Shown in pieces: positions 1-44,284 of a stretch of 44,284 nt of DNA. This DNA is from Gemmatimonadota bacterium (GTDB lineage: Bacteria > Gemmatimonadota > Gemmatimonadetes > Gemmatimonadales > GWC2-71-9), in contig VGVQ01000026.1 of NCBI GenBank assembly GCA_016874005.1, forward strand, positions 1-44,284. Reading direction: 5' to 3'. The notes under the pieces are model-generated. The model saw only the letters and a program-made list of their open reading frames with translations. It was not told the DNA's origin and searched no databases. The stretch's first letter is position 1, and every line of letters begins with the position of its first letter. Made by a program: the position numbers and the translations under genes.

Positions 1-36
1 GTTCGGCGGGCGCGGTCGGCCACCTGGCGGCGCCGG

Positions 37-1221
37 GTGGCTCGAACCGGGGCGCCACCGCGCCAGGTGAATGGTGGCTCGAGGACTTGGCGGCCGTCCC
101 CCAGCACCGAGTTGGCGTTTGCTGGGGCCGATTGGGTCGTAGCGGAATCGGCAAACGGGCCCCTGCGTGGTTTCCGGCACGTAACTTGGGCCAACGCGCC
201 ATCCGCCGTTGCAATTGGCTGGTACGACAGCGTTGCTTTAGCACAGGTACCTGGTCTGGAAGACATCAACCTCTTGCCCGGGTATGTGCATCTGAATGAG
301 GACCGCGTCGACTTCTGGCTTGAACCTGGCGAGTCATCTCAGCTGCTGTGCCTGGTCGCTCTTCCCCCGGGGGACTATCTGGTCAAGAGCTACTTCGTCG
401 GGGACCGGCGGACCGCGGATTTCTGGACTACACTTCCGCAAGCGGCCATCGGTAGCGGCCAGCGCGGCTGGCACAGAGCCCGGCGGCAACTCGGATATAC
501 TCCGCAGATGACTCACCCCCCCGTCGTGCGTTACAGTCCGGGCAAGGACGCCGGTTTCTCGCACGGCCTGCGTACCACTCGACCCAGCCGCGCCTGGCAA
601 GCAGTCGAGCGCTTCCTCGCCGACTGCGCTGATGTCACCGGCCCAACCCGGATCTGCTTGCGGGCGTACCGTCCGACCGAATGGGACGACGCCAGCGTCG
701 TCGATGCCTGGGTAGCTCATGCTCGGGAGCGGTTCGGCCCGCCCGACGTGACATCCGGCGGCGGCCGGATCTGGCCTAGCGGCGAGACGGCCGGAGGGGG
801 CTACCTCGAGTGGCGAGGCGATCCGGAGCGGTTTCGGGAATTCCTGGCTTATCTCAGCAGCCGCGAGCCGCTGCCCAAGGCCGTCCTTGGCCCAATCTCG
901 CTGTCCTGCGCGCATGGGTTTTTCTGGCGGGACCCCGACGGCCTCGGGCCTGTTCCCGAGCAGCTCGCCGGGCACTGTACCGATGATGGCAGCCTTCCGA
1001 ACTGGCTAGAAGTGAACTTGGCCCGACGCAGTTCCGTCCAGCCGGAGTTCTGGTTCCCGTACCCCCCGAACGATGGCCGCCTTCGAGACCTCTTGCGACT
1101 CGCGACCGCTGCGCTACCCTTTAGGTTGTCGGCCCGGCACTTTCGCTTGGCGGTGCCTCGTAATGATCAGCGCGGGTATCTGTTGCGGCGGTTCGATGCG
1201 GCCGCACTCCTTGCCGCCTAA
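37..1221 (+). CDS. Unrecognised 394-aa protein, integron-cassette-like 3' end
   Basis: I do not recognise this family. The protein is 394 aa from a GTG at 37; another in-frame GTG at 67 is possible, and the window edge hides the upstream region. It has no signal peptide or long hydrophobic segment, so a soluble protein is likely. The N-terminal half is rich in Trp and Gly. The C-terminal half has regular acidic/aromatic blocks (for example YLEWRGDPERFREFLAYL near residue 263), which loosely recalls immunity-type proteins, but no catalytic motif is visible. Its TAA stop lies inside GCCTAACAACGT (1216-1227), the way genes end in integron cassettes. The IS110 element begins about 240 bp downstream. 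Coding is supported by length and composition; function is unknown. Confidence 0.6.
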   Translation: MARTGAPPRQVNGGSRTWRPSPSTELAFAGADWVVAESANGPLRGFRHVTWANAPSAVAIGWYDSVALAQVPGLEDINLLPGYVHLNEDRVDFWLEPGESSQLLCLVALPPGDYLVKSYFVGDRRTADFWTTLPQAAIGSGQRGWHRARRQLGYTPQMTHPPVVRYSPGKDAGFSHGLRTTRPSRAWQAVERFLADCADVTGPTRICLRAYRPTEWDDASVVDAWVAHARERFGPPDVTSGGGRIWPSGETAGGGYLEWRGDPERFREFLAYLSSREPLPKAVLGPISLSCAHGFFWRDPDGLGPVPEQLAGHCTDDGSLPNWLEVNLARRSSVQPEFWFPYPPNDGRLRDLLRLATAALPFRLSARHFRLAVPRNDQRGYLLRRFDAAALLAA

Positions 1222-1222
1222 C
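1216..1222 (+). other. Possible left (R'') box of a disrupted attC site
   Basis: GCCTAAC matches the attC left core RYYYAAC and overlaps the stop codon of the upstream gene. The next bases, AACGT, give ACAACGT, which also follows the corresponding box of the better attC candidate at 3682-3774. No matching GTTRRRY right box with arm complementarity is present before the IS110 transposase. The site is therefore either split by the insertion, degenerate, or coincidental. Confidence 0.25.
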
Positions 1223-1309
1223 AACGTATCTGGACTCCTCCGGGTTTTTCCGCAAGGCCTCACACGATGACGGAGGTCGACTGCAGTCGTATCTCCGGCC
1301 CGTCACATC

Positions 1310-1325
1310 AGACCCCGAAGGGTCT
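1310..1325. terminator. Hairpin with CGAA/UUCG tetraloop
   Basis: AGACCC-CGAA-GGGTCT forms a perfect 6-bp stem. Read on the minus strand the loop is UUCG closed by C-G, an exceptionally stable tetraloop. It lies about 90 bp past the unrecognised gene and about 135 bp past the transposase stop on the other strand, so it could end either transcript. No T-tract follows. Confidence 0.35.
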
Positions 1326-1459
1326 CGGCCACGATGGATCAGTCGCGCGCGGGGAGCCAATCGCTTTCGCACGGCTCCGTCAGCCACCGTTGTTATCGGC
1401 ACGCCCCCGCGCCGGTCCGACCGGACGCCATCGTCGTGATCCCTTGCAGCCGTGCTGAC

Positions 1460-2485
1460 CTACGCGGCGGCCTCCCGGCGTTCGAAGGGCCGCTCGTCCC
1501 GCCAGACCCGCCAACAGACCCGCGCCAACTTGTTCGCTAACGCGACCGCTGCCACGTTGTGGCCGTTCCGCGCCGCCACCGCCTGAGCCCACACCCGGAG
1601 ATCATCCGGGCAGCGACTGACGGCCCCCGCCCGGAGCGCCGAGCGGGCCCCGTGCACCAGTAACATCCGGACGTAGCTGTTCCCGCGTTTGGTGATCGCC
1701 CCAAGGCGCCGGCCCGACCCCGACGAGTGTTCGCGCGGCGTCAAGCCGAGATAGGCGGCGAAATCGCGCCCGGAGCGAAACCGATGGGGCGTGCCGATGG
1801 CCGCGACGAGCGCGGTGGCGGTGAGCACGCCAATCCCCGGGATCGTCACCAACAGCTGCGCCGCCGGCATCGCGGTCGCGAGCTGCTCGATCGCCTGTCG
1901 CATCCCATCGGCCTTCGTCGCGAGCTCGCCGACGTCGTCGAGCAGCGCCTGGAGGGCCGGGCGTACGAAGGCAGGGACCGCGTCACTCGCGAGCGCCATC
2001 GCGGCCGCGGGCCCGACCTGGCGAGCGCCGAGCGGGATGACACAGCCGAACTCGCGCAGGTGGCCGCGAAGTTCGTTGATCCGGGCGGTCCGAGTGCGCA
2101 GGTAGGCCGCGCGGATCCGATGCAGCGCCCAGAGGCCTTGCTGCTCCGGTGACTTCACCGGCACCGGATCGAGTGCGTCGTTGCGGACCGCCTCGAGGAG
2201 GGCTTTGGCATCGGCGCGATCGGTCTTGTTGCCATCGCGATAGCGGGCCACATCGCCGGGGTGCAGCAGCGTCACCGGGTGGCCCTTGGCGCGGAGCGCT
2301 CGGCCCCAATGATGGGCCGAGCCGCACGCCTCCATGATCACCTCGGCGGCGGGTTCGAAGGCGACCGCGACCGGGAACTGGTGGCGGGTGACGCGCTGGC
2401 GTCGATCCACCCGGCCGGGGCGGGTGGAGACGGCGAGCTCGAAGACGGACTTTGCCACGTCGACCGCGATTTGGGTACGTTTCAT
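1460..2485 (-). CDS. IS110-family transposase (DEDD/serine recombinase)
   Basis: This 341-aa recombinase catalyses insertion and excision of the IS. The N-terminal RuvC-like DEDD domain begins KRTQIAVDVAKSVFELAV and contains KTDRADAKALLEAV. The C-terminal Transposase_20 domain shows TIPGIGVLTATALVAAIG, FAAYLGLTPREHSSGSG (with the serine region) and ITKRGNSYVRMLL. The length is usual for the family and the frame is intact. I chose ATG at 2485 because GGAGGAGGAG sits 4 nt upstream at 2499-2490; an in-frame ATG at 2539 would place 18 additional codons in the structured leader. The ribosome binding site can pair perfectly with an upstream segment (see the leader entry). Confidence 0.92.
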   Translation of the reverse strand: MKRTQIAVDVAKSVFELAVSTRPGRVDRRQRVTRHQFPVAVAFEPAAEVIMEACGSAHHWGRALRAKGHPVTLLHPGDVARYRDGNKTDRADAKALLEAVRNDALDPVPVKSPEQQGLWALHRIRAAYLRTRTARINELRGHLREFGCVIPLGARQVGPAAAMALASDAVPAFVRPALQALLDDVGELATKADGMRQAIEQLATAMPAAQLLVTIPGIGVLTATALVAAIGTPHRFRSGRDFAAYLGLTPREHSSGSGRRLGAITKRGNSYVRMLLVHGARSALRAGAVSRCPDDLRVWAQAVAARNGHNVAAVALANKLARVCWRVWRDERPFERREAAA

Positions 2486-2620
2486 TGGGCTCCTCCTCCA
2501 GCAGTGATGGCCCGCAGGGGCCGGTGGTACCTGGCACAATGGTGCCGTTCGGAGGAGGAGTCCATACCATCACTTGCAGCTGACCAAGCCGCTGCGCCTC
2601 TTCGCAGTTGAATTCTAGCC
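2486..2620 (-). ncRNA. Candidate IS110 bridge RNA region
   Basis: The non-coding segment directly upstream of the transposase is where IS110-group elements encode their bridge RNA. It contains three short hairpins: CTGCG/CGCAG at 2592-2607, GGCAC/GTGCC at 2533-2546, and GGCCC/GGGCC at 2509-2522. It also contains the sequence at 2569-2580 that nearly repeats the region just past the transposase stop (1439-1450), as a donor-binding guide would. RNA ends and loop assignments cannot be set from sequence alone. Confidence 0.35.
2490..2574 (-). promoter_or_regulatory. Transposase leader with interlocked pairings occluding the RBS
   Basis: In the minus-strand transcript the order is AGTGATGG (2574-2567), CTCCTCCTCC (2560-2551), hairpin GGCAC-CATT-GTGCC (2546-2533), hairpin GGCCC-CTGC-GGGCC (2522-2509), CCATCACT (2510-2503), GGAGGAGGAG (2499-2490), then ATG at 2485. 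AGTGATGG is fully complementary to CCATCACT (8 bp), and CTCCTCCTCC is fully complementary to GGAGGAGGAG (10 bp), which is the Shine-Dalgarno sequence. The pairs alternate 1-2-1'-2', a pseudoknot topology or two competing folds. Translational repression of the transposase is an inference; the complementarity is directly visible. Confidence 0.6.
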
Positions 2621-2686
2621 AGTTGGGCCGACCAGCTTGCGACGAGGGTCGCGCCGGTGGGCCCTGGACATAGAGGAGCCTGACTC

Positions 2687-3055
2687 ATGACCAGTCGGTG
2701 GGGTTCGCTACTACTCTGGAGCCCTCGAGTGCTCGGAATTCTCGTGTGTCTGTTCTTGAGTGTGTTTGCCCTGGATGCATTCGAGGGCGGGAAGACGTTT
2801 CTGCAGGGTCTTGGCGACTTCCTGCTTCACCTCAGCCCCATGCTAATCCTGTTGGGGGTCGTCGCGTTGTCGTGGCGATGGCAGTGGATCGGCGGAGTCG
2901 TGTTCACCGTGCTCGGGCTGGCCTATGCCCTCTACGCCGGCTTGCCGCGACACCACCCGGAGTGGATCCTGCCGATTGCGGGGCCTCTCCTCCTGGTGGG
3001 GGTCTTGTTCCTGGTGAGCTGGATACGCCGTGCCAAGGATCGGGCGACATTGTAA
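2687..3055 (+). CDS. Small integral membrane protein
   Basis: This 122-aa protein has four predicted membrane segments: about residues 11-30 (LWSPRVLGILVCLFLSVFAL), 43-61, 66-86 and 94-113, ending in a positively charged tail (WIRRAKDRATL). It resembles small uncharacterised membrane proteins often carried on cassettes and islands; I cannot assign a function. The ATG at 2687 follows a GAGGAG ribosome binding site. It is flanked by the IS110 leader upstream and a cluster of hairpins downstream, a layout compatible with a one-gene cassette. Confidence 0.75.
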   Translation: MTSRWGSLLLWSPRVLGILVCLFLSVFALDAFEGGKTFLQGLGDFLLHLSPMLILLGVVALSWRWQWIGGVVFTVLGLAYALYAGLPRHHPEWILPIAGPLLLVGVLFLVSWIRRAKDRATL

Positions 3056-3058
3056 ACA

Positions 3059-3146
3059 CCCGAACCGATTCGGGCCGAGATGGGACGGCCCGACCACAGC
3101 GTGCAGCGGCCGGCGCTGCGACCAGCCGCTGATCCTGAGCGTCAGG
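3059..3146 (+). terminator. Cluster of hairpins after the small membrane protein gene
   Basis: CCCGAA-CCGA-TTCGGG (3059-3074) starts 4 bp past the stop. Its right arm overlaps the left arm of CGGGCC/GGCCCG (3071-3092), so these two stems exclude each other. GCAGCG/CGCTGC (3103-3119) and CCTGA/TCAGG (3134-3146) follow. A terminator function is plausible. The last stem ends in GCGTCAGGC, one base from the GCGTTAGGC of the attC candidate at 3774, but the whole segment does not fold as one attC hairpin. Confidence 0.35.
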
Positions 3147-3185
3147 CAAACATCTGAGCGTCGACCAGGAAGCGGGAGAATCTCC

Positions 3186-3671
3186 ATGGGTGCCCTTATC
3201 GCCGTTCTACTCACGCTCGTGATGGCCGTCGCCTGCACCCGTCAGCCGGCGGCGCTCGGCGCCGCCCACGCGACCGCCCTCGGGGACAGCGCTCGCGCCT
3301 TCCTCGCCGAGTTCACCCGCCTCTCCGCGGCCGCACAGTGGGACTCGCTGAGCCAGCTGTACTCCGCTCGCTCAGACTTCCGCTTCCTGGAAAGCGGCGA
3401 AGTCCGGTACGCCAGTGCCGGTGCGATTCGCGAGGCGCTCCGCGGTGTGCCCGCCGGAACGCGAATCCGGACCGAGTACACCGACGTGGCGGTGCAACCG
3501 ATCGCCCCGGGCCTCGCCGGCGTCTCGGCGCTCTTCAGCACTCGGTTCGTCGACTCCGCTGGCGGCGGGTTTGGATTCGCCGGCGCCATCTCCCTGACGC
3601 TGCAGCGGGAGTCCGCGGGCTGGCGCATCATCGCGGGGCATTCCTCGGCTCCGGTCCGTCGAGGACCCTAG
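3186..3671 (+). CDS. NTF2-like (SnoaL/DUF4440-type) lipoprotein
   Basis: This 161-aa precursor has a lipoprotein signal: hydrophobic residues 2-16 followed by AVAC, with Cys17 as the likely lipidated residue. The mature part looks like an NTF2-like alpha+beta barrel: a helical start (DSARAFLAEFTRLSAAAQWD), then SEGxVRYAS-type strands and a final QRESAGWRIIAGHSS strand. Such domains bind small ligands or act as isomerases or hydrolases; no catalytic residues can be named. I chose ATG at 3186 for the signal peptide and the GGGAGA motif just upstream. The gene ends 10 bp before an attC-like site, consistent with a gene cassette. Confidence 0.7.
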   Translation: MGALIAVLLTLVMAVACTRQPAALGAAHATALGDSARAFLAEFTRLSAAAQWDSLSQLYSARSDFRFLESGEVRYASAGAIREALRGVPAGTRIRTEYTDVAVQPIAPGLAGVSALFSTRFVDSAGGGFGFAGAISLTLQRESAGWRIIAGHSSAPVRRGP

Positions 3672-3681
3672 CGGAGGCGCC

Positions 3682-3774
3682 GCATGACAACGTGTTGCGC
3701 AGCCGAGGCCCTGGCGGAAGGCGGCGTCGCCGTGATCTTTCCGCCAGCCTCGCTGCCGAATACAGGCGTTAGGC
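3682..3774 (+). other. attC-like integron recombination site
   Basis: An 18-bp stem forms between GCAGC+GAGGC+TGGCGGAA (3699-3719) and TTCCGCCA+GCCTC+GCTGC (3739-3756). All extra bases are in one arm (C3704 and C3710-C3711), the asymmetric extrahelical pattern typical of attC. Outside it, GCCGCATGAC (3679-3688) pairs with GTTAGGCAGC (3768-3777) at 7 of 10 positions plus one G-T wobble. The right end, GTTAGGC at 3768, fits the GTTRRRY cleavage core, and the next gene starts 36 bp later. No integrase gene is in the window. The left box is degenerate, so confidence is moderate. Confidence 0.5.
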
Positions 3775-3809
3775 AGCCCTGAGTCGACCGGTCACGAGGA
3801 GGCCAATCC

Positions 3810-4403
3810 ATGACGACACCTACCCCGCGGAGCATCACGATCCCCCTCGCGCTTTGGGTGGCCGCGGCGCTCGCGGTGGGCGGAGCCGGGTGGCTCCGGC
3901 CACTCCAGCCCCCGGCACCGCAGGTCCTGCTCTTGGGCCTGACCGCCGCCTTGCTGATCGTGGGCCGCCTGATTCCCGGCTATCGGAGTTGGCTCCAGGC
4001 CGTGGACGTCCGGGTGCTCGTCGCGCTCCACGTGACCCGCGTCGTGGGGGCGTACTTTCTCATCCTCTATCGCCGGGGCGAGCTCCCGTACGCGTTTGCA
4101 GTGCCGGGCGGCTGGGGCGACATCCTGGTGGCCGTGGGAGCCATGGCGTTGCTGCTGGTCGGGGCGCCGACGACCCCCGCGCGGCTGTGGTGGTACCGGG
4201 CCTGGAACGTCCTAGGCCTGCTCGACATCCTGTTCGTGGTGGCCACGGCGGCCCGCCTGGCGCTGGCCGATGCCAGCTCGATGCAGGCGCTCCTTCAGCT
4301 GCCCCTGAGCGTGCTCCCGACGTTCCTGGTGCCTTTGATCATCGCGAGCCACCTCTGGCTCTTTGGCCGCCTGCGGGCGGCACCGGCGCCAGCCGATGGC
4401 TAG
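3810..4403 (+). CDS. Multi-pass membrane protein, function unknown
   Basis: This 197-aa protein has about six membrane segments: near residues 10-30, 37-54, 68-86, 103-120, 130-152 and 162-184. Motifs include RVVGAYFLILYRRGELPYAFAVPGGWGD, WWYRAWNVLGLLDILFVV and a C-terminal hydrophobic LPTFLVPLIIASHLWLF. I recognise a recurring family of uncharacterised bacterial membrane proteins but no transport or enzymatic motif. The ATG at 3810 is preceded by GAGGAGG. It begins 36 bp after the attC-like boundary, a normal position for the first gene of the following cassette; no attC is seen after its stop. Confidence 0.7.
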   Translation: MTTPTPRSITIPLALWVAAALAVGGAGWLRPLQPPAPQVLLLGLTAALLIVGRLIPGYRSWLQAVDVRVLVALHVTRVVGAYFLILYRRGELPYAFAVPGGWGDILVAVGAMALLLVGAPTTPARLWWYRAWNVLGLLDILFVVATAARLALADASSMQALLQLPLSVLPTFLVPLIIASHLWLFGRLRAAPAPADG

Positions 4404-4840
4404 CTAGCGCACGCACCTGTCGGTCGGCACCCCCGGCTGGTTAGTGGCCGCCTGGGAATTGGCACGACAGGGCGAAGCCGCGTTGGCGATCGCTGGGCCG
4501 ATTCGCAGCAACGAAGACGCCTGGGCGGTAGCCGATGCAATGACCTGCCAACCCAGCCCGACGACCTCGGCCGGCATCGAGCCGATGCTTGCCAGGATCG
4601 TCGCCATCGCCGGCGTGGCGTAGCTCGTGCCCGCGGACGGACGGGCGCCAGAAGTCGATTTGACAAGCCGTGGACGCGCCCCGAACTTGATCGGTGGATG
4701 GCGCGGCCGCTCAGCTCCGCCAGCACGCCCGCGCGAACCAGAATGCTCGAGCCATGCGGGTTGGTGTGCAGCTAATCCGCGGTGCCTCGGCACGCCGTCG
4801 GGTGCCAGGTCGGCCGCAATTGACATTTTGAGGAGAGGGC
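4404..4840. other. 437-bp stretch without a convincing gene
   Basis: No complete gene is supported. A frame open from 4408 to the TAG at 4621-4623 (71 codons, no start) has plausible amino-acid composition (HLSVGTPGWLVAAWELAR near its start) and may be a decayed gene. A minus-strand frame across 4404-4826 has low-complexity composition and no ribosome binding site, and I reject it. The ribosome binding site GAGGAGAGG of the next gene lies at about 4829-4837. Confidence 0.5.
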
Positions 4841-5242
4841 ATGGACAACGTCAATCTTCTGAAGAATCTCTACGCCGCGTTCGGGCGCGGAGACATCCCG
4901 ACCGTTCTTGGTGCGATGAGCCAGGACATCCACTGGCATGAGGCGGAGAGCAACCCCTACATGCCCAGCGGCGAGGCCTTGGTAGGCGCAGACGCCGTCC
5001 TGAACAACCTGTTCATGAAATTGGGTGCGGATTGGGACGGCTTCGCCGTTCATCCGAAGTCATTTCACGACGCTGGCGACAGCGTGATCGTTGAAGCCCG
5101 CTACAGCGGGAGGTACAAAGCGACTGGGAAGAGCATGGACACGCAGGTGTGCCACGTCTGGGACGTCAAGGGCGGCAAGGTCACCAGGTTCCAGCAGTAC
5201 GCCGACACGGCGAAGCTCCAGGACGTCATGGGCGCGAGGTAG
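4841..5242 (+). CDS. SnoaL-like (NTF2-fold) protein
   Basis: This 133-aa cytosolic protein is the usual size for the SnoaL_2/ketosteroid-isomerase-like family. It starts NVNLLKNLYAAFGRGDIPTV, followed by the family's ISQDIHWHE-type strand (here MSQDIHWHEAESNPY), a loop with GADAVLNNLF, and terminal strands DSVIVEARYSGRYKATGKS and VWDVKGGKVTRFQQYAD. Members bind small hydrophobic ligands or act as epimerases or hydrolases; the substrate is unknown. ATG 4841 has a strong GAGGAGAGG just upstream. It lies 86 bp before an acyl-CoA ligase on the same strand, so co-transcription is possible. Confidence 0.8.
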   Translation: MDNVNLLKNLYAAFGRGDIPTVLGAMSQDIHWHEAESNPYMPSGEALVGADAVLNNLFMKLGADWDGFAVHPKSFHDAGDSVIVEARYSGRYKATGKSMDTQVCHVWDVKGGKVTRFQQYADTAKLQDVMGAR

Positions 5243-5328
5243 GGACTGCGAGATGGGATTCCGCGCGGCGAGGAGTTTCACCGGAACCGACGGAGCGTTC
5301 GACGGACCAGTTGAGGGAGGGAAGCTAC

Positions 5329-6867
5329 TTGGCCACGACGATAGCTGACATCCTTCCGCAGGCGGCCCGAAAGCACGGGGACCGCGTCGCACTCATAGTC
5401 AACGGTCAGCGCTGGAGCTTTCGCGAGCTCGACGTACTCTCGAACTATGTGGCGAACGGTCTGGTCGCGAGCGGCGTGTCGCCGGGCGACCGGGTTGGGC
5501 TCTTTGGTCCGAACTGCTGGGAATGGCTCGTGTCGTACTACGGCATAGCCAAAGCGGGTGCCGTGGTGAATCCGCTGAGCAGCATGCTGACGGCCGACGA
5601 GGTCCGGTATGCGGTCGGCGACACGGGTGCCCGCGCGGTGATCGCGTCGTCGGACAAAGCTCAGCTGCTTCAAGAACTGAAGGCAGGCGGTGCCCGGTTC
5701 GAACTTGTCGTCTGGGACGAGGCACCCGTCGCCGGGGCAACGCGACTGCGCGACTGGCTGACCCACGCCAGCTCCGAGTTCGTCGCCCGCCCGCGTCTGC
5801 CGTCGGACCTTGCGGCGATCTGCTATACCTCGGGCACCACCGGGCGCCCCAAGGGAGCCATGCAGAGTCAGCGGGCGGTGATGGGTGCGGCGGTGGGCAC
5901 GGCCCTGATGGCCGCGCGCACCGCGGAGGACCGGGTCATCAGCGCGCTCCCGCTGTTCCACGTCTACGGCAGCTGCGTCATGAACGCGGCCATGGTGGCC
6001 GGCTCGACCCTGATCGTGATCCCGCGCTTCAACGAAGTCGTCGTGTTGAGCGCCATCGCCGAGCATCGGGCCACGATCATGGACGGTGTGCCGACGGCGT
6101 ACTACTACTTGCTCGCACACCCGGATTTTGACCAGTACGACCTGTCGAGCCTGACGCGTTGCTGGGTCGGCGGCCAGACTCTCCCGGCGGCAAAGTCGAA
6201 CGAGTTCACTCGGCGGACTGGCTGTCCGGTGCACGAAGTCTGGGGGATGACGGAACTGGCCGGCGCCGTCAGCGCCAACCCGGTCTATGGCCCGAACAAG
6301 CCAGGCACGATCGGCGTCCCCTATCCGGGCAACGCGTTTCGGGTGGTCGACGTGGAGGACCCCGACAAGGACATGGCGCCGGGCGAGCGGGGCGAGCTGA
6401 TGTATCGCGGCCCCCTGGTGATGATGGGGTACTACAACAACCCGGAGGCGACGGCCGAGACCATCCGGCCCGACGGCTGGCTTCATACCGGCGACATTGC
6501 CACGATGGACGACGACGGTTTCGCGACGATCGTCGACCGGAAGAAGGACATGATCCTGACCGCTGGATTCAACGTCTACCCGGCGGAGATCGAGCGAGTC
6601 CTGTGCATGCACCCGGCCGTGGCGCTCGCCGCGGTCGGCAGCATCCCTGATGAAGCAAAGGGCGAACTCGCGGAGGCCTACTTGATGCGCAAGCCAGGGG
6701 TGGAGGTGTCGCGCGCGGCGCTCGTCGCGCATTGTCGTGAGCACCTGGCCGCCTACAAGGTACCGCGCGGGATCCAGTTCGTTGATTCGGTGCCGATGAC
6801 GTCGTCCGGGAAGATCATGCGCAGGCTGCTGCGCGAAATCGATGATGGCTCGCTTTCAATCGAGTAG
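5329..6867 (+). CDS. Class I adenylate-forming acyl-CoA ligase
   Basis: This 512-aa ATP-dependent ligase activates a carboxylic acid to its acyl-AMP and then CoA thioester. The A3 phosphate-binding motif YTSGTTGRPKGAM, the A5 motif VWGMTELAGAVS, the A7 segment GWLHTGDIATMDDDGFATIVDRKKDMI and the C-terminal lysine region SSGKIMRR are all present. The length is full for the long-chain/medium-chain FadD-like branch. I chose the TTG start at 5329 because GAGGGAGGG (5313-5321) precedes it with 7-nt spacing and the N-terminus TTIADILPQAARKHGDRVAL is where homologues begin. The substrate cannot be read from sequence. An IS110 relic starts 17 bp after its stop. Confidence 0.88.
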   Translation: MATTIADILPQAARKHGDRVALIVNGQRWSFRELDVLSNYVANGLVASGVSPGDRVGLFGPNCWEWLVSYYGIAKAGAVVNPLSSMLTADEVRYAVGDTGARAVIASSDKAQLLQELKAGGARFELVVWDEAPVAGATRLRDWLTHASSEFVARPRLPSDLAAICYTSGTTGRPKGAMQSQRAVMGAAVGTALMAARTAEDRVISALPLFHVYGSCVMNAAMVAGSTLIVIPRFNEVVVLSAIAEHRATIMDGVPTAYYYLLAHPDFDQYDLSSLTRCWVGGQTLPAAKSNEFTRRTGCPVHEVWGMTELAGAVSANPVYGPNKPGTIGVPYPGNAFRVVDVEDPDKDMAPGERGELMYRGPLVMMGYYNNPEATAETIRPDGWLHTGDIATMDDDGFATIVDRKKDMILTAGFNVYPAEIERVLCMHPAVALAAVGSIPDEAKGELAEAYLMRKPGVEVSRAALVAHCREHLAAYKVPRGIQFVDSVPMTSSGKIMRRLLREIDDGSLSIE

Positions 6868-6883
6868 GTGCCGATGAACAGTC

Positions 6884-6944
6884 GGCCCGGGCGGGTGGAG
6901 ACGGCGAACTCGAACGCGGACTTCGCCACGTCGACGGCGATTTG
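6884..6944 (-). pseudogene. Relic of an IS110-family transposase 5' end
   Basis: These 61 bp match 2413-2473, the start of the intact IS110 transposase, at about 55 positions. They would encode QIAVDVAKSAFEFAVSTRPG on the minus strand. The similarity stops at both ends, the start-codon region is altered and out of frame, and the rest of the element is missing. It is therefore a scar of a second, diverged IS110 copy. It sits exactly between the acyl-CoA ligase and the DUF1445 gene, marking a past rearrangement. Confidence 0.8.
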
Positions 6945-6950
6945 AGATTC

Positions 6951-7736
6951 ATGCCAATGATGACATCGGCCGCTGAACTGCGGGCAGCTGCGCGCCGTGG
7001 CGCCTGGCACGGCACGACTGGAGGGCACTGTCCCGCCTACCAGCAGGCCAATCTCGTCATCCTTCCGCAGGAGGCTGCCGTGGAGTTCGCCGCCTTCTGT
7101 ACCCGCAACCCCACCCCCTGTCCGCTGATTGAGATCACCCCACCGGGTGATCCAGAGCCGGCGTGCGCGGCCCCAGGGGCAGACCTGCGCACCGACCTGC
7201 CGGGCTACCGCATTTACCGCAAAGGCGCCTTGGTCGCGCGGCGCGGGGACATCCGCGACCTCTGGCGGGACGACCTCGTCGCCTTTTTGCTGGGCTGTAG
7301 CTTTACCCTCGAGCACGCGTTGATCGAAGCTGGTGTCCCGGTGCGCAACGTGGAGCGTAACACCACGATCTCGATGTTCGTCTCGACGCTCGCCTGCGTT
7401 CCCGCTGGCCGGTTCCATGGGCCGATGGTCGTGACCATGCGTCCCATCCCCGAAGCGCAGCTCGATCTCGTTGGCGAGATCTCATCCCGCTATCCACACG
7501 CCCATGGCGCGCCTGTCCACGTCGGTGATCCGGGGGTGATCGGGATCAGCGACCTCGGCCAGCCCGACTACGGTGACCCGGTTTCCATCGATGCGAGGGA
7601 GGTACCGGTTTTTTGGGGCTGTGGCGTGACACCGCAGGTGGTCGCGGAAAAGACCCGTGTGGAACTCATGATAACCCACGAGCCGGGCCAGATGTTCTTG
7701 ACAGACCTTCCACGCGACGGCGGACGCCGACCTTGA
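6951..7736 (+). CDS. D-glutamate cyclase / DUF1445 (UPF0317) family protein
   Basis: This protein is about 261 aa, normal for the DUF1445 putative hydro-lyase/D-glutamate cyclase family. Family features visible are the N-terminal CPAYQQANLVILPQ, FCTRNPTPCPLIE, PGYRIYRKG, the central DDLVAFLLGCSFTLEHALIEAGVP, MRPIP and the C-terminal ITHEPGQMFLTDL. By family it would convert D-glutamate to 5-oxo-D-proline or act as a hydro-lyase in the cytosol. The start is uncertain: ATGs at 6951, 6957 and 6960 and a TTG at 6942 share the frame, and none has a clear ribosome binding site. The original upstream region appears replaced by the IS110 relic, so expression may be altered. Confidence 0.85.
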   Translation: MPMMTSAAELRAAARRGAWHGTTGGHCPAYQQANLVILPQEAAVEFAAFCTRNPTPCPLIEITPPGDPEPACAAPGADLRTDLPGYRIYRKGALVARRGDIRDLWRDDLVAFLLGCSFTLEHALIEAGVPVRNVERNTTISMFVSTLACVPAGRFHGPMVVTMRPIPEAQLDLVGEISSRYPHAHGAPVHVGDPGVIGISDLGQPDYGDPVSIDAREVPVFWGCGVTPQVVAEKTRVELMITHEPGQMFLTDLPRDGGRRP

Positions 7737-7841
7737 GAGCGGTCGGGGAAACGAGCTGAACGCGAGGGTCGCCTTCGGCGCCCCAGCCTGTAGGCAGAGC
7801 TTTAGGCTGCGCAGGGTCCCAATCGATACCAGGAGCTTCTC

Positions 7842-8081
7842 ATGGCCGAGAAGAGAAACCGCCTCCCCGAAAACACCTCCATCGTCATGCCGCGACTGGT
7901 GTGCCGCGATGCCGCCGCGGAGATGGACTTTTGCATCCGCACCTTCGACGCCGAGGAACTCAACCGCCGGCTGGGACCGGATGGGACCGTCGCCCACGGC
8001 CTTCTGAAGGTCGCAGGCGAGATGATCATGATCGAGGGAGAATGGCCGATCCGATCTTCCAGGGACTCGGGATCGCGATGA
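7842..8081 (+). pseudogene. Truncated VOC/PhnB-like glyoxalase-superfamily gene
   Basis: The frame opens with a good ribosome binding site (AGGAG at 7831-7835) and ATG at 7842. It encodes the first half of a PhnB-like VOC protein: MPRLVCRDAAAEMDFCIRTF, then LGPDGTVAHGLLKVAGEMIMIEGEWP. Full members are about 140-150 aa. Here the similarity ends near codon 67 (about 8042) and the frame continues into unrelated sequence to a stop at 8081, because the DNA has switched to the 3' end of an RND transporter gene. The product would lack the second beta-alpha-beta-beta-beta unit and is probably inactive. Confidence 0.75.
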
Positions 8082-8161
8082 TCTCGGGGGCGGTGGTGGC
8101 CACCTTGCTCACCCTGGTGATCATTCCCTTGTTGTATGCCGAAGTGGTCAAAGGAGGTTGA
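8042..8161 (+). pseudogene. 3'-terminal remnant of an RND efflux transporter gene
   Basis: The 39 codons from 8042 encode DPIFQGLGIAMISGAVVATL followed by LTLVIIPLLYAEVVKGG, which matches the last transmembrane helix and tail of HAE1/AcrB-type RND pumps (about 1000+ aa when intact). Everything upstream is missing and replaced by a VOC gene in another frame. The stop overlaps the ribosome binding site of the DUF2892 gene, so the original operon order is preserved downstream of the break. Confidence 0.75.
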
Positions 8162-8162
8162 G

Positions 8163-8363
8163 ATGCCGATGCACTACCAAATCCGGTTGATCGCGGGAAC
8201 GTTCGTGCTGGTGTCGCTGGCCCTGGGTTGGCTGGTCAGTCCGTGGTGGTTTCTGTTCACCGCCTTCGTGGGGGCCAACCTGGTCCAGTCTGCGCTGACC
8301 CGCTGGTGCCTGATGGAGACGATCCTGGTGAAGTTGGGCGTCGCCAAGCCGGTCGATCGGTAG
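8163..8363 (+). CDS. DUF2892 (YgaP-like) small membrane protein
   Basis: This 66-aa protein has two hydrophobic segments (about residues 7-25 and 28-45) and the DUF2892 pattern IRLIAGTFVLVSLALG with a downstream CLMETILVKLGV-type tail. The family is inner-membrane, sometimes fused to rhodanese domains; its biochemical role is unknown. I chose ATG 8163 over an upstream ATG because GGAGG at about 8153-8157 sits at the right distance. It starts 1 bp after the RND remnant stop, so it was the last gene of an efflux operon. It has now lost most of that operon and presumably relies on another promoter. Confidence 0.8.
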   Translation: MPMHYQIRLIAGTFVLVSLALGWLVSPWWFLFTAFVGANLVQSALTRWCLMETILVKLGVAKPVDR

Positions 8364-8433
8364 CCGACCGGCTAGGCGGTCAGCCGGCGGGCGACCTTCA
8401 CGGCCGTGATCGCGGCCCGGGCGCTCCGAGCGA

Positions 8434-9006
8434 CTACAGTTCGGATGAGTTCCGAACGACTCGGCCGACCAATCCGTACTTGATGGCCGCGTCGGCGTCG
8501 AGCCAGAAGTTGCGGTGGGTGTCCTCCTCGATCCGTTCGAGGGGCTGCCCGGTGGCCTTGGCGAAGATCCGATTGAGCCGGTCTCGCATCCTGATGATCT
8601 CCTGGGCTTCGATGGCGATGTCGCTCGCCGATCCGCCCGCGCCGCCCGCCGGCTGATGCAACAAGAACCGGGTGTTGGGGAGGCAAAGCCTCATCTCCCG
8701 GGGGACCGAGACGAAGATCAGGGCGCCGGCGCTCGCCACCCAGCCGGTTCCCACCATTCGGACCGGGGCGCGGATGAACGAGACGATGTCGTGAATCGTG
8801 TCGCCGGCCTCGACGTGGCCACCCTGGGAGTTGATGAAGAAGGTGATCGGGGCTTCGGAATCGGCCGCGAGGGCGAGGAGTTGGCTGCCGACGTTGGCGG
8901 CCACCTTCTGGGTGATCTCGCCGCTCAGGATGATGGTACGGGCCCGGAACAGGCGTTCGGTGATCGGATCGGCGGCGCGGTTCTCGGACGAAGTTTCGCT
9001 GTGCAT
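8434..9006 (-). CDS. ClpP-like ATP-dependent protease proteolytic subunit
   Basis: This 190-aa protein is close to the normal ClpP length. The ClpP fold is clear: INSQGG oxyanion-strand motif, [13 protein letters not shown] carrying the nucleophilic Ser, [17 protein letters not shown] with the catalytic His, and [22 protein letters not shown] with the Asp and the typical YGL end. The Ser motif (VASAGA) differs from the canonical AASMGA, which suggests a divergent paralogue rather than the housekeeping ClpP. I start at ATG 9006, since an in-frame extension to 9141 has proline-rich, uncharacteristic sequence. No clpX or clpA is adjacent. ClpP acts with AAA+ unfoldases in the cytosol. Confidence 0.85.
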
Positions 9007-9190
9007 CGGAGACTCGGTTTGGGCTCGGGACAAGATAATCGGGCCGGGATGGTCGCGGGTCGTCGTCGCGTCGCTGGGAGCGGGCGAGGCGGGAATCTCG
9101 CGCCACGGTCCGGTTGGGACAAGCTGACGGCTGCTTGGCATTCTCGGGCCGGCAGCGTAAGCTGGAGGCTACCCATCCGTCGAGCTGACC

Positions 9191-10300
9191 ATGCCTCGTG
9201 TCGTTCCGCTGCTCGCTCTGCTCGTTCCGAGCCTCGGCGTGGCCCAGTCCCCGCTGCCCAAGGACGGTTCGATCGCGATCGGACGGGTCGACTCGGTCAA
9301 GTCGGTGGTCCTCAACGAAACCCGCCGGTTCCTGGTGTCGGTCCCGGCCTCCTATCGCGACAGCAGCTATCTCCCCCGCCGGTATCCGGTGCTGTATCTC
9401 CTCGACGGCGACGCCCATTTCCACTCCGTCACCGGGCTGCTCCAGATCATGAGCGCCGGGATCAATGCCACCTACGTGATGCCGGAGATGATCGTGGTGG
9501 CGATCCCCAATACCGATCGGAGCCGCGACCTCACCCCGACCAAGGTCGAGCGGGGTTTCGACGGCAAGCCGGCGCCCTGGCTCAAAAACACCGGCGGCAA
9601 TCCGGCCTTCTTCCGGTTCCTCCAGACCGAACTGATCCCCAAGGTCGAGGCCGAATACCGGACCGCGCCGTACCGGGTCCTGGTCGGACACTCGTTCGGG
9701 GGGATCACGGCGATCAATGCGTTCTACAGCATTCCCGAGACGTTCAACGCCTACGTCGCGATCGACCCGAGCCTGTGGTACGACGACCTGGTTCTGCTCA
9801 AGCGGGCCAAGGCGGCGGTGGGCAAGCCTGGTCTCGAGGGCAGGGCTCTCTTCGTGGCTCAGGCCAACACCATCAATCCCGACGACACCACCGCCAACGT
9901 GCACCACAGCGCGATCCAGCAGTTCAACGGGGTGCTCGGCGCCTACAACAAGTCGGGGCTGCGCTATGGTTACAAGTATTATCCCGATGACGATCACGGC
10001 TCGGTGCCGCTGATCGCCGAATACGATGCCCTTCGCTTCATCTTCGATGGGTACCGGGTTCCGCTGGCCCGCGCGATGGCGGAGCCGGGATTCCTGGTCG
10101 ACCACTTCGCCGGGGTGTCGCGGATGCTGGGTTACCAGGTGACCCCACCCGAGGCGATGGTCGAGCTGATCGCCCAGGTGACGCTTTCCCAGGACTCCAC
10201 CAAGGCCGCGGCGTTCTACCGGATGAACGCGGCCAATTACCCCAACAGCCCCAAGGCCTGGGCCCGCAAGGCCGATTCGTTGGCCGCTGGGAGGCGGTAG
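9191..10300 (+). CDS. Secreted alpha/beta-hydrolase esterase (esterase D/Fes-like)
   Basis: This 369-aa precursor has a signal peptide (residues 2-19, ending GVAQ). The core is a putative esterase domain: ETRRFLVSVPASYRDSSYLP, RYPVLYLLDGDAHF, the nucleophile elbow VLVGHSFGG and a late DDDHGSVP with the catalytic His; the acid is probably in the DPSLWYDD region. A helical extension of about 90 residues follows (LVDHFAGVSRMLGYQVTPPE onward), with a repeat-like NYPNSPKAWARKADSLAAG tail as in BesA/enterochelin-esterase relatives. The likely role is hydrolysis of an ester or siderophore-like substrate in the periplasm. A fur-family gene follows 37 bp later; an iron link is tempting but unproven. 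Confidence 0.85.
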   Translation: MPRVVPLLALLVPSLGVAQSPLPKDGSIAIGRVDSVKSVVLNETRRFLVSVPASYRDSSYLPRRYPVLYLLDGDAHFHSVTGLLQIMSAGINATYVMPEMIVVAIPNTDRSRDLTPTKVERGFDGKPAPWLKNTGGNPAFFRFLQTELIPKVEAEYRTAPYRVLVGHSFGGITAINAFYSIPETFNAYVAIDPSLWYDDLVLLKRAKAAVGKPGLEGRALFVAQANTINPDDTTANVHHSAIQQFNGVLGAYNKSGLRYGYKYYPDDDHGSVPLIAEYDALRFIFDGYRVPLARAMAEPGFLVDHFAGVSRMLGYQVTPPEAMVELIAQVTLSQDSTKAAAFYRMNAANYPNSPKAWARKADSLAAGRR

Positions 10301-10337
10301 GTTCCGTTAAATTAGGCGAGCAACGCAAGGCGGATCT

Positions 10338-10709
10338 TTGGAACGGAACACCAGGCAGCGGGCGGCGATTCGGGCGGCGTTCAGCCGGGCCAGGCGACCG
10401 CTGGGCCCAACCGAGGTGCTCGAACTGGCGCGACAGGATGTCGACGGGCTGGGGATCGCGACCGTCTATCGGACGATCAAGTCGTTGGTCGATGACGGCT
10501 GGCTGACCGCCGTCGGATTGCCGGGCGAACCCGACCGGTACGAACCGGCCGGTCTCGCCCATCACCATCATTTCCGATGCAAGAGCTGCGACCGGGTGTT
10601 CGATCTCGAGGGCTGCGTCGAGGGTTTGAAGAAGTTGGTGCCGAAGTCGTTCCAGCTCGAGGGTCACGAGTTGATCTTGGTGGGCAGATGCAAGCAGTGC
10701 GCGGCGTGA
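10338..10709 (+). CDS. Fur-family metal-dependent transcriptional repressor
   Basis: This 123-aa protein has the two-domain Fur architecture: an N-terminal winged helix (TRQRAAIRAAFSRARRPLGP, then GIATVYRTIKSLVDDGWL) and a metal-binding dimerisation domain with HHHHFRCKSCDRVFDLEGC and the C-terminal CKQC. The two CxxC pairs form the structural zinc site. It is slightly shorter than E. coli Fur. Which metal it senses (Fe, Zn or peroxide stress) cannot be decided. The start is TTG 10338, preceded by an AAGGCGG-like ribosome binding site. It lies on the same strand directly after the esterase gene. Confidence 0.88.
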   Translation: MERNTRQRAAIRAAFSRARRPLGPTEVLELARQDVDGLGIATVYRTIKSLVDDGWLTAVGLPGEPDRYEPAGLAHHHHFRCKSCDRVFDLEGCVEGLKKLVPKSFQLEGHELILVGRCKQCAA

Positions 10710-10759
10710 TCTCATCGCGCCGCGACCCTTTGGTATAGTCAAGGCGGAGAGCGTTCCCA

Positions 10760-11344
10760 ATGCGACAACTTGCTTTGCTGGTCGGGGCGGCCGTCAACGC
10801 GGCGGCCGTCCAGGGACAAACGGGGCCCAGCGTACCCCCCGCGGCCGAGCAGATCGCCGCGGCCGTGCTCCCGATGCCCGAGGAGTTCCGGGCCGGGGCT
10901 CGGGTCTACGGCTACGCTTCAGATGGCCGCTTCGTGATCCTGAGGGAGGGCAAGGGAATGCACTGCCTGGCCCAATACCCGAAGGAGGAGCGGTTTCACG
11001 TCTCCTGTTACCATGAATCGCTGGAGCCGTTCATGGGGAGGGGGCGGGAGCTTCGAGCCGCCGGCACGACCAACCCGGCCACGATCGATTCGATCCGATA
11101 CGCCGAGGTCGCCGCCGGACGGCTGAAAGTGCCGTCCGCGCCGGCGGCGCTCTATCAGATCTTCGGAACCGGATACGAGCCGGCGACGACCACCGTGGCC
11201 GGGCCACGGCGTCTGTACGTCGTCTACGTTCCCTTCGCGACTGGCGCCTCCACCGGGCTGCCCGAGAAGCCACGGGGCAACGATCCCTGGCTGATGTCCG
11301 CCGGGACCGCAAAGGCCCACATCATGTTCACCCCGACGATGTGA
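10760..11344 (+). CDS. Secreted protein of unknown function
   Basis: This 194-aa precursor has an N-terminal signal sequence (QLALLVGAAVNAAAVQGQ). I do not recognise a named domain. Conserved-looking stretches are ILREGKGMHCLAQYPKEE and RLYVVYVPFATGASTGLPEK, with two Cys (MHCLAQ and VSCYHE) that could form a disulfide. The end (WLMSAGTAKAHIMFTPTM) is typical of an uncharacterised secreted family I associate with Gemmatimonadota and Acidobacteria. A possible -10 box TATAGT lies at 10734-10739, about 20 bp before the ATG. Its stop overlaps the leader of the following serine hydrolase gene, suggesting co-transcription. Confidence 0.7.
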   Translation: MRQLALLVGAAVNAAAVQGQTGPSVPPAAEQIAAAVLPMPEEFRAGARVYGYASDGRFVILREGKGMHCLAQYPKEERFHVSCYHESLEPFMGRGRELRAAGTTNPATIDSIRYAEVAAGRLKVPSAPAALYQIFGTGYEPATTTVAGPRRLYVVYVPFATGASTGLPEKPRGNDPWLMSAGTAKAHIMFTPTM

Positions 11345-11364
11345 TGGGCCCCAAGGAGAACGGC

Positions 11365-13008
11365 ATGGCGAAGTGGCTTGGACCGGCGGCGTCGGTCCTG
11401 ATCGTGGTCGGGTGTGCTCCGGACGGTCGCGGCATCGACGCCGCCGCCATCGATCGGGTCTTCGCCGAATACGCCTCGGACACGACGCCCGGGTGCGCCG
11501 TGGGGGTGTATCGTGACGGTCAGATCGCCTATGCCAAGGGTTACGGGATGGCAGATCTGGAACGGAACATCCCGATCTCCCCGGCGATGATCTTCGATCT
11601 CGGCTCGACCTCGAAGCAATTCGCGGCCGCGGCCGTCATCCTCCTGGCCAACGAGGGGAAGCTCTCGCTTGGCGACGATGTCCGAAAATACGTGCCCGAG
11701 GTTCCCGACTTCGGTACCCCGGTGACCATCGACCACATGCTCCGCCACACCAGCGGCCTCCGAGACTACAACGGTCTCCTCTATGCTCACGGTTATCGTT
11801 TCGAGGACGCCACCGGCGACGAAGAAGCGCTCGACATCATCGCCCGCCAGCGGGCCCTGAACTTCGCCCCCGGGTCGCGGTGGGACTACAGCAACACCGG
11901 GTTCTTTCTCCTGTCGACGATCGTGAAGCGGGTGACCGGCCAGAACCTGGCGGAGTTCGCCCGGGAGCGGATCTTCGGACCCCTCGGGATGGCCGAGACC
12001 CATTTCCGCAACGATCACACGGCCATTCTGCCGGGCCGGGCGCTGGCGTACTCACCGCGGGCCGGTGGCGGATTCCAGATCGACCTGTCCAACTGGGATC
12101 AGCTGGGTGATGGCGCGGTGTACAGCTCGGTGGAAGAGCTGATCAAATGGGACGAGGACTATTACCGGCGCACGGTCGGCGGGCAGGCGCTGGTGGACAA
12201 GCTTACCGAGCCCGGCACCCTCAACGACGGCCGGAAGCACTCGTACGGTCGGGGTCTCTTCATCGACAGCTATCGGGGGCTGGCGCGGATCCACCATGGC
12301 GGTGCCTGGGCTGGATACCGGGCGATGCTGATGCGCTTCCCGGCCCAGCACACCTCGGTCGCGCTGACGTGCAACGTGGGTTCGGCGAATACCAACCGGC
12401 TGGCCGAGCGGGTCGCCGATGTCGTCTTGGCCGATCATCTCGCAGCCGATTCGGCGGGCTCGGCGGCCGCGGGCCCGGCGGCCGCGCTGCCGGCGGATGC
12501 CGATCGGCTCGTCGGGATGTATTACTCGGCGGTGGAGCAACGGGTGATCCGGGTGATCCGCGACACCGCCGGCCTGTCGTTCGCGACGTCGAGTTTCAGC
12601 GCTCCGATGACCCCACGGGGGCCAAACGAGTTCGACGTGGGCGGATTCCTAACGCTTCGCTTCGCCGATGGCGCGCCGGCCCCATCGGTCCGGTCGGTTC
12701 GGTCGGGAGAGGAGAGCCCCCCACTCGATCGGGTGGAGGCCGGCTCGCCAACTCGGGCCGAATGGGACGGCCTGGTGGGTCGGTACTACAGCCCCGAGCT
12801 CGACGCGACCTGGGTCATCGAGCGGTCCGGCGACACGGTGCTGGTCCGCAATCGATCGATGGGCCGGATGCAGCTTTCGCCCGCGATGACCGGGGCGTTC
12901 CAGGCCGAGGCCGGACTGCTCCAGTTCCTCGGAGCGCCGGCTCGGCGGTCGGGGTTCTTGCTTCATTCTGGCCGGATGTTGGGGCTTCGTTTCGAACGGG
13001 TTCCATAA
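11365..13008 (+). CDS. Serine hydrolase, class C beta-lactamase family lipoprotein
   Basis: This 547-aa precursor begins with a lipoprotein signal (MAKWLGPAASVLIVVGC). The beta-lactamase/transpeptidase fold shows the SxxK motif in GSTSKQF, the YxN motif in WDYSNTGFFLLS, and HHGGAWAGYRA in place of the KTG motif. About 170 C-terminal residues form an extra beta-rich domain (LVGMYYSAVEQRVIRVIRD and VGRYYSPELDATWVI) as in many PBP4*/EstB-like proteins. It probably hydrolyses peptides or esters in the periplasm; it is not necessarily a resistance enzyme. I chose ATG 11365 because AAGGAG (11353-11358) is 6 nt upstream and the signal peptide starts there, rather than 11344. Confidence 0.87.
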   Translation: MAKWLGPAASVLIVVGCAPDGRGIDAAAIDRVFAEYASDTTPGCAVGVYRDGQIAYAKGYGMADLERNIPISPAMIFDLGSTSKQFAAAAVILLANEGKLSLGDDVRKYVPEVPDFGTPVTIDHMLRHTSGLRDYNGLLYAHGYRFEDATGDEEALDIIARQRALNFAPGSRWDYSNTGFFLLSTIVKRVTGQNLAEFARERIFGPLGMAETHFRNDHTAILPGRALAYSPRAGGGFQIDLSNWDQLGDGAVYSSVEELIKWDEDYYRRTVGGQALVDKLTEPGTLNDGRKHSYGRGLFIDSYRGLARIHHGGAWAGYRAMLMRFPAQHTSVALTCNVGSANTNRLAERVADVVLADHLAADSAGSAAAGPAAALPADADRLVGMYYSAVEQRVIRVIRDTAGLSFATSSFSAPMTPRGPNEFDVGGFLTLRFADGAPAPSVRSVRSGEESPPLDRVEAGSPTRAEWDGLVGRYYSPELDATWVIERSGDTVLVRNRSMGRMQLSPAMTGAFQAEAGLLQFLGAPARRSGFLLHSGRMLGLRFERVP

Positions 13009-13102
13009 CCGGCACGCCGCTGCAGGGGGCTGCCCACAGCGATCGGGGCTCAACATCGAGCTCGTGGGCGGCGCCGAAGAGGCGGTGCCACTCTCGGATG
13101 GC

Positions 13103-15271
13103 TCAGCGTTGCATCTCGGACGCTCGCAACTTGGCCTGCTCCCGCGCCAGGTACAGCTGGATCGCCTTGGCGTCCTCGCGCCGGAGCACGTCGGCAAAGC
13201 TCGCCATCCCGAAGTTCGCCAGCTGCCCGCCGAGCACGATGGCCTCGAAGGCCGCGTGGGTCGCCGCGGGTAGCTGGAAAAGATCGGGATAGCTCGAAAT
13301 CCGCTGTTCCCCCCTGGCTCCGTGACAGGTGACGCAATGTGCCAGGAACAGCTCGCCGCCCTTGGTAACGGCCGCCGAAGAGCCCTCGAGGACGGGCGGC
13401 TCGGGGATCGGCGCCTTGGCCCGTTCGGGCGGGAGGGGGGTCGCGGTACCGCCGAGCTTGAAGGCGAGAATCCGGCCGTAGTTTTGGTATTTCATCCCGG
13501 CGGATGCCTTCGGGTAGAGCCGGGCACGGGCGCCGCCGAAGCCCGCGAGCACCGCGACGTATTGCTCGCCGTCGAGCTCATAGCTGACCGGCGCCGCCAT
13601 GATGCCGGTGCCGGTTTCCAACTCGTGGAGCTTGGTCCCGTCATCAGCCCGATAGACGGTCAATCGGCCATCGGCGGATCCTTGGATCACCAGGTTGCCG
13701 GCCGTGGTCACCACGCCGCCGCCGGCGTACTCCTCGGTGCCTAAATCAGCCCGCCACCTGGCCTGCTGAGCGACCGGATCCCAGGCGATCAACGCCTCCC
13801 GGGTATCGAGCGACGGAACGCCGGGGGTCGCTTTGATCACCGGGTCATAGATCTTCGGATCGAGTTCGAGCAGATCGTAGACGAACCCGAACGCGCCACC
13901 CGCGCCGACGTTCCCCACGCCCGGCCTCCACTGATAGGTCGGCACGTTCTCCATCACCATCCCCTGTTCCCGGGTGGGGATGTAGACGAGACCGGTCGCC
14001 GGGTTGAACGCCATCGGCTGCCAGTTGTGGGCCCCGACTTGGGTTGGGAAGATCACCGCCGGCCGATCCTGGTAGATCGCGGCGGGATTGATCTGGGGCC
14101 GACCGGTGGAGTCGAAGCCGGTCAGCCAGTTGACGAAGACGAACGGCTTCCCCGAGATGAACTCGCCGGTCTGCCGGTCGAGCACATAGAAGATCCCGTT
14201 CTTCGGGGCCTGCATGATCACTTTGCGTGGCTTGCCGTCGATCGTTAGGTCCGCCAGGATCATGTTGGCGGTGGCGGTATAATCCCAGAGTTCCCAGGGC
14301 ACCTGCTGATAGTGCCACCTGAGTCGACCGTCGTCCGGGTTGATGGCCAGAATGGACACCAGGTAGAGGTTGTCGCCGCGAGAGGGATCGCGATGCCAAC
14401 CCGCGTACGGGGTGCTGTTGCCGGTGCCCACGTACAGCAGGTTGAGTTCAGGGTCGTAGTTCATCTCACCCCAGACCGTGCCGCCGAGCCCGGATTCCCA
14501 ATCGGTCTTGGGGCCCCAGGTCTTGGCGGCTTCGGCCATCGCGGCGTTCTCCGGAGGCCCGAGACTCGGGTCGCCCGGGACGGTATAGAAGCGCCACTTC
14601 TCCGCCCCGGTCTCGAGGTCGAACGCGGTCACGTAGCCACGGACCCCGAACTCGGCACCGCTGTTGCCGACGACGACCACATTCTTGGCCACCTGCGGCG
14701 GGCCGGTGATGGTATACGCCCGCCCGACCCGATCGACGCCGGTGAAGGTGTCGACCTTCCAGACCTCCTTGCCAGTGGCCGCCTCGAGCGCCACCAGGTA
14801 CCCATCCAGCGTGGCGACGTAGACCCGACCCTTCCAGACCTGCAACCCGCGACTGACCACGTCGCAGCAGGCCTTGCGGTTGTAGCTGCCATCGACCTCG
14901 GGATCGTAGCGCCACTTCTCTTGCCCGGTCCTGGCGTCCACGGCGTAGACCACTCCCCACGGTCCGGAGGCGTAGAGCACTCCGTCCACCACGATCGGGG
15001 TGGCTTCTTGACCATGTTCCACTCGGCCGCGGCGGCTCCGAGCCGGGTACTCCCAGGCAAAGCCAAGCTTGGTGGCGTTGGCGGCGGTGATCTTGTCGAG
15101 GGGTGAGAAGCGATCGCCCTTGAAGTTGCGGCCGAGGGCGAGCCACTGGCCCGGCTCCCGATCGGCGGCCGTCAGGCGGTCGAGGTCGATATTGCCGGGT
15201 GTGGCCGCCGGGCTGGCACAGCCAACCACCGCGATCAGAAGCGCTGCCGACCGTCGCGGGCTCGTCATCAA
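13103..15271 (-). CDS. PQQ-dependent dehydrogenase with C-terminal cytochrome c domain
   Basis: This 722-aa precursor has a lipoprotein-type leader (AVVGCASPA). An eight-bladed PQQ propeller follows, with W-motifs such as VVYAVDARTGQEKWRYDP and LVALEAATGKEVWKVDTF. The vicinal disulfide KACCDVV is present. WDYTATANMI contains the catalytic Asp; the residue two positions later is Thr rather than Asp, which suggests the Ca2+ rather than the lanthanide type. The last 100 residues carry a heme c motif (CVTCH). This is the layout of type II quinohemoprotein alcohol dehydrogenases, which oxidise alcohols or sugars in the periplasm and pass electrons to cytochrome c. The substrate is unknown. It is convergent with the serine hydrolase gene. 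Confidence 0.9.
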   Translation of the reverse strand: MMTSPRRSAALLIAVVGCASPAATPGNIDLDRLTAADREPGQWLALGRNFKGDRFSPLDKITAANATKLGFAWEYPARSRRGRVEHGQEATPIVVDGVLYASGPWGVVYAVDARTGQEKWRYDPEVDGSYNRKACCDVVSRGLQVWKGRVYVATLDGYLVALEAATGKEVWKVDTFTGVDRVGRAYTITGPPQVAKNVVVVGNSGAEFGVRGYVTAFDLETGAEKWRFYTVPGDPSLGPPENAAMAEAAKTWGPKTDWESGLGGTVWGEMNYDPELNLLYVGTGNSTPYAGWHRDPSRGDNLYLVSILAINPDDGRLRWHYQQVPWELWDYTATANMILADLTIDGKPRKVIMQAPKNGIFYVLDRQTGEFISGKPFVFVNWLTGFDSTGRPQINPAAIYQDRPAVIFPTQVGAHNWQPMAFNPATGLVYIPTREQGMVMENVPTYQWRPGVGNVGAGGAFGFVYDLLELDPKIYDPVIKATPGVPSLDTREALIAWDPVAQQARWRADLGTEEYAGGGVVTTAGNLVIQGSADGRLTVYRADDGTKLHELETGTGIMAAPVSYELDGEQYVAVLAGFGGARARLYPKASAGMKYQNYGRILAFKLGGTATPLPPERAKAPIPEPPVLEGSSAAVTKGGELFLAHCVTCHGARGEQRISSYPDLFQLPAATHAAFEAIVLGGQLANFGMASFADVLRREDAKAIQLYLAREQAKLRASEMQR

Positions 15272-15479
15272 GGTACCTCCGGGAATCGCTGGGGCGAACC
15301 GAATTCGATAAGGTACCGGGAAACGGGCTATGGGGACAGCCAGGGAATCGCGGCCGCTAGGCCTGCCGCCGGCGGCTCAGCTTCCGATCTCTTCCTGGTT
15401 ACGCGGCACAGAATGCCCGACCGCTGGCCGCGAAACGCTGAAGTCCAACAACACCTTCACCCGCCGAGGGTCGGGATCG

Positions 15480-16286
15480 TCATCGGGTGCCGGCCAGCTC
15501 GACCACGGCGCCCGGGCTGAGGAGCAGGGTGAGATTGTCGATCGCGCCGGCCAGCTCGCTCGACACTTTCGTGGTGTCAGTCGGCCCGATGTGACTCGCG
15601 ACGTAGTGACGGGCCGGGATGGCGGCGAGCAAGGCGGCCCGGTTGCGGCCGAGGAAATACCAATAGGGGAGCACGGCGACGTCGACCGGGTCGGCGTTCA
15701 AGCGATGGCCGCGATAGCGGTCCCGATCCGGATTGGCGTCTCCGACGTGGAGGACCCGAATGCCGCCCAGATCGACGATGAAGCCGACGTTGGCGACAGT
15801 GGCGGTGGGGGTGGCGTTGTGGGGCAGGTCGAGCACCCGCACGGCGACGCCGTTCAAGGTCAGGTCGGCGGCGCCGCCGTTAGGCGGTACCACGGCACGG
15901 ATCCGAGGGTCCCGGGCGGACACGGCGGAGCGGGCGACCAGACTATCGACGGTTTCGCGGGCGGCGAGGTAGACGATCGTGGAGTCCGCGGCCAGGCGAG
16001 CCGCGACCGCCCGGTGGTCGAAGTGGTCGAGGTGCCGGTGGGTGGTCAGGGCGAGGTCGATGCGGCGATAGGGCTCGGCGGCCGACTCGAGCGCGGTGAG
16101 GATGGTCGGTGGGACCGAGGCGTAGTCGGCGAGGGCTCCGCGGTGAAACCCGTCGATCACGACCCGTTTGCCGGCGTGCTCGAGGAGGACACCCATGTTG
16201 CCGAGGTAGGTCAGACGAAGGGGAGTTTGAGCGACCAACGGTGCGAGGGCGACCTGGGCGAGCAGCGCCGCGGCGAGGAAGGGCAT
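15480..16286 (-). CDS. Secreted MBL-fold metallohydrolase
   Basis: This 268-aa precursor starts with a signal peptide (FLAAALLAQVALAPLVAQ). The metallo-beta-lactamase fold shows LTYLGNMGVLLEHAGKRVVID, the metal motif TTHRHLDHFDH (HxHxDH), a later His in LDLPHNATP, VLHVGDANPD with the bridging Asp, and ASHIGPTD. This resembles the UlaG-like/L-ascorbate lactonase-type MBL branch. The substrate is unknown. I start at ATG 16286, because the frame upstream has no signal-peptide character. It is followed by a 208-bp gap and then the PQQ dehydrogenase on the same strand. Confidence 0.85.
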   Translation of the reverse strand: MPFLAAALLAQVALAPLVAQTPLRLTYLGNMGVLLEHAGKRVVIDGFHRGALADYASVPPTILTALESAAEPYRRIDLALTTHRHLDHFDHRAVAARLAADSTIVYLAARETVDSLVARSAVSARDPRIRAVVPPNGGAADLTLNGVAVRVLDLPHNATPTATVANVGFIVDLGGIRVLHVGDANPDRDRYRGHRLNADPVDVAVLPYWYFLGRNRAALLAAIPARHYVASHIGPTDTTKVSSELAGAIDNLTLLLSPGAVVELAGTR

Positions 16287-16456
16287 GGAGGACCTACGCG
16301 GTCGGGATGGGAGCCGTTTCAGAGGCCCTCGGTTGCGGGGCACTCGAGGCGCGACACCGTCCCCTCGAGCCGAGGCGACTCGCCGGATGCGCGGCCGGCT
16401 CGATTCCGGCGGGACGGTGGCCGACGGGGGGCGAACGGGTGACGGCGTGGCCCGGT

Positions 16457-18712
16457 TCAGCGGGTCGCGGCCATGACCGAATCGAGCACTTTTTGCCGGT
16501 ACCGCCAGCGCAGCACGTCGGGGTGGGCCGGTCCCAACACCGCTTCCGCGGCGGGAATGAGCGTCCGGTAGAGCGAGTCGGCTTCTCGGTAACTGGCTGG
16601 GTCGTTATCCCGCTGGCCCCGACTGGTCAAGGTCGCGGCGAGGATGCCGATGGTGCGAAGGGTGACGGGGTGGCGGTCGCCCTGCAACCGCGCTTGCCTG
16701 GCGAGCAGATCGCGATACTCCCGTTCGGCCCCCGCCAGGTCGCCGCCGACACTCTTGAAGGCGGCGAGGTTGCCTAACGCCACGATGGTGCGCTGGTGGT
16801 CGGGCCCCACCGCCCGCTCGAGCGACCGGACCGCGAGGGTCTGGTGCTCGGTGGCGCCGGCGACGTTGCGCTGGAAATACTGAGCCGCGGCCAGGTTGTT
16901 GGCGGTGATCCCGACAGCCCGATGGTTGTCGCCGAGCAGCTCCCGCCGAATCGCCAGCGATCGAGTCAGGACCGATTCGGCCTCGGGGTAACGCTTGGTG
17001 GCGTTGAAGAGGACGCCGAGGTCGTTTTGGGAGCGGGCCAAGTCGGTGCGGTGGCGAGGTCCCAAGCGCTCCCGCATCGCGACCGCTTCCCGGAGCAGCG
17101 GCTCGGCGCTGTCGGCCTGGCCGAGCTCATGGTGGATCCAGCCGGCGAGGTTGAGGGCTCCGGCGAGATCGGGATGGTCGGTCCGGTGTTCGGCGCGGCG
17201 GAGGGCGAGTGCCTGGGTGGCCAGGGCTGCCGCCTTCCGGTAGAGGCCCAGCCGATCGTAGCCATCGGCCAGCACTTCCATCAGCTCGGCCTTGACGTCG
17301 GGCCGATCGGCATAGCTGGAGTCGACCAGGGCCGCCTGGATGTCGAGGAGCTGGCGGACCGACACGGTGTCGCCGGTGGCCTGATCCGCTCCGGTGGCCC
17401 CGAACATCTCCATCAAGAACCCACGGATCTCGAGCGCCTTGTCGCGCTCCCGGGCGACGCGAGCGGCTTCGGCCCGGACCCGGGCGGACTGGACCAGGGT
17501 GACGGCGGTGGTCAGGAGCAGGGCCGCCACGGCGACGGCGCCGGCCGCCACCGCTGCGGTGTTCCGGGCCACGAACTTCCGAACTCGATAGCGGAGGGTC
17601 GCGGGTCGCGCCACGATGGGGAGCCGCTGTTGGAACCGCTCGACATCCTCGGCGAACGCCAGGACGGATGGATAGCGGTGGTGGGGCTCCTTGGCGAGGG
17701 CCTTGAGTACGATGGTGTCGAGGTCGCCGGCCAGCTGGCGGCGCCACTCGGCGCCGGCAAGCTCGCTCGGCGGGCGGGGATCGGTGTCGAGGATCTTTCG
17801 CTCGATGTCCCGGAGGCTGTCGCCCAGGGCGGCCTGCGGGTGCCGGCCGGTGAGCATGGTGAAGAGGAGAACGCCTAACGCGTAGCCGTCAGTGGCGGTG
17901 GTGATCGGGCCGCCCGCCAGCTGCTCCGGGGCGGCGTACTCCGGGGTCAGCAGGCGATAGCCGGTCTGGGTTTCGACCCGGGCCCCCGTCTGGTCGGCGG
18001 TGAGCAACTTGGCGATGCCGAAGTCGAGCAACTTGGGTACCCCGTCCGGGGTGACCAGGATGTTCCGAGGCTTGAGGTCGCGGTGGACGATGAGGTTCTG
18101 ATGGGCGTGGTGGACCGCGGCCGCGATGGCCCGAAAGAGGTCGAGGCGCGCGGCGAGCGGCGGGGTGTTGGTGGCGAGGTACTGGTCGAGGGGCACGCCC
18201 TCGAGGTACTCCATCACGAGAAACGGCTGGTTGTCGGCGGTGGCGCCGGCATCGAGCAATCGGGCGATGTTGGGATGATCGAGGCTGGCCAGGAGCCGGC
18301 GCTCGAGGCGGAACCGGGCCAGGACCTCGGCGGTGGTCGCCCCGCGGATGACCTTGATGGCGACCGGCCGCTCGAGATCGTCGGCTTTCTGGATGGCGAG
18401 GTAGACGTCGCCCATGCCGCCTCGACCGAGGCGGCGAACGATCCGGTAGGGTCCGATGGCCGCTGGTGGTGGATCGTCGCCGGCCGCCGCCGCCGGCAGG
18501 TCGGCCGGGGCGAGCAGCGGGCGGGCGAGGTAGTCCGGGTCGGCGGCGGCGGCGGCGAGCAGCGAGTCGACCTCGCGGCGGAGATCGAGGTCGCCGGCGC
18601 AGGCCCGGTCGAGGAACGCCGAACGACTCGCCGCCGGAACCTCGAGGGCGTCGGCGCAGATCGCCTCGATCCGGGTCCAGCGGTCCCGGTCGCTGGCGTT
18701 AGGCGGGCTCAT
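16457..18712 (-). CDS. Ser/Thr protein kinase with TPR repeats
   Basis: This 751-aa kinase is probably anchored in the membrane. A helical N-terminus (residues 1-80) precedes a Hanks-type domain: glycine loop LGRGGMGDVY (95-104), VAIK lysine at 120, HRDLKPRN (210-217) and DFG (230-232). A hydrophobic helix (AGAVAVAALLLTTAVTLV) follows the kinase domain, then TPR_12-like repeats (AALATQALALRRAEH, SAEPLLREAVAMRERLG, EAESVLTRSLAIRRELLG). The ATG at 18712 overlaps the stop of the ECF sigma gene (ATGA), so the two are translationally coupled. This sigma-kinase pairing is recurrent in Gemmatimonadota, Acidobacteria and Planctomycetes, where the kinase may control the sigma factor. Confidence 0.92.
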   Translation of the reverse strand: MSPPNASDRDRWTRIEAICADALEVPAASRSAFLDRACAGDLDLRREVDSLLAAAAADPDYLARPLLAPADLPAAAAGDDPPPAAIGPYRIVRRLGRGGMGDVYLAIQKADDLERPVAIKVIRGATTAEVLARFRLERRLLASLDHPNIARLLDAGATADNQPFLVMEYLEGVPLDQYLATNTPPLAARLDLFRAIAAAVHHAHQNLIVHRDLKPRNILVTPDGVPKLLDFGIAKLLTADQTGARVETQTGYRLLTPEYAAPEQLAGGPITTATDGYALGVLLFTMLTGRHPQAALGDSLRDIERKILDTDPRPPSELAGAEWRRQLAGDLDTIVLKALAKEPHHRYPSVLAFAEDVERFQQRLPIVARPATLRYRVRKFVARNTAAVAAGAVAVAALLLTTAVTLVQSARVRAEAARVARERDKALEIRGFLMEMFGATGADQATGDTVSVRQLLDIQAALVDSSYADRPDVKAELMEVLADGYDRLGLYRKAAALATQALALRRAEHRTDHPDLAGALNLAGWIHHELGQADSAEPLLREAVAMRERLGPRHRTDLARSQNDLGVLFNATKRYPEAESVLTRSLAIRRELLGDNHRAVGITANNLAAAQYFQRNVAGATEHQTLAVRSLERAVGPDHQRTIVALGNLAAFKSVGGDLAGAEREYRDLLARQARLQGDRHPVTLRTIGILAATLTSRGQRDNDPASYREADSLYRTLIPAAEAVLGPAHPDVLRWRYRQKVLDSVMAATR

Positions 18713-19335
18713 CCGCTTCCCTCGGGTGTCGGGTCGAGGAAGCCGGCCCGATCGCCCAGGTCCCGCCTGAGCCACGCTCTCGCCACGGTCCAGACCCGCC
18801 GCACGGTTCGTTCCGAGGTCCCCATGATCTCGGCAACCTCGGGGTTGGCGAGGCCCCCGAAGAAACGGAACTCCACCACCCTGGCGCCGTCCGGGTTGAA
18901 CTGGGCGAGCCGGTCGAGAGCGTCGTCGAGCGCGAGCAGCTCGTCGACCTGGCTATCGCTGAAGACGCTGGCCTGGTCCGCGGCGGCTAGGTCGACCGGG
19001 ATCGCGCCGCCGCCTCGCTTCTTGGCGCGATGATGCTTGGCGTAGTCGACCAGGATCCGGCGCATCGCTTCGCTGGCGACGGCGAAAAAGTGATTGCGGT
19101 TCTTCCAGTCGGCCTGGGTCTGGTCGACCAGCTTGAGATAAGCCTCGTGGACGAGGGCCGTGGTGTTGAGGGTATGGCCGACCGGCTCGGCGCGGAGGCG
19201 AGCGTGAGCCAGGCGGTTGAGTTCGGGGTAGACCAGGGTCAGGAGTTGATCGAACGCCCCCTTGTTGCCATGGGAGGCGAGCCGGAGAACGGAGGTGATC
19301 TCGCCGGTCGATTCGCCGCGCGGCGGCGTGGTCAT
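18709..19335 (-). CDS. ECF-type RNA polymerase sigma factor (TIGR02999-like)
   Basis: This 208-aa protein is a sigma-70-like factor. Region 2 is in FDQLLTLVYPELNRLAHARL and NTTALVHEAYLKL, followed by NRNHFFAVASEAMRRILVDY. Region 4 has ARVVEFRFFGGLANPEVAEI and TSERTVRRVWTVARAWLRRDL, the helix-turn-helix. The sequence type is that of the 'ECF sub' (TIGR02999) group common beside protein kinases. No anti-sigma gene is adjacent; the overlapping kinase downstream is the probable regulator. A stable GTAA-loop hairpin lies 26 bp upstream of the start, separating it from the upstream MBL gene. Confidence 0.9.
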   Translation of the reverse strand: MTTPPRGESTGEITSVLRLASHGNKGAFDQLLTLVYPELNRLAHARLRAEPVGHTLNTTALVHEAYLKLVDQTQADWKNRNHFFAVASEAMRRILVDYAKHHRAKKRGGGAIPVDLAAADQASVFSDSQVDELLALDDALDRLAQFNPDGARVVEFRFFGGLANPEVAEIMGTSERTVRRVWTVARAWLRRDLGDRAGFLDPTPEGSG

Positions 19336-19360
19336 GCCTACACCTTAGCACCGGGTTTGA

Positions 19361-19376
19361 CCGGGCGTAAGCCCGG
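19361..19376 (-). terminator. Hairpin with GTAA loop between MBL and sigma genes
   Basis: CCGGGC-GTAA-GCCCGG is a perfect 6-bp stem just past the stop of the minus-strand MBL gene (19388) and before the sigma start (19335). A terminator or attenuator is likely from position. No T-tract follows. Confidence 0.4.
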
Positions 19377-19387
19377 GGTCCGGTTCC

Positions 19388-20776
19388 TCAGATCGGGGTG
19401 ACCTCCGGTTCGAACGCGACGTCGCCCTGGGCATCGACCCGGAAGGCATAGGCCTCCTTCCGGTCGTCGCGGCCGCTGTTGGTGACCGCGAGGACCCGGG
19501 TGCCGTCGGTCCGAATATGGACGATGCCGAACGTCGTCTTCTCGTACCAGCGAAACGACTTCTTCGAGCGCTTGAAGAAGGCGACCATCTCGGTCACGTA
19601 GATCAACGGTCGCGCCACGGTCGCCCGGGCGTACTTACCGAGAGCGCCGACGAGGCCGGCGCGGGGATGGATGTACTCCTTGGCGACGTTCTCGTCGCCG
19701 GAGCTGATCACGCTCACCACCGGCCGGATCGCTTCGAGCATCCGGGGACTGAAGTCGGCCGAGCCGTGATGGGGGACCTTGAGGACTTCGGCCGTGAGGG
19801 AAACGCCCGAGTCGGCGGCCTTGGCGAGAAGGCGTTCCTCCGACGGTTCGTTGAGATCGGCGCCGAAGAGGAACCGGACGTTGCCGTACTTCATCTTGAG
19901 CACGATCGAATGGCCGTTGATGGTGCGGCCCGCGTCGCCGAGCCACGGCACCGCATCGGCCCCGCTGATCTGCTCCACGATCGGCCCCAGCACTTCGACA
20001 CCAATGCCTTCGTCGCTGAGAAAGTCGAAGGCTTTGGCCTGGCCCCAGACGAGGCGTCGCGACTTGACCTTGCCACCGGTCTTGGTCTTCAGGGCCGCGA
20101 AGGCGGCTTTCCAGGCTCGGAACGAGTCGTTGAGGCGGCTGTCGGGAAGGTCGCGGACGTCGTCATGGAGCTCGGTCAGGTACTTTCGAGTTCCCACCTT
20201 CACGGTGCGGCCGAGGTGGGACTTCTCGCCCTTGACGATTCCGGCGTGATAAACCGCCCCGACGGTGATCATCGGATCGGCGCTGGTCTTCTTCCGGGTC
20301 GCCCGGGCCAGATCGGTGAGGCCGGCGAAGTGGTCGGCGTCGCCGTGGGTGATCACCAGGGCCCGGCAGTGCAGTGGTCTGGTGTGAAGGATGTGGGAGT
20401 ATGCCGCGCTGAGGTAGCGGCGGAGGTGTGACTCCTCGCCGCCGTCGATCAAGATCACCTCGCCCCGGGGGGTTGCGATGACGGCACCGTCCCCCTGACC
20501 GACGTCGACGAATCGAACCTTGAGGAGAGGATCGTCGCGGAACGTCACTTTCGCCGGAAGGAAGCACTCGACCACCTTCTCGTCATAGTCTTTGGTCGCC
20601 TCGTTCCACTCTCGGCGGGGCAGCCGGACCACATGCCTGCCGGCCTCCTTGCGGACGAGGGTCACTCGGTCGCCCCAGAAGAGGGTGGCCACGAGGGGAT
20701 GCTTGCCTTTGGCATCCGGTGCCACCCGACGGAGCCGGACGATATCGTTGGCGAGGTAGACGGTGGTGCTGGGCAT
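19388..20776 (-). CDS. Stand-alone ComEC/Rec2-like MBL-fold protein
   Basis: This 462-aa soluble protein has an N-terminal part of about 95 residues (VYLANDIVRLRRVAPDAKGK, SH3-like strands) with no membrane segment. A ComEC-type metallo-beta-lactamase domain follows: VRFVDVGQGDGAVIATPRGE, VILIDGG, THGDADHFAGL (metal site), FLFGADLNEPSEERLL, and VLKVPHHGSADFSPRML. The usual ComEC channel domain is absent. The C-terminal 70 residues are unassigned. Related stand-alone proteins are hydrolases of uncertain nucleic-acid or nucleotide substrates, some in defence contexts. There is no neighbouring partner gene, so a role is not assigned. Confidence 0.8.
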   Translation of the reverse strand: MPSTTVYLANDIVRLRRVAPDAKGKHPLVATLFWGDRVTLVRKEAGRHVVRLPRREWNEATKDYDEKVVECFLPAKVTFRDDPLLKVRFVDVGQGDGAVIATPRGEVILIDGGEESHLRRYLSAAYSHILHTRPLHCRALVITHGDADHFAGLTDLARATRKKTSADPMITVGAVYHAGIVKGEKSHLGRTVKVGTRKYLTELHDDVRDLPDSRLNDSFRAWKAAFAALKTKTGGKVKSRRLVWGQAKAFDFLSDEGIGVEVLGPIVEQISGADAVPWLGDAGRTINGHSIVLKMKYGNVRFLFGADLNEPSEERLLAKAADSGVSLTAEVLKVPHHGSADFSPRMLEAIRPVVSVISSGDENVAKEYIHPRAGLVGALGKYARATVARPLIYVTEMVAFFKRSKKSFRWYEKTTFGIVHIRTDGTRVLAVTNSGRDDRKEAYAFRVDAQGDVAFEPEVTPI

Positions 20777-20892
20777 GGAGACCTCCGGGGATGACGGAAA
20801 ACATCGGCCCTTACCGCCGAGCCGGCAACTGGGAAAAAACCTGGCCCGTCCTCTGAAGACGGCCGCCGGGCCGAGCCGGGGGTTTGGTCGGG

Positions 20893-20898
20893 TATATT
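20893..20898 (+). promoter_or_regulatory. Probable -10 box of the DinB-like gene
   Basis: TATATT in an otherwise GC-rich region lies 28 bp before ATG 20926, at a normal distance for a short leader; no clear -35 hexamer is visible. Confidence 0.35.
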
Positions 20899-20925
20899 CT
20901 CCTGACCTCGAGTATTGGAGCCTGG

Positions 20926-21447
20926 ATGCGAGTCATACCTGTCGTGATGCTACTCGGACTGCCCTCATTCGGCTTGGCTCAGGCGCCGGCTCGGCTGGCC
21001 CTGATCGACGACTGGAAGCACCAGCGGACCCACCTGCTCGCCGTGATCGACTCCGCCACGCCAGGGATGCTGGGCTTCCGCTCGACACCAGGGGTGCGGA
21101 CCTTCGCCGAGCAGATCGACCACATCGCCGGGGCGGCGGCGTTCATCGTCAGCCGCGCGGTTGCCGGGACGCCGCTTCCCGCCGGGATCGCGGGCGACAC
21201 GGCACGCTACCTCCACGACAAGGCCGCGCTGCGAACCCAAGCGGCCAAGTACCTCGACTACGTGATCGCGACGCTGGAGTCGGTGTCGGAGGCCGATTTG
21301 TCGCAGGACCGACAGATGTTCGGCGGGACGATGCCGAGGTGGCGGTGGAATCTGACCGCGCTCCAGCATTCGGCCTGGACCCTGGGGCAGGTGGTCCCGT
21401 ATCTCCGGATGAACGGGCGAGTGCCGCCGGCGTTCACGCCGTTCTAG
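20926..21447 (+). CDS. Secreted DinB-like (DinB_2/YfiT-type) protein
   Basis: This 173-aa precursor has a signal peptide (MLLGLPSFGLAQ). The remainder is a four-helix DinB/YfiT-like bundle: LIDDWKHQRTHLLAVIDSAT, TFAEQIDHIAGAAAFIVSRA with a metal-ligand His, and LQHSAWTLGQVVPYLRMNG with the second His. The family binds a divalent metal and includes thiol transferases and hydrolases. Export of a DinB-like protein is common in this phylum; the substrate is unknown. The start at 20926 is chosen for GGAG just upstream and the signal peptide, over an in-frame ATG at 20884 that would precede the -10 box. Confidence 0.78.
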   Translation: MRVIPVVMLLGLPSFGLAQAPARLALIDDWKHQRTHLLAVIDSATPGMLGFRSTPGVRTFAEQIDHIAGAAAFIVSRAVAGTPLPAGIAGDTARYLHDKAALRTQAAKYLDYVIATLESVSEADLSQDRQMFGGTMPRWRWNLTALQHSAWTLGQVVPYLRMNGRVPPAFTPF

Positions 21448-21468
21448 GCGCCGTCGGGACTGGGCGGC

Positions 21469-22245
21469 TCAGGGCTGGGGGAGCAGTTCGAGGACGAACA
21501 ACCGGGGCCACCGCTTTCCGGTGACCCAGAGATGACCGGTACTGTCGTCGACCGCGATCCCGTTGAGCACGTTCTCGTCGGTGGCGGCGGCGTTGTGGGA
21601 AGGGAGTAATCGCCCCAGGTCGAGCACCTGGCGAACGACGCCGGAGGTCGGGTCGATCCGGAGAATCCAATCGCTCTGGTAGACGTTCGCGAACAGCTCG
21701 CCCTTGAAGTACTCCAGCTCGTTGAGTTGGGCGACCGGCGCGCCGGAGGGGTAGCGCACCTTGACCACCCGCTCGACCGCGAAGGTCCGCGGGTCGATGA
21801 CGCGGAGGCTGTCGGATCCATCGCTCATGATCAAGGACCGGCCGTCGCTGGCGAGGCCCCATCCCTCGCCCGGGTAGCGGATCGAGTCGCTCAAGGCCAA
21901 GGTCACCGGGTCGTAGACGTAGGCGACCCCTGACTGCCACGTCAGCTGAAAGAGTCTGTTATCGAGGATGGCGATGCCTTCGCCGAAGCGGTCGTCGGGG
22001 AGGGCGATGGTCGCGACGGCGGCGCCGGTCCGGGCCACGACCTTGCGGAGCCGGGACTGGCCGAAGAGCCCGGTGGATTCGAGCAGGGTGTCGCCCGGCC
22101 GCCAGATCAGGCCTTGAGTGTAGGCCGCGGTGTCGTGGGGCAACTCGCGGACGATCCGATAGCCTTTCGGCGCCGATTGGGCCCGAGCGGTGCAGCCGAG
22201 CATGGCGAGGGCGAAGAGGACGAACGGGAGTCGGGGTCCGAGCAT
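21469..22245 (-). CDS. Glutamine cyclotransferase (glutaminyl-peptide cyclotransferase)
   Basis: This 258-aa precursor has a signal sequence (LPFVLFALAMLGC, possibly a lipoprotein). The mature part is a five-bladed propeller of the plant/bacterial glutaminyl cyclase family: VRELPHDTAAYTQGLIW, ESTGLFGQSRLRKV, FGEGIAILDNRLFQLTW, SDGSDSLRVIDPRTF, LNELEYFKGELFANVYQSD and VLNGIAVDD all match family blades. It would convert N-terminal Gln to pyroglutamate in exported peptides. The ATG follows directly on a perfect 18-bp palindrome and no conventional ribosome binding site is visible, which points to control at this site or to leaderless translation. Confidence 0.88.
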   Translation of the reverse strand: MLGPRLPFVLFALAMLGCTARAQSAPKGYRIVRELPHDTAAYTQGLIWRPGDTLLESTGLFGQSRLRKVVARTGAAVATIALPDDRFGEGIAILDNRLFQLTWQSGVAYVYDPVTLALSDSIRYPGEGWGLASDGRSLIMSDGSDSLRVIDPRTFAVERVVKVRYPSGAPVAQLNELEYFKGELFANVYQSDWILRIDPTSGVVRQVLDLGRLLPSHNAAATDENVLNGIAVDDSTGHLWVTGKRWPRLFVLELLPQP

Positions 22246-22263
22246 TGGGGCAAATTTGCCCCA
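22246..22263. promoter_or_regulatory. Perfect 18-bp palindrome abutting a start codon
   Basis: TGGGGCAAATTTGCCCCA is fully self-complementary and touches the ATG of the glutamine cyclotransferase gene. An even-length, gap-free palindrome with an AT centre suits a homodimeric repressor. As RNA it could only form a stem with an unfavourably small loop. Its position over the translation start would allow blocking of transcription initiation or elongation. Confidence 0.5.
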
Positions 22264-22328
22264 CCCGAGCCCGGGGGGCAAAGGGGGGAACGTCAGGCCG
22301 ACCGAGGGGCGAGCGGCCCCAGGGTCGG

Positions 22329-23534
22329 CTACTGCTCCCGGAAACGGAGCAAGGCGCCGAGTCCGTCGATGCGTTTGGCCAGCACCGGATCGTCGATGAT
22401 GACCACGTCGCCTCGTTGGTGGAGCGCCTCCTCGATCGCGGCGTCGACCAACTCCATGATCGCGTCCGGGTCCCCCTCCCCGGCACAGTCGCCCTTGGAG
22501 AGCACCAGCCGACCGGAATCGCGACAGCGGAAGCCGCCACCGTGTTGGCCATCGGGCACCAGGAGGCTCCGGACCTGACCATGGGCGAGCGCCCGCAAGA
22601 CCTCGCGGGCGCCGTTGACCGCCCAGCCTTGGGGCGTTCCGTCCTCGAGCTGGGCGATCAACTCGGTTTCGTCTCGATGCTCGCGCTGATCGCGGAGCGT
22701 CCAGGCGGCCTCGGCCACTTGAGCGCCAGTCGCCGACTTCGGGTTCAGGCGGGCGGTTCCGAGCAGGGAGCCCCGCAGGGCCCGGGGGAAGAAGCTGGTC
22801 AGCCCTCGGCAATGCTCGTCCGGCCCCAGAAGGGCGATCCCGGCGATGGGCCGAGTCCGACACACCCGAGTGACCGCCTCGACGATCCGGGCGTAGTGGC
22901 GATGGATTTCTGTTTCCAGCCGCTGGTGATAATCTCGCTCGCCCCAGCCGGGGGCGTCTTGACGGTCGCCGTGAAACCTGCCGCCGCGACGGCCATAGGG
23001 GACCAGTCCGGAGAGCTCGTTGGCTCCGGTGGCATCGACCTCGAAGATCCGAGCGTGGAGCCGATCGACGACGACCGCCAGGTAGTTGTCGAGCGCTTCG
23101 CGGGCGTCGATGACCCCATGGAGGAGTGGGGTCGTGGCGGCGCCGACGCGGTTCCGATGGACCCGAGGCAAAGGGACCACGGCAAACACGCCGAGTCTTT
23201 CACTGGCGAAGAGGGCGACGCCGGGTGTCGGTGGCAGTCGGTCGACGGAGCCGAGCCAGTCGAGGATCCGGGCCAAGTCGGCGGCGACGGCGGGGGCAAC
23301 CGGATCGCCGCGAGCCTGGAGATGATCGTTGAGATCGCGGGCCCGCCGCTTGATGTCGATCAGGTAGCCTTGTCGGTTGCGCGACTCGGGATCGATCCGA
23401 ACGTAACAGGAGACGATGTCGGGCCGGTCGGACCTGAGAGCGAACAACCCTTCGAGAGGAGCGTGGTGGGTGGCGAGGTTGGTCGTCTGGAGTCGCTCCG
23501 CACGGGGCCGGAGGATGGATTGGCGAGCGGTCAT
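22329..23534 (-). CDS. eRF1-like baeRF-family protein
   Basis: This 401-aa cytosolic protein resembles the bacterial archaeo-eukaryotic release-factor-like (baeRF) group. Visible features are VSCYVRIDPESR, the central LDNYLAVVVDRLHARIFEVD strand pair, the basic loop RRGGRFHGDRQDAPGW, and the helix HQRLETEIHRHYARIVEAV. The eL30-like C-terminal part follows with GPDEHCRGLTSFFP, LVPDGQHGGGFRC and GDVVIIDDPVLAKRIDGLGALLRF. No GGQ motif is seen, so classical peptide release is unlikely; ribosome rescue or stress-related roles have been suggested for the group. I start at ATG 23534. It is the fourth gene of a stress-type operon. Confidence 0.65.
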   Translation of the reverse strand: MTARQSILRPRAERLQTTNLATHHAPLEGLFALRSDRPDIVSCYVRIDPESRNRQGYLIDIKRRARDLNDHLQARGDPVAPAVAADLARILDWLGSVDRLPPTPGVALFASERLGVFAVVPLPRVHRNRVGAATTPLLHGVIDAREALDNYLAVVVDRLHARIFEVDATGANELSGLVPYGRRGGRFHGDRQDAPGWGERDYHQRLETEIHRHYARIVEAVTRVCRTRPIAGIALLGPDEHCRGLTSFFPRALRGSLLGTARLNPKSATGAQVAEAAWTLRDQREHRDETELIAQLEDGTPQGWAVNGAREVLRALAHGQVRSLLVPDGQHGGGFRCRDSGRLVLSKGDCAGEGDPDAIMELVDAAIEEALHQRGDVVIIDDPVLAKRIDGLGALLRFREQ

Positions 23535-23568
23535 GTGCGGCCTCGAGAGAAGAGCGGACGGTGGTACG

Positions 23569-24378
23569 CTAGCGACCGGGCCGACAAGCCCGCGGTAACG
23601 GCGGCTGAAGGAATCTTGTCGGAACCGCGATCGATCGGGTGCGATCACCGGCCAGAACCGAGTCCAGCGCCGTGGGGACCAGATCGATGGCCCGGCATGC
23701 CGCGACGAGCAAGGAATCGGCGCGGATTCGCTCGTCCGCGGCTGTAGAGCGTCGATAGGGGTCGGGATGGAGCCAGAGGGTGTCGGCGAGGAACTCGACG
23801 GCCTGGTAGTCGATCGTCAGCGGGACGGGGCGCTCGAGCAGCCAGGAACTGGTGGTGACGGTGTCGGCCGTGAGAAGCGCCACGGTAGCCGAATCGGCGC
23901 CGCTGGCAGCCGCCATCAGGCGAGCGGCGAGCGCGATGGCGTCGGCGTTGTCCATTCGAATGCAGCCGTGGGAACTCGCCGAGCCGATCGATTCCACGGC
24001 CGGGGTGCCGTGCAGAAAATAGAGCGGTTTGAAGTTGAGCTTGACCCGGCCCATCGGGTTGCCGGGGCCGGGAGGCTCCGGCTGACGACCGCGGGCCCAG
24101 TCGCTGCTTGGGGGGACCCACCAGGGATTCCATTCGACCGAAGCGATGGCGAAGGACCCCACGGGCGTAGGGTAGCCAGGCTGTCCCACGGCGACGCGGT
24201 AGCGCGCCACCAGGACCCCGTCGCGCCAGAGATGGAGGCGGGTCGCGGCGATGTTGAGGTCGAGGTGCCAGGCCATCGTGCTGTCCGGTTGGGCGGTGGC
24301 GGGCACGGCCGCGGCGGCCCAACCGAACACCAGGGCCGCCGCGCGAACGGCGGGCCAGGCGGAAGCATGCCTTGGCAC
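23569..24378 (-). CDS. L,D-transpeptidase (YkuD family)
   Basis: This 269-aa precursor has a signal peptide (AVRAAALVFGWAAAAVPATAQ). The YkuD domain shows ARYRVAVGQPGYPTPVGSF, NPMGRVKLNFKPLYFLHGTP, and the catalytic block SASSHGCIRMDNADAIALA with His and Cys. Such enzymes make 3-3 crosslinks in peptidoglycan or attach proteins to it in the periplasm. The last 90 residues are less conserved. The start is GTG 24378 because GGAGGA lies 8 nt upstream and the signal peptide begins there. It lies 16 bp after the Usp gene and 34 bp before the baeRF gene. Confidence 0.88.
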   Translation of the reverse strand: MPRHASAWPAVRAAALVFGWAAAAVPATAQPDSTMAWHLDLNIAATRLHLWRDGVLVARYRVAVGQPGYPTPVGSFAIASVEWNPWWVPPSSDWARGRQPEPPGPGNPMGRVKLNFKPLYFLHGTPAVESIGSASSHGCIRMDNADAIALAARLMAAASGADSATVALLTADTVTTSSWLLERPVPLTIDYQAVEFLADTLWLHPDPYRRSTAADERIRADSLLVAACRAIDLVPTALDSVLAGDRTRSIAVPTRFLQPPLPRACRPGR

Positions 24379-24394
24379 TAGGGTGTCCTCCGGG

Positions 24395-25294
24395 TCAGAT
24401 GACCCAACGCCGGCGCGGGCTGACCAGCACATCGCAACTGGCGTTGCGGAGGACCGCCTCGGTGACACTGCCGAGCACGATCCGCGATAGGCCCCGGGCA
24501 CTGCGGGTTCCCACCACGATGAGGTCGGCTCGACGGCGCTCGGCGGCGGCCAACAGTTGTTGGCGCGGATCGCCCGGCCGGAGCGACACCGCCCAGGTCC
24601 GGTCGGGGGCCGCCGCTTTCAGGGCTCGGCGGATGTCCTTGGCGATGGTTGCCAGCGTTGGGGTGAACTTCTTCCATTGCGCTCGCGCGACCCGGCTCGA
24701 CAAGGAGGGGGTCAAGTCGCCCCGGGGGTCGTCGAACGCGTGGACCGCAACCAGCTGGCAGCGCGAAGCCGAGGCGAGTCTCGCGGCGAGCTGGGCTGCC
24801 ACGAGGGCGTCGGCCGAGGTATCCATGCCGACGACGATTCGCCGATAGGGCTCGGTGGAAGGTCTCCGAACCAGGAGGACCGGGACCCGGCTCTGTTGGG
24901 CAACCCGCTGCGCGGTGGAGCCGAGTCGGCCGATCAAGGGGTGGTCGCCTCGACCGACGGCGACCAGTTGGGCCCCGTTGGCTTGAGCGGCGCGGGCGAT
25001 CTCGGTGGCGGCTCGGCCCCGCGCCAGGCGGGTCCGGACCGACACGTCCTGGCGGCCCAGGTCCTCGAGCATGCGGCGCAGCTTTGCCGCCGCCCCGTCG
25101 AGCCGCGTGGTCGCGGCGCCGGCGACCACGGTGGCGACCGCGGGCGCCAGGTCGCCCGGCAGTACGTGGGTCACCACGATGAGGGCCTTGTCGGCGAGCG
25201 GAAGGAAGGCCGCTCGTCGGACGGCGCGATCACCGTCGAGCGCGAAGTCGGTGGCCACCAGGACCCGAGCGAAGGCTGGGCCGCTTGTGGTCAT
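24395..25294 (-). CDS. Tandem-domain universal stress protein (UspA)
   Basis: This 299-aa cytosolic protein has two Usp domains in tandem. Domain 1 (about 8-145) begins ARVLVATDFALDGDRAVRRA and ends VAVGRGDHPLIGRLGSTAQR-VPVLLVRR. Domain 2 (about 150-295) begins YRRIVVGMDTSADALVAAQL and ends LIVVGTRSARGLSRIVLGSV-TEAVL. Both contain the G-x2-G-x9-G(S/T)-type nucleotide-binding pattern (second: GTRSARGLSRIVLGSVT), so ATP binding is likely. Usp proteins assist survival of stress and growth arrest. The ATG overlaps the DUF302 stop (ATGA), indicating coupled translation. Confidence 0.9.
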   Translation of the reverse strand: MTTSGPAFARVLVATDFALDGDRAVRRAAFLPLADKALIVVTHVLPGDLAPAVATVVAGAATTRLDGAAAKLRRMLEDLGRQDVSVRTRLARGRAATEIARAAQANGAQLVAVGRGDHPLIGRLGSTAQRVAQQSRVPVLLVRRPSTEPYRRIVVGMDTSADALVAAQLAARLASASRCQLVAVHAFDDPRGDLTPSLSSRVARAQWKKFTPTLATIAKDIRRALKAAAPDRTWAVSLRPGDPRQQLLAAAERRRADLIVVGTRSARGLSRIVLGSVTEAVLRNASCDVLVSPRRRWVI

Positions 25295-25707
25295 GCGGCC
25301 TCCAAAGCCGCGAGGTGGTCGAGGACCCGGCTCAAGCGGGCCTTCGCCTCGCGGGCGACTCCCAGAACCTCGGGAACGTCTCCGAATCCAGCCGTTGTGA
25401 GCACCGCTTCCGGATTGGCGATCCGGATTTGGGTGGCTTGGGTGCCGAGCGCCTCGACGGTGACGGTGCAGGGCAGCAACAACCCGGTTTCCGGCACGGC
25501 GGACACCGCCTGGTGGGCCAGCATCGGATTGCAGACACCGAGAATGAGATAGGGTCGAAACGCTACCCCGAGTTTGTTCTTGAACGTCGCGGCGAGGTCG
25601 ATGGTGGTGAGCACCCCGAAGCCCTCGCCCCGGAGCGCCTCGGTCAAGCGTTCGACCGCGGCTTCTATCGGCAGGTCGACGGTCAGGGGCAGAGCGAACG
25701 GTTTCAT
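25291..25707 (-). CDS. DUF302-domain protein
   Basis: This 138-aa protein spans a single DUF302 domain: IEAAVERLTEALRGEGFGVL, TTIDLAATFKNKLGV, the hallmark YLILGVCNPMLAHQAV, and GLLLPCTVTVEAL. The fold resembles BAM/TBP-like alpha-beta proteins; the function is unknown, with frequent links to redox and metal stress. Cys in GVCNP and LPCTV could bind a ligand. It is the first gene of the minus-strand operon DUF302, Usp, L,D-transpeptidase, baeRF. Confidence 0.85.
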   Translation of the reverse strand: MKPFALPLTVDLPIEAAVERLTEALRGEGFGVLTTIDLAATFKNKLGVAFRPYLILGVCNPMLAHQAVSAVPETGLLLPCTVTVEALGTQATQIRIANPEAVLTTAGFGDVPEVLGVAREAKARLSRVLDHLAALEAA

Positions 25708-25896
25708 GCGAGGGTCCCAAGCCGACTGAGGTTGCTGAATGTTCGGTTGGGCTGGTTGAACGGTTGATGAAGCGGTCGTGAGAGGCCCTCGTGGCGCTCG
25801 GGACGGCGGTAGTGAAGGGCGTTTCAGGCAACCTTGTCGCTCATCTCATCGGCCTCGGCGCAATCTTGCGGTGTCCTTGGAGGAGGGTGGGGTACG

Positions 25897-26199
25897 GTGA
25901 CGGATCGAACGGTGTTTACGGTCGACGAGGCGGTTCGACTCGGGAAGGCGCTCGGGGTCGATTGGTCCCGGGTCGACCTCGAGCAATTCCGGCGTGGCCT
26001 CTTGGTCGAATTGGAGCACGGGCGCCGCAACCCGAGCACCGACGTGACCCACGACGATCCGCTGATGACGGCGAAGATCGCGTTGGCGCACCTGGAGGAG
26101 ATTCCCGACTACTACACCAGACTCGAGGCGATGGAGGCCGAAGCTACGGGGGTTCGTCGGGGTGTTTCGGCTCATCGCCTGACGGGCGAGCCGGATTGA
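25897..26199 (+). CDS. DUF5661-like small protein
   Basis: This 100-aa acidic cytosolic protein has the sequence pattern FTVDEAVRLGKALGVDWSRV, EQFRRGLLVELEHG, VTHDDPLMTAKIALAHLEEI and PDYYTRLEAMEAEA, which I recognise as the DUF5661 type. No function is known. I place the start at GTG 25897 because GGAGGAGGG (25879-25887) lies 9 nt upstream and the family begins here, not at the ATG at 25834. It is divergent from the DUF302/Usp operon, with about 190 bp between them that can hold both promoters. Confidence 0.8.
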   Translation: MTDRTVFTVDEAVRLGKALGVDWSRVDLEQFRRGLLVELEHGRRNPSTDVTHDDPLMTAKIALAHLEEIPDYYTRLEAMEAEATGVRRGVSAHRLTGEPD

Positions 26200-26251
26200 C
26201 CGGAGCGGCGACTAGCGTCGTTCGACCTCCAGGCGGCCCATCGGCTCCAAG

Positions 26252-27361
26252 CTACCGCTGGGTGGCGGACTGGAGGCGGACCAACTCGCGGCGAGCCAGG
26301 ACCAGTGGCGGCAAGTCCGGATCGCCGCGCTGCCAGCGCTCGATCAGTTGGGAATAGCCGCTCCGGGCGGTTGCCTCGTCGCCGACCGATTCGGCGATCC
26401 GGGCGAGTTGGCTCATGCTCCGAAACCAGTCCTGCTGGATCTCGAGGCCGAAGCTCGGTGACTCGGTGGCCCGTCGCGCATAGGCGAGCGCCGAATCCCG
26501 GGCGCCGTTCGCGGCGTGAATTTCGGCTTTGAGACTCATCCCCAAAGTGGTGTAGTCGTCGAAGGTGATGGTCGCCAGGGCCGAGTCCGCCCTGGCCGGC
26601 TTGCCGCGGGCCAGGTCGAGGTCGGCGGAGAGGATCGCGAGCGCTTCCCGCTCCTGGTTTCGGTACGGGCGGAGGGCTGCCCGCGCCTTGAGCGAGTCGA
26701 GGAAGAGTTGGGCGCGGCCGAGCTGTCCCGCCCGGACCAGCTGATGACCGCCGAACATCAGCGCGGCGGCCTGGATGTTCGTGGTGGTGCCGATGGCGCG
26801 GTTCACCGCGAGCAGGGCGTCGAGCACCAGGACGCCGGTCTCGAAATCGAGCGCTCCGGTAGGCTCGTCGCAGAGAAGCACGTCCGGCCGTTTGGCGATG
26901 GCCCGGGCGATGGCGACCCGCTGCTGTTCGCCGCCGGAGAGCTGGGAGGGGAAGTGATCGAGCCGGTCTCCCAGCCCGACCAAGGATAGCGCTTCTTCCG
27001 GCGCCATCGGGTGGTCGGCGATCTCGGTGACCAGGGCGACGTTTTCCCGCGCGGTGAGGCTCGGGATCAGGTTGTAGAACTGGAACACGAACCCGACGTG
27101 CTCCCGCCGGAACCGGGTCAACGCCCGGTCGTCGTCGGTGGTCAGGTCGTGATCGAGGAAGTGGACCTCCCCGGCGGTCGGAGTGTCGAGACCGCCGAGC
27201 AGGTTGAGCAGGGTCGACTTACCGCTTCCCGACGGGCCCAGGATCACCACGATCTCGCCGCGAACCAGCTCGAGGTCGACCGCTCGAAGGGCCGCGACCG
27301 TCACCTCCCCCATCCGGTAGGTCTTGGTAAGCCCCCGGGCCTGAAAAACCGCGGTTCCCAT
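26252..27361 (-). CDS. Chimeric protein: truncated ABC ATPase joined to a TPR-type tail
   Basis: Residues 1-194 are a LolD/MacB-type ABC ATPase: Walker [10 protein letters not shown] (42-50), Q-loop [11 protein letters not shown], signature LSGGEQQ (141-147), Walker [13 protein letters not shown] (161-172). The sequence then switches at about residue 195 (26779) from [12 protein letters not shown] to [20 protein letters not shown]. The normal continuation with the switch His (ITHN) is missing. Residues 195-369 are helical repeats ending [20 protein letters not shown], like the tail of bacterial kinase/TPR proteins. The frame is intact through the join. No FtsX-type permease is adjacent. A deletion fusing two genes is the simplest reading; activity as an exporter ATPase is unlikely. 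Confidence 0.8.
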
Positions 27362-27516
27362 GTCACCGACAATCGCGAGTTCGACCCGAGCGGCAGGTGA
27401 ACAGCGTCCGAAGATCCCTTCACGACCGCGCTCGGCGGCTTCTGGGAAGTCGGTGGCTCCCGGGATGATGGCGGAGTGATCGGCAGGTGAGGCCCGGGGA
27501 CTACCCTTGACGATCG

Positions 27517-27954
27517 ATGATGGGTGCGACGCTGCTGTTGGTTGCGATCGGGTTGGCCGGGCAGGGCTGCCCCTCTGTTGGGGGGCGGCCGCCCTCGGTC
27601 GACGGAGTACTGGCCCAACTGGACGCCGGCCGGGCGGTCATCGACGGGGTCGGCTTCAAGGCGGGCCAGGAGTCGGTGGCGGTGGGGGCGGAACCGGCGT
27701 TCGAGCAGGTTGCCCGGGCCGTCAACCGGTCGAACGGTCGCTTCGCCGTGTTCGTCCCGGCCGAGCGCGAGCCGCGGCTGCCACCGGACACGGTCCTCAG
27801 TAGGCGGAGAACGGCCGAGGCGTTTCGCCGGCTGCTCGCCGCGGGAGCGAATCCACGGCGGCTGGTCGAGGCGGGGGCGGTGCTTCCCGGGGGGCCGGTT
27901 CCCGGAGTCGTCGAGGCGTGTATGGCGCGGGTCGAATTGTGGCGGGTCCGGTAG
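27517..27954 (+). CDS. Small exported protein, OmpA C-domain-like
   Basis: This 145-aa precursor has a hydrophobic N-terminus with a possible lipobox (IGLAGQGC). The rest weakly matches the order of OmpA-like domains: [20 protein letters not shown] (a helix after a strand), [11 protein letters not shown] (strand), and [20 protein letters not shown] (the S-x-R-R-A-x2-V-x2-L-like helix). The usual peptidoglycan-contact Asp/Arg pair is not certain, so the assignment is tentative. The ATG at 27517 has only a weak ribosome binding site; it begins 155 bp from the divergent ABC chimera. Confidence 0.55.
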
Positions 27955-28004
27955 CCCGAGGAAACGGGCTCGGCGAACAGCGAGAAAACGCAAAGGACGG
28001 GGGC

Positions 28005-29108
28005 ATGACCGACAACAGCGCGGAGGGTGTGATCAGGCGAATTCAATGGGCGCGTCGGGTTCTCGGGATCGAGCGGCTTCCTGACGCTCCGGGACGTCGA
28101 CCGAGCGGGGATCGCGACGTCCCTGCCGATGAACGTGGGACCGAGGACCCCGGCGATACCTGCGCCGGCCGAGTGGCCCGGGTGGCGTTGGTAATCGTGG
28201 CGCTGGGGAGCATTGGGGCCACGTTAGGGGAAGCTCAGGACGAACGACGGCTCAAGCAGGTCTTCGAGGGCAAGCGGGTGACGGCGTTGCTCGACCTGCC
28301 GGCGACGTCGGAAGGCGTCGACATCTTCCCGGGCAGCAGCCGACCGCTCGACTTCCAGAAGTACTCGGCCCGGCTCAAGAACAGCGGGGTCGCGATCAAA
28401 GAGGGCGAGCGGAGCATCATCACCAAGATCCGGGTCAAGGACGACGTCATCGAGGTGCAGCTCGGCGGCGGGGGTTACGGCACCTTCGGCGACGTCTTCA
28501 ACTCGGCGCTCTCGACCAACGGGGCCGACAGCGGCGCGGCGCAGCAGCTCAAGGTGAGCAACGAGCGGACCCAGCGGCTCGCCTCGGGGTCGCGGTTCAA
28601 TCTCCGGTATCCGAACGGGATTACCCCTGACGACCTCGAGCCGGAGGCGATCGTGAAGGCGCTTTCTGAATACGCCACGTTCCCGACGGGCGTGGCTGGC
28701 AAAGCGGGGCCGACCGGGACGACGGCGCAGGCTGCCGCGCCACCGGCGGCGAACCCTCCGGCCGTGCGGGAACCCCAGAAGGGTATGACGGCAGCCGAGC
28801 TGGAACGGGTCGCCGGGGCGGCGTCGAGCGTTTCCAAGAACGGACCGGTGGAGACTCGGCTCTACGCCGAGTATGAGGCGGACCTGGTCAATGAGGTGGT
28901 GGTCGACGTCAGGAAGCGGGCCGCCGGCGGCGCGACGATCCGGAAGGGAATGTCGCCGGAGGAGGTCGAGGCGATGGCGGGCAAGCCGATCGCGACCAAG
29001 ACCGCCGGCCAGATGACGACCCACACCTACAAGTGGCAGGGCGGGACGTTGGAGGCGGATTTCTACAATGGGGTGCTGGTCGGCTATCGGATCAGTTCAG
29101 GCGAGTAA
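28005..29108 (+). CDS. Exported/anchored protein of unknown function
   Basis: This frame encodes 367 aa from ATG 28005. A hydrophobic segment at residues 58-78 (ARVALVIVALGSIGATLGEA) resembles a signal peptide ending at AQ. The true start may therefore be the GTG at 28173, with the region before it untranslated. The following domain (KQVFEGKRVTALLDLPATSE, then GVDIFPGSSRPLDFQKYSAR) and the C-terminal segment (IRKGMSPEEVEAMAGKPIAT, then THTYKWQGGTLEADFYNGVL) are familiar from uncharacterised Gemmatimonadota and Acidobacteria proteins. The C-terminal piece looks like a SmpA/BamE-type two-strand motif. A Pro/Ala linker joins the two. Confidence 0.65.
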   Translation: MTDNSAEGVIRRIQWARRVLGIERLPDAPGRRPSGDRDVPADERGTEDPGDTCAGRVARVALVIVALGSIGATLGEAQDERRLKQVFEGKRVTALLDLPATSEGVDIFPGSSRPLDFQKYSARLKNSGVAIKEGERSIITKIRVKDDVIEVQLGGGGYGTFGDVFNSALSTNGADSGAAQQLKVSNERTQRLASGSRFNLRYPNGITPDDLEPEAIVKALSEYATFPTGVAGKAGPTGTTAQAAAPPAANPPAVREPQKGMTAAELERVAGAASSVSKNGPVETRLYAEYEADLVNEVVVDVRKRAAGGATIRKGMSPEEVEAMAGKPIATKTAGQMTTHTYKWQGGTLEADFYNGVLVGYRISSGE

Positions 29109-29109
29109 G

Positions 29110-29154
29110 CCGCCGCGAAGGTATCGAAGCCGTCGAGCGGAGTATTCGCGGCGG
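29110..29154 (+). terminator. Long-stem hairpin after the 28005-29108 gene
   Basis: CCGCCGCGAA (29110-29119) is fully complementary to TTCGCGGCGG (29145-29154), giving 10 bp around a 25-nt loop. It begins 1 bp past the stop codon. Terminator by position; no T-tract. Confidence 0.4.
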
Positions 29155-29275
29155 GTGAATCGCGGCTTGCCGGGGCCGGACCGAGCATCGCGAGGGCGGC
29201 GAGCTTGGAGCGGTTTCGCCCTGGCAACGGCGGGGCGCTATCTTTGGAGACACCCTCGCCAAATCGGAGACGTGG

Positions 29276-30463
29276 ATGAGCACCAGGCGCACCGGCCTCG
29301 TGGGCTTGTCGTTGGTCGCGGCGATCGCCGCGCTCGGCATCGCGGCGTCGGCGCTCGATCGTCAGGCCGCGGCGGCCGACAGTGCGAGCGCTCAGGCGGT
29401 GATGGCACCGCGGTTCGTGGTCGATCCACTGTGGCCCAAACCACTGCCGAACCACTGGGTCCTCGGATCGGCGGTGGGGGTCGGAGTCGATTCCCGGGAC
29501 CATGTGTTCATCGTCCATCGGGGCAACGGCGAACCCAACACCGAACTCGGGGCGGCCCAGAACCCCCCGTCTGGTGAGTGCTGCAAGCCGGCCCCGCCGA
29601 TCCTCGAGTTCGACCCCGAGGGCAACCTGGTGAACTCGTGGGGCGGTCCCGGCGATGGTTACTCTTGGCCGGCCTCGAACCACGGGATCACGGTGGATCC
29701 CAACGACAACATCTGGATCGGCGGCAACGGCCGGGGCGACTCCCACATTCTCAAGTTCAGCCGCGATGGAAAGTTCCTCGCTCAGTTCGGGATTCCCGGC
29801 CGTGACCCCAACAGCCAGGCCACCGATCACTTCGGCCGGGTCGCAAAGGTCTCGTTCGATCGGACCGGGAGCGAGGCGTATGTTTCCGATGGGTACGCCA
29901 ACAAGCGCGTCGCGGTGCTCGACGCGACCACCGGGGCGTTGAAGCGGTTCTGGGGAGCCTATGGCGCCAAGCCGGACGACGCGAACCTCGGTCCCTACGA
30001 TCCCTCCGCCCCGCCGGCAAAGCAGTTCCGCACTCCGGTCCACTGCGCCGAGCCCTCGAACGACGGATTGGTCTACGTCTGCGACCGGCCGAACGACCGG
30101 ATCCAGGTGTTCCGGCTCGACGGGTCGTACCTCAAGGAGAAAGTGATCGCTCCGTTGACCCGGGGCGACGGCTCGACGTGGGACATCGCCTTCTCGCGAG
30201 ATGCCGCCCAACGGTTCCTCTACGTGGCCGATGGGAAGAACATGAAGGTGTACATCGTCGATCGGCAGTCGCTCGAGGTGCTGACCAGCTTCGGCGATGG
30301 CGGGCGCCAGCCGGGGCTGTTCTTCGCGGTGCACAGCATCGCGACCGATTCGAAAGGCAACATCTACACCACCGAGACCTACGAGGGCAAGCGGGTCCAG
30401 AAGTTCCTCTACCGCGGGATGGCTCGGGTCACCAAGAAAGACCAGGGCGCGCCCTGGCCATGA
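29276..30463 (+). CDS. Secreted NHL-repeat propeller protein
   Basis: This 395-aa precursor has a signal peptide (GLVGLSLVAAIAALGIAASA). A six-bladed NHL propeller follows: HVFIVHRGNGEPN, ILEFDPEGNLVNSWGGPGDG, HGITVDPNDNIWIGGNG, ILKFSRDGKFLAQFGIPG, VYVCDRPNDRIQVFRLDGSY and SIATDSKGNIYTTETYEGKR. It resembles the lyase half of peptidylglycine alpha-amidating monooxygenase, though the monooxygenase half is absent. The vicinal CC in SGECCKPAPP is notable. The function may be binding or hydrolysis in the periplasm. Its stop overlaps the next gene's ATG (ATGA). Confidence 0.82.
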   Translation: MSTRRTGLVGLSLVAAIAALGIAASALDRQAAAADSASAQAVMAPRFVVDPLWPKPLPNHWVLGSAVGVGVDSRDHVFIVHRGNGEPNTELGAAQNPPSGECCKPAPPILEFDPEGNLVNSWGGPGDGYSWPASNHGITVDPNDNIWIGGNGRGDSHILKFSRDGKFLAQFGIPGRDPNSQATDHFGRVAKVSFDRTGSEAYVSDGYANKRVAVLDATTGALKRFWGAYGAKPDDANLGPYDPSAPPAKQFRTPVHCAEPSNDGLVYVCDRPNDRIQVFRLDGSYLKEKVIAPLTRGDGSTWDIAFSRDAAQRFLYVADGKNMKVYIVDRQSLEVLTSFGDGGRQPGLFFAVHSIATDSKGNIYTTETYEGKRVQKFLYRGMARVTKKDQGAPWP

Positions 30464-31275
30464 GCCGGCCGTCGAGGTGGCGCGGCCGCGCCGGCGCGGT
30501 GGTGGTGGCGTTAGGTGTCGGCGGCTGCAGCGGGGGGGCGGGGACCGGGCCGATCGACCTCCGGGGGGTGAGGTTCGTCGATCTCACCCACCCGTTCACG
30601 CCCGAGACGCTCTACTGGCCGACCTCGCCGTCGGGGTTCCGACTGGAGCAACTGGCTTTCGGGCCCACGCCGGGCGGGTGGTTCTATTCGTCCTACGCCT
30701 TTTCGGCCCCCGAGCATGGGGGAACCCACCTCGATGCCCCGATCCACTTTTTCGAGGGCGGGCTGACCACCGACCGGATTCCCCTCGAGCAACTGATCGT
30801 CCCGGCCGTTGTGATCGACATCACGGCGGAATCGGCGATCGACCGCGATGCCCGTCTGACCCCCGAGCAGGTCGCCCGTCACGAAGCCGATCACGGCCGA
30901 ATCCCGGCCGGTGCGATGGTCCTCCTCAAGACCGGGTGGGACGCTCGTTGGGGTCGCCGCCTGGAGTACTTCGGCGACAGCGTCCCCGGAGACGCGTCGA
31001 ACCTGCATTTCCCGGGCTTCGGCGAGGACGCCGCCAGGATCCTGGTGGAGGAACGCGATGTGGCGGGGCTCGGCATCGACAGCCCGTCGATCGATCATGG
31101 ACCGTCAAAGGACTTCGCGGTTCACCGGGTGCTCGCGGCGCGTAACGGGGTGGCGCTCGAGAACCTGCGCGGGTTGGACCAAGTTCCGGCCGTGGGGGCG
31201 ACGGTCTTGGCTCTCCCGATGAAAATCGCCAACGGGTCGGGCGGGCCGGTCCGGGTGGTGGCGCTGGTTCGGTAG
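30460..31275 (+). CDS. Cyclase/kynurenine formamidase-like lipoprotein
   Basis: This 271-aa precursor has a lipoprotein signal (VVVALGVGGCSGG). It is a member of the cyclase family (PF04199). The metal-binding signature HGGTHLDAPIHF is intact, preceded by VRFVDLTHPFTPETLYWP, and followed by LLKTGWDARW and GLGIDSPSIDHGPSKDFAVH. Family members hydrolyse N-formylkynurenine or similar amides or lactones with a metal ion. Here the enzyme would be exported. Translation is coupled to the NHL gene by a 4-nt overlap. Confidence 0.87.
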   Translation: MSRPSRWRGRAGAVVVALGVGGCSGGAGTGPIDLRGVRFVDLTHPFTPETLYWPTSPSGFRLEQLAFGPTPGGWFYSSYAFSAPEHGGTHLDAPIHFFEGGLTTDRIPLEQLIVPAVVIDITAESAIDRDARLTPEQVARHEADHGRIPAGAMVLLKTGWDARWGRRLEYFGDSVPGDASNLHFPGFGEDAARILVEERDVAGLGIDSPSIDHGPSKDFAVHRVLAARNGVALENLRGLDQVPAVGATVLALPMKIANGSGGPVRVVALVR

Positions 31276-31293
31276 GGCGCCGAGGTCGCGGCG

Positions 31294-32862
31294 CTAGGGC
31301 TCGCGCCGCACGTCGATGGCCACCGGCCTGCCCAGGAGATCTTCCAGCACATCGGCCTTCCGCGTTGCTCCCCAGAGCTCGAGCGACAGATCCGCCTTGG
31401 GCGTACTGGGGGCGACTCGAATCGTCAGTCCGTCCTTGGTGAGGCGGGTGGTCAACCCGGTGATCATCGCGGCGTGGCCGCGGTCGAGGCCGTCGGCGAC
31501 TCGGAGCAGCCCCGACAGGCGGCGGACCACCGCCTGGTCCTCCGGGGACAGCCGGGTGAACTCCTCGTGTTTCTTCCGGGGGCCTGCCTTCCGGTGATAG
31601 CGACTGATGGTCGCCACCAGGAGCCGGTCGCGGGCGGTGAACCGGAGCCGTTCGGCGTGGAGGATGAGCTGGTAGCTGTGTTTCTGGTGCCGCCGATAGC
31701 TCACCACCTGGCCCACGTCATGGAGCAGGGAAGCGGCCTCGAGGAGAGACTGCTCCTCCGGCTGGCATCCTAACGTCGCGGCGAGGCGCTCGTAGAGCTG
31801 GAGCGCGAGCAGCCGGACCTGCTCGACGTGGCGGAGGTCGCCCTGGCACCGCTCGACGAACTCCCGCATCGCCCGGAGCGGGTCGGCGACCAGGGCGCGC
31901 TGGTCGCCCACCATCTCGAGGAGGAGCCCTTCGCGGAGGCCGTAGGCGCTCACGGTGATGTTCCTCGCGTCGGTGAGGTCGAGCAGCTCTGCGGTCACCG
32001 CGAGGCCGGCCAGGATGATGTCGGCGCGCTGGGGGTTCAAGCCGGGGACCTGGGCCCGTTCCTCGGAGGTCTTGGTCGAGAGCCACTCGAGGAGCTGCTC
32101 CACCTCCGCGGTCCGGATCGATTCGCCATGAACGGCTTCACCGATGTCGTAGCCGCGGCGGGCCCGGATCATCCGGCCCAGATTGGTGAAGGTGCCGCCC
32201 GAGCCGATCATGGTGCTGCCGCGCCAGTCTCGCCGGGAGAACGACTTCTTGAGCAGGCGGCGGACCTTGGCCCGGAGGGCCGCGACCTCCCGGGGGGTGG
32301 CCCGCTCGGCCCGGAGCCACTGTTCGGTGGCTCGGACCGCGCCTAACGGTAGCGATCGGGTCAGCTCCACCAGCCCGTTCACCGCCCCGACCAGCTCCAG
32401 GCTGCCGCCGCCGATGTCGATTATCATCGCCCGGCCGTCGGCGAGCGAGAAGTGGTGGGCGACCGACCGGAACGAGAGGTTGGCTTCAGTGTCGCCGTCG
32501 ACCACCTCGAGGACGATGCCGGTCTCCCGCTTGACCCGGCGGACGAACATCCCCCCGTTCTCCGCCTCGCGGACCGCCGAGGTGGCGACCGCCCGCAACC
32601 GGGTGACCGCCCGCCGATCGGCGACCTCTTTCATCCGCTTCAAGGTGGCGATCGCACGGGCCATGGCGAGCGGGTCGAGACTGCCGGTCGCCGCGATGCC
32701 GGCCGCGAGGCGAGGCTGGTCCTTGACCTCGTCGATGATGACCAATCCACGAGAGCCGTCGTACTCGGCGACCGAAAGGCGGATCGAGTTGGAGCCAACG
32801 TCGATCGCCGCGATTCGTTCCGGCGTCGCCGGCGCGACGCTGGGGCGGGGCGACCCGGTCAC
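31294..32862 (-). CDS. Ppx/GppA exopolyphosphatase-family protein
   Basis: This 522-aa cytosolic enzyme hydrolyses polyphosphate or pppGpp. The ASKHA fold starts IAAIDVGSNSIRLSVAEY; the catalytic-region motif VATSAVREAENG, the phosphate loop IIDIGGGSLELVG and the GSGGTFTNLGRM segment are present. An HD-type C-terminal domain follows (ASLLHDVGQVVSYRRHQKHS, LVATISRYHRKAGP). The start is GTG 32862, which overlaps the stop of the dienelactone hydrolase gene; an ATG farther upstream would lie inside that gene. Its presence 3 kb from the phosphate operon is suggestive, but the transcription units are separate. Confidence 0.9.
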   Translation of the reverse strand: MTGSPRPSVAPATPERIAAIDVGSNSIRLSVAEYDGSRGLVIIDEVKDQPRLAAGIAATGSLDPLAMARAIATLKRMKEVADRRAVTRLRAVATSAVREAENGGMFVRRVKRETGIVLEVVDGDTEANLSFRSVAHHFSLADGRAMIIDIGGGSLELVGAVNGLVELTRSLPLGAVRATEQWLRAERATPREVAALRAKVRRLLKKSFSRRDWRGSTMIGSGGTFTNLGRMIRARRGYDIGEAVHGESIRTAEVEQLLEWLSTKTSEERAQVPGLNPQRADIILAGLAVTAELLDLTDARNITVSAYGLREGLLLEMVGDQRALVADPLRAMREFVERCQGDLRHVEQVRLLALQLYERLAATLGCQPEEQSLLEAASLLHDVGQVVSYRRHQKHSYQLILHAERLRFTARDRLLVATISRYHRKAGPRKKHEEFTRLSPEDQAVVRRLSGLLRVADGLDRGHAAMITGLTTRLTKDGLTIRVAPSTPKADLSLELWGATRKADVLEDLLGRPVAIDVRREP

Positions 32863-33689
32863 CCGCCGAAAACCTCCCGGAACATCGCCAGCATCGCGGC
32901 CCACGACGCCTGGTCGGCCGAGGCGTCGTAACCCAACGCGTCCATGCCGTGGCTGTTGGCGTCGGGGTTCGTGAAGCTGTGCTTGACCCCGGGGTAGCTC
33001 ACGATCTCGAAGGTGGCGCCGGCCGCGGTCATCTCGCCGGAGAACCGATCGAGCGCCGCCTGGGGCACCATCGGGTCCGCGCCGCCGGTCAGAACCAGGA
33101 TCCGGGCTTTGACCGTTCCCGGCGGGATGGCGCCGGTCGGCAGGGCGCCGTGGAAGCTCGCGACCGCGTCGAGATCGGTGCCCGCCCGGGCTTCGGACAG
33201 CACGATCATCCCCCCGAAGCAATATCCGATCGCCGCGACCTTGGTGGAGTCCACCTGGGGGTCTTGCTTGAGCTGGTCCAGGGCGGCCTGGAACTTGGCC
33301 CGCAGGGCAGCGGCATCCCTGGTGGCCTCTCCGACGAATGCCGCGGCGCTATCGGGGTGGTTGGTGATCTTCCCGTCGCCGTACATGTCGAGCGCGAGGC
33401 CGACGTAGCCAGCCTCCGCCAGACGCCGCGCCTGCGCCCGGGCATGCTCGTTGTGGCCCCACCACTCGTGCACGACCAAGACCCCGGGGCGTCGGTCGCC
33501 GCGGGCCGCGTCGAACGCCAGGAAGCCTTTGAGCTTGGTCGTCCCGACCGAGTACTCGAACTCGCGGGTCTCGATCCGGGCCACTGGCGCGGGTTCGGGC
33601 GGCGGTGCGGCGTCCTTCGGGGTGCAGGCAGCCGAGGTGAGGACTGCGGCAGCCAGGATGCCGGCCAGAGCGTGAACGGGGCGCGACAT
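32859..33689 (-). CDS. Dienelactone hydrolase-family lipoprotein
   Basis: This 276-aa precursor has a lipoprotein signal (AGILAAAVLTSAACTPKD). The alpha/beta hydrolase core shows VLVVHEWWGHNEHARAQARR, GYVGLALDMYGDG, the nucleophile motif IGYCFGGMIVL with Cys as in dienelactone hydrolase, GGADPMVP with the acid and YPGVKHSFTNP with the His. It would hydrolyse lactones or esters in the periplasm. Its TGA overlaps the GTG of the Ppx/GppA gene (GTGA), a coupling of genes with no obvious shared pathway. Confidence 0.88.
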   Translation of the reverse strand: MSRPVHALAGILAAAVLTSAACTPKDAAPPPEPAPVARIETREFEYSVGTTKLKGFLAFDAARGDRRPGVLVVHEWWGHNEHARAQARRLAEAGYVGLALDMYGDGKITNHPDSAAAFVGEATRDAAALRAKFQAALDQLKQDPQVDSTKVAAIGYCFGGMIVLSEARAGTDLDAVASFHGALPTGAIPPGTVKARILVLTGGADPMVPQAALDRFSGEMTAAGATFEIVSYPGVKHSFTNPDANSHGMDALGYDASADQASWAAMLAMFREVFGG

Positions 33690-33812
33690 GAGCAGGCTCC
33701 AAGTGTGGGTTCGGGTCGGTCGAGGCGACCAGACGGGAATCTAAGAGGGGGGGCCAAGCGGCGGGATCTTGGGATAGATCCGGAAACCGGTTCGGGCGTT
33801 TTAATTACGGTC

Positions 33813-34394
33813 ATGGATGGTTCACCGGTGCGCCGCTTGGCGCTGACTTCGGCAACGGAGGGGGATCTCAGGGCGCGCCTGTGCGCCCGGGATGAGCAGG
33901 CGCTGGTCGAACTGATCGAGCTGACCACCCCCTGGCTGTTGGGGTTGGTCCAAGGCATGTTGGACGACGCCGACGAGGCGGAGGATGTGGTGGCAGAGAC
34001 CTTTCGCGCCGTGTGGGACACGATCGACCCGGCCGGGCCCACCGGCCTGGTCCCGCTGGTGTTCCGAATCGCTCGCAACAAGGCGATCGACCGGCTGCGG
34101 CGCCGAAAACGGCAGCGAAACCTGGCCACCCTTTGGCGCGCCGAGGCGGATACCGTGACGGCCCCGGCGGCTGGACACGGGGGCTGGCAGATCCACGGTC
34201 AGGTTCGCCATGCGCTCGAGGGACTGCCCGAGGATCAACGGACCGTGATTCGGCTGGCCTACTTCAGCGGGTTGACCCAGAGCGAAATCGCCCAGCAGCT
34301 CGGCCTCCCGCTCGGCACGGTGAAGACCAGGCTCAGGCTGGCGTACGGGCGGCTCCGACGGGCGCTGGCGCCGCTGCGGGGGTGGTTCGAATGA
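33813..34394 (+). CDS. ECF RNA polymerase sigma factor
   Basis: This 193-aa sigma factor has region 2 (ALVELIELTTPWLLGLVQGM, DDADEAEDVVAETFRAVWDT, LVPLVFRIARNKAIDRLRRR) and region 4 (ALEGLPEDQRTVIRLAYFSG, LTQSEIAQQLGLPLGTVKTR). Both are in the form of SigK/RpoE-like ECFs that pair with zinc anti-sigma factors. The start at ATG 33813 lacks a clear ribosome binding site and is preceded by an AT-rich TTTTAATTA, possibly the -10 region of its own promoter. It overlaps the anti-sigma gene by 4 nt (ATGA). Confidence 0.9.
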   Translation: MDGSPVRRLALTSATEGDLRARLCARDEQALVELIELTTPWLLGLVQGMLDDADEAEDVVAETFRAVWDTIDPAGPTGLVPLVFRIARNKAIDRLRRRKRQRNLATLWRAEADTVTAPAAGHGGWQIHGQVRHALEGLPEDQRTVIRLAYFSGLTQSEIAQQLGLPLGTVKTRLRLAYGRLRRALAPLRGWFE

Positions 34395-35140
34395 AAGCGC
34401 ACCAGTGGTTCGTCGAACATCGCGAGGACTTCGTGGTCGGCACGCTCGAGCGCCAGGAACTTTCGGCCTTTCGTGACCACCTCGAGCGGTGCCCGGAATG
34501 CCGCGAGGCCATCGGAGAGATCGAGCGCGACCTCCGCTGGCTCCCGCTCGGCGCGGCACCCGTCACGGTGCCACCCGGGATGGTGCGCCGGCTGGCGAAC
34601 GGAGTCCTCGACCGGCCCCGACGAAACCCGTGGACCTGGCTGGTCCCCGCGGCGTTGGCGGCATCGACGGTGGGGGCGGCTTGGTACGGCCTCGACCAGC
34701 GGCGCCGCGCGACGGTACTCGGGCGGGAGTTGGCCGAAGTCCGTGCCGGGCTCCTCGAGCGCGATGGCCGGCTGGCTGCCGTGCTCGATACTCTGGGCTC
34801 CATTCGGACCGCCAATCGCGTCCTTCAAGCCCAGCTCGCGATTGCGGGCCGTCGCGCCACCATGGTGGTGTTCGAGACCGATCGAACCCAGCAATGGACC
34901 GTGATCGTCAACGGGTTGCCGCCCGCTCCGGCCGGCGAACGTTATGGGCTCTGGTTTCTGTGCGAAAAGGGGATGCGGCAGGGTGCCGCGTTGGCGGGAA
35001 CCAGCGGGACGGCCGTCCTCGTGGTCGCGAAGCCAACCGATCTCGGTGCCGTGCTGGCCGCTTCGGTGACCTTGGAAAGCGAACGAATGGTGGATGGGAT
35101 GCCAATGGCCAAGCGGGAAATCGGGCTCATCAAGATGTAG
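34391..35140 (+). CDS. Anti-sigma factor (zinc-finger, RskA-like)
   Basis: This 249-aa membrane protein has an N-terminal cytoplasmic zinc anti-sigma domain with HLERCPECREA (His-x3-Cys-x2-Cys). One transmembrane segment follows near 78-95 (TWLVPAALAASTVGAAWYGL), then a coiled-coil-like stretch (LGRELAEVRAGLLERDGRLA) and a periplasmic anti-sigma-K/RskA C-terminal domain (WTVIVNGLPPAPAGERYGLW, VVAKPTDLGAVLAASVTLES). It sequesters the overlapping sigma factor until a periplasmic signal triggers release. The next feature is a strong hairpin terminator. Confidence 0.9.
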   Translation: MKAHQWFVEHREDFVVGTLERQELSAFRDHLERCPECREAIGEIERDLRWLPLGAAPVTVPPGMVRRLANGVLDRPRRNPWTWLVPAALAASTVGAAWYGLDQRRRATVLGRELAEVRAGLLERDGRLAAVLDTLGSIRTANRVLQAQLAIAGRRATMVVFETDRTQQWTVIVNGLPPAPAGERYGLWFLCEKGMRQGAALAGTSGTAVLVVAKPTDLGAVLAASVTLESERMVDGMPMAKREIGLIKM

Positions 35141-35142
35141 CG

Positions 35143-35166
35143 GGCGGGGGACGACCGTCCCCCGCC
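35143..35166. terminator. Strong 10-bp hairpin between convergent genes
   Basis: GGCGGGGGAC-GACC-GTCCCCCGCC is a perfect stem 3 bp after the anti-sigma stop and 22 bp from the stop of the convergent spondin gene, so it can serve as a bidirectional terminator. No T-tract is present. Confidence 0.6.
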
Positions 35167-35188
35167 TCGCGCTGGTTCCCACCGGTGG

Positions 35189-35905
35189 TTACTTGGTTCG
35201 AACGATCGTCACCCGGATGATTCGCTCACCCCACTGGTGGGCTGAGGTGAGGGCCGCGCCGCCGACGATTCCAGGGTGGTGGCGGATCACCTCGTGCTCG
35301 GCGGTGCGGCCGCCACCACCCGTGCCGCCCACGGGACCGATCCCGAAGCACGGCGGGACGATGTCGCCGTCGGCCTCGGTGTTCATCTCGGTTCCCGCGT
35401 CATAGGCGGCCGCGTGGTAGCTCACCGGCTTGAAGCGGGCCGAAAGCACGACGCCATCGAGTCCGGTGAACCCGTCGTTGGTGCAGATCAACATGGTCGC
35501 GAGCGAAAGCCGGTTGACCTGGCCGCGGGCTTGCACCTTGACCGTGATCGAGTTCGGGCCTGGCCCGCCGATTCGGTGAATCGGCACGGTTGCCGCGAAT
35601 GCCTGCCCGATCCCGTCGGTTCCGGCCACCGCGCTGACCAAGTAGCTCGGGTCGCCGTTTTCCGCGATCTGGCGGATCCCCTCCGAGGCGGCCGCCCCGA
35701 CGGTGAAGATCGAGCGGCCCGGGGAGTGGACCACCACCGCCGGTGGGGACAACGGTTGGCCGGTGGTCAGGTTCGTGATGGTGACGTCGTACTCTCGGAA
35801 GCCGCTGGATCCTTGGCGATCCAGGCTTGGATCGACGAGCGGATCGGTGGAGTCGGCGCAGGCCGTCAGGACGAGGAGTGCTGCCGCCGCTACCGTGAAG
35901 CGCAT
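35189..35905 (-). CDS. Spondin-domain lipoprotein
   Basis: This 238-aa precursor has a lipobox (LLVLTACADS). The spondin_N-type domain is recognisable: YDVTITNLTTGQPLSPPAVV, FTVGAAASEGIRQIAENGDP, PGPNSITVKVQ and SLATMLICTNDGFTGLDGVV. Bacterial members are exported adhesion-like proteins of unknown role. ATG 35905 has GGAGG just upstream, and I prefer it to the in-frame ATG at 35944. It stands alone between the terminator hairpin and the phosphate operon end. Confidence 0.85.
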   Translation of the reverse strand: MRFTVAAAALLVLTACADSTDPLVDPSLDRQGSSGFREYDVTITNLTTGQPLSPPAVVVHSPGRSIFTVGAAASEGIRQIAENGDPSYLVSAVAGTDGIGQAFAATVPIHRIGGPGPNSITVKVQARGQVNRLSLATMLICTNDGFTGLDGVVLSARFKPVSYHAAAYDAGTEMNTEADGDIVPPCFGIGPVGGTGGGGRTAEHEVIRHHPGIVGGAALTSAHQWGERIIRVTIVRTK

Positions 35906-35999
35906 GTTGCCTCCCTGATGATGATTGCTGGTGATGGCTACCATGAGTCCGAGGAACGCCCCAGCGGCTCGGGCGGATCTCTCGAGATCAGGCTCTGCC

Positions 36000-36022
36000 C
36001 CGCCGGGTACAAGACCCGGCGG
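36000..36022 (-). terminator. Hairpin after phoU
   Basis: CCGCCGGGT-ACAAG-ACCCGGCGG forms a perfect 9-bp stem with a 5-nt loop, 34 bp past the phoU stop, and marks the likely end of the phosphate operon. Confidence 0.5.
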
Positions 36023-36055
36023 ACGGGAGGTGTCGACTGGGGGGCGCGGCGACGG

Positions 36056-36757
36056 TCACGCCGATGGTGGCGTTGGTTTCCCGAACTCCTCGGCGTGGTG
36101 CTTGATCGACTTCCCTTCGACCAGGAAGACGACGTCCTCGGCGATGTTGGTGGCGAGGTCGGCGATCCGCTCCAGATTCCGGGAAACGAGGAGCAGTTCC
36201 ATTCCGGCGCCGATCGAGTGGGGTTCTTCCATCATGTGGGTGAGGAGAATCCGGAAGACCGAGCGGTTGAGGGCGTCGACCTTGTCGTCGCGAAGGCAGA
36301 TCTCCCGCCCGGCCGCCGCGTCGCCGCGCACGAAGGCGTCGAGCGAATCGGAGAGCATCTCCCGGGCGATCCGAGCCATCTCGACGATCTCGGGCTCCGG
36401 GGTCGTGGGTCGCCGCTCGGTGAGGCGGGCCGCGCACTGGCCGATGTTGACGGCGTGATCGCCGACTCGCTCGAGGTCGTTGGCGATCTTGATGGCGGAG
36501 ACGAGTAGGCGAAGGTCCTTGGCCATCGGCTGCTGGAGAGCGAGCAGGTTGAGGCACTGCTCCTCGATTTCGGTTTCCAACCCGTCGATGATCCGGTCTC
36601 CGCCGATGACCCGTCGGGCCTTGTCGGCGTCCCGCTCGAGGAGCGCCTCGATGGCGACTTGGACCGCGGCTTCCGCCTCGCCCGACATGGTCAACAGCCG
36701 AACCTTGACCTGGCTGAGTTCATCGTGAAAGTGGCGGTGCGCCGTGGACTGACTCAT
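36056..36757 (-). CDS. phoU: Phosphate transport/signalling regulator PhoU
   Basis: This 233-aa protein matches PhoU in length and form: two three-helix bundles with [40 protein letters not shown] and [10 protein letters not shown] in the first, and [20 protein letters not shown] in the second. The E/D-x3-D metal motifs ([18 protein letters not shown]) are intact. PhoU restrains the Pst transporter and the PhoR kinase when phosphate is plentiful. Its ATG overlaps the pstB2 stop (ATGA), completing a fully coupled pst-phoU unit. No phoB or phoR is in the window. Confidence 0.95.
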
Positions 36758-37521
36758 CCGAACCTCCCGGTGATGTACGCTTCGGTGCGCTCCACTGCCG
36801 GTGCCGTGAAGATCTGCTCGGTGACACCGTACTCGATCAGCCGGCCCCCGTCGAAGAAGGCCGTCTTGTCGGAGATCCGGGCCGCCTGTTGCATGTTGTG
36901 GGTGACGATCACGATGGAGTATCGCTCCTTGAGCTCGACCAGCAGCTCCTCGATCCGCTGAGTGGCGATCGGGTCGAGCGCGGAGCAGGGCTCATCCATC
37001 AGGAGAAGGTCCGGGCTGTTGCCCAGGGCCCTGGCGATGCAGAGCCGCTGCTGTTGACCTCCGGACAAACCGGTCGCCGGCTGATCGAGGCGGTCTTTCA
37101 CCTCGTCCCAAAGAGCAGCCTGCTTGAGAGAGTTCTCCACCAAGGCCGGCAGCTCCTGTCGACTCGCCAAGGCGTTCAATTTGGCGCCGTAGGCGACGTT
37201 GTCGAAGATCGACTTGGGAAACGGGTTGGGTCGCTGAAAGACCATCCCGACCCGGCGGCGGAGGGAGACCAGGTCGAGCCGAGCGCCGAGCACCGACTTG
37301 CCTTCGACCAGGAGATCGCCCCCGTACCGGTGACCGTCGATCAGGTCGTTCATCCGGTTGATCGACCTGAGAAAGGTCGACTTGCCGCACCCGGAGGGGC
37401 CGATGATCGCGGTCACCGCCCGCCGGTCGAGCGCGAACGAGATGTCGAACAGGGCCTGGCGGGGCCCGTAGGAAAACGAAAAGCCCCGGGCCTCCACCGC
37501 GGGCGATCGTTGGTCGCTCAC
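36754..37521 (-). CDS. pstB: Phosphate ABC transporter ATP-binding protein PstB (second copy)
   Basis: This 255-aa ATPase shows Walker [18 protein letters not shown]-loop [11 protein letters not shown], signature [15 protein letters not shown], Walker [14 protein letters not shown] and the switch His in [15 protein letters not shown]. The DEPCSALDP form is the classical PstB form. The start is GTG 37521, overlapping the stop of the first pstB (GTGA). The two neighbours end in near-identical [18 protein letters not shown] tails, showing a tandem duplication that has since diverged. It supplies ATP hydrolysis to PstCA at the inner membrane. Confidence 0.94.
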
Positions 37522-38294
37522 CCGAACCGCCCTGTGATGTAGGCTTCGGTCTGCTCCACGGCCGGGGCGGTGAAGATCTGTTTGGTCGGACCGGTCTCGA
37601 TCAAGGAGCCGAGATAGAAGAACGAGGTCGTGTCCGACACCCGAGCCGCCTGCTGCATGTTGTGGGTCACGATGATGATCGTGAACGCCGCCTTCAAGGT
37701 AAAGAGCAGCTCCTCGATCCGCTGGGTCCCTTGGGGGTCGAGCGACGCGGTCGGCTCGTCGAGGAGGACCACCTCCGGTTCCGGGGCGACGGTCCGGGCG
37801 ATGCAGAGCCGCTGTTGCTGGCCACCGGAGAGCGCAACCGCGCTGGTATGGAGCCGGTCCTTGACCTCGTTCCACAAGGCGGCCTGCTGGAGCGCTCGTT
37901 CGACGATCTCATCGACCCGGGCCTTGGGCAACCTGGCCCCGACCTTGAGGCCCGCGGCGACATTCTGATAAATCGACATGGTCGGGAACGGGGTCGGTTT
38001 CTGGAACACCATCCCAACCCGCCGGCGAAGTCTGGTGCGGCTCACCCCGGGGGCGTAGATGTCCTCGTTGCCCAGGAGCACCTGGCCGGTGACGTGGCCG
38101 CCGACTACTTCGTGCATCCGATTCATGGTGCGCAGGAAGGTGGACTTACCGCATCCCGATGGCCCGATGAGGGCGTGAATCTGATTGGCGCCGAAGCCCA
38201 ACGTCACGTCCTTGACCGCGGCAAACGCCCCGTAGAACGCGGTCAATCCCGCGGCCCGGATCCGGGGCGCATCCGGTGGAGCCCGGTCAGCCAC
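37518..38294 (-). CDS. pstB: Phosphate ABC transporter ATP-binding protein PstB (first copy)
   Basis: This 258-aa ATPase has Walker [20 protein letters not shown]-loop [11 protein letters not shown], signature [15 protein letters not shown], Walker [14 protein letters not shown] and [11 protein letters not shown]. Its Walker B has TASLDP where the second copy has CSALDP. The start is GTG 38294, overlapping the end of pstA by 8 bp. Two pstB genes in tandem are known in some Firmicutes pst operons; whether both serve the same PstCA here is unknown. Confidence 0.94.
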
Positions 38295-39132
38295 GTGAGC
38301 CGAACCGCTGTCGAGTGGCCAGTCGGGCCAACAGGCTCAAGACCAGCACGACCAGGATCAATACCAAGGCGGTGGCCCAGGCGATCCGATGCCAGTCGTC
38401 GTATGGGCCGGTGGCGTAGGTGAACACGGTCAGGGGCAACGCCGCCATCGGCTGATCGAGGTCCCGGCTCATGAACTGACTGCCCAGCGCGGTGAACAAC
38501 AGCGGGGCGGTCTCGCCCGCGATCCGAGCGATGGCGAGGAGGCTTCCGGTGACGATCCCCGGGAGACAGGTCCGCACCACGACCGAGAGGCTGGTTCGCC
38601 ATCGCGGGTAGCCAAGCGCCAGCGCGGCCTCCCGGAGCGAGTGGGGCACCAGCCTGACCATTTCCTCGGTGGTACGGAGCACCATCGGGACCATCAGCAT
38701 CGCCAGCGCGGCGCTCCCGGCCAGACCGGAGAAGTGTTTCTGGACGTCGACGATCAGGGTCCAGGCGAACACCCCAACCACGATCGACGGCGTTCCATTC
38801 ATGACGTCGGCGACAAAGCGGGCGACGACCGCGAGTCTCGCCGTCGGGTACTCGGCGCAGTAGATGCCCGCGCCGATCCCGATCGGCAGGCCGAGGAGCG
38901 CCGCCGTGCCGACGATCAACAAGGTGCCGACGATGGCGTGAGCCACCCCGCCGCCGGTCTCGCCCGCCGGTACCGGGATCTGGGTGAAGAACGCGAGGTT
39001 GAGGCTGCCCGCCCCGCGGGCGACCAGCGTGGCGAGGATCATCACCAGTGGGGCCACGGCCACGACGACGGCCACCATCATCAGGCCGACCATGACGCGG
39101 CTCTTCCAGCGTCGCCAGCCGAGGCGGTTCAT
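38287..39132 (-). CDS. pstA: Phosphate ABC transporter permease PstA
   Basis: This 281-aa inner-membrane permease has six membrane segments. The first is [20 protein letters not shown]; later ones include [20 protein letters not shown] and [17 protein letters not shown]. The EAA-loop motif is [20 protein letters not shown], followed by [20 protein letters not shown], all typical of PstA. With PstC it forms the phosphate channel. Its ATG overlaps the pstC stop (ATGA). Confidence 0.94.
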
Positions 39133-40103
39133 ACCCCCTGACCTCCGCTCGGCCGGCCGCGGGAGACCCTCCAGATCAACAGGCGGGCCGCCGCGTTGAC
39201 CAGCACCGTCACGAAGAACAGCGTGAAGGCCACGTAGGTCAGCGCCGAGAAGTGGATGTCGGTGGCGGCCTCGGTGAACTCGTTGGCGATGACGGCGGCC
39301 ATGGTATAGCCCGGGGCGAACAACGAGGCCGCGATCTCGTGCCGATTGCCGATCAGCATCGTCACGGCCATCGTTTCGCCGAGGGCCCGGCCTAACCCGA
39401 GAATGATGGCGCCGAGAATCCCGGAGCGGGCGTAGGGCACCACCGCCGTCCAGGCCGCCTCCCAACGGGTGGCGCCGAGTCCCAACGCCGCTTCCCGCTG
39501 CGAGGTCGGCACCGCGAGGAGGACCTCGCGGGACACCGACATGATGTACGGCATCACCATGATGGCGAGGATGATCCCCGCCGCCAGCATCGAGTTGCCA
39601 TAGATCGGTCCTTGGAAGAGCGGCAGGAAACCGAGCGTGTCGCGGAGGAACGGGAACACCGCGGTGCGAAGGAGCGGAATCAGGACGAAGATCCCCCAGA
39701 GGCCGTAGACCACGCTCGGAATCGCGGCCAGCAACTCGATCACGAAGGCGATCGGCTGCCGGATCCACTTCGGGGCGAACTCGGTGAGATAGATGGCCAC
39801 GCCCAACGACAGCGGCACCGCGATCACCAAGGCGATTGCCGCCGAGGTGAGGGTGCCGAATATCAACGGCAGGGCGCCGAACTCCTCGGCGACCGGATCC
39901 CAGTTGGTGCCCGAGATGAAGCCCAGTCCGTAGCGCTCAATGGCGAGCTTGGAGCCGAGATACAGCTCCCAGACGAGGAAGGCGAGCAGGGCCGGGATCG
40001 CGATCGCCGCGATCGTCAGCAGCGTCTTGAAGGCGAGATCGCCGAGGTTCCGCCCTCGGAGCGGAACCTCGCCTGGCACCCGACTGGGCTCGGGTGAGGC
40101 CAC
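39129..40103 (-). CDS. pstC: Phosphate ABC transporter permease PstC
   Basis: This 324-aa inner-membrane permease opens with a short cytoplasmic tail and LLTIAAIAIPALLAFLVWEL. It then shows GTLTSAAIALVIAVPLSLGV, AIYLTEFAPKWIRQPIAFVI, ELLAAIPSVVYGLWGIFVLI, the EAA loop REAALGLGATRWEAAWTAVV and GLGRALGETMAVTMLIGN, all PstC hallmarks. The start is GTG 40103, separated from the pstS stop by a single base, so translation is likely coupled. It forms the channel with PstA. Confidence 0.94.
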   Translation of the reverse strand: MASPEPSRVPGEVPLRGRNLGDLAFKTLLTIAAIAIPALLAFLVWELYLGSKLAIERYGLGFISGTNWDPVAEEFGALPLIFGTLTSAAIALVIAVPLSLGVAIYLTEFAPKWIRQPIAFVIELLAAIPSVVYGLWGIFVLIPLLRTAVFPFLRDTLGFLPLFQGPIYGNSMLAAGIILAIMVMPYIMSVSREVLLAVPTSQREAALGLGATRWEAAWTAVVPYARSGILGAIILGLGRALGETMAVTMLIGNRHEIAASLFAPGYTMAAVIANEFTEAATDIHFSALTYVAFTLFFVTVLVNAAARLLIWRVSRGRPSGGQGV

Positions 40104-40104
40104 G

Positions 40105-41139
40105 CTAGACGGCTTTCCCCGCGGCCTTGAGGACCTTGAGCCGATCCTTCACCAGGCTCGCCACGTCGGCCGGCAGCGGGGCGTAGCCGAGATCGTCGGC
40201 GATCTTCTGCGCCTCGGCGTCCACCATCCAGACCAGGAAGTCGCGGATCTGCTTGGCCTTGCCGGCGTCGGGATTGTCGACCTTGACCAGAAGCCAGGTG
40301 AACGACGCAATCGGGTAGGAGTTCTCGCCGGGGGCGTTGGTGATCGAGACCCGGAAGTCGGTCGTCTTGGGCAGCTTGGCGCTGCTGGCGGCAGCCGTCA
40401 CGCTGGCGAGCGTCGGGTCGACCAGCTTGCCGGCCGCGTTCTTCACCGAGGCATATCGGAGCTTGTTCGCCTCGGCGTAGACGAGTTCCACGTAGCCGAT
40501 GGTGCCCTCGAGTTGCTTGATCTGTTGGGTAACGCCCTCGTTGCCCTTGCCGCCAAGTCCGGTGGGCCACTTGACCGCGGTGCTCACTCCGACCTTGGTC
40601 CGCCACTCGGGGGAGACCTTCGCGAGGTAGTCGACGAAGACGTACGTCGTGCCCGAGCCGTCGGAGCGATGGACGACCAGGAGATCGGTCGCCGGCAGCT
40701 TGACGCCGGGGTTGAGGGCGGCGATCCGCTGGTCGTTCCACTTGGTGATCTTGCCGAGGAAAATGTCTGCTATCGCGGTGCCGTCGAGCTTGAGCTTGGT
40801 GGCGCCCAGCGCCGGGAGGTTGTAGGTAAGGACGACGGCGCCGAGCACAGTGGGAAGGTGGGCAACGTTGCCCTTGACCGCGGCGATCTGCTCGTCGGTC
40901 ATCGGGCCGTCGGTCGCCCCGAAGTCGACCGTGCCCTGGGTGAATTGCCGAATCCCGCCGCCCGAGCCGATCGACTGGTAGTTGATCTTCACCCCGGTCT
41001 TCTTGGCGTAGCTGTCGAACCACTTCTGGTAGATCGGGTTCGGAAAGGTGGCCCCGGCGCCGTTCAGATTGGCCTGCGCCGCAACCTCGCCGCCCGGGCC
41101 CACGGCCAGAGCCAATCCAACGACCACAGCGTGCTTCAT
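40105..41139 (-). CDS. pstS: Periplasmic phosphate-binding protein PstS
   Basis: This 344-aa precursor has a signal peptide (HAVVVGLALAVGPGGEVAAQ). The mature protein shows the PstS phosphate contacts: NGAGATFPNPIYQKWFDSY, IGSGGGIRQFTQGTVDFGAT-DGPM, and LLVVHRSDGSGTTYVFVDYL. ATG 41139 follows AAGGAG and is preferred over an in-frame ATG at 41172. It captures inorganic phosphate for PstCAB. Upstream, 60-92 bp before the start, are three 11-bp tandem repeats that look like a Pho box. Confidence 0.95.
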   Translation of the reverse strand: MKHAVVVGLALAVGPGGEVAAQANLNGAGATFPNPIYQKWFDSYAKKTGVKINYQSIGSGGGIRQFTQGTVDFGATDGPMTDEQIAAVKGNVAHLPTVLGAVVLTYNLPALGATKLKLDGTAIADIFLGKITKWNDQRIAALNPGVKLPATDLLVVHRSDGSGTTYVFVDYLAKVSPEWRTKVGVSTAVKWPTGLGGKGNEGVTQQIKQLEGTIGYVELVYAEANKLRYASVKNAAGKLVDPTLASVTAAASSAKLPKTTDFRVSITNAPGENSYPIASFTWLLVKVDNPDAGKAKQIRDFLVWMVDAEAQKIADDLGYAPLPADVASLVKDRLKVLKAAGKAV

Positions 41140-41198
41140 CACGTCCCGCTCCTTGTGTGAGGACCCCAACACGGACCGTGATAACGAAGCCTTGGAAC

Positions 41199-41231
41199 CG
41201 TCACGGTTGGATCAAGGATTCGTCACGGATC
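41199..41231. promoter_or_regulatory. Three tandem 11-bp repeats (Pho-box-like) upstream of pstS
   Basis: CGTCACGGTTG, GATCAAGGATT and CGTCACGGATC follow each other without gaps at 41199, 41210 and 41221. TCA and GG recur at exactly 11-bp steps. This is the repeat period of PhoB-bound direct repeats (E. coli CTGTCAT spaced 11 bp). They lie -60 to -92 relative to the pstS ATG. Confidence 0.6.
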
Positions 41232-41243
41232 GGTCCTCCCGGG

Positions 41244-42323
41244 TCAGAAGTTCATCGTCCAGGCGGTTCGGAGCCCGGAAATCGTTTTCAGACCCGCCGC
41301 TTGGGCATTCTGAGACTCGAACACCACTCGAAGTTGGGACCGGGCAGTCAGGTAGAAGTTGACCCCGCCCGTGAGCAACGTCGATCCGTTGTCGCCGACG
41401 TCCGAATCAGGGTCGGCCCAATCGAAACGGAGCACCGGCTCGACGGCGAACAGGGCCTTCGATCCCTTGGTCCGGACGTGGTAGGCGCCGACCAGGGACA
41501 GGCCTGTCATGGAAGGCTTGGTCGCCGAGAAGCCCTGAGCCCGGGCATAGTCGGCAACGACCACCAGCCCCGGATCTCCGATCCTGCCCCACTGGGCTTC
41601 GAGACCGATCGCGTTGTTACGGAAGGAGCTGTCGGTCACGGTGGCCGACCGGGCCACGATCCCGTCGTGAGAAAACACCGCGAGCCCGAGGCCGAGCTTT
41701 TTGGTGACGTCCACCGTGGCCCGGGCCCCGAAGGACTTGGCGGAGTTCAGGTCGTTCACGTTCTCTCCCGACCCATTATAGACGCCGACTTGCAGGTTGA
41801 ACCGCCGGTCCTTGTCGATCTGGTGGCCGACGATCGCCGCCGCTCCCAGGTCGGTCATGATGTATCCGGCCGCCTCGAGCAGGTTGTTCGACGCCACCGG
41901 CGCCAGCCCTCGGCCGGCGTTCCGTTCGAGGGACGGGAGGTTATTCGAGCTGGCCAACTCGTAGCGATTGAAGGGCTTCTTCTCGGCTCCCATCCGCAAG
42001 GTGAGACTCGTCTTGGACTTGGCCGATGTGGTCCGGACGTCGATGTAGGCATCTCGAAGTCGGACGCCGGTGGTCCGACCGCCCTCGAAGGAGGGCTGGA
42101 TCACCAGGCTGACGTTCTCGCGGAGCCTGGCGTTGACCTGGAACCTCGCTCGCCGGATGAAGAAGTTGCTCTCCGAGCCGGTCCGGGTCAGGGCATCATT
42201 GTCGAACAGGTAGAACTGAGTTTGCAACCTGCCGCTGACCACGAAGGTCGGATAGGTCGGTTCTTGCGCCCGAACCCGGCCCGCCCCTGCCGCCAGGATC
42301 AACAACGAGATCCGCATTCGCAT
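41244..42323 (-). CDS. Phosphate-selective porin OprP/OprO-like
   Basis: This 359-aa precursor has a short signal peptide (ISLLILAAGAGRVRAQ) and an outer-membrane beta-barrel composition: amphipathic strands such as VVSGRLQTQFYLFDND, SNFFIRRARFQVNARLRE, TLRMGAEKKPFNRYELASSN, GLEAQWGRIGDPGLVVVADY and LTGGVNFYLTARSQLRVVFE, ending in Phe (TAWTMNF), the BAM signal. The RRAR-x-NARL pattern is typical of OprP/OprO. It heads the pst operon, matching a role in phosphate uptake across the outer membrane. Two Pho-box-like arrays lie upstream. Confidence 0.88.
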   Translation of the reverse strand: MRMRISLLILAAGAGRVRAQEPTYPTFVVSGRLQTQFYLFDNDALTRTGSESNFFIRRARFQVNARLRENVSLVIQPSFEGGRTTGVRLRDAYIDVRTTSAKSKTSLTLRMGAEKKPFNRYELASSNNLPSLERNAGRGLAPVASNNLLEAAGYIMTDLGAAAIVGHQIDKDRRFNLQVGVYNGSGENVNDLNSAKSFGARATVDVTKKLGLGLAVFSHDGIVARSATVTDSSFRNNAIGLEAQWGRIGDPGLVVVADYARAQGFSATKPSMTGLSLVGAYHVRTKGSKALFAVEPVLRFDWADPDSDVGDNGSTLLTGGVNFYLTARSQLRVVFESQNAQAAGLKTISGLRTAWTMNF

Positions 42324-42370
42324 TGGTCCACCGCCCGGGTGAGGGGTTCAAGTAACAACGACGACGTTGG

Positions 42371-42403
42371 CGTTACGATCGGATGACGAACGCGTCACCT
42401 GGG
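42371..42403. promoter_or_regulatory. Three tandem 11-bp repeats (Pho-box-like), porin-proximal array
   Basis: CGTTACGATCG, GATGACGAACG and CGTCACCTGGG abut at 42371, 42382 and 42393. T at repeat position 3, A at 5 and C at 6 occur in all three. The array lies -48 to -80 from the porin ATG, the same relative placement as the pstS array. Confidence 0.55.
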
Positions 42404-42422
42404 TGGTAAACACGCCGGCGAA

Positions 42423-42455
42423 TGTCAAGGATAGGTAACGAACAGGTCACGTTGA
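42423..42455. promoter_or_regulatory. Three tandem 11-bp repeats (Pho-box-like), distal array
   Basis: TGTCAAGGATA, GGTAACGAACA and GGTCACGTTGA abut at 42423, 42434 and 42445. The core GT-N-A is constant, and TGTCA matches the E. coli PhoB half-site. The array overlaps the last 9 bp of the msrB gene. Confidence 0.55.
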
Positions 42456-42842
42456 CTGATCGAAATCCAAAGCGGCTGAATTCAGGCAGTACCGAAGACC
42501 GGTGGGCCGCGGGCCATCGGGGAAGACATGGCCCAAATGGGCGTCGCACCGGGCGCAGTGGACTTCACTCCGGCGCATCCCGTGGCTCAGGTCCGTCTCG
42601 GTCTCGACCCGCTCGGCCTCGATCGGCTGGGTGAAGCTTGGCCACCCCGTCCCCGAGTCGAACTTGTCGGCCGAACGGAACAGCGGAATCCCGCAGCAGA
42701 CACAGCGGTAGGTACCGCGGTCATGGTGATCCCAGTAGGCGCCCGTGAAGGCTCGTTCGGTCCCCCGCTGCCGGGTGACCCGGAACTGCTCCGGATTGAG
42801 TTGGGCCGCCCACTCCGAGTCGGTCTTCGTGATCTTGGTCAT
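42447..42842 (-). CDS. msrB: Peptide-methionine (R)-S-oxide reductase MsrB
   Basis: This 131-aa cytosolic enzyme reduces methionine-R-sulfoxide in proteins. Zinc motifs CVCC and CARC, the [11 protein letters not shown] loop, [18 protein letters not shown] and the catalytic RYCLNSAAL are all intact, at normal MsrB length. The start is ATG 42842; the frame open upstream lies over the region divergent to the next gene and has no homology. Its stop lies inside the distal Pho-box-like array. Confidence 0.95.
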
Positions 42843-42932
42843 GCGGCGGAGGATAACCTCGTTCCGATCCGCCCGCCTTGACTCAAGCGGTGGACCGGGC
42901 TCGTTTCCACCCCCATCCCAAAGGAGGCAGGC

Positions 42933-43421
42933 ATGAGGCGCTGGTTTGGCGTGCTCGCGCTCGCGACGTCGGCGCCGCTCGCGGCCCAAACGACCATTAC
43001 CGAAGGCGATCGGGTCCGAATCAGCGCCGAGTCGTTTCGGATGGACGCCCGAATCGGCACGGTGCGATCGGTCTCGAACGACCGGCTGGTGTTCCGACCG
43101 GCGGATTCCACCGAATCGGTCGAGCTCAACTATCGGGCCATTCAGGTGATCGACAAGAGCGTTGGCAAGAAGGCGGGCGTCGTCCCCGGAGTGATTTATG
43201 GGACCCTGGTCGGAATCCTCGCCGGGGGGCTGCTTGGCACGACCTGCGAGGGTGGGGTAGGCGACAGCTGCAGCAGTCGCTGGCTCGTCCGCGGCACCGC
43301 GGGTGGATTGGCCCTCGGCGTCGTCGCCGGGTTCACCATCCTCCGAACCGATCGGTGGATCCGGGTCACCCTGCCCGGATCGGGTGCCGGAGCTGGCATT
43401 GGGGCGGGGTTTTCCTTCTAA
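42933..43421 (+). CDS. Small exported/membrane protein of unknown function
   Basis: This 162-aa precursor has a signal peptide ([15 protein letters not shown]). An SH3-like strand region follows ([35 protein letters not shown]), then two glycine-rich hydrophobic segments ([20 protein letters not shown] and [17 protein letters not shown]) separated by a two-Cys loop (TTCEGG..DSCSS). Proteins with this layout are frequent and uncharacterised in this phylum. AAAGGAGG just upstream supports ATG 42933. Confidence 0.75.
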
Positions 43422-43430
43422 TGGGTCGCG

Positions 43431-44168
43431 CTAGGGTGTGACCGGGTATTGGTACCGCTCGAGGTACTGCAAGTCGTCCTGGTCACGGCGAACGACATAG
43501 ACCGTTCCGGTTCCGAAGCCAATCACCCGCGACCGCGACCCGAGCCGAATCTGGGCCAGGCGCTTCCCGCTCGGGTCAAACCGGTCGTAGATCCCACCAG
43601 CGGCATCACCTCGCCGTTGGCTCCGCTCAACCCACACCTCGCCGTTGGGCGCGGCGGACAGTGCCGCCCGTCCCAGGAAGGGAGGTTTCGTCGCCGCGAA
43701 GGTCGGTTCCGAGGCCGCCAGTTGCGGGGCGTTGCGCCCCGCCGCCTGGGCTGCTGCGGCCCGTCCGGTTGCCATCCCCCGCTCCCAGTTCCGCTTCGCA
43801 TCGGCCTTATCGGCCTCGGTGACCTTGATGGGGTCGTAGGGGATCGCGGCTGTGGTCTTGGGCGCCGCCGGCCCGTAGTAGACGAGGTGATATGGCTCCG
43901 GCACCGCGCGAACGACCCGCCCGTCGTCGGTGGCGGTCCAGGCTTCCTCCGGCGCGAACATGACCATCCCGCCCACTCGCACCTTTCCCCCGTCGACCGC
44001 GACATTCAGCTTCTGGGGCCGAAAATACCCAGCGGTGTCGATCCGCTTCGAGGCGGGGTCGAGCCGGAGAATCGGCGCCGAGTCGGCCGCGAGTGCCCTG
44101 AGATCGGCGCTGAAGGACTGGAAGTACAGCCGACCTTTCTGGTCGATGATGGGCGACGCCGCGAGCAC
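43431..44168 (-). pseudogene. Beta-propeller-like gene truncated at its 5' end by IS630
   Basis: The frame encodes 245 aa that begin in mid-blade (LAASPIIDQKGRLYFQSF) and end with a conserved propeller C-terminus (DRFDPSGKRLAQIRLGSR, VIGFGTGTVYVVRRDQDD, LQYLERYQYP). Related secreted six-bladed propeller proteins of this phylum have a signal peptide and further blades upstream. Those are missing here because an IS630-family element begins at 44171. A GTG at 44168 keeps the frame open, but no export signal remains. The gene is probably dead. Confidence 0.75.
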
Positions 44169-44170
44169 TA

Positions 44171-44284
44171 GTGGACTGTACCAGATAAGTGTTTAGTGCT
44201 ATATTGGCTGGTATGGACACCCAGCCGATCGCCTTGACGCCCGCCGAGCGGACCGAATTGGAGCGACGCACCCGAAGCCGGACG
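44171..44284 (+). mobile_element. IS630-family insertion sequence, left end (runs off window)
   Basis: An AT-rich end (GTGGACTGTACCAGATAAGT and following) directly abuts the broken propeller gene at the sequence CTAG (44168-44171: C-TA-G). IS630 elements insert at TA, often within CTAG, and duplicate the TA. The transposase start lies 42 bp inside. The other end is outside the window. Confidence 0.7.
44213..44284 (+). CDS. IS630-family transposase, N-terminal fragment (cut by window end)
   Basis: The 24 visible codons read MDTQPIALTPAERTELERRT, then RSRT. This is the N-terminus of IS630-type transposases, in which an 'LTxxERxxLExxxR' helix opens the helix-turn-helix domain before the DDE catalytic region. 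A -10-like TATATT lies about 10 bp upstream. The rest is beyond the window. Confidence 0.75.
   Translation, partial: MDTQPIALTPAERTELERRTRSRT

What the first reader, a model, noticed from the sequence alone, without database searches (positions are those of the whole stretch)
2490..2574. Interlocked long-range pairings in the IS110 leader occlude the transposase ribosome binding site
On the transposase strand, an 8-mer (AGTGATGG) and a 10-mer (CTCCTCCTCC) are followed, after two small hairpins, by their perfect complements in the same order. The result is a 1-2-1'-2' pseudoknot arrangement. Element 2' is the Shine-Dalgarno sequence 4 nt before the ATG. This could be a translational switch that holds transposase low and couples it to folding or transcription of the bridge RNA. 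I know of no described IS110 leader with this exact logic.
Basis: partly seen in the sequence, partly recalled or inferred. Interest (0 to 1): 0.7.

Follow-up and report, generated by a model that had tools for sequence, protein, structure and literature searches.

The report
Transposon leader hides transposase ribosome site

Summary
Helix 2 (CTCCTCCTCC / GGAGGAGGAG, enclosing two hairpins) is real: about 13-14 bp with one A-C mismatch, holding the Shine-Dalgarno, and recurring in most IS1111-type elements examined, from Gemmatimonadota to Proteobacteria. Across 15 leaders 8 of 17 pairs change on both sides; 94% of cells pair, against 41-51% when the partner is slid. Helix 1 (AGTGATGG / CCATCACT) occurs only in this copy; relatives keep 3-6 bp there, and about two of its bases are target-site DNA. 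The element is IS1111-type, not IS110-type: 11-bp subterminal inverted repeats, a downstream 218-nt non-coding region, and an attC-like insertion point as for ISKpn4. In this lineage the anti-ribosome-site arm is the left subterminal repeat. Best explanation: a three-way-junction leader that masks the ribosome-binding site and keeps transposase translation low. ISPpu9 (IS110 family) is a measured precedent (26-fold). A speculative extension is that the right-end repeat, transcribed across a circle junction, competes for the left repeat and partly frees the site. Nothing was tested experimentally.

The parts
1460..2485 (-). IS1111-type DEDD transposase gene (341 aa), ATG at 2485
   Evidence: Pfam DEDD_Tnp_IS110 and Transposase_20 above cut-off; start codon aligned in relatives
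2553..2563 (-).
   Evidence: Perfect 11-bp inverted match to 1231-1241, found without reference to the leader fold
2550..2563 (-). P1 5' arm, about 14 nt (UGGACUCCUCCUCC)
   Evidence: Fold; covariation
2532..2546 (-). Hairpin P2 (GGCAC-loop-GUGCC), conserved; approximate limits
   Evidence: 100% paired in 15 leaders with changes on both sides at two pairs; fold
2508..2523 (-). Hairpin P3 (GGCCC-CUGC-GGGCC), variable in sequence; approximate limits
   Evidence: Fold of this and ten other leaders
2486..2499 (-).
2567..2574 (-).
2503..2510 (-).
1231..1241 (-). Right subterminal inverted repeat (IRR) GGAGGAGTCCA
1242..1459 (-). Downstream non-coding region (218 nt), expected to encode the seekRNA/bridge RNA; TAACAACG at 1395-1388 repeats the flanking target sequence at + strand 1219-1226
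   Evidence: Position by analogy with PMC11187229; conserved blocks in L004, L006, L010; sequence match read directly
1228..2572 (-). Whole insertion sequence (ends uncertain by 1-2 bp), inserted in an attC-like site
   Evidence: Flanks CAGCTGCAAG | CGTTGTTAGGC; the right flank has the core GTTRRRY a few bases from the end, as in ISKpn4

Best explanation
The 5' leader of this IS1111-type transposase mRNA folds as a three-way junction. A 12-14 bp closing helix (P1) pairs the left-end subterminal repeat with the sequence right before the start codon, enclosing two hairpins (P2, P3). P1 buries the Shine-Dalgarno, so any transcript that includes the left end, whether read-through from outside or begun at the circle-junction promoter, is translated poorly and transposase stays low. 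Shown here: the complementarity, its covariation across the family, its enrichment over permuted partners, and its position over the Shine-Dalgarno. Inferred: that the RNA folds this way in cells and that translation falls. Not shown: what, if anything, opens it.
For: In 15 diverse leaders 94.1% of P1+P2 cells are standard pairs, 8 of 17 pairs have changes on both sides, and all five covariation measures peak at the stated register and drop when the partner is slid; four of the five were reached by none of 500 shuffles. One P1 pair takes all four Watson-Crick forms. Own IRL:RBS duplexes average -17.0 kcal/mol over 12 clusters against -13.3 (sd 0.9) with partners permuted among elements that all have a ribosome site, 0 of 20000 permutations as good; 21 of 29 elements individually beat arm shuffles at 5%. 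Ten diverse leaders fold with the same closing helix over the ribosome site, most with two inner hairpins. Opening the Shine-Dalgarno of 14 helix-bearing leaders costs 5.2-20.1 kcal/mol (15.4 here) in read-through transcripts and 2.2-7.4 without the 5' arm. In L041, L043, L045, L047, L058 and L094 the helix lies mostly or wholly 3' of the IRL, which fits an RNA function better than a third copy of a DNA end. A covariance model finds 65 places in 33 of 394 class-level genomes; of 20 loci fetched, 16 have the transposase starting at the 3' end of the match. Precedent: loosening the ISPpu9 leader raised translation 26-fold.
Against: No RNA probing, transcript mapping or reporter data exist for this element. 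Some IS1111 members lack the pairing (L089, L092, L019, L023, and L101 of the IS4321 type), so it is not essential to the family. L006 changes one arm base without compensation in the ribosome-site arm while its right repeat follows. C-A mismatches recur at three P1 positions. In the attC-type lineage itself the helix coincides with the DNA repeat, so DNA-level constraint contributes to conservation there.
Confidence: 0.75

Rival explanations
1. Left-repeat toggle: the left repeat pairs with the ribosome-site arm (off) unless a transcript has crossed the right-end/left-end junction of a circle or tandem copy; then the right repeat pairs with the left repeat and frees the ribosome site (on).
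For: With the right end upstream, opening cost is lower than with the right repeat shuffled in 12 of 12 elements, by 5.2 kcal/mol on average. L011 and L029 fall to about the cost without the 5' arm.
Against: The effect follows automatically from having three mutually complementary stretches, so it is no evidence of selection. The predicted junction promoter would start transcription at the left repeat, after the right repeat, so only second-lap transcripts would carry both (inference). In the window the relief against the read-through context is small (15.4 to 13.3).
Confidence: 0.15
2. Protection from impinging transcription as in IS10/IS50: only read-through transcripts carry the 5' arm, and the element's own promoter starts inside it.
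For: The 5' arm sits at the extreme left end, where read-through enters; the opening cost is high in the read-through context.
Against: In junctions rebuilt from relatives a -10-like TATGAT/TATAAT spans the join, which would place the start at the first bases of P1, so the element's own mRNA would also carry the arm (the start site is not mapped). In the window the -35 is unconvincing.
Confidence: 0.3
3. DNA-level third end: the ribosome-site arm is an extra copy of the right repeat kept for transposase binding or end recognition, and RNA pairing is incidental.
For: In this lineage the arm matches the right repeat in sequence and orientation, and L107 holds a roughly 95-bp remnant whose leader runs straight into the right end, as if the two had recombined.
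Against: P2 is conserved and covaries; P1 extends beyond the repeat in most lineages and lies outside it in several; the arm abuts the start codon.
Confidence: 0.12
4. One reading: helices 1 and 2 form together and act as a switch.
For: Both helices are perfect in this copy.
Against: Helix 1 arises in 1.7% of shuffles, is 3-6 bp in all relatives, uses flank bases, and its 1' arm overlaps hairpin P3.
Confidence: 0.03

Closest known systems
ISPpu9 transposase 5'-UTR (Pseudomonas putida; PMC8450116)
   Same: IS110-family DEDD element; the leader buries the transposase ribosome-binding site; weakening mutations raised translation 26-fold
   Different: 244-nt leader, no clear terminal inverted repeats reported, an antisense RNA (Asr9) thought to open it; left-end repeat not described as the masking strand
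IS10, IS50, IS200 leaders that mask the transposase start in read-through RNA (from general knowledge)
   Same: Inverted repeat near the element end hides the ribosome site
   Different: Unrelated transposases; in IS10/IS50 the element's own promoter starts inside the repeat so its mRNA escapes, which is not indicated here
IS1111-attC elements ISKpn4/ISPst6 (PMC11187229)
   Same: Related transposase (49% to the ISKpn4-type copy), subterminal repeats, downstream non-coding region, same attC insertion position; the ISKpn4-type leader also pairs left repeat with ribosome site (8 bp)
   Different: The leader structure is not mentioned in the parts of that paper read here

Membership tests
IS1111 family (IS1111-attC group) | DEDD transposase with IS110/IS116 C-terminal domain, 330-350 aa | tested here: met
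   341 aa, both Pfam domains
IS1111 family (IS1111-attC group) | Subterminal inverted repeats of about 11-13 bp, with 7 bp left and 3 bp right extensions | tested here: met
   11-bp perfect repeat; extension lengths fit but the exact ends are uncertain by 1-2 bp
IS1111 family (IS1111-attC group) | Longer non-coding region downstream of the gene, encoding a seekRNA | tested here: inconclusive
   218 nt downstream with an 8-nt copy of the target flank; no RNA evidence
IS1111 family (IS1111-attC group) | Insertion in an attC site of a gene cassette | tested here: inconclusive
   Flank CGTTGTTAGGC matches the core position used by ISKpn4; no integron integrase above cut-off in the genome, the best at 253.8 of 265 bits
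IS110 group (bridge RNA in the upstream leader) | Long non-coding region upstream, very short terminal repeats | tested here: not met
   Upstream leader about 85 nt, downstream 218 nt, 11-bp repeats
Ribosome-site-masking transposase leader (ISPpu9 type) | Leader structure lowers transposase translation | not testable with these tools
   Structure and covariation only
Known Rfam family | Match at the gathering score | tested here: not met
   No match for the window or five relatives

The most novel reading that the evidence does not exclude
The left subterminal repeat of IS1111 elements is an RNA toggle strand that pairs with the ribosome site in integrated copies and with the right repeat in transcripts crossing a circle junction, so transposase translation reports whether the element is excised.
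Probability: 0.12. Interest if true: 0.8.

Novelty: new variant of a known kind. Interest (0 to 1): 0.52.

Why it matters
IS1111/IS110 elements are the source of RNA-guided recombinases now being developed as editing tools. A conserved leader that masks the transposase ribosome site would help explain why these elements are usually quiet, would add a second role to the long subterminal repeats that set IS1111 apart from IS110, and gives a simple handle (break P1) for studying transposase expression in assays.

Tried and rejected
Pseudoknot: rejected on relatives. Bridge RNA in this leader: rejected, since the element is IS1111-type with its non-coding region downstream. Simple Shine-Dalgarno/CCTCC chance pairing: controlled by permuting partners among elements that all have ribosome sites. 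Rfam: nothing. Viral contigs: no relatives by tblastn. Other copies in the own genome: only fragments. MAFFT misplaced a few bases of the 3' arm in some rows, so pair counts were also made with a register anchored near the start codon. Whether P2 mimics a seekRNA stem was considered and not tested. A pattern search for further mini-elements gave only L107; two other hits were ordinary leaders. The original ISEc11 junction-promoter paper is not held, so the start-site argument rests on rebuilt junctions only.

Full report
Observation. On the minus strand the four arms are exact and in the order 1-2-1'-2' with the ATG 4 nt after arm 2'. Helix 2 is well beyond chance (1 of 5000 shuffles reach 10 bp) while helix 1 is not remarkable (84 of 5000 reach 8 bp). 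The predicted fold of the leader contains helix 2, extended outward across one A-C mismatch, and the hairpins, with helix 1 open.

What the element is. The gene at 1460-2485 (-) encodes a 341-aa DEDD transposase. An 11-bp perfect inverted repeat flanks it: TGGACTCCTCC at 2563-2553 and GGAGGAGTCCA at 1241-1231. Subterminal repeats, a 218-nt downstream non-coding region and a short upstream leader are the marks of IS1111 rather than IS110 elements as set out in PMC11187229 and PMC11208160. The right flank CGTTGTTAGGC puts the attC core motif at about the distance seen for an ISKpn4 copy (TGAATTGTTAGATGC), so this looks like an IS1111-attC element, though an integron integrase above cut-off was not found in the genome.

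Relatives. Close relatives from Gemmatimonadota (60-69% identical transposase) and more distant ones from Proteobacteria were collected. In most, the stretch right before the ATG is complementary to the left-end region although both sequences differ between elements: GGACACCT/AGGTGTCC in Shewanella, GGTCGCC/GGCGACC in Aeromonas, TGCCGTCCTC/GAGGACGGCA in Kozakia, GGCCAACCTCTCG/CGAGAGGTTGGCC in L047. Ten such leaders fold with the same closing helix.

Statistics. In 29 elements whose left repeat was found independently by comparison with the right end, the own left-repeat:ribosome-site duplex is stronger than with arm shuffles at 5% in 21; over 12 sequence clusters the own pairings average -17.0 kcal/mol against -13.3 (sd 0.9) with permuted partners, none of 20000 permutations as good. 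On an alignment of 15 leaders 94.1% of P1 and P2 cells pair, 8 of 17 pairs have changes on both sides and 22 cells carry them, against 6.5 in shuffles; sliding the partner drops pairing to 41-51%. Anchoring the register near the start codon instead gives the same picture, with one position showing UA, CG, GC and AU pairs. These sequences are related, so shuffle counts are not probabilities; the slid control and the independent lineages carry the argument.

Helix 1. The left end is conserved as TGATGGG in close relatives, but its would-be partner is not: the longest match there is 3-6 bp in twelve relatives against 8 in this copy. The pseudoknot is therefore a feature of this copy alone and probably chance.

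RNA or DNA. Because arm 2 is also a DNA end repeat, conservation could reflect DNA recognition. Three things favour RNA: hairpin P2 is conserved and covaries; the ribosome-site arm abuts the start codon; and in six elements (L041, L043, L045, L047, L058, L094) the helix lies mostly or wholly beyond the repeat. A DNA contribution in the present lineage cannot be excluded. L107 holds a remnant of about 95 bp in which the leader runs directly into the right end, consistent with recombination between the ribosome-site arm and the right repeat, which are direct repeats.

Effect on translation (predicted). Among the 14 helix-bearing leaders, exposing the Shine-Dalgarno costs 5.2-20.1 kcal/mol in read-through transcripts and 4.3-21.0 in transcripts starting at the left repeat (15.4 and 15.7 here), but 2.2-7.4 when the 5' arm is absent; four elements without the helix (L089, L092, L019, L101) show low to moderate values (1.8-7.8). 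Junctions rebuilt from the two ends show a -10-like hexamer spanning the join in several relatives, with a TTG motif upstream of the right repeat, which would start transcription at the left repeat. If so, the element's own mRNA also carries the 5' arm and is also masked. No promoter-like site was found within the integrated element.

Toggle idea. With the right end placed upstream, the right repeat competes for the left one and lowers the opening cost relative to a shuffled right repeat in 12 of 12 elements, mean 5.2 kcal/mol. This is a physical consequence of three mutually complementary stretches and is not by itself evidence of function; it is offered as a testable possibility.

Distribution. 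A covariance model of the leader finds 65 places in 33 of 394 class-level genomes. Of 20 fetched loci, 16 have the transposase beginning at the 3' end of the match, two are cut by contig ends (L109, L113), one has a broken gene (L118) and one is the mini-element L107. No Rfam family matches.

Known or new. Masking of a transposase ribosome site by its leader is known in other IS families (general knowledge: IS10, IS50, IS200), and in the IS110 family it was shown for ISPpu9, where loosening the structure gave 26-fold more translation. In nine literature searches of the held library I found no description of the left subterminal repeat of IS1111 elements acting as the masking strand; subscription papers, among them the ISEc11 junction-promoter study, are not held. 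I file it as a new variant of a known kind.

Noticed in passing
L107:1501-1595: Solo element of about 95 bp made of an IS1111 leader fused directly to the right end in an attC-like site, with transposase and non-coding region missing; probably a deletion between the ribosome-site arm and the right repeat.
   Followed up: partly
window 6879-6950 (-): Short fragment resembling the start of the same transposase (24 residues, 79% identical) with no leader; a remnant of a second insertion.
   Followed up: partly
window 1395-1388 (-) and 1219-1226 (+): TAACAACG in the downstream non-coding region repeats the attC-like target flank, a candidate seekRNA guide; L004 has a similar match.
   Followed up: no
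L101, L100 (IS4321/IS5075) and L019, L023, L089, L092: IS1111-type elements in which the left repeat does not pair convincingly with the ribosome site, so the feature has been lost or never gained there (L100 judged from its near-identical leader).
   Followed up: no
G000 contig C14:46746-47444 (L125): Integrase just under the integron-integrase cut-off (253.8 of 265 bits); may be the integrase that goes with the attC-like site in the window.
   Followed up: no
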